Virus record (IMG/VR): IMGVR_UViG_3300032282_000683
Coordinates: 1-21,669 of that record
Reading direction: 5' to 3' (one strand)
Length of the DNA: 21,669 bases
DNA from: a virus
In this document: one piece after another, positions 1 to 21,669 of the stretch
How positions within the stretch are numbered: the first letter of the stretch is position 1
Layout of the letters: each line of letters begins with the position of its first letter
The notes under the pieces: generated by a model
What the model was told of the DNA's origin: nothing
The model's database searches: none
The model's input: the letters and a program-made list of their open reading frames with translations, nothing else
Program-made: the position numbers and the translations under genes

Positions 1-1
1 A

Positions 2-868
2 GGATATTTCCAAAACACATCTGCAACAGGTTTAGGTTTATATATTCAAAATGGTAGTGATACACTTGATGCAATAAGAATTGGAAATGCAGCAGGTACA
101 GCTAATAATATACAATTATACGGTAGTGGTAAAGCATACTTTGCAGGCAATGTAGGTATAGGAACAACTTCGCCAAACGCAAAATTAGAAGTATCAGGTC
201 AAGATATTTATTTAACAGGTAATACTGATAACAGAATTAGATTCTCCAACTATGGCTTCACGGGCAACAATATGGGTGCAGCTATTGGGTATGTTTATGG
301 AGTAGCAAACACACAAGAGCAAGGAAATTTAGCTTTTTATACAAACCCTAACTATAACAGCACAGGTAGCCTTACCGAAAGAATGAGAATAACTTCAGGT
401 GGAACAGTTTGTATTGGTAGAACATCTGCACCTAGTTCAGCATATAAGGCAGCGTTTCAAGATGCAGTTATGATGGCAGTAACTGCAAATACAAATAATA
501 TGGTAAACTTTTTCAACCAAAGTGATACCTATGTAGCTTCTATTGTAGTAAATGCTTCAACTGTTGCCTATGGAACAGGTTCTGATTATAGATTAAAAGA
601 AGATTTTAAAGACTTTAACGGATTAGATAAAGTAACTGCTATTAAAGTTTATGATTTTAAATTTAAAGAAGCTGGGGATAGAATGGAAGGTGTTATTGCT
701 CACGAATTGCAAAAGATATTACCTTATGCAGTAAGTGGTAAAAAAGATGAAATTAATGATGATGGCACACCAAAAATACAGAACGTTGACTATTCAAAAA
801 TAGTACCTGTATTAGTAAAAGCAATACAAGAATTAAAAGCAGAAATAGACTTATTGAAATTAAAATAA
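2..868 (+). CDS. Tail fibre/spike C-terminal part with S74-type intramolecular chaperone (5' partial)
   Basis: The reading frame is open from base 2, so this is the 3' end of a longer gene; the ATG at 272 is internal. Before it the frame reads through VGIGTTSPNAKLEV, a motif often repeated in tail fibres of Bacteroidetes phages. The last ~95 residues look like a Peptidase_S74 / intramolecular chaperone domain: GSDYRLKED carries the expected Ser (codon 581-583) and Lys (596-598) of the self-cleaving dyad, followed by MEGVIAHELQ and a C-terminal helix VDYSKIVPVLVKAIQELKAE. In that family the domain trimerises the fibre and then cuts itself off. The product probably binds the host surface. It sits directly upstream of the lysis block, as is common in late operons. 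The chaperone call is strong; the receptor is unknown. Confidence 0.88.
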   Translation, partial: GYFQNTSATGLGLYIQNGSDTLDAIRIGNAAGTANNIQLYGSGKAYFAGNVGIGTTSPNAKLEVSGQDIYLTGNTDNRIRFSNYGFTGNNMGAAIGYVYGVANTQEQGNLAFYTNPNYNSTGSLTERMRITSGGTVCIGRTSAPSSAYKAAFQDAVMMAVTANTNNMVNFFNQSDTYVASIVVNASTVAYGTGSDYRLKEDFKDFNGLDKVTAIKVYDFKFKEAGDRMEGVIAHELQKILPYAVSGKKDEINDDGTPKIQNVDYSKIVPVLVKAIQELKAEIDLLKLK

Positions 869-871
869 TCT

Positions 872-879
872 TATATTTG
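872..879 (+). promoter_or_regulatory. Promoter -7-like element TATATTTG
   Basis: TATATTTG matches the Bacteroidetes -7 consensus TAnnTTTG and lies 15 bases before the ATG at 895. The nearest upstream TTG (854-856) is only 15 bases away, closer than the usual ~19, so activity is uncertain. It would feed the lysis block. Confidence 0.4.
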
Positions 880-894
880 TAAAAACAATATACT

Positions 895-1041
895 ATGATC
901 ACATTAAATGAGCAACAATTAAAAGATTTAGAAGCGTTTATTAATCAAATCCCTACTGCTTACGGTTTACCGTTATTGCAGTTTTTAGGTAAGATTAACG
1001 CAGAACAAAACCCTCAAACAGAGGAAAAAACAGAAGCATAA
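895..1041 (+). CDS. Small hypothetical protein (48 aa)
   Basis: A 48-codon frame from ATG 895 to TAA 1039-1041. The product begins MITLNEQQLKDLEAFINQIP and ends in a charged Glu/Thr/Lys tail. It has no membrane segment or recognisable motif, and the middle is probably a short amphipathic helix pair. It sits between the tail fibre and the first membrane protein of the lysis block, and its stop overlaps the next start as TAATG, which favours a real, translationally coupled gene. No function is assigned. Confidence 0.6.
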   Translation: MITLNEQQLKDLEAFINQIPTAYGLPLLQFLGKINAEQNPQTEEKTEA

Positions 1042-1202
1042 TGACACATCATAGCAATCAGCCAATATTGTCAATAATATTAAGTGGAACTGCTGCTCTT
1101 GTCAGCTTAGGGAATTTTGTCCCATTGGTTCAGATATTGGCAGGGTTGATTGCTATTGTTTCAGGTTGTATTGCTATTTATAAGCAATTAAAAAAGAAAT
1201 AA
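1041..1202 (+). CDS. Small two-TM membrane protein, holin candidate (53 aa)
   Basis: A 53-codon gene starting inside the previous stop (TAATG at 1039-1043) and ending in the same way at the next start (1200-1204). The protein has two hydrophobic stretches, about residues 8-27 and 28-46, separated by a short turn, and ends in a basic KQLKKK tail. Small size, two membrane helices, a positive tail and a place three genes before an endolysin fit a class II-type holin or antiholin. Holins cannot be named from sequence alone. The 64-aa membrane protein at 1722-1916 is a second candidate for the same role. Confidence 0.68.
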   Translation: MTHHSNQPILSIILSGTAALVSLGNFVPLVQILAGLIAIVSGCIAIYKQLKKK

Positions 1203-1738
1203 TGCGAGATATAGTTATCGTTTTAGTGATAGCTGTTCTTCTTATTTTTGTAGGCAAATGCTCTACTTATACTAAGGATAAGCCTATTATCATAACTCAA
1301 ATTGATACGGTTTACCAACAGAAAACTTTTACAAGATATAAGAAAGGGGATTCCATCCCTTTTGTAGTTTTAGCGGTTGACACTACAACGGTCCATGACA
1401 CAATAAGAATTTTAGCCGATTATAGCAAAGTTTATGCGTATTCGGACACAATTCATGCGGATTCAAATACGTTCTACATTCAGGACACAATTACACAAAA
1501 TAGAATACAGGGCAGGGGATTTAAGGCAGATTTGCACGAAAGAACCATAACAATATCAAATAACATATACTATAAGGATAAAAATGCCATTTATTTGGGG
1601 TTTTTAGGCGATTTAAGGCGATTTGATGAAAAAGTAGGGGTAGGCGTTGGATTGATCTATAAAATGCCAAAATCAGCCATTTCCTTAAATTTGTCTACTA
1701 ATACTATAAATTTAGGTTATTATGTTAGACTTTATTAA
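1202..1738 (+). CDS. Membrane-anchored lysis-block protein, spanin-like (178 aa)
   Basis: Residues 3-19 form a hydrophobic N-terminal anchor followed by Cys20, but the -1 residue is Lys, so a classical lipobox is not present. The rest is polar, rich in Thr/Asp/Tyr and beta-prone, and should lie outside the membrane. The C-terminus has a Gly/Val-rich stretch (GVGVGLIYKMP) and ends LGYYVRLY, reminiscent of a beta-rich envelope-facing domain. Similar anchored proteins occur beside holins and lysozymes in Bacteroidetes phages, and a spanin-like or envelope-disrupting role is inferred from position only. It starts by TAATG overlap and overlaps the next gene by 17 bases. Confidence 0.6.
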   Translation: MRDIVIVLVIAVLLIFVGKCSTYTKDKPIIITQIDTVYQQKTFTRYKKGDSIPFVVLAVDTTTVHDTIRILADYSKVYAYSDTIHADSNTFYIQDTITQNRIQGRGFKADLHERTITISNNIYYKDKNAIYLGFLGDLRRFDEKVGVGVGLIYKMPKSAISLNLSTNTINLGYYVRLY

Positions 1739-1916
1739 AAATATGTTAGCAGATGAGAGGGGTTCGATTAGCCATAAAAGGGTACTGGCGACAATTGGTT
1801 CGTTCATTTTATTTGGTGCTTTTTTGGCTAGTAAGGATACTCATTTGGCTGACTTGGTTTTTTATTTAATATGTGCATGGTGCGGATTGGCAACAATAGA
1901 TAAATTCACAAAATGA
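1722..1916 (+). CDS. Small two-TM membrane protein, holin-like (64 aa)
   Basis: The protein starts MLDFIKNMLADERGS, a polar amphipathic segment, then has two hydrophobic spans at about residues 24-40 and 45-61, and ends DKFTK. It overlaps the preceding gene by 17 bases and the following lysozyme gene by ATGA (1913-1916). Direct coupling to the endolysin makes it a good holin candidate, perhaps paired with the 53-aa membrane protein at 1041-1202 as holin and antiholin. Function is inferred from size, topology and position. Confidence 0.66.
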   Translation: MLDFIKNMLADERGSISHKRVLATIGSFILFGAFLASKDTHLADLVFYLICAWCGLATIDKFTK

Positions 1917-2518
1917 TAAGTCGCAAAGCAATTGATCTCATTATTCAACATGAAATAGGCGGACGTTCCTATTACGAAAAAGCATTACAGAAGCCTACAT
2001 ATCCAGGTGGTGAATCTGGGTGTACGATTGGTTTAGGCTATGATTTAGGGTATAATACTGAAAAGCAATTTTTATCAGATTGGTCCAATAAGATTAATTT
2101 GAACTTTATTAATGCTTTGCGTCCGTTGTGTGGGTTGAAAGGCGAACAAGCGAAAGTAATGATTAAAGGCGAGGTTCTACAAGTTAGAATACCTTACGTT
2201 GCAGCTTATGAAGTATTTGTACAAAAGTCTATTCCACGTTATTATAATTTGACTAAGGCAATATATCCTGGTTTAGAATCGTTAAATGAAGATACACAAG
2301 GCGCATTAGTTAGCATGGTATTTAATAGAGGGAATAAACTTGAAGGGGATTCACGAAGGGAAATGAAGGCAATTGTAGAATTTGTAGCAAAGCAAGACTA
2401 CGAAGGAATAGCAGAGGAGATTGAAAAAAGCAAAAGATTGTGGGAAGGTAAAGGATTGGATGGTCTTGTAAGAAGACGAGAGGCGGAGGCTGATATGGTG
2501 AGAGATAGCATGGCATAA
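1913..2518 (+). CDS. Endolysin: T4/pesticin-type lysozyme (muramidase)
   Basis: A 201-aa protein predicted to hydrolyse the MurNAc-GlcNAc bond of peptidoglycan. The N-terminus has the catalytic-glutamate context IIQHEIGG (Glu14), and residues 37-46 read CTIGLGYDLG, matching the TIGxGxxL segment of T4-type lysozymes (Thr38). Asp44 or Glu34 could be the acidic partner. A later SMVFNRGN stretch (about 131-138) resembles the conserved second-lobe helix of this fold, which also includes the pesticin muramidase domain. There is no signal peptide, so release should depend on a holin such as one of the neighbours. It overlaps the upstream membrane-protein gene by ATGA, indicating coupled translation. 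Fold call confident, exact subfamily less so. Confidence 0.82.
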   Translation: MISRKAIDLIIQHEIGGRSYYEKALQKPTYPGGESGCTIGLGYDLGYNTEKQFLSDWSNKINLNFINALRPLCGLKGEQAKVMIKGEVLQVRIPYVAAYEVFVQKSIPRYYNLTKAIYPGLESLNEDTQGALVSMVFNRGNKLEGDSRREMKAIVEFVAKQDYEGIAEEIEKSKRLWEGKGLDGLVRRREAEADMVRDSMA

Positions 2519-2533
2519 ACCAAAACACATATA

Positions 2534-3286
2534 ATGACCACTAAAAACAACACGCTTAAAACCAAGCGTAGAAGGCTTTTCTTTGATATAGAAACTTCGC
2601 CTAACATAGGTCTATTCTGGGAAGCTGGATACAAAAAGAACATTGATTATTCAAACATAATACAAGAACGAGCAATCATTTGTATTTGTTACAAATGGGA
2701 AGAAGAAAAAGAAGTTTATTCTTTACAATGGGATAGCAAACAAAATGACAAAGCCATGCTTCAAAAGTTTATTGAAGTGGCAAACATTGCTGATGAATTA
2801 GTAGGTCATAATGGAGACAAATTCGATTTAGCTTGGATTCGTACAAGATGCCTATTTCATCATATTGATATGTTCCCTACATATACTACAATAGATACAT
2901 TAAAAATAGCAAGGTCAAAGTTTAAATTCAATTCTAACAGGTTGAATTATATAGCTGATTTTTTAGGCTTAGGACAAAAGATAAAGACGGAATATTCTTT
3001 ATGGAAGGACATACTATTAAAAAAGGATAAACTTGCTATGGATAAAATGATTAAATACTGTAAAAAAGATGTGGTTTTATTAGAGAAGGTGTTTGTTGAA
3101 TTGCGTTCACATATTTCGCCTAAAACGCATTATGGGGTTATATTTGGCGAAGATAGAGGTAGTTGCCCTGAATGTGGAAGCGATGATTTATTAAGAAATA
3201 ATAAAAGAACAACTGCTTCAGGTTTAGTTAAAATCCAGTATAAATGCAAAACCTGTAATAAATACCATTCAAAAACTGATAAATAA
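2534..3286 (+). CDS. 3'-5' exonuclease, DEDDy type (PolB-exo/DnaQ-like), with C-terminal zinc ribbon
   Basis: A 250-aa protein with the three exonuclease motifs of the RNase H-like DEDD family: Exo I FFDIE (Asp18, Glu20), Exo II GHNGDKFDLAW (Asn93, Asp98) and Exo III YCKKDV (Tyr175, Asp179). The Tyr-x3-Asp form of Exo III places it in the DEDDy subgroup related to proofreading domains of family B polymerases. Residues 211-241 hold CPEC...CKTC, a four-cysteine zinc ribbon likely to bind nucleic acid. No polymerase domain follows, so it is a stand-alone nuclease, perhaps for recombination, DNA end processing or host DNA degradation. The stop overlaps the next start (TAATG at 3284-3288). It lies downstream of the lysis genes rather than in the replication block. 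Confidence 0.85.
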   Translation: MTTKNNTLKTKRRRLFFDIETSPNIGLFWEAGYKKNIDYSNIIQERAIICICYKWEEEKEVYSLQWDSKQNDKAMLQKFIEVANIADELVGHNGDKFDLAWIRTRCLFHHIDMFPTYTTIDTLKIARSKFKFNSNRLNYIADFLGLGQKIKTEYSLWKDILLKKDKLAMDKMIKYCKKDVVLLEKVFVELRSHISPKTHYGVIFGEDRGSCPECGSDDLLRNNKRTTASGLVKIQYKCKTCNKYHSKTDK

Positions 3287-3507
3287 TGAGTGAGATACTA
3301 GACGATGTTATTCATGATTTATTCGGTCGTGAAGCCAAAGGTTTAAAAGAATATAAAACAACAATGGATAGGACAGATTTATCGGAGTTAGAATGGTTAA
3401 ACCATGCTTACGAAGAAGCATTAGATTTGTCTTTATATCTTAAAAAACTAATAAAACTAAAACACTATGAAATATCCAAAGGGGTGGAACAAAATGAACA
3501 TATCTGA
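3286..3507 (+). CDS. Short conserved-type phage protein, acidic helical (73 aa)
   Basis: The product contains LKEYKTTMDRTDLSELEWL then HAYEEALDLSLYLKKLI (about residues 21-57). Small phage proteins with a KEYxxTxDRxDLxxxxWLxHAYEExxDxxxYL pattern are widespread. The acidic AYEEALDL helix resembles one helix of MazG-type all-alpha NTP pyrophosphatases, but only part of such a domain fits in 73 residues, so no enzymatic role is claimed. It starts by TAATG overlap with the exonuclease gene. Its last 41 bases overlap the next gene in another frame, unless that gene starts at 3494. Confidence 0.65.
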   Translation: MSEILDDVIHDLFGREAKGLKEYKTTMDRTDLSELEWLNHAYEEALDLSLYLKKLIKLKHYEISKGVEQNEHI

Positions 3508-3655
3508 TCAGGAATCTTATTTAGTAAAGAAATTCCAAGAGGCAGAGAATGAAAGTAGGGAAATATTTAAGATGTTGGCAAAGATTAGAGGGGGGAATAA
3601 AATACAAATAAAAGAGATTGAAAGACCAGACGAAGCACAGTTAAAAAATGTCTAG
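3467..3655 (+). CDS. Small charged helical protein (62 aa)
   Basis: The chosen start gives MKYPKGWNKMNISDQESYLV, and a KYPKGW-type beginning is seen in small phage proteins. ATG 3494 is a shorter alternative that would cut the overlap with the upstream gene from 41 to 14 bases. Residues ~15-43 form a long charged helix (SYLVKKFQEAENESREIFK), and the tail is Lys/Glu-rich. There is no known motif. It overlaps the following metalloprotease-like gene by 8 bases, so the four genes from 2534 to 3920 behave as one unit. Function unknown. Confidence 0.58.
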   Translation: MKYPKGWNKMNISDQESYLVKKFQEAENESREIFKMLAKIRGGNKIQIKEIERPDEAQLKNV

Positions 3656-3920
3656 AATTAAGATTATATATAAAAAGCTAGGTAAAGAAAAGGCGCATGG
3701 AATATCCTTTTCTGATGGGGAAATACATATTGATCCTAGGCTAAAAGGCAAAAAGAAATTAGAGATATTGATTCATGAAGTAATGCATTTATTGAACCCA
3801 AGGGACAGCGAAGAAGCCATTATTAAAAAGTCGGTAACTTTATGTAAGATTTTGTGGAAAGAAGGCTATCGAGAAATCGATAATACAGAGGATATGCCGT
3901 TACAAGATGGCTCAATTTAG
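3648..3920 (+). CDS. Small HExxH zinc metallopeptidase-like protein (90 aa)
   Basis: Residues 38-50 read LEILIHEVMHLLN, giving a zincin HExxH motif (His43, Glu44, His47) in a predicted helix. The following segment PRDSEEAI supplies acidic candidates (Asp53, Glu55, Glu56) for a third zinc ligand. At 90 residues it is far smaller than ordinary metalloproteases and closest in style to the minimal SprT/ImmA-like domains seen in phages. A short beta-rich N-terminus (IKIIYKKLG...EIHIDPRL) precedes the helix. It is the last gene before a strong terminator. Metal binding is likely from the motif; the substrate, or whether it cleaves peptides at all, is unknown. Confidence 0.72.
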   Translation: MSRIKIIYKKLGKEKAHGISFSDGEIHIDPRLKGKKKLEILIHEVMHLLNPRDSEEAIIKKSVTLCKILWKEGYREIDNTEDMPLQDGSI

Positions 3921-3951
3921 GTTGTTTTTTCATGTGGTTCATAGTGTGGTT

Positions 3952-3980
3952 CTCCCCCTTAATTGGGGGAGTTTTGTTTT
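3952..3980 (+). terminator. Intrinsic terminator after lysis/exonuclease operon
   Basis: A perfect 7-bp GC-rich stem, CTCCCCC (3952-3958) with GGGGGAG (3965-3971), a 6-base loop TTAATT, and a downstream tract TTTTGTTTT. It lies 31 bases after the metallopeptidase-like gene and should end the late transcript. Confidence 0.88.
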
Positions 3981-4003
3981 ATGGCTATAATGTATTAGAT
4001 TTG
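3973..4003 (+). promoter_or_regulatory. Bacteroidetes-type promoter TTTG-N19-TAGATTTG
   Basis: TTTG (3973-3976) lies 19 bases before TAGATTTG (3996-4003), an exact match to the -33/-7 Bacteroidetes consensus TTTG ... TAnnTTTG with normal spacing. The TTTG is inside the T tract of the preceding terminator. Initiation is expected near 4008-4011, and no ATG follows before the next terminator. Confidence 0.62.
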
Positions 4004-4007
4004 TTCT

Positions 4008-4065
4008 GTTCATAACGCATAGACAACTAAGGTTTACGCCCTGTATTTCCATACGGGGCTTTTTT
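4008..4065 (+). ncRNA. Candidate small RNA (~58 nt) from its own promoter to its own terminator
   Basis: A consensus promoter (3973-4003) is followed only ~35 bases after the expected start by an intrinsic terminator (4038-4065). There is no ATG in between, so the predicted transcript is a short non-coding RNA: an unpaired 5' segment of about 30 nt (CATAACGCATAGACAAC...) and a 3' hairpin with U tail. That layout is typical of bacterial small RNAs that pair with mRNAs. The transcript ends are inferred, and a back-up terminator with a fortuitous promoter is the main alternative. Confidence 0.45.
4038..4065 (+). terminator. Second intrinsic terminator in the gap
   Basis: GCCCTGTAT (4038-4046) pairs with ATACGGGGC (4051-4059) over 9 bp with one G-U pair, loop TTCC, followed by six T's (4060-4065). 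It would end the short transcript from the 3996 promoter and catch read-through of the first terminator. Confidence 0.85.
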
Positions 4066-4096
4066 ATTGGTCAAAAAATAGTCATTTATCAATCAA

Positions 4097-4120
4097 AAAG
4101 TAAAGTTTTTGCTTTACTTT
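4097..4120 (+). repeat. 24-bp inverted repeat, possible operator
   Basis: AAAGTAAAG (4097-4105) and CTTTACTTT (4112-4120) are perfect inverted repeats around TTTTTG. No T tract follows, so it does not look like a terminator. It lies 54 bases upstream of the early promoter -33 element and could be a protein-binding dyad, possibly for an HTH protein encoded downstream. Confidence 0.5.
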
Positions 4121-4173
4121 ATGTCCCAAATGTTAAAGAAATGCTAAAATATTAAAATAATTGTGCAAATCTA

Positions 4174-4203
4174 TTGTTTATAAGAAATGTTGATATATAT
4201 TTG
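4174..4203 (+). promoter_or_regulatory. Early promoter TTG-N19-TATATTTG
   Basis: TTG (4174-4176), a 19-base spacer and TATATTTG (4196-4203) match the Bacteroidetes promoter consensus with the same spacing as the promoter at 3973-4003. The expected start is near 4208-4211, about 18 bases before the ATG at 4228. No terminator follows until 15832, so this probably drives the small-protein and replication genes. Confidence 0.65.
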
Positions 4204-4227
4204 TGAAACAAAACCAAAATACAAGTT

Positions 4228-4410
4228 ATGAAAACAACACTTAGTTTCGAGAACAATTTTTACCCTTACAATGGGCAATTTATCCCACAAGGAGGCGACA
4301 ATGTATTCTTAGATTACGAAATAGACGGCAATCGTTTCTTTGTAGTCAAATTCAGGACCATTGACTTAGCAAATTCTCAAATCATTATTTCAATTGTAAA
4401 ACTAGCCTAA
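4228..4410 (+). CDS. Small hypothetical protein, first early gene (60 aa)
   Basis: The first gene behind the early promoter. The product (MKTTLSFENNFYPYNGQFIP...) is predicted to be mostly beta strands, with aromatic and hydrophobic alternation and no Cys, TM segment or recognised motif. The 60-residue length and promoter-proximal place are what one sees for phage early proteins that act on host functions, but nothing in the sequence identifies a target. It is followed after one base by the next tiny gene. Confidence 0.6.
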   Translation: MKTTLSFENNFYPYNGQFIPQGGDNVFLDYEIDGNRFFVVKFRTIDLANSQIIISIVKLA

Positions 4411-4411
4411 C

Positions 4412-4498
4412 ATGAACAAGCAACAAAACCACAACTTTCAAGCAGTCATTATTTTAGTAGTCGCTTTTATTTTAACTGCCATTTTACAAAACATCTAA
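4412..4498 (+). CDS. Tiny single-TM protein (28 aa)
   Basis: A 28-codon frame from ATG 4412 to TAA 4496-4498. The polar start MNKQQNHNFQ is followed by a hydrophobic span AVIILVVAFILTAIL and a short polar end. This is a clean single membrane helix with an N-out or N-in polar cap. It is spaced one base after the upstream stop and ten bases before the next start, as expected of a real gene in a packed operon. No function can be named. Confidence 0.5.
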   Translation: MNKQQNHNFQAVIILVVAFILTAILQNI

Positions 4499-4508
4499 AA
4501 CCTACGTT

Positions 4509-4814
4509 ATGAACTTTTTACCTTATCAAGGCAAACAATTAAAGCTACATAAAAGAGCAGCTTTATTACTTGAACTGTTAAAGAAAGCCCAAGCCAGACA
4601 ATCTTCATTAGAAATAGATTTATACAAATGGAGAGGCGCAACATGGGACGAACCAATTAAATTAATGAATAAGTATGAGGATGATTATTTAATTAAAATC
4701 GCTAGAATGAACATGATCCAGAAGCGTATATTAAAATCATATCATTGGCTTATCCTTGATTTATATGAATTAACAGAGGATTTTATGTTACCTGTAAACC
4801 TTTTACACTTTTAA
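4509..4814 (+). CDS. Hypothetical helical protein (101 aa)
   Basis: Predicted mostly helical and basic: LHKRAALLLELLKKAQARQSS (residues ~13-33) and a second helix region around MNMIQKRILKSYHWLILDLYELTE. It contains several Trp and Tyr, no cysteines and no recognisable family motif. It is the third gene of the early unit and is followed two bases later by the next ATG. Function unknown. Confidence 0.62.
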   Translation: MNFLPYQGKQLKLHKRAALLLELLKKAQARQSSLEIDLYKWRGATWDEPIKLMNKYEDDYLIKIARMNMIQKRILKSYHWLILDLYELTEDFMLPVNLLHF

Positions 4815-4816
4815 TT

Positions 4817-4996
4817 ATGACATATATAGATAGCAGCAAAAGGGAATTATATCAAAACATTTACATTTTAGAAGTAGAAAACGAATTATTAAGAGCAAAA
4901 ATTAAAAAATTACAAAATGAGTTATTGGACAGTGCCAAGCAAAGAATTGGCGAGGATGAAATACAACAGGATGAGCCACGCAACCCAATTCATTGA
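4817..4996 (+). CDS. Small coiled-coil protein overlapping the DnaA-domain gene (59 aa)
   Basis: The frame runs from ATG 4817 (two bases after the previous stop) to TGA 4994-4996. Residues ~10-40 (ELYQNIYILEVENELLRAK...) give a clear leucine/isoleucine heptad pattern, so a short coiled-coil dimer is likely. The last 80 bases are read in a second frame by the DnaA-domain gene that starts at 4917. The tight upstream spacing and good heptads argue that it is real, while the long overlap lowers confidence. It could partner the DnaA-domain protein. Confidence 0.5.
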   Translation: MTYIDSSKRELYQNIYILEVENELLRAKIKKLQNELLDSAKQRIGEDEIQQDEPRNPIH

Positions 4997-5255
4997 GGAT
5001 GTGTGCAACTTTTACGGACTAAGCAAAGCAGAATTGGTAGGTAAAAGAAGGCAAAGGCATATAGTAAAAGCCAGGTATATTGCCATATATTTGATAAGAA
5101 AGCGTACAGACCTTACTTTATCAGCAATCGGGCATATATTTCACAGGGATCATACAACGGTTATCTATGCGGTCCAAACCATTGAGGAGGTGCTTAGTTT
5201 GAAGTACGAGAACGATTTTCAAGATGAAATAAAAAAAGTTTTATTATTATTTTGA
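4917..5255 (+). CDS. Stand-alone DnaA domain IV-like DNA-binding protein (112 aa)
   Basis: Residues ~26-95 match the C-terminal domain IV of DnaA: VCNFYGLSKAELVGKRRQRHIVKARYIA, then LSAIGHIFHRDHTTVIYAV. RDHTTV (77-82) is the DnaA signature that contacts the DnaA box, and the basic RRQRH region fits the DNA backbone loop. There is no AAA+ domain, so it can bind DnaA boxes but cannot open an origin by itself. Possible roles are titrating or competing with host DnaA, marking a phage origin or regulating transcription. A DnaA-box-like TTTTCCACA follows its stop directly. ATG 4917 is used; 4956 and 4971 are shorter options that would reduce overlap with the upstream gene. Confidence 0.85.
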   Translation: MSYWTVPSKELARMKYNRMSHATQFIEDVCNFYGLSKAELVGKRRQRHIVKARYIAIYLIRKRTDLTLSAIGHIFHRDHTTVIYAVQTIEEVLSLKYENDFQDEIKKVLLLF

Positions 5256-5308
5256 TTTTCCACAAATAACCTTTAATTTTAATTATTATTTAAACAAAAC
5301 CCAACGTT
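5256..5308 (+). promoter_or_regulatory. DnaA-box-like site plus AT-rich tract
   Basis: TTTTCCACA (5256-5264) matches the relaxed DnaA box TTWTNCACA and begins on the base after the stop codon of the DnaA-domain gene. It is followed by a nearly pure A/T tract (CTTTAATTTTAATTATTATT and on) before the Erf gene. Only one box is present, so this may be an autoregulatory or auxiliary site rather than an origin. Confidence 0.42.
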
Positions 5309-5857
5309 ATGAACGATTTACAACAAACAAGTTTTATTAACATTTTCAAGGCTTTAGCTGATTTTCAGCAGGAATGTCCCATAATTCACAAGGGAACACA
5401 AGGTTATGGTTACACTTATGCTGACTTGCCTAAAATACTTGAAGTAATTACTCCTTTATTAGGTAAGCACAATTTAGGATTTACCCAGTTGTTAAAGGAC
5501 AATGGATTGGAAACTATAATATTTCACACTAAATCTGGTGAATATATTAGCAGCCATACTTCAATACCAACGGCAACTTTAAAGGGCATGAATGAATATC
5601 AATCATTTGGATCAGGCATAACTTATTATAGACGATATGCTTTATCTGCTGCCTTGGGATTGGTAACCGATAAGGATGTTGATGCGGCTGATATTAAGCC
5701 ATCATTTATAAAGAAACATAAAACAATGACCGATTTGACATTGGCGATTGATATGTGCGAATCAGTAAGTGAATTAACTAAATTGCACGACTTAAATAAA
5801 GATTTAATCAATCCAGGTATTACTGCATTATTCACTGCTAAAAAATCAAGTTTATGA
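5309..5857 (+). CDS. erf: Erf-family single-strand annealing protein (recombinase)
   Basis: Residues ~33-130 carry the Erf family pattern: YGYTYADLPKILEVITPLL (34-51), then a beta-rich stretch, then YQSFGSGITYYRRYALSAAL (97-116) followed by GLVTDKDVDAAD. Erf proteins bind single-stranded DNA, form rings and anneal complementary strands for phage recombination and end circularisation. The 182-aa length fits a core domain plus short helical tail. An SSB-tip-bearing small protein is encoded two genes later and an exonuclease at 2534, so exonuclease, annealase and ssDNA-binding functions are all present, though not in one cassette. It overlaps the next gene by ATGA. Confidence 0.9.
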   Translation: MNDLQQTSFINIFKALADFQQECPIIHKGTQGYGYTYADLPKILEVITPLLGKHNLGFTQLLKDNGLETIIFHTKSGEYISSHTSIPTATLKGMNEYQSFGSGITYYRRYALSAALGLVTDKDVDAADIKPSFIKKHKTMTDLTLAIDMCESVSELTKLHDLNKDLINPGITALFTAKKSSL

Positions 5858-6105
5858 GTGATTACTTATACAGAAAGCTAGAATCATTAAGAACTAATGT
5901 TTGGTACTGGTCTGGCTTATATTCCCAAGCAGATGCCACTAAAGCAAGGGATTTGCTAGAGAAAGTACAAAGTGCCAAAGAATTATTAAAAGCGTTTAAA
6001 AGGGATAATATGCCCTATTTATTAGAACAACCTAAACTATTAAATTACAAGCCACAATCAAGGATGTCCGACTGGACAGAAGACTTTGAGGAATACGGCA
6101 ATTAA
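5854..6105 (+). CDS. Hypothetical protein downstream of erf (83 aa)
   Basis: The start overlaps the erf stop (ATGA at 5854-5857), showing coupling to the annealase. The protein is helical and rich in Tyr, Trp and Leu (NVWYWSGLYSQADATKARDL...), with an acidic end (DWTEDFEEYGN). There is no recognised domain. Its place between an annealase and an SSB-like protein suggests a recombination accessory function, but that is only positional inference. Confidence 0.65.
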   Translation: MSDYLYRKLESLRTNVWYWSGLYSQADATKARDLLEKVQSAKELLKAFKRDNMPYLLEQPKLLNYKPQSRMSDWTEDFEEYGN

Positions 6106-6116
6106 AACAAAACAAA

Positions 6117-6353
6117 ATGGAAAATAAAAAAGAAAAGTTCGGAGCATGGAAAAAGACAACGTCTAAAGGAGAAGTAATTGAATTTACTATTAATGGAAAA
6201 AAGTATTCTATGTGGAACAACAAATTCAAAACACAGGAAAAGCAACCAGACTTTACAATCTATTTAAACGATTATAAACCTAATGCTGAACAAAAGAAAG
6301 AATACAATAATCTAAACAAACAAGAAGCTGAACCAGGCGACTTACCATTTTAA
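6117..6353 (+). CDS. Small predicted ssDNA-binding-type protein with SSB-like C-terminal tip (78 aa)
   Basis: The N-terminal ~50 residues (FGAWKKTTSKGEVIEFTING...) are Lys/Trp-rich and beta-prone, compatible with a small OB-like or DUF736-like fold. The C-terminus is a polar linker ending EPGDLPF. A terminal acidic-Asp-Leu/Ile-Pro-Phe tip is the hallmark by which bacterial SSB recruits partner proteins. Being next to erf, it is most simply a phage SSB or an SSB-tail mimic that engages host SSB-binding enzymes. The full SSB OB-fold (~110 aa) is not present, so the DNA-binding part is inferred. Confidence 0.6.
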   Translation: MENKKEKFGAWKKTTSKGEVIEFTINGKKYSMWNNKFKTQEKQPDFTIYLNDYKPNAEQKKEYNNLNKQEAEPGDLPF

Positions 6354-6363
6354 AACTAACACT

Positions 6364-6555
6364 ATGAACCAAAAACAACAAATTGCAAACTACCTAAGTA
6401 AAGGAAAAGCAATTACCCCAATTGATGCATTAAACAAATTCGGATGTTTTAGATTAGCTGCTAGAATAGCTGATCTAAGAAATGAAGGCGTAAATATTGC
6501 CACTAAAATTGTTACAAAACAAGGTAAAAGTTACGCTAGTTATCGGATAGTTTAG
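6364..6555 (+). CDS. Small winged/helix-turn-helix protein (63 aa)
   Basis: The whole protein matches a small HTH family frequent in phages: IANYLSKGKAITPIDALNKF, then GCFRLAARIADLRNEGVNI, then a short beta hairpin GKSYASYRIV. The ITPxDALxxFGxxRLAARIxxLR pattern (HTH_39-like) is very typical. Such proteins are thought to bind DNA and often lie next to replication genes. Here it directly precedes the promoter-like element and structured leader of the initiator gene, so it could regulate that gene or bind the 24-bp dyad upstream; neither is shown by sequence. Confidence 0.78.
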   Translation: MNQKQQIANYLSKGKAITPIDALNKFGCFRLAARIADLRNEGVNIATKIVTKQGKSYASYRIV

Positions 6556-6563
6556 TATATTTG
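6556..6563 (+). promoter_or_regulatory. Promoter -7-like element TATATTTG before the structured leader
   Basis: TATATTTG starts on the base after the HTH gene's stop codon and is identical to the -7 element of the early promoter. No TTG lies at the usual spacing upstream, so it may need an activator. Initiation ~5-7 bases downstream would start the RNA right at hairpin 1 of the leader. Confidence 0.45.
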
Positions 6564-6566
6564 TCT

Positions 6567-6646
6567 TAGGTGTTGCAGACCTATTAAGAACTTTTTGCCC
6601 TTGATATGAACTCCTATCTGCAACATAGGGGGGATTTGATAGGGCA
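6567..6646 (+). promoter_or_regulatory. Structured 5' leader with complementary loops and a crossing stem
   Basis: TGTTGCAGA (6571-6579) is perfectly complementary to TCTGCAACA (6617-6625). Each copy also sits in the loop of its own hairpin: TAGG/CCTA (6567-6570 with 6580-6583), and CTCCTAT/ATAGGGG (6611-6617 with 6625-6631, one G-U pair). In addition TGCCCT (6596-6601) pairs with AGGGCA (6641-6646). The 9-bp pairing and the 6-bp pairing cross, giving a pseudoknot; alternatively hairpins 1 and 2 form a kissing complex. All of it lies between a -7 element and the likely start codon at 6657, so a translational or transcriptional control RNA is inferred. It matches no riboswitch or ribozyme that I recognise. 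Confidence 0.55.
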
Positions 6647-6656
6647 TTTTTATTTT

Positions 6657-7328
6657 ATGGCTAAAGACCCAGCAGTGCTATTTTATACATCAGATTTTCT
6701 GAGTGGCACTTTTACAATGACTAACGAACAAGTTGGAAAATACATTCGTTTACTATGTCTACAACATCAAAAAGGTAAATTAACCGAAAAGGATATGCTA
6801 AGCATATGCAAAGCATATGACTTTGAAATATGGGACAAATTTATTAAAGATGGTGACACATTTTATAACGAAAGAATGTATAACGAAACAATTCGTAGGC
6901 AAAAGTTCTCTGAATCAAGGAGAAATAACGCTAAATCACCAAAAAACGATAGCACTAGCAAAGCATATGCTCAGCATATGGAAACTGAAACTGAAACTAT
7001 AAATGAAACTATAATTGAAGATGTAAATATAGCTTTTGATTGGTTTTGGAATGATTACGATAAAAAGGTAGGTGATAAGACTAAACTAAAAAAGAAGTGG
7101 AATAAATTATCTGATGAAGAAAGGCAAAATGCCATGAATTATATAGAACTTTACAAACAAGCTGTCCCAGACAAACAATTCCGCAAAAACCCAGAAACAT
7201 TTTTAAACAATAAATCTTGGAATGATGAAATTATCAAATCAACTACAAACAACTACTCAAAGGTCGCTGCAAAAGTTACATTCGACCAGCTTAACGAAGC
7301 CTTTGCTAAACGCCGTAGTGAGTGGTAG
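6657..7328 (+). CDS. Phage replication initiator-like protein (DnaD/O-type, 223 aa)
   Basis: From ATG 6657 the protein begins MAKDPAVLFYTSDFLSGT and continues MTNEQVGKYIRLLCLQHQKG, the N-terminal winged-helix domain found in phage replication organiser proteins. The frame is open back to ATG 6606, but the extra 17 residues are read from the structured leader and fall outside the family, so 6657 is preferred. A polar linker (~87-122, with ETETETINET) joins to a C-terminal part (~124-195) with WFWNDYDKKVGDKTKLKKKW, a region likely to bind a helicase or loader. Expected role: bind origin repeats and recruit the replicative helicase, like lambda O. Iteron-like repeats lie within the gene itself, again like lambda O. 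Confidence 0.78.
   Translation: MAKDPAVLFYTSDFLSGTFTMTNEQVGKYIRLLCLQHQKGKLTEKDMLSICKAYDFEIWDKFIKDGDTFYNERMYNETIRRQKFSESRRNNAKSPKNDSTSKAYAQHMETETETINETIIEDVNIAFDWFWNDYDKKVGDKTKLKKKWNKLSDEERQNAMNYIELYKQAVPDKQFRKNPETFLNNKSWNDEIIKSTTNNYSKVAAKVTFDQLNEAFAKRRSEW
6793..6819 (+). repeat. Iteron-like cluster 1 (ATATG phased by 11 bp)
   Basis: Three ATATG cores at 6793, 6804 and 6815 are spaced exactly 11 bp. The last two have the longer form GCATATG (6802-6808, 6813-6819), and the first reads GATATGC. One helical turn spacing would place bound proteins on the same DNA face. They lie in the N-terminal-domain coding region of the initiator. Confidence 0.5.
6963..6980 (+). repeat. Iteron-like cluster 2 (two GCATATG, 11 bp apart)
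   Basis: GCATATGCTCAGCATATG repeats the unit GCATATGCAAAGCATATG of cluster 1 (6802-6819) with two mismatches in 18 bases. The encoded residues differ between the clusters, so similarity is at DNA level. This cluster lies in the linker-coding part of the initiator gene. Confidence 0.55.
6981..7010 (+). repeat. GAAACT hexamer repeats next to iterons
   Basis: GAAACT occurs at 6981, 6987, 6993 and 7005 and encodes Glu-Thr repeats in the initiator linker. It is followed by an A/T-rich stretch to about 7060. Iterons next to an A/T-rich direct-repeat tract resemble the unwinding layout of lambda-type origins. Confidence 0.5.
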
Positions 7329-7350
7329 CACTGGGGCAGTTCATAATGAA

Positions 7351-7848
7351 ATGTGCCGATATAAAGAAAAAGGAGAGCCTTTGGTAATGACTGTAATGGA
7401 ATTAGTTCCAGTAAGTGAAAGACTACCAGCATTAAAGGAATTATATGGAGCAGAAAAGATAGCAGCAGTTTTATCAGTCCAAATAACTAGAACTTTAAAT
7501 AACTTTAATCTAAGGGTTGGAATGAACCCTGAACAAATAATGGAATTATCTTATGCAATAATTGAAGATGCAGAACAAGATCAATTAGCAATTCAGGATA
7601 TATTCTTATTCTTAGATGGAATGATTAAGTTTAAATATGGCAAAGTGTATGACCGAATGGATATGCCTACATTTTTTGAGATGCTAGAGAAATATAGAGA
7701 ACAAAGACACATAGAATATCAGAATAAAAAGGAGGAGGCACATTCACAATACAAAGCAATGGGTGATACAAACAGATTGTCTAATGATACTGACAAGGAA
7801 GCCAATAGAAACGCAATGCAACAATACCTAATAAATAAAATTAAATAA
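7351..7848 (+). CDS. Conserved-type phage protein next to the initiator, possible replication accessory (165 aa)
   Basis: The protein is helical: MNPEQIMELSYAIIEDAEQD, then IFLFLDGMIKFKYGKVYDRMDMPTF, then a charged tail (KYREQRHIEYQNKKEEA). Small proteins with an FxxGKYGKVYDRxD-like core directly after an initiator are common in Bacteroidetes phages and plasmids, and a helicase-loader or replication accessory role is often assumed. Here it is positional inference. The frame is open upstream into the initiator gene; ATG 7351 is the first ATG after that gene ends, while GTG 7318 would give a 10-base overlap and remains possible. No nucleotide-binding motif is present. Confidence 0.68.
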   Translation: MCRYKEKGEPLVMTVMELVPVSERLPALKELYGAEKIAAVLSVQITRTLNNFNLRVGMNPEQIMELSYAIIEDAEQDQLAIQDIFLFLDGMIKFKYGKVYDRMDMPTFFEMLEKYREQRHIEYQNKKEEAHSQYKAMGDTNRLSNDTDKEANRNAMQQYLINKIK

Positions 7849-7851
7849 CCT

Positions 7852-8013
7852 ATGAACGAAGAAACCTACATACCAATAAAAAATGTACTAATAAAAATCA
7901 AATATCATCCAGATATAACTGAAAAAGACAAAGAGGAATTTAAAAAGCATTTAGATTTTATAGTAGTAAAAGAACAAAAAACAGAAATAAATGAAAACAT
8001 TACAACTGACTAA
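7852..8013 (+). CDS. Small charged protein (53 aa)
   Basis: ATG 7852 lies three bases after the previous stop, and the frame ends at TAA 8011-8013. The product (MNEETYIPIKNVLIKIKYHP...) is a short beta segment then a charged helix KEEFKKHLDFIVVK. No family is recognised. The last 23 bases overlap the following tiny membrane-protein gene in another frame. It is supported by tight spacing and by filling an otherwise empty gap. Confidence 0.5.
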   Translation: MNEETYIPIKNVLIKIKYHPDITEKDKEEFKKHLDFIVVKEQKTEINENITTD

Positions 8014-8092
8014 GTTTTTCCTTATTAGCGTTCCTTTAGCTTGTTTTGTTTACAGTATAGCAATGATTATTAAATTAATAAAGAAAGTATAA
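7991..8092 (+). CDS. Tiny single-TM protein (33 aa)
   Basis: A 33-codon frame from ATG 7991 whose TAA (8090-8092) overlaps the next start as TAATG. After MKTLQLTK comes a hydrophobic span FFLISVPLACFVYSIAMII and a basic end KLIKKV, so a single inner-membrane helix with positive-inside C-terminus is predicted. It is the second tiny membrane protein of the early region (the other is at 4412-4498). Function unknown; targets could be host envelope proteins or superinfection control. Confidence 0.5.
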   Translation: MKTLQLTKFFLISVPLACFVYSIAMIIKLIKKV

Positions 8093-8301
8093 TGGCGAAT
8101 GAAGTGAAGGGATTGGAGAATGCAAGACCTATAAAAATGGTAGACATAGAAACAAAAGAAACAACAATATTCAAATCAATAGCTTATGCAGTAAGAATAA
8201 CCAAAGTACCTGAATACAGTATAAGAAATGGGCTTAGTCCTTTAGCAAAAAAGCGATTTGAGGTAAATGGCAGATTAGTCTGTTTTCGTGTTGTTAAATA
8301 A
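8092..8301 (+). CDS. Small NUMOD/HTH-like protein (69 aa)
   Basis: The segment KMVDIETKETTIFKSIAYAVRI...SIRNGLS resembles the small DNA-binding repeat found at the ends of homing endonucleases (NUMOD1-like: a beta hairpin, then S.x.AA and a helix), ending in a strand FEVNGRLVCFRVVK. No nuclease domain is attached in this frame, although an HNH-like NinG protein is encoded next. The start overlaps the preceding stop (TAATG). A DNA-binding role is plausible; the family match is from pattern only. Confidence 0.55.
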   Translation: MANEVKGLENARPIKMVDIETKETTIFKSIAYAVRITKVPEYSIRNGLSPLAKKRFEVNGRLVCFRVVK

Positions 8302-8303
8302 CC

Positions 8304-8311
8304 TAATTTTG
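8304..8311 (+). promoter_or_regulatory. -7-like element TAATTTTG immediately before ninG
   Basis: TAATTTTG fits TAnnTTTG and ends only 4 bases before the ATG at 8316, so a transcript from it would be leaderless or nearly so. No -33 TTG is found at 17-23 bases. Confidence 0.35.
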
Positions 8312-8315
8312 TAAT

Positions 8316-8687
8316 ATGGCATTAATAACAATACCTAAATTAACAGCTAAAGCCCAAAAGGTATTTAACGCTTATATAAGAAAACGAGATTCAGACAATG
8401 GTTACTTTACTTGTATATCTTGCGGTCAAACAAAAGATACAACTCAAATGGATGCTGGACACTATGTACCTGTTAAGGGTAGTTCCGCTTTACGATTTGA
8501 TGAATATAATGTCAATGGTGAGTGTAAGTCATGTAATGGTTTCGATCAATTTCACCTTATAGGTTATCGTAGAAACTTAATCAATAAAGTTGGTGAACGC
8601 AAAGTAATGGAATTAGAATACCAGCACAGATTAATAAAGAAATGGACCAGGACCGAATTAAATGAAATAATTGAGCAATACAAATAA
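8316..8687 (+). CDS. ninG: NinG-like recombination endonuclease (HNH-type)
   Basis: A 123-aa protein with the NinG (lambda Rap) layout: CISC (Cys33, Cys36), then DAGHYVPVKGSSALRFDEYN with His49, then GECKSCN (Cys70, Cys73) and HLIGYRRNLINKVG. NinG proteins are Holliday-junction/branched-DNA endonucleases that resolve recombination intermediates; the four cysteines bind zinc and the GHY histidine belongs to the HNH-type active site. It is shorter than lambda NinG (about 200 aa), lacking the N-terminal region. It probably works with the Erf annealase. The next gene begins inside its last 17 bases. Confidence 0.87.
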   Translation: MALITIPKLTAKAQKVFNAYIRKRDSDNGYFTCISCGQTKDTTQMDAGHYVPVKGSSALRFDEYNVNGECKSCNGFDQFHLIGYRRNLINKVGERKVMELEYQHRLIKKWTRTELNEIIEQYK

Positions 8688-8931
8688 CATATATAAAACC
8701 ATTAAGGAAACAAATCCAATAAACGGTTATTTTGGGTATAGTTTTATAATTGACGAAACAAATCACTTTGTATATGGAGAAACTAAGGAAGAAGCCTTTA
8801 ACTTTGTAGCTGATTATATAAATGAATATTTAAAATATGGCGAAGCTAAACAACTCGAACAAAGTAACATTCGGCAAAAGAAAATGCGGAAAAGCAAAGA
8901 AAACAAACGGTCCAAAGGACAAACCGACTAA
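8671..8931 (+). CDS. Small hypothetical protein with TTG start (86 aa)
   Basis: There is no ATG at the start of this frame; TTG 8671, inside the end of ninG, is the best start. The conserved-looking part is NGYFGYSFIIDETNHFVYGE followed by the helix EEAFNFVADYINEYL, an alpha/beta arrangement without a known motif. The last ~30 residues are Lys/Gln/Arg-rich and are encoded by DNA that also encodes the 39-aa protein at 8837-8956 in another frame, so the tail composition may be a by-product of that overlap. Function unknown. Confidence 0.55.
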   Translation: MSNTNNIYKTIKETNPINGYFGYSFIIDETNHFVYGETKEEAFNFVADYINEYLKYGEAKQLEQSNIRQKKMRKSKENKRSKGQTD

Positions 8932-8956
8932 ACCATATAACAGACAAGGGCGATGA
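8837..8956 (+). CDS. 39-aa basic protein overprinted on the preceding gene
   Basis: ATG 8837 opens MAKLNNSNKVTFGKRKCGKA, continues very basic (KKTNGPKDKPTKPYN) and ends NRQGR, with TGA at 8954-8956. Very small proteins with a KLNN..NVTFGKRxxGKAKK...YRGQGR pattern recur in phages of Bacteroidetes as I recall them, which makes this the more convincing frame in its region. It overlaps the 8671-8931 gene by 95 bases in a different frame and the next gene by ATGA. Its Lys/Arg/Gly-rich makeup suggests nucleic-acid binding. It is too short to be caught by ordinary ORF thresholds. Confidence 0.6.
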   Translation: MAKLNNSNKVTFGKRKCGKAKKTNGPKDKPTKPYNRQGR

Positions 8957-9147
8957 AAGATACCTACGGAAAAAGAATATATAAATGCAAATGCGGTTCA
9001 AATGAGGAGCAATTTGTATGGGAAAGCGATTTATCAAAGTTTAAGTTTAGCTGCTCAAAGTGTAAAACTAAATTAACCATTAAGGATATATACAAACTGC
9101 CACAAGTAGAGGCGGCATCTATAAGAACACCAACAAAGAACCGATAA
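8953..9147 (+). CDS. Small zinc-ribbon protein (64 aa)
   Basis: Residues 12-37 contain CKC ... CSKCKTKL, a four-cysteine treble that should bind one zinc, framed by beta strands (RIYKCKCG, FKFSCSKC). The C-terminus is a polar tail. Such small ribbons usually bind nucleic acid or act as adaptors. It overlaps the 39-aa gene by ATGA (8953-8956) and the ParB-like gene by TAATG (9145-9149), so it is translated between them. No specific partner can be named. Confidence 0.68.
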   Translation: MKDTYGKRIYKCKCGSNEEQFVWESDLSKFKFSCSKCKTKLTIKDIYKLPQVEAASIRTPTKNR

Positions 9148-9575
9148 TGCTAGTATCACAAATAAGACCAAACCCAGAGAATCCTAGAATAATAAAAGAT
9201 CATAAATTCAAGCAATTAGTTAAGTCAATTCAATCCTTCCCCCAGATGCTTGAACTAAGACCTATTGTAATTGATGAGAATAATATCGTCTTGGGTGGCA
9301 ATATGAGATTAAAAGCTTGTATTGAAGCTGGGTTAACAGATGTGCCAGTTATCCATGCAAATAATCTAACAGATGAGCAAAAGCGTGAATTTATTATCAA
9401 GGATAATGTAAGCTTTGGTGAGCATGACTGGGAACTATTAGCAAACGAATGGAACATACAAGACTTAGACGAATGGGGGTTAGATATACCAGCATTCGCT
9501 AACAATGACATAGAAGAAAAACAAGATAATGCTAAAGGAGGCAAGGTTTGCCCTAATTGTGGCGTATCTTTGTAA
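9147..9575 (+). CDS. ParB/Srx-fold N-terminal domain protein (142 aa)
   Basis: Residues 1-75 match the ParB N-terminal nuclease-like domain: VSQIRPNPENPRII, then LRPIVIDENNIVLGGNMRLKA (box II GGNxRLxA at 50-57), then VPVIHANNLTDEQKREFIIKDN. In many phages this domain precedes a DNA methylase, which is absent here: after EWGLDIPAF the protein ends with a short linker and CPNCGVSL (Cys135, Cys138), half a zinc ribbon. ParB-like domains bind or hydrolyse CTP or cleave DNA; the activity cannot be told from sequence. The gene sits immediately before terminase, as often seen in Bacteroidetes phages, which hints at a role in packaging or DNA marking. Confidence 0.8.
   Translation: MLVSQIRPNPENPRIIKDHKFKQLVKSIQSFPQMLELRPIVIDENNIVLGGNMRLKACIEAGLTDVPVIHANNLTDEQKREFIIKDNVSFGEHDWELLANEWNIQDLDEWGLDIPAFANNDIEEKQDNAKGGKVCPNCGVSL
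9565..9572 (+). promoter_or_regulatory. -7-like element TATCTTTG before terS
   Basis: TATCTTTG overlaps the end of the ParB-like gene and is 24 bases before the terS ATG (9597). TTTG at 9547-9550 is 14 bases upstream, shorter than the usual 19. Candidate late promoter. Confidence 0.38.
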
Positions 9576-9596
9576 AACGAGAAAAAATCGTGAAGT

Positions 9597-9941
9597 ATGG
9601 CAAACGAACAGAATTTAAAGCCATTCCAAGTAGGAAATCCAGGTGGACCTGGTAGACCCAAAGGAGTGCAGAATAGCAAGACAAGATTATTACGTTTACT
9701 TGAATTGGTTACTAAGGTGAGAAACCCAGTAACTGGCGAAGAAGAAGAATTTAGCATAGCAGAGCAATTGGATATGCAGATAATAGCCAAAGCTAGAAAG
9801 GGCGATTTAAAAGCCTATGAGATTATTCTAGACCGATTAGAAGGTAAGCCTAAGCAATCAAGTGAAGTAGAGGTAAGCGGTGGAATGACAATTAACTGGG
9901 AAGAAAAGAAAACTTACGTTGGTAAAACTGGAAGCCTATAA
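9597..9941 (+). CDS. terS: Terminase small subunit-like protein (114 aa)
   Basis: The N-terminus carries FQVGNPGGPGRPKGVQNSKT (residues 10-29), a Gly/Pro/Lys-rich DNA-binding start typical of a DUF5681-like group of small packaging proteins. It is followed by a helical domain (AEQLDMQIIAKARKGDLKAY) like the oligomerisation part of small terminases. It lies directly before terL with a TAATG overlap (9939-9943). Expected role: recognise phage DNA and load it on the large terminase. The call rests on motif and position; small terminases vary strongly in sequence. Confidence 0.8.
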   Translation: MANEQNLKPFQVGNPGGPGRPKGVQNSKTRLLRLLELVTKVRNPVTGEEEEFSIAEQLDMQIIAKARKGDLKAYEIILDRLEGKPKQSSEVEVSGGMTINWEEKKTYVGKTGSL

Positions 9942-11251
9942 TGGAATTATCCATAAAACAAACCATAGCCTTAGATTTATTAGAGGATAAGACCACTAAC
10001 GAAATATTATTCGGTGGTGGTGCAGGTGGAGGAAAAACAGCATTAGGTTGTTACTGGCAATTAAAGCAAAGGTTAAAATATCCAAATACTAGAGGACTTA
10101 TTGGTCGTGCTGTGTTAAAGACACTAAAGGAAACGACATTAGTATCGTTCTTTCAGGTGGCTAAGATGCAAGGCTTAGATGCTGGTAAGCATTATAAGTA
10201 CAATGGGCAAATGAGCCAAATAGAATTTTTTAATGGTTCGGTAATTCTATTAAAGGACCTTTATTCTTATCCTTCTGACCCAAACTTTGATGAGTTGGGT
10301 TCACTAGAAATAACAGATGCATTTATTGATGAGGCTAATCAGGTAGACGATAAAGCCAGAAACATTATTAAATCAAGGATAAGATTTCAGTTAGATCAAA
10401 ACGATTTAGTGCCAAAGGTTTTATATACTTGCAACCCAGCAAAGAACTGGACCTATTCAGAGTTCTATAAGCCACAGCAAGACGGAAGCATTGGATACAA
10501 TAAAAGATTTATTAGTTCGTTAATAGATGACAACCCATTTATATCAAAGCATTACAAGGAAAACCTATTGACTTTAGATAAAGTTAGCATGGAACGTTTG
10601 TTGTATGGCAACTGGGAATACCTTGATGACCCTTCGCAATTAATCGACTATGAGAAAATACTTGATGCTTTCAGTAGCACTTTTGTACCTAGTGGTTCAC
10701 GCTACATTACTTGTGACGTTGCTAGGTTTGGCGGTGATAGTACTGTCATTGGGGTATGGGATGGTTATCGTGTTAAACTACATCAATACCATGGCAAATC
10801 GGTTGTTGAAGTGGCTGAAATAATAAAAAAGTACCAACAAGAGAACCAAGTACCAACAAGCCAGATTGTAGTCGATGAAGACGGAGTAGGTGGAGGAGTA
10901 GTTGACATCCTACGCTGTAAAGGATTTGTCAATAATAGTTCTCCATTAGAAAACCATATCACAAAGAAGAAAGAGAACTTTGATAACCTTAAATCACAGT
11001 GTTATTTTAAGTTAGCCGAGTTTATAAATGATAGCAAATTGTATATCAATGCTGACGGAAAACAGAAGCAATTAATCATTGAGGAGTTAGAACAAGTGAA
11101 GCAAAAGTCAATAGATAATGACACTAAAAAGGGAATTATACCAAAAGATAAGGTAAAGGCTTTGATTGGTAGATCACCAGATTTTAGCGATTGTTTGGCT
11201 ATGCGCATGATTTTTGAATATACTCCAAAGTTCCAAGTTAGTGTTTGGTAG
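9941..11251 (+). CDS. terL: Terminase large subunit
   Basis: A 436-aa packaging motor ATPase/nuclease. Walker A is GGGAGGGKT (25-33); Walker B is ITDAFIDEA (124-132, with Asp130 and catalytic Glu131); coupling motif LYTCNPAKNW follows (161-170). The C-terminal RNase H-like nuclease has CDVARFGGDST (Asp259), VVDEDGVGGGVVDIL (Asp312/Asp314) and SPDFSDCLAMR near the end, the usual acidic triad. It pumps DNA into the prohead and cuts it to size. Full length for the Terminase_3/6-type family, no break. Followed after 35 bases by the portal gene. Confidence 0.97.
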   Translation: MELSIKQTIALDLLEDKTTNEILFGGGAGGGKTALGCYWQLKQRLKYPNTRGLIGRAVLKTLKETTLVSFFQVAKMQGLDAGKHYKYNGQMSQIEFFNGSVILLKDLYSYPSDPNFDELGSLEITDAFIDEANQVDDKARNIIKSRIRFQLDQNDLVPKVLYTCNPAKNWTYSEFYKPQQDGSIGYNKRFISSLIDDNPFISKHYKENLLTLDKVSMERLLYGNWEYLDDPSQLIDYEKILDAFSSTFVPSGSRYITCDVARFGGDSTVIGVWDGYRVKLHQYHGKSVVEVAEIIKKYQQENQVPTSQIVVDEDGVGGGVVDILRCKGFVNNSSPLENHITKKKENFDNLKSQCYFKLAEFINDSKLYINADGKQKQLIIEELEQVKQKSIDNDTKKGIIPKDKVKALIGRSPDFSDCLAMRMIFEYTPKFQVSVW

Positions 11252-11262
11252 TATATTTTTAT

Positions 11263-11270
11263 TAACTTTG
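11263..11270 (+). promoter_or_regulatory. -7-like element TAACTTTG before portal gene
   Basis: TAACTTTG lies 16 bases before the portal ATG, in the 35-base gap after terL. TTTG at 11244-11247 precedes it by 15 bases. Candidate late promoter for head genes. Confidence 0.42.
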
Positions 11271-11286
11271 ACTAAATACTTTTAAT

Positions 11287-12681
11287 ATGGGTTTATTAGA
11301 CATCTTCTCTAAGAAGAAGCTAACTTCGGTTTTGCCTACATATCCTACTAATTCACAGATAGCAATACAGCAAGGAATAGTAACATGGCAAGGTGGTACA
11401 TCACAGGCTTATGTAAATGATGGATACCAAAAGAATGATATAGTCTTTTCAATTATAAAATTGATTACTGATAAGGCTAAACTTGCACCATTCCACGTTT
11501 ACAAGATAGTAGATGAAGTAGCGGCTAAAAGATATAAAACTTTAATGGCACAGCCTGATAAGATACAGAACTGGCATGAAGTAACTCAATTACATAAAAA
11601 GGCATTTGAATTATATACTGGCGATCAAAGATTAAATGAATTATTAAGATACCCTAACGGTGAGGATACATTCTCTGACTTGGTTGAGCAATGGTGCGGT
11701 TTTAAATTAATCACTGGAAATTCATTCATATATGCAAAACTTATTGAAGGAGGAGCAAACGAAGGGAAACCTTTTGAACTCTTTGCCTTACCAGCACAGT
11801 ACATGGCTATCATTGCCGATGTGGAAGTGTTCCCACCAACAAGAGTTGGCTATCAATTATACTACGGTAAGTTGTGGTCCTTTACAACAAAGGAAATATT
11901 ACACGACAAATACTTTAACCCAGCATGGAACGTAACTGGTAACCAATTGTATGGTCAATCACCATTGATGGCAGCAGCTAGAACTTTGACTAGATCAAAC
12001 GAAGCTAAAACAGCAGCAGTTGCATCATTCCAGAATGGAGGACCAGCAGGTGTTCTATTTATGAATGACGATAACTTTGACCCAATAAGTGGAGCACAAC
12101 AAGCACAAGCATTGAAACGTGCAATCAGTGAAAAAGGTGGAGCAGCTAACTACAATTCAATTGCAGTATCTGGATATAAGGTAGACTGGAAACAAATTGG
12201 TTTAAGCCCAGTTGAATTAAATATCATTGAATCAGAGAAATGGGACATGAAAGCACTTTGTAATATTTACGGTGTTCCTAGCCAATTGTTAAACGATTCA
12301 GATAATAAAACATACAATAACCAACAAGAGGGAGAAAAGGCATTGACTTTACGTTGTGCTATTCCTTTATTGGATTCATTGAGAGATAACCTTAACAGAA
12401 AGTTACATACTGACTGGGGTTATAGAGGAACAAACATTTATGTAGAATATGACATCAAAGTATTCCAGGAGTTAGAAGCTAATAAGGCTGAACAAACTAC
12501 TTGGTTAAATAATGCTTGGTGGATTGCTCCAGCACAGAAAATGGAAATTATGGGACTTAAAACTCCTGACTATATTCCAGCAGAAGAAATGGAGAAACTA
12601 TATATCCCTACTGGTTTACAACCAACAGATCAATTTCAACCTTTGGATATTCCAATGGACGTAACACCTAAAAAACCATAA
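11287..12681 (+). CDS. Portal protein (HK97-like)
   Basis: A 464-aa protein starting MGLLDIFSKKK. The order of segments fits HK97-type portals: an N-terminal NDIVFSIIKLITDKAKLAPF helix, LVEQWCGFKLITGNSFIYAK, LPAQYMAII, the stem region TKEILHDKYFNP...LYGQSPLMAAARTL, then FQNGGPAGVLFMND, LNIIESEKWDMKALCNIYGVP and a C-terminal crown. Portals form dodecameric rings at one capsid vertex, are the docking site for terminase and later for the connector. It lies between terL and the head morphogenesis genes, as expected. No break or unusual feature. Confidence 0.93.
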   Translation: MGLLDIFSKKKLTSVLPTYPTNSQIAIQQGIVTWQGGTSQAYVNDGYQKNDIVFSIIKLITDKAKLAPFHVYKIVDEVAAKRYKTLMAQPDKIQNWHEVTQLHKKAFELYTGDQRLNELLRYPNGEDTFSDLVEQWCGFKLITGNSFIYAKLIEGGANEGKPFELFALPAQYMAIIADVEVFPPTRVGYQLYYGKLWSFTTKEILHDKYFNPAWNVTGNQLYGQSPLMAAARTLTRSNEAKTAAVASFQNGGPAGVLFMNDDNFDPISGAQQAQALKRAISEKGGAANYNSIAVSGYKVDWKQIGLSPVELNIIESEKWDMKALCNIYGVPSQLLNDSDNKTYNNQQEGEKALTLRCAIPLLDSLRDNLNRKLHTDWGYRGTNIYVEYDIKVFQELEANKAEQTTWLNNAWWIAPAQKMEIMGLKTPDYIPAEEMEKLYIPTGLQPTDQFQPLDIPMDVTPKKP

Positions 12682-12682
12682 C

Positions 12683-13048
12683 ATGGCAACTTTCGTAGAA
12701 TTTCTTAGTACGTTATTAGATAGCAAAGAGCAATCAATTGTTTGGCATAATCAGACAATGTCTTATGCTGAACATAAAGCATTAGACTTCTTTCAGGATG
12801 AAATAGCAGATAAGTATGACGACTTAGTTGAAAGCGTATCTGGTATTTATGGTAGACCAAAAGGATATTCAGTTGGTACATTGCAGAACTATACAAATAG
12901 CAATCAGCTTATTGGTTACTACAAAGCATTGTATGAATATATCCAGACTGAACGCAAAACAATATATCAAGATACTTGGATACAAAACCAAGTAGATGAG
13001 ATTGCACAACTAATCGGGAAAATGCTTTACTTATTAAGCCTTAAATAA
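12683..13048 (+). CDS. Ferritin/Dps-like small protein in the head operon (121 aa)
   Basis: Residues 21-57 read WHNQTMSYAEHKALDFFQDE and on to DDLVESVSGIYG. His31, Asp35, Asp46 and Glu50 have exactly the H-x3-D-x10-D-x3-E spacing of the Dps ferroxidase site; His22 would match the first Dps histidine, though nine rather than twelve residues before the second. The rest is helical. Related small proteins (DUF5856-like, from memory) occur in Bacteroidetes phages. It sits between portal and MuF genes, one base after the portal stop and with a TAATG overlap to the next gene. Iron binding or DNA protection is possible; a purely structural head role is the alternative. Confidence 0.68.
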   Translation: MATFVEFLSTLLDSKEQSIVWHNQTMSYAEHKALDFFQDEIADKYDDLVESVSGIYGRPKGYSVGTLQNYTNSNQLIGYYKALYEYIQTERKTIYQDTWIQNQVDEIAQLIGKMLYLLSLK

Positions 13049-13926
13049 TGATTTGGCAAGATTATCGCAAACTATACCAAAACGCACTAACTACTTATTC
13101 GCCTAAATTCAAAAAGGAATTACAGAAGCAAGTAGATACATATTGTCGTACTCAAAACATGGATGCTATTAGCGATAGGGGGCTTAAACAGACCATTAAG
13201 AAGCTTCATGTGGCTTTGGGTACTAAAATGGCATTGGCGGCAGAAAAGGACGTTAAAAAGCTATCTAAAGGGCATTTTGGTCCATTTGAGGGTAAGTCCG
13301 CCAAAACTGATTTATTTTCTTATGCTATACTTCAATACTTAGAAACTAAGGGACTTAGTGAATTAGCAGGAGATATTACAAATACAACCAAAGAGCAAAT
13401 CAGACGTTTCCTAGTTCAAGCCAATGAACAAGGATTGACTAATCAAGAAACAATTGCATTACTTAAAACAAGTGGCATAACTGATTATCGTGCTGAACTT
13501 ATATCTAGAACAGAAACATCAAGGGCTGCAAATGTAGGATCAATGGTTGGTGCAATGTCAACTGGGTTGGTTACTATGAAACAATGGATTTCATCACAAG
13601 ACAACAGAACTAGAAGGATGCCAAGAGATTCTGCTGATCATTTGCACATGGACGGTGTTCAAGTAGCAATGGATGCAAAGTTTCAAGTAGATGGTAAAGG
13701 ATTTATAGACTATATGTTGCATCCTGGCGATTCAACTGCTCATGCTGCTAATGTTTGTAATTGTCGTTGCACATTGGGATATGAAGCAGTAAGAGGAAGT
13801 GATGGCAAACTTAAAACACTACAAAACAATCCACCACATGGTGACGCTGGGTTGATTTGGGCTTTACTTGGTGATTTAGTTGGAATGGAAATTGGAAATT
13901 TGATAGCAGAAGCATTAGCAGATTAA
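13048..13926 (+). CDS. MuF-like head morphogenesis protein (SPP1 gp7 family)
   Basis: A 292-aa protein. The N-terminal half is helical and basic. The C-terminal MuF domain (~155-255) shows ELISRTETSRAANVGSM, KQWISSQDNRTR, a histidine-containing HLHMDGVQV, FQVDGKGFIDYMLHPGD and VCNCRCTLGYEA, the cysteine-containing NxRC ending typical of the family. These minor head proteins associate with the portal and are packaged inside the prohead, possibly helping DNA exit. TAATG overlap with the upstream gene. No extra toxin domain is fused at the C-terminus. Confidence 0.88.
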   Translation: MIWQDYRKLYQNALTTYSPKFKKELQKQVDTYCRTQNMDAISDRGLKQTIKKLHVALGTKMALAAEKDVKKLSKGHFGPFEGKSAKTDLFSYAILQYLETKGLSELAGDITNTTKEQIRRFLVQANEQGLTNQETIALLKTSGITDYRAELISRTETSRAANVGSMVGAMSTGLVTMKQWISSQDNRTRRMPRDSADHLHMDGVQVAMDAKFQVDGKGFIDYMLHPGDSTAHAANVCNCRCTLGYEAVRGSDGKLKTLQNNPPHGDAGLIWALLGDLVGMEIGNLIAEALAD

Positions 13927-13935
13927 AAAATATAT

Positions 13936-13943
13936 TAACTTTG
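13936..13943 (+). promoter_or_regulatory. -7-like element TAACTTTG before prohead protease gene
   Basis: TAACTTTG, identical to the element before the portal gene, ends 4 bases before ATG 13948, so the RNA would be leaderless or nearly so. No TTG at 17-23 bases upstream. Confidence 0.38.
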
Positions 13944-13947
13944 TTTT

Positions 13948-14706
13948 ATGAGTAAATATCAATTAAAAGATAGCATCGTTGAAAAGCAAGACATATCATA
14001 TTCAATTATGGATGTTGACTGTGAGCAACGCAGAGTAAAAGCAGTTTGGGCAAGATGTGGAAATGTCGATTTAGACAATGACATAATCGTTCCAGAAGCA
14101 TTTACTAAAACAATAGCAGAACGTGGACCAAAGGGTAAGAACTTGATTTGGTCATTAGTAGATCATGAAGCTGAAATGGACCATGTAATTGGTAAACCAG
14201 CAGAACTATACCTTGAAGGTGATATGTTGGTAGCAATCACTCCAATTGTGGAAACTGAAGCTGGTGAAGATATTATCAAATTATATGATGCAGGTTTAAT
14301 AAACCAGCATTCAATTGGATTTAGCACTATCAAATCAAACGTTGATAAAGAAGGTGTAAGAACAATCACAGAATTGAAGTTATATGAAGGTAGTGCGGTA
14401 TTATGGGGTGCTAACCCAGAAACTCCAACTTTGGCTGTTAAAAGCGAAAGCAATAAAGTACAATTAAGCGATAGGCTAGAGAAACTTCTTAAGGCATTAA
14501 AGAATGGTCGTTTCACAGACGAAACATTTAGCCTTATGGAGATTGAAATAAAGAAGATTCAATCAGAGTTATTGGAAATCGAAATCGTTAAAGAAATCAC
14601 TCAACCCGAGCAATCAGTTGAGCCGATAGTCGAAGTAGAAGCACCAAAGACAAATGAGGAGGTCTTAAAAGCAATTAAACAATTTAACAATCTATTTAAA
14701 AAGTAA
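13948..14706 (+). CDS. Prohead serine protease (Peptidase S78/HK97 gp4-like) with scaffold-like tail
   Basis: A 252-aa protein. SLVDHE supplies the catalytic His73, and INQHSIGFS the catalytic Ser122; Glu147 in YEGSAVLWGANPET is a candidate third residue. The protease domain spans about residues 15-165. The remaining ~85 residues (from LSDRLEKLLKALKN on) are charged, helical and Glu/Lys-rich, which could act as scaffold or targeting tail. The enzyme cuts the delta region of the capsid protein and itself during prohead maturation. It is placed directly before the capsid gene, with 2 bases between. Confidence 0.92.
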   Translation: MSKYQLKDSIVEKQDISYSIMDVDCEQRRVKAVWARCGNVDLDNDIIVPEAFTKTIAERGPKGKNLIWSLVDHEAEMDHVIGKPAELYLEGDMLVAITPIVETEAGEDIIKLYDAGLINQHSIGFSTIKSNVDKEGVRTITELKLYEGSAVLWGANPETPTLAVKSESNKVQLSDRLEKLLKALKNGRFTDETFSLMEIEIKKIQSELLEIEIVKEITQPEQSVEPIVEVEAPKTNEEVLKAIKQFNNLFKK

Positions 14707-14708
14707 AA

Positions 14709-15806
14709 ATGGAAAATTTAGAATTAATCAATGAAATGGCTGAAAACGTAAAAGGACTTAAGTCTGACGTTTCTGCTCAAATCGATTCAGTAAAAGCTGA
14801 AATCAATGTAGTAAAAGACGAAATGCAAAAGCAAATCGATGCTGCAAGTGTTGCACAAAAGAAAGCTGCAACTAAAGAAGTTAAATTCATGGACGAAGCT
14901 ATCTTAGAGAAATTAGATGGTCAAATGAGTGAATTTGAAAGTCAAATGCAAAAGCATGGTAAATTCCGTTTGGATTTATCTGATGTTAAGACTATGACTT
15001 TAAGTGGTAACTTAACTGGTGATCCTATCGCAACTTATGCTGTAAATCAAGCAATCTACCCTTCTCAAAAGCTTAACTTTAGAGATTTAGTTCCAACTGT
15101 AAGAAGTGCAACTGGTCTTTATGTTTTCTATAAGGAAGATGCTGGTGAAACAAACAATATCGCTTTCCAAACAGAAGGAGATGACAAAGGACAAAACAAT
15201 TACTCTTTAACTGAAACTAAAGTAGTAAACGAGTACATCGCTGGTTTCTCTACTTTCTCTAAGCAAATGTTGAAGTCATTACCTTTCATGACTCAAACTT
15301 TACCTAGAATGTTACAAAGAGATTTCTTTAAGGCAGAGAACGCTAGTTTCTTCGGTACTATTTCTGGTGCTGCAACTGGTGTTACAACTGTAACTGGTAC
15401 AGATTATTTAGGTCAATTAGTTGACTTAATCGCTAACCAAAAGACTGCTAACTTCAACGCATCTTACATTTTAGTAAGTGAGAAGAACATGGCTAACATC
15501 TTGAAGAACACTATTTCTGCTGGTTACTATGCTGGTTCTGGTTCAGTAACTGTAGGTGTAAATGGTGGTATCACTATCTGGGGTGTTCCAGTTATTTCTG
15601 CATCTTGGGTTGCTAATGATAAAGCATTAGTTATCGATCGTGACTATATCGAGAGAGTAGAAGTTGAATCTTTAGCTATTGAGTTCTCTTATGAGAATGG
15701 TACTAACTTCCAAAAGAACTTAGTTACTGCTCGTATTGAGTGTATGGAAGAAGTAAACTTGATGTTATCAAGTTCTGCTATCTATGCAAATCTTTTGAAC
15801 GATTAA
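14709..15806 (+). CDS. Major capsid protein (HK97 fold)
   Basis: A 365-aa protein. The first ~60 residues are a heptad-rich coiled coil (LINEMAENVKGLKSDVSAQI...), the delta/scaffold part expected to be removed by the protease next door. The body from about residue 95 has the HK97 pattern: ATYAVNQAIYPSQKLNFRDL, an E-loop around YVFYKEDAGETNN, AGFSTFSKQMLKSLPF, then the P domain and the A domain with GGITIWGVPVISASW. Codons are visibly richer in AAC, ATC, TTC and GGT than in flanking genes, as for a highly expressed gene. It is followed by a terminator at 15832. Confidence 0.95.
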   Translation: MENLELINEMAENVKGLKSDVSAQIDSVKAEINVVKDEMQKQIDAASVAQKKAATKEVKFMDEAILEKLDGQMSEFESQMQKHGKFRLDLSDVKTMTLSGNLTGDPIATYAVNQAIYPSQKLNFRDLVPTVRSATGLYVFYKEDAGETNNIAFQTEGDDKGQNNYSLTETKVVNEYIAGFSTFSKQMLKSLPFMTQTLPRMLQRDFFKAENASFFGTISGAATGVTTVTGTDYLGQLVDLIANQKTANFNASYILVSEKNMANILKNTISAGYYAGSGSVTVGVNGGITIWGVPVISASWVANDKALVIDRDYIERVEVESLAIEFSYENGTNFQKNLVTARIECMEEVNLMLSSSAIYANLLND

Positions 15807-15831
15807 TAGTATAAAACTATAAAAATAAGAA

Positions 15832-15857
15832 CCCTCACAATTTTGTGGGGGTTTTTT
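15832..15857 (+). terminator. Intrinsic terminator after the major capsid gene
   Basis: CCCTCAC (15832-15838) pairs with GTGGGGG (15845-15851) with one T-G pair, loop AATTTT, then six T's (15852-15857). It should limit read-through into tail genes and raise capsid mRNA relative to them. Confidence 0.85.
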
Positions 15858-15859
15858 AT

Positions 15860-15867
15860 TAAATTTG
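15860..15867 (+). promoter_or_regulatory. -7-like element TAAATTTG behind capsid terminator
   Basis: TAAATTTG begins three bases after the terminator T tract and lies 14 bases before the connector ATG at 15882. TTTG (15842-15845) in the terminator loop is 14 bases upstream. It could restart transcription for the tail operon. Confidence 0.42.
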
Positions 15868-15881
15868 TAAAAAGACATATT

Positions 15882-16412
15882 ATGTATAGTTTCCAAAATG
15901 ACTATCAATTTATTAACAATACTCCAATTGTTGAACCAGTTACTGTTGCAGAAGCAAAGCAGTACTGTCGTGTAAATAATGACGTTGAAGATGATTTGTT
16001 TGCTGAATTGATTACACAATCAAGAGAAGCAATAGAAATGGCTACTAATTTGAGTTTGATTCCTCGTCAAGTTGACGTTTGGTTTAATAATGAGGCTGGA
16101 AACTTTCCTTTACCATTTGGACCAATATCTTATTTTATGGCTTTATATAACCCACAAGGCAATCAAATACCACAAAGTCAATATATGGTTATTGGAGGTC
16201 CTTATCCTAAAGTAGCTAGTCCAATGTGGGCAAATCTTAAGGCTTCTTATATGGCTGGGTTTGGTTGTTTACCAAAGGAACTTAAAATAGCCATGTTAGA
16301 CCAAATTAACTATGGCTATGAAAATAGAGGTATGGATGTAGACGATCAGGGAATTTGTGAGAAGACATGGAGAGTTTGTCAAAGATGGACTAAAACAAGC
16401 CCAATATTATAA
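15882..16412 (+). CDS. Head-tail connector / adaptor protein (gp6-like)
   Basis: The first real start is ATG 15882; the open frame upstream runs through the terminator. The 176-aa product has PVTVAEAKQYCRVNNDVEDDLFAELITQSREAIEMATN, the helical signature of HK97 gp6/phiE125 gp8-type connectors, then beta-rich WFNNEAGNFPLPFGP and a C-terminal helix LKIAMLDQINYGYENRG. It forms the ring below the portal that prepares for tail attachment. First gene of the connector/tail unit, followed immediately by the head-closure gene. Confidence 0.85.
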   Translation: MYSFQNDYQFINNTPIVEPVTVAEAKQYCRVNNDVEDDLFAELITQSREAIEMATNLSLIPRQVDVWFNNEAGNFPLPFGPISYFMALYNPQGNQIPQSQYMVIGGPYPKVASPMWANLKASYMAGFGCLPKELKIAMLDQINYGYENRGMDVDDQGICEKTWRVCQRWTKTSPIL

Positions 16413-16413
16413 A

Positions 16414-16755
16414 ATGAGAATAGGACTGCACAAAGACAATTACGTTGATGCAAATTCAATGACCCGTTTAGTGGACGTTTACGCCCCAACAAGGACATCT
16501 GATGGCGAAGGGGGATATACTACCACTTTTACTAAAACAGCGACTGTATGGGGAGATTATCGCCCACAGGAGCAAAATAGAGCATTGTTAGAGGCAGAAC
16601 TTAGTTTTACTAGAATGGCAAAGCTATTTATCCGTTGGGACTTAAATATAACAGACAATTACCAATTAGAGGTTGAAGGACAGAGATATACAATTCATTC
16701 TATTAAGGATGTGGATAATGCTCATAGATTCTGGGAAATATTAATGTATGCATAA
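16414..16755 (+). CDS. Head closure / head-tail joining protein (113 aa)
   Basis: Start chosen at ATG 16414, one base after the connector stop; the longer GTG start at 16357 would overlap the connector gene by 56 bases and has no family support. The product is a small beta-barrel-like protein: RLVDVYAPTRTSDGEGGYTTT, VWGDYRPQEQNR, YQLEVEGQRYTIHSIKDVDN, RFWEILMYA, the pattern of phage_H_T_join/SPP1 gp16-type head-closure proteins, which plug the connector and hold packaged DNA. TAATG overlap with the next gene. Confidence 0.84.
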   Translation: MRIGLHKDNYVDANSMTRLVDVYAPTRTSDGEGGYTTTFTKTATVWGDYRPQEQNRALLEAELSFTRMAKLFIRWDLNITDNYQLEVEGQRYTIHSIKDVDNAHRFWEILMYA

Positions 16756-17300
16756 TGAAAGGCATAAGCTTTAATATTATTAATATGGAGGAGGTGATGA
16801 AAAGGATAAATACCTTTTCTAGTAATACCAAACTTGAACTAAAAAAAGAATTAGCGGCAAGTGCATTAAAGATACAATCAGAAGCTAAAAAGAATGCTCC
16901 AGTAAATTTTGGTACATTAAGGCAATCAATATACATGATTGACATATCAAACGGTGATAAATTCGGATACAAGGTAGGAACAAAGGCAAGTTATGCCCCT
17001 TATGTAGAATTTGGCACTGGTGGCAAGGTAAATATCCCTAGCAAATATTCTAGTTATGCTTCAATGTTCAAAGGGAAGAAAGGTGGTAAATTTGCTGATA
17101 TGGTTAAAGCCCTAATGAAATGGGTACAGAAAAAAGGATTGGCTAGTGGTAAAAATGCTAAATCTGTGGCTTATGCAATAGCAATAAGTATATTGAGAAA
17201 AGGCATGAGAGCACAGCCTTTCTTATTACCAGCATTTGAATCAGAGAAGTCCAAATTAAAAGGTAGAATTAAAAATATATTAAGCAATGTTAAATCCTAA
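16755..17300 (+). CDS. HK97 gp10-like tail/connector component
   Basis: A 181-aa protein with the HK97-gp10 pattern: ASALKIQSEAKKNAPVNFGTLRQSI (about 35-59), YKVGTKASYAPYVEFGTGGK and RAQPFLLPAFES (about 155-166). These minor tail components sit at the head-tail interface or end of the tail tube. A Lys/Gly-rich middle insert (FKGKKGGKFADM) is longer than in the smallest homologues. TAATG overlap with the preceding gene and 14-base overlap with the next. Confidence 0.87.
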   Translation: MKGISFNIINMEEVMKRINTFSSNTKLELKKELAASALKIQSEAKKNAPVNFGTLRQSIYMIDISNGDKFGYKVGTKASYAPYVEFGTGGKVNIPSKYSSYASMFKGKKGGKFADMVKALMKWVQKKGLASGKNAKSVAYAIAISILRKGMRAQPFLLPAFESEKSKLKGRIKNILSNVKS

Positions 17301-17694
17301 CGTAGATATAAAAAAGTGGTTTGTTACCAATATAACCAATGCAACAGATTTGGTTGTTTATGATGGTTTTGCCCCAGACAATGCTGGTAATGAATATATC
17401 ATTTTAGATGGCAGATCTTCTAGCCAGGAACAAGGCAAAAGTGGATATACAAATTCAAATACTATAACTGTTGACATTGTTACAAAAAATGCTAACTTTG
17501 GCTATAAACGTTCTGAAGAAATAAGCAATCTTATATTGACTGCAATAAATTCAGATACTACAATAACATTACCAAGTGGATGGCATTCATCTAGTTTATA
17601 TGTTGATAGTATAAGAAATTTAGATGGGTTGAATCCGATTGACAATGTATTTAGAACGATAATAACATATAATTTAACAATAACTCAAAATTAA
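17287..17694 (+). CDS. Tail completion/terminator protein (135 aa)
   Basis: Beta-rich protein beginning MLNPNVDIKKWFVTNITNAT with YIILDGRSSSQEQGKSG, TVDIVTKNANFGYKRSEEIS and FRTIITYNLTITQN. Size, order between the gp10-like gene and major tail protein, and the alpha/beta layout fit tail terminator or completion proteins (DUF3168/gpU-like) that cap the tail tube where it joins the head. Sequence similarity is not obvious by eye, so the call is mostly by gene order. Confidence 0.7.
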   Translation: MLNPNVDIKKWFVTNITNATDLVVYDGFAPDNAGNEYIILDGRSSSQEQGKSGYTNSNTITVDIVTKNANFGYKRSEEISNLILTAINSDTTITLPSGWHSSSLYVDSIRNLDGLNPIDNVFRTIITYNLTITQN

Positions 17695-17700
17695 AATAAA

Positions 17701-18141
17701 ATGGCAGAAACTAAAGTATCAGCTAGGGACTATATCCTTTTAGCAGACATTGATGACAGTGGAACATTTAAACCTGTTGCTTGTCTTACAACTAACTCTT
17801 TAACATCAACTGTAAACACAATTGATGCAACTTCAAAATGTGGTGATCAATTCCAACCTGGTCCTTCATTTACTCAATCTTTTAAGGCTGATGGATTCGC
17901 AATTGACGAAACTGGAACACCTGCTAAAGATTCTTACCAACAATTATACGCTGCTCATGCTGCTAGAACAGTATTTGCAATGAAGATGGGTAAGGCTACT
18001 CCAACTGCTGGTGATATTACTTATAGCGGTGATGTTTGGATTTCTAACTTTGATGTAAACTCTGCGGATAAAGATGATGTTAAATTCACTGCAACATTCG
18101 TAGTTTATGCACCACCAGTAGTACAAACAGAAACAGTATAA
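17701..18141 (+). CDS. Major tail (tube) protein
   Basis: A 146-aa beta-sandwich-like protein: ARDYILLADIDDSGTFKPVACLTTNSLTST...DATSKCGDQFQPGPSFTQSF and later DITYSGDVWISNFDVNSADKDDVKFTATFVV. The 'VACLTTNSL...DATSKCGD' beginning and GxVxISxxDxxxxxDDxxxFTATF end are typical of TP901-1-like major tail proteins. It polymerises as hexamer rings around the tape measure. It is directly followed by the tail-assembly chaperones, the usual siphovirus order. Confidence 0.88.
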   Translation: MAETKVSARDYILLADIDDSGTFKPVACLTTNSLTSTVNTIDATSKCGDQFQPGPSFTQSFKADGFAIDETGTPAKDSYQQLYAAHAARTVFAMKMGKATPTAGDITYSGDVWISNFDVNSADKDDVKFTATFVVYAPPVVQTETV

Positions 18142-18159
18142 TAAAACAACAACAACACT

Positions 18160-18525
18160 ATGTTCGAATTAAAACTGAAAAACAACACAATTCAATTAAA
18201 ATGGGGTACTTGGGCAATGCGTGATTTCTGTAATGAAAAGGGAATCACAATTGACGATTACTTCCAAGTATTATCTTCTGGAAGTCTTGACTTAGACGTT
18301 ATAGTCAAGTTAATGTATTGTGGTTACAAATCTGCTTGTATATCTAATAAAGAGCAGATGACATACACAGAAGTTGATGTTTGTGATTGGATTGATGAGA
18401 TTGGTTCAATCTTTGCGACAGAAGGTCCATTGATCGATTATCTTAAATATATAATCGGAAATACTGTGACTTCTGCTAAAGGTGCGACCAACGAGGACGA
18501 AAAAAAAAAGCTTAACGAAGCTTAG
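18160..18525 (+). CDS. Tail assembly chaperone, G-like (121 aa)
   Basis: Located between major tail protein and tape measure, the invariable place of the gpG/gpGT chaperones. The product (MFELKLKNNTIQLKWGTWAM...) is a mostly helical, acidic protein and ends EDEKKKLNEA at TAG 18523-18525. Its last codons lie in an A10 run, where a shift into the next frame makes the long form. G binds the tape measure and, with GT, brings tail subunits together. Family similarity of such chaperones is low, so the call combines position, size, helix content and the frameshift. Confidence 0.85.
   Translation: MFELKLKNNTIQLKWGTWAMRDFCNEKGITIDDYFQVLSSGSLDLDVIVKLMYCGYKSACISNKEQMTYTEVDVCDWIDEIGSIFATEGPLIDYLKYIIGNTVTSAKGATNEDEKKKLNEA
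18500..18523 (+). promoter_or_regulatory. Programmed frameshift/slippage site: A10 run plus hairpin
   Basis: Ten A's (18500-18509) in the frame GAA AAA AAA AAG are followed at once by AAGCTT-AACG-AAGCTT (18508-18523), able to form a 6-bp stem with a 4-base loop. The downstream frame is +1 relative to G, equal to -2; a -1 shift meets TAA after two codons. One A lost by polymerase slippage would also connect the frames. Confidence 0.7.
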
Positions 18526-18832
18526 TTGGGATGATATTTTAGTAAAGGCTGCTGAATGTAATATACGCCCAAGTGAATTTTGGGAGATGACTTGGAAGGA
18601 CTTTTCTATTATTGTAATGGGAAGGGAGAAACAAGAGATTAATGAATGGGCTAGGACTAGAAACCTAGCCTATATCATATATTTAAGTAGCACTTCTGAA
18701 AAAACACCCAAATCGTTAAAATCATTTTGGCACATTCCGCAATTAGACGATATTGAAAGCCTAGAAGAAAAAGAGTTAATTTCGGAGGAGCAATTTGCGG
18801 AAACGCTTAAATTATACGGAATAAAAAAATAA
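18500..18832 (+). CDS. T extension of the tail assembly chaperone (expressed as G-T fusion)
   Basis: This frame has no ATG near its start; the first in-frame possible start is GTG 18482, inside G. From the A-run it reads KKKSLTKLSWDDILVKAAEC and continues helical (SEFWEMTWKDFSIIVMGREKQ...) to TAA 18830-18832. IRPSEFWEMTWKDF is a pattern often seen in tail chaperone C-terminal parts. Translation by a shift at 18500-18509 would give a G-T fusion of about 223 residues starting at 18160. The tape measure gene begins three bases after its stop. Confidence 0.8.
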   Translation, partial: KKKSLTKLSWDDILVKAAECNIRPSEFWEMTWKDFSIIVMGREKQEINEWARTRNLAYIIYLSSTSEKTPKSLKSFWHIPQLDDIESLEEKELISEEQFAETLKLYGIKK

Positions 18833-18835
18833 AAA

Positions 18836-20725
18836 ATGGCAGAAGTTATTGGTTTAGATATAGTTGTTGGAATGGATTCAGACCAATTACAAGCTGAACT
18901 CCAGAAAGCCCAAAATCAGTTAAGACAATTTGAATCACAATTAAAGAAGTCAACTAATACTGCTGAAATTACCAATCTTAATAAACAGATTGATAATTTA
19001 AACAAATCTATTACCAATTTACAGTCTGGCATGAAAGGGGTGGCTAAACCTGCTGCCGATGCCACTCAATCAATTACTAACTTATCGAGAATTGCTCAAG
19101 ATGCTCCTTATGGATTTATGGGTATCGCCAACAACATCAACCCGATGTTGGAATCGTTCCAAAGACTACAAAAGGAAACTGGTAGTGCTGGTGGAGCATT
19201 AAAAGCAATGGTTGCTGGTATAACTGGTCCTGCTGGTATTGGTTTAGCAGTTGGTGTGGCTACATCTTTACTTACTGTATTCTCTAAAGAAATAGCAAAC
19301 TTCTTCAAAGGTCCTAGTGAGAAATTAAAGGAATTTAGGGAAGAATTAAAGAAAGTAAATGATGACGTATATAAAATAGTTGGTGGAGCACAAGCAAATA
19401 GAGCAGTAGGTCTAAACTTGGTTAATGTAATTGCTGGTGGAACTCCAGCACAACAACAAGAGGCATTAAAAGCATTAAAGGCATTATATAGAGATAGCAA
19501 GGAAATACATGACTTAAAGATGACCAATGATAAGGCTTATCTTATTCATTTAGTCAATGTTGCATCAAAGCAAGAGGAATTAGCAGGAAAAGAAAAGAAT
19601 AATGTTGACGGTTTAAAATTATTATACGAGCAAAGAAAGAAGATTGAAGATGAAGTAGCTAAGAAACAAGCAGCGCAAAGAGCACCTACCAGTTTAGATA
19701 TTGGTATGGGACAAAGACAAACTCTAACTCCAGAGCAACAAGCTATGTTCTTAGCAACAATGAAAAAGGATGTTGCTGAAAGCTATAAAACTACATTAGC
19801 AAACATTGATTCACAGATTAAATCTTATGTTTCTAGGGAAGGTACATTTATTGAGCAAATAACTGGATTTGATACTCCAGGTAAATCTAGTAAAAGTAAA
19901 ACAAGTGTTGCTGATGCTGCTAAGATTGCTGAATCAAATGAGGTAAAGCAATTAAAGACAGAATTGTCTAAAATGAAGTCAAGGAGAGATAAGGCAAGAG
20001 AAATTGGACTTGATTATGTAAGTACTTATGAAGACCCAGAAGAAAAACAACAAAAGGAAGATAAGAAAACAGCTAGATTTAATAAGTTTGTTAAATCGGA
20101 ATTAAAAGGTGCTGCTGGTGAAGGGATGAATGGTAAGAAAAGTAAAGTCATAGAGGATTTAGAGAAAGAGAGAGAATTACAATTAGCTAATATAGCTTTA
20201 GCTGCTGAGAAACAAAAATCATACGAAAGATTTGCTGAAACTGTTTCATCTACATTAACTAATTCAATAATGGGATTGTGGAATGCATTTGAACAAGGTA
20301 AAAGCGTTGGAGAAGCATTAAGTAATATGTTTATGGATTTAGCTAAACAAATTGCTGCTGCTGCTATAAAAGCTGCAATATTTACAACAATAATGAATGT
20401 AATTGCACCTGGTACTGGTGCTGCTGTTGGTGGAGCATTTTCTGGAGGAGGTGGAATGGGTCTTGGTATGTTTGGTAGTTTATTAGGTTTAGCTGATGGT
20501 GGCGTGGTTACCAAGCCAACTCTAGCAATGGTTGGAGAAGGGAATCAACATGAAGCTGTTATGCCATTAAGTAAGTTAGGTAATATGATGAATAATACTT
20601 TTAATGCTGGTGCAATGGCAGGAAATGGCGGTGCAGGTTCTGGACAATTTACTTTGAGAGGAAGTGATTTAGTATTAGCTTTGAATAGATCAAATTATTC
20701 ACTTAATCTAAGACGTGGAGCATAA
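18836..20725 (+). CDS. Tail tape measure protein
   Basis: A 629-aa protein. The N-terminal 80 residues are a coiled coil (ELQKAQNQLRQFESQLKKS...), followed by ITNLSRIAQDAPYGFMGIANNINPM, a block common to Bacteroidetes phage tape measures, and hydrophobic Gly/Ala-rich segments (about 119-150 and 500-545) that may insert in membranes during DNA ejection. The C-terminus has LADGGVVTKPTLAMVGEGNQHEAVMPL, a typical tape-measure ending. At ~0.15 nm per residue it would set a tail near 95 nm, consistent with a siphovirus. It overlaps the next gene by TAATG (20723-20727). Confidence 0.94.
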   Translation: MAEVIGLDIVVGMDSDQLQAELQKAQNQLRQFESQLKKSTNTAEITNLNKQIDNLNKSITNLQSGMKGVAKPAADATQSITNLSRIAQDAPYGFMGIANNINPMLESFQRLQKETGSAGGALKAMVAGITGPAGIGLAVGVATSLLTVFSKEIANFFKGPSEKLKEFREELKKVNDDVYKIVGGAQANRAVGLNLVNVIAGGTPAQQQEALKALKALYRDSKEIHDLKMTNDKAYLIHLVNVASKQEELAGKEKNNVDGLKLLYEQRKKIEDEVAKKQAAQRAPTSLDIGMGQRQTLTPEQQAMFLATMKKDVAESYKTTLANIDSQIKSYVSREGTFIEQITGFDTPGKSSKSKTSVADAAKIAESNEVKQLKTELSKMKSRRDKAREIGLDYVSTYEDPEEKQQKEDKKTARFNKFVKSELKGAAGEGMNGKKSKVIEDLEKERELQLANIALAAEKQKSYERFAETVSSTLTNSIMGLWNAFEQGKSVGEALSNMFMDLAKQIAAAAIKAAIFTTIMNVIAPGTGAAVGGAFSGGGGMGLGMFGSLLGLADGGVVTKPTLAMVGEGNQHEAVMPLSKLGNMMNNTFNAGAMAGNGGAGSGQFTLRGSDLVLALNRSNYSLNLRRGA

Positions 20726-21669
20726 TGTCATACGCTAATAAATATAAAATAACATTTGCAACTAAAACAAGCAAAACTGGATATTTATACTTACAAGAGG
20801 ATGGGTATTCTGGTACTGTAATTGAATATCCATTAATTAATATATCATTACAATATCTTCCGCAATCGGATGATCCTTATGAGCCAATATTCGCAAGTCA
20901 GTTAAATGTGGCAATTGACATAACTGATGACATGGAGAATATGCCCAATTTTACAGTTGCTAATGATAGGAAGTATTTTGTTAAGTTGTATTTAGGGTCA
21001 GATTTAGAATGGACTGGATTTACAATTAGTGATGACGTTGAATTATCTTACACTACTGGTAGAAAAGAATTAAGCTTTAACTGTGTTGATGGAATAGGGA
21101 TGTTGCAATCAATTCCTTTGTATGTTGTAAATACACAAAATGTCAATGCATATCAAACAGTATTATATTTTATCAGAACTTGTTTAAACTCATTAGATTT
21201 ACCAACTGATCCAAATATAGTAACTGCTTGTTCTTATTATGCACAAGGAATGGCAAACAGAAGTACAAGTTCATCAAACGAACCATTTTCTCAAACATAT
21301 CTTGCATATAGGACATTCTTAGAATCAGCAACAACATATAAGAATTGCTTTGACATATTATCTAATTTATTAAAGTCATTTGGTTGTAGATTATTTATGT
21401 CAGGTGGCAAGTGGTGGATTGTTGCTATTAATGAATTTGCTAATGAGAATGTAAATTATACTGAATATACTTCTGCTGGTGCTATTGCATCAAGTGGTCA
21501 ATTTAATAATCTTAGTCAAATACAAGGATTTACTGGAAATACAAGCAATGTTTATTTTATAAATAATAGTCAAGTAAAACTATTAAAGAAAGGGTTTAAT
21601 TCAGTACAATGCACAACAACTATACAAGAGCCACCTTCATATTTCTCAAATGGTAATTTAAAACCGTAT
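20725..21669 (+). CDS. Distal tail / baseplate protein (3' partial)
   Basis: ATG 20725 overlaps the tape-measure stop, and 315 codons run to the end of the window without a stop. The product starts MSYANKYKITFATKTSKTGY and is beta-rich, with SLQYLPQSDDPYEPIFASQL, AIDITDDMENMPNFTVANDR and VKLYLGSDLEWTGFTISDDV, a pattern of a Dit/hub-like N-terminal domain. Later parts include FIRTCLNSLDLP and FGCRLFMSGGKWWIVAINEF, reminiscent of the baseplate-hub proteins that follow tape measures in Bacteroidetes phages. It probably connects the tail tip with the receptor-binding fibres; the fibre with the S74 domain at the left end of the window may be its downstream partner. Confidence 0.82.
   Translation, partial: MSYANKYKITFATKTSKTGYLYLQEDGYSGTVIEYPLINISLQYLPQSDDPYEPIFASQLNVAIDITDDMENMPNFTVANDRKYFVKLYLGSDLEWTGFTISDDVELSYTTGRKELSFNCVDGIGMLQSIPLYVVNTQNVNAYQTVLYFIRTCLNSLDLPTDPNIVTACSYYAQGMANRSTSSSNEPFSQTYLAYRTFLESATTYKNCFDILSNLLKSFGCRLFMSGGKWWIVAINEFANENVNYTEYTSAGAIASSGQFNNLSQIQGFTGNTSNVYFINNSQVKLLKKGFNSVQCTTTIQEPPSYFSNGNLKPY

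Follow-up and report, generated by a model that had tools for sequence, protein, structure and literature searches.

What lies in the 101 bases between an HTH_39 gene (ending at 6555) and the replication gene that follows it (6657-7328) in a phage genome fragment, and what might it do for the gene behind it? The window, by which we mean the whole stretch of DNA analyzed here (21,669 nucleotides), is a viral contig of 21.7 kb with a phage gene set of Bacteroidetes type that includes a DnaA C-terminal-domain protein, an ERF recombinase, the HTH_39 protein, the replication protein and NinG. The protein encoded at 4917-5255 consists of little beyond the DnaA C-terminal DNA-binding domain (PF08299, E value 9.5e-23). 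The intergenic gap holds a TATATTTG box and a leader RNA of 80 nt (6567-6646), which a preliminary description had proposed to be a structured, switch-like element ahead of the replication initiator. Our results are best explained if, in a large group of Bacteroidetes phages, this leader makes up the whole 5' UTR of the mRNA for the replication operon. Computation establishes its fold, its nature as a plus strand RNA and its fixed place between promoter box and AUG; we infer that it regulates the initiator, and by what mechanism.

A kissing-loop pseudoknot in the leader

The complementarities listed in the preliminary description, between the two loops, between the arms of P1 and P2, and within P3, were all found at the positions given there (Table 1). 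P3 encloses the P2 hairpin and crosses the helix formed between the two loops (the kissing helix), which makes the whole a pseudoknot. The minimum free energy structure that RNAfold produced for 6567-6656 is exactly P1, P3 and P2 (-22.3 kcal/mol), and the folding energy of this segment (z = -1.45) is unconvincing taken alone. When the window was shuffled with a Markov model, the layout of two hairpins with complementary loops arose at a rate of 0.015 per strand; the real sequence contains one. An exact loop complement of 9 nt had been reported; it is present in the window but takes in the two closing pairs and is peculiar to the window sequence, whereas 7 nt of complementarity is the general rule in homologues.

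The two mutually exclusive states that had been read from these helices, as in a switch, were not upheld. P1, P2, P3 and the kissing helix occupy different bases and all four are compatible at once, the kissing helix and P3 together being the pseudoknot itself. No alternative pairing is conserved either: pairing of the A-rich J strand with the U-rich spacer, the one candidate computed, which would occlude the ribosome binding site, was unsupported, with a mean probability of 0.14.

Table 1. Features of the promoter, leader and first gene in the window
Feature	Position	Strand	Evidence or remark
-7 promoter box TATATTTG	6556-6563	+	Matches the Bacteroidetes sigma-A consensus TAnnTTTG; predicted +1 at 6568
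P1 hairpin, 5 bp, TAGGT (6567-6571)/ACCTA (6579-6583), 7-nt loop GTTGCAG	6567-6583	+	5/5 pairs covary; 96% of cells paired
Kissing strand 1, GTTGCAG (partner 6618-6624)	6572-6578	+	7/7 pairs with two-sided changes, 99.1% paired (82 rows); 14 distinct loop pairs
J joining strand, an A-rich part followed by a AACTTATT-like stretch	6584-6595	+	Alignments; narrow length range
P3 5' strand, TGCCCT (partner 6641-6646)	6596-6601	+	5/5 modelled P3 pairs covary; 94-95% paired
P2 hairpin, 7 bp, CTCCTAT (6611-6617)/ATAGGGG (6625-6631), 7-nt loop CTGCAAC	6611-6631	+	6/6 modelled pairs covary, 99.6% paired (82 rows)
Kissing strand 2, CTGCAAC (partner 6572-6578)	6618-6624	+	Covariation as for kissing strand 1
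P3 3' strand, AGGGCA	6641-6646	+	Covariation and RNAfold
U-rich spacer TTTTTATTTT, P3 to start codon	6647-6656	+	T count before leader-driven ATGs; spacer length in 73 distinct leaders
First gene after the leader, phage replication initiation/primosomal protein	6657-7328	+	Weak DUF1376; phrog_9327, phrog_270; 80 viral homologues

Covariation and strand selection

Homologues of the replication protein were present on 80 viral contigs, and the regions upstream of them have the same architecture in other letters. A covariance model of the leader gave 47 matches that reduced to 44 distinct rows, among them a minus strand match on contig L106 (E value 0.08) that is the mere complement of a true member. 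Across these rows 97.1% of cells pair (99.7% in the kissing helix), with two-sided changes in 24 of the 25 pairs, and pairing falls to 33-46% when the partners are slid by 1-3 columns. When the search was enlarged with relatives of two other initiator families, 82 distinct rows were obtained. In this set compensatory changes were found at 25 of 25 modelled pairs, bearing out the proposal of a structured leader with three stems and loop-loop pairing, and 96.9% of cells were paired, compared with 31-49% in the slid controls, these cells being counts of sequences and not of independent events. The covariation score was 0.760, versus 0.07-0.18 for the slid controls. Since the rows were aligned to a model that contains the stems but lacks the kissing helix, the result for that helix is not an artefact of fitting. 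A scan of all fetched loci yielded 111 distinct leaders with 14 different loop pairs; perfect loop complementarity was the search rule in that scan, and no such rule applied in the search that gave the 82 rows.

The covariation is the decisive evidence that the fold is real. Stem and loop letters vary freely across the 82 rows while the fold persists. The J stretch AACTTATT is fairly conserved, and the letters of the internal loop differ between subgroups. A kink-turn reading of TGAA/GGA, made by eye only, was dropped, as the letters concerned differ between subgroups, and no clearly invariant ligand core of the kind expected in a riboswitch was seen.

In the stems, 31 pairs are G.U and 5 are A.C; all of the kissing cells in the set used for this count (301/301) are Watson-Crick. 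Such an excess of G.U over A.C is expected if selection acts on the plus strand RNA rather than on the duplex or the opposite strand.

Promoter, 5' end and start codon

A TAnnTTTG box lies at -12 to -5 in F. psychrophilum (PMC9723704), and start sites in F. johnsoniae lie 4-5 nt from the box (PMC6847099). These published distances, applied to the box at 6556-6563, predict +1 at 6568, in agreement with the earlier suggestion that the transcript starts at hairpin 1. The box-to-P1 distance is kept among relatives, the first nucleotide of P1 falling between -1 and +1 relative to the predicted start in 70 of 73 distinct leaders, so that the RNA is predicted to begin with P1. A blunt hairpin at +1 that is locked by a kissing helix could, without any switching, shield the replication mRNA from decay that depends on the 5' end, and both the placement of P1 and the freedom of loop and stem letters to change, provided that the fold stays, would suit such a stabilizer. 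However, that function leaves unexplained the fixed U-rich spacer and AUG distance described below, as well as the restriction of the leader to operons headed by replication and endonuclease genes, and we consider it improbable.

The distance to the start codon is constrained too. The spacer between P3 and AUG measures 9-12 nt in 69 of 73 distinct leaders and 9-13 nt in nearly all members, and loop 1 lies 80-88 nt from the ATG in the 111 distinct leaders. T makes up 9-10 of the 11 nt before leader-driven ATGs; the 183 starts of the contigs concerned, a set that includes about nine leader starts, have on average 3.3 T and 4.8 A in the corresponding 11 nt. T is found at -1 to -4 in 67-72 of the 73 leaders (67 at -3), a conservation equal to that beside P3, where positions 3-4 are T in 73/73 and position 5 in 72/73; -6 is mostly U. 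In F. johnsoniae, A-3 and A-6 stimulate initiation and structure within -20 to +20 hinders it (PMC6847099). The last base of P3 is at about -11, in a region that well-translated Flavobacterium mRNAs leave unpaired. The start codon had been placed at 6657, with an ATG at 6606 as the alternative. Translation from 6606 was rejected, as many homologues lack that ATG and it is at 6657 that the start of the protein is conserved.

Genes behind and around the leader

In the window, the replication protein shows weak similarity to DUF1376 and matches primosomal/replication-initiation PHROGs. Other leaders precede Lin1244_N, HTH_36 and further proteins that match replication-initiation PHROGs, and at some loci an HNH, GIY-YIG, methylase or other gene lies directly behind the leader and the initiator comes second. 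The association with the replication initiator that had been suggested for the window holds in all but very few of the relatives examined. A kissing leader was found in 107 of 113 Lin1244_N/HTH_36 initiator relatives with upstream DNA (loop 1 to ATG 81-88 nt in the distinct cases listed); of the remaining six, two have kissing loops in a diverged form, and in three the covariance model places the leader further upstream. The sole HTH_36-initiator relative with no leader in the DNA examined was that of contig L590 (upstream of 2001), where a simple hairpin, GGGCAATCAATG...CATTGATTAGCCC, followed by TTTTGATATTATG, is found instead.

The leader persists while the genes on both sides of it are exchanged. 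An identical leader precedes unrelated genes in L078 (HNH) and L487 (Lin1244_N), the related genes of L479 and L487 carry different leaders, and the upstream neighbor varies (HTH_39, a methylase-like protein and others). The position right behind the leader appears to be an insertion hot spot: at L041:4679-5005, L078:415-744, L404:5113-5466, L562:1305 and L589:1264, an HNH, GIY-YIG or methylase-like gene sits exactly between leader and initiator. Most phage contigs have one copy of the leader. Second copies, whose loops differ from those of the first, occur at L167:7443-7527, L474:2860-2942 (minus strand) and L488:3786-3870, in each case directly before a NUMOD4/HNH homing-endonuclease-like gene (for L488 on protein similarity only).

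These surroundings bear on whether the element works as DNA, for example as origin hairpins, a primer or nick site (as had been raised earlier) or a homing or recombination site, with the RNA structure as a by-product. Its location at the replication initiator, the exchange of genes on both flanks and the homing-endonuclease-like genes directly behind it are all in keeping with such a role. Against it, the 31:5 ratio of G.U to A.C pairs indicates selection of the plus strand as RNA and disfavors a purely DNA role, and the further copies before NUMOD4/HNH genes (L167:7443, L474:2860, L488:3786) lie elsewhere in the genome; we regard a DNA-level element as very improbable. Slightly less so, and still quite improbable, is an independent small RNA, a transcript of about 85 nt that would end at the U-tract and act in trans, the gene behind it being incidental. 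The leader does have its own promoter box, a compact fold and a terminator-like 3' end. However, nearly all members have the AUG within 9-13 nt whatever gene follows, and the loops are consumed by intramolecular pairing and vary freely, which leaves no conserved target sequence.

Upstream of the leader, the window contains a 78-aa ORF (6117-6353) that ends in EAEPGDLPF, resembling the acidic tail of bacterial SSB. No match to it was found in Pfam or the PHROGs, and its product is a candidate phage SSB by the C-terminal motif only. In 65 of 99 contexts, an ORF ending in [LI]PF, as bacterial SSB does, occurs within the 2 kb ahead of the leader; overall, 61 of 3253 ORFs end in this way.

The most diverged member of the family (L176:5483-5570, 36 bits) precedes a gene of unknown function and keeps the kissing loops, P3 and a U7 tract. 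A relative of that gene in L478 lies behind a different and very stable leader (2400-2490), in which a long stem, CGTCATCGGATCGGGG/CCCCATCCGGTGACG, is followed by TTATTTTATG; it may belong to a further class of leader that has a U-rich spacer.

A possible translational operator or attenuator

The fixed ties to promoter box and AUG, together with a spacer that is U-rich to -1, suggest a 5' UTR that acts in cis on translation initiation. We lean, tentatively and with somewhat less than even confidence, toward a cis-acting operator that sets the translation of the first gene and is laid out like the leader of T4 gene 32. According to this model, folding would begin at the first nucleotide of the leader and produce a compact kissing-loop pseudoknot, in which the P1 loop pairs with the P2 loop and P3 closes the P2 domain, leaving only a U-rich single strand of about 10 nt ahead of the AUG. 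The folded leader should hold initiation on the first gene at a low, set level, which would be expected because P3 ends at about -11 in a normally unpaired zone and because U occupies -3, and mostly -6, where A is favored. The level could be set by the ribosome (S1) or by a conserved nucleic-acid-binding protein. The first candidate would be the SSB-like protein encoded just upstream, which would act as gp32 does at the pseudoknot and A+U-rich leader of T4 gene 32. The leader is shared by initiator families that are unrelated to one another, so that the regulator is probably something other than the initiator, and autoregulation by the latter is unlikely.

The main rival to the operator is a transcription attenuator, in which the P2-P3 domain and the U-tract would form an intrinsic terminator between promoter and AUG, and kissing or a bound factor would decide between stopping and reading on into the replication genes. 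P3 is G+C-rich and followed directly by T (positions 3-4 in every one of the 73 leaders, position 5 in all but one), which looks like an intrinsic terminator, and L176 keeps its U7 tract beside P3 though the AUG has shifted to 18 nt, behind an A-rich site. Both of these points, along with the absence of the leader in L590, count against the operator. On the other hand, the hairpin is long and interrupted and a standard terminator scan makes no call; several variants, including whole subgroups, have a P3 of 4 bp followed by UAUUUUAUUU or ACUUUUAUUU, which are poor, interrupted U-tracts; and no conserved antiterminator pairing was seen, the sole candidate computed being that of J with the spacer (mean probability 0.14). 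Moreover, U predominates through the entire spacer as far as -1, and the spacer keeps a fixed length relative to the AUG, which favors the operator because a terminator alone would not need such a spacer. Attenuation is, in our judgment, rather unlikely.

Relation to known RNAs

The window and 12 relatives had no match in Rfam 15 at the gathering threshold, and a search at a permissive threshold gave only chance-level matches (E value 2.6-4.9), consistent with the preliminary description, which had recognized no riboswitch or ribozyme class. When 50,697 phage records were searched at the nucleotide level with this region and with a homologous leader, only chance matches came back, and a protein search of the phage collection returned only distant initiators; no isolated phage there is known to carry the leader. 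A search of 405 Flavobacteriaceae genomes, run without a positive control, gave no leader and no prophage host, and the leader pattern was not found in genome contigs among the matches listed. No description of the RNA was found in the literature searched, which left out most subscription journals. The leader is thus apparently an undescribed RNA family, a structured phage mRNA leader.

Some of its elements have counterparts elsewhere. RNA I and RNA II of ColE1 kiss through 7-nt hairpin loops that are complementary across all 7 nt, as here, although the kissing in the leader is intramolecular and not between sense and antisense RNAs. The Pistol ribozyme likewise has a 5' hairpin whose loop pairs with a downstream strand; in the leader the partner strand is itself a hairpin loop, and there is no Rfam match and no conserved cleavage-site core.

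Among phage mRNAs, precedents are provided by the operators of T4 gp32 and gp43 and by phage homing endonuclease genes, whose starts are structured (PMC3014915). The gp32 translational operator in the gene 32 leader of T4 and RB69 (PMC3014915, PMC535899) is also a pseudoknot in the 5' leader of a phage gene for DNA replication; beyond it, an A+U-rich stretch without structure covers the ribosome site. This operator differs from the present leader, which is a kissing-loop complex of three stems starting from +1, stands in front of unrelated genes and has no sequence relation to it. The single-stranded stretch is far shorter here (9-13 nt, about 10 nt in the window) than in T4, and the gene that follows does not encode an ssDNA-binding protein; initiators, endonucleases or methylases follow, and the SSB-like ORF is upstream only. 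The starts of T4-type homing endonuclease genes are structured and inhibitory (PMC3014915). Those of I-TevI, segB and Aeh1 mobE have RNA structure near the start, and several HNH/GIY-YIG genes use the present leader; unlike them, it is common to replication genes, forms a kissing pseudoknot and has its AUG outside the fold. The put RNA of HK022, another cis-acting structured RNA of phage transcripts, acts on RNA polymerase, suppressing downstream pausing and termination (PMC9378689), whereas the leader is a kissing pseudoknot tied to an adjacent AUG.

Implications for Bacteroidetes phages

In a common group of environmental phages, the family shows textbook covariation that extends to a 7-bp kissing helix within one molecule. 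Because the loops vary freely and are always complementary, clean tests by compensatory mutation are possible. As the leader is kept while initiators, endonucleases and methylases swap around it, it is also a marker of modular exchange.

Ribosomes of Bacteroidetes hosts ignore Shine-Dalgarno sequences, and the leader offers a handle on how phages of these hosts control the first step of their DNA replication. A broader possibility, which we hold to be speculative and on the unlikely side, is that promoter and kissing-loop leader form a portable expression cassette governing the timing and strength with which Bacteroidetes phages make whichever replication initiator follows it, by way of a host-wide or phage-wide factor that recognizes the shape of the RNA, and that homing endonucleases exploit the same cassette. 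If so, the leader would represent a new class of phage RNA, possibly a structured ribosome-loading element that is independent of Shine-Dalgarno sequences.
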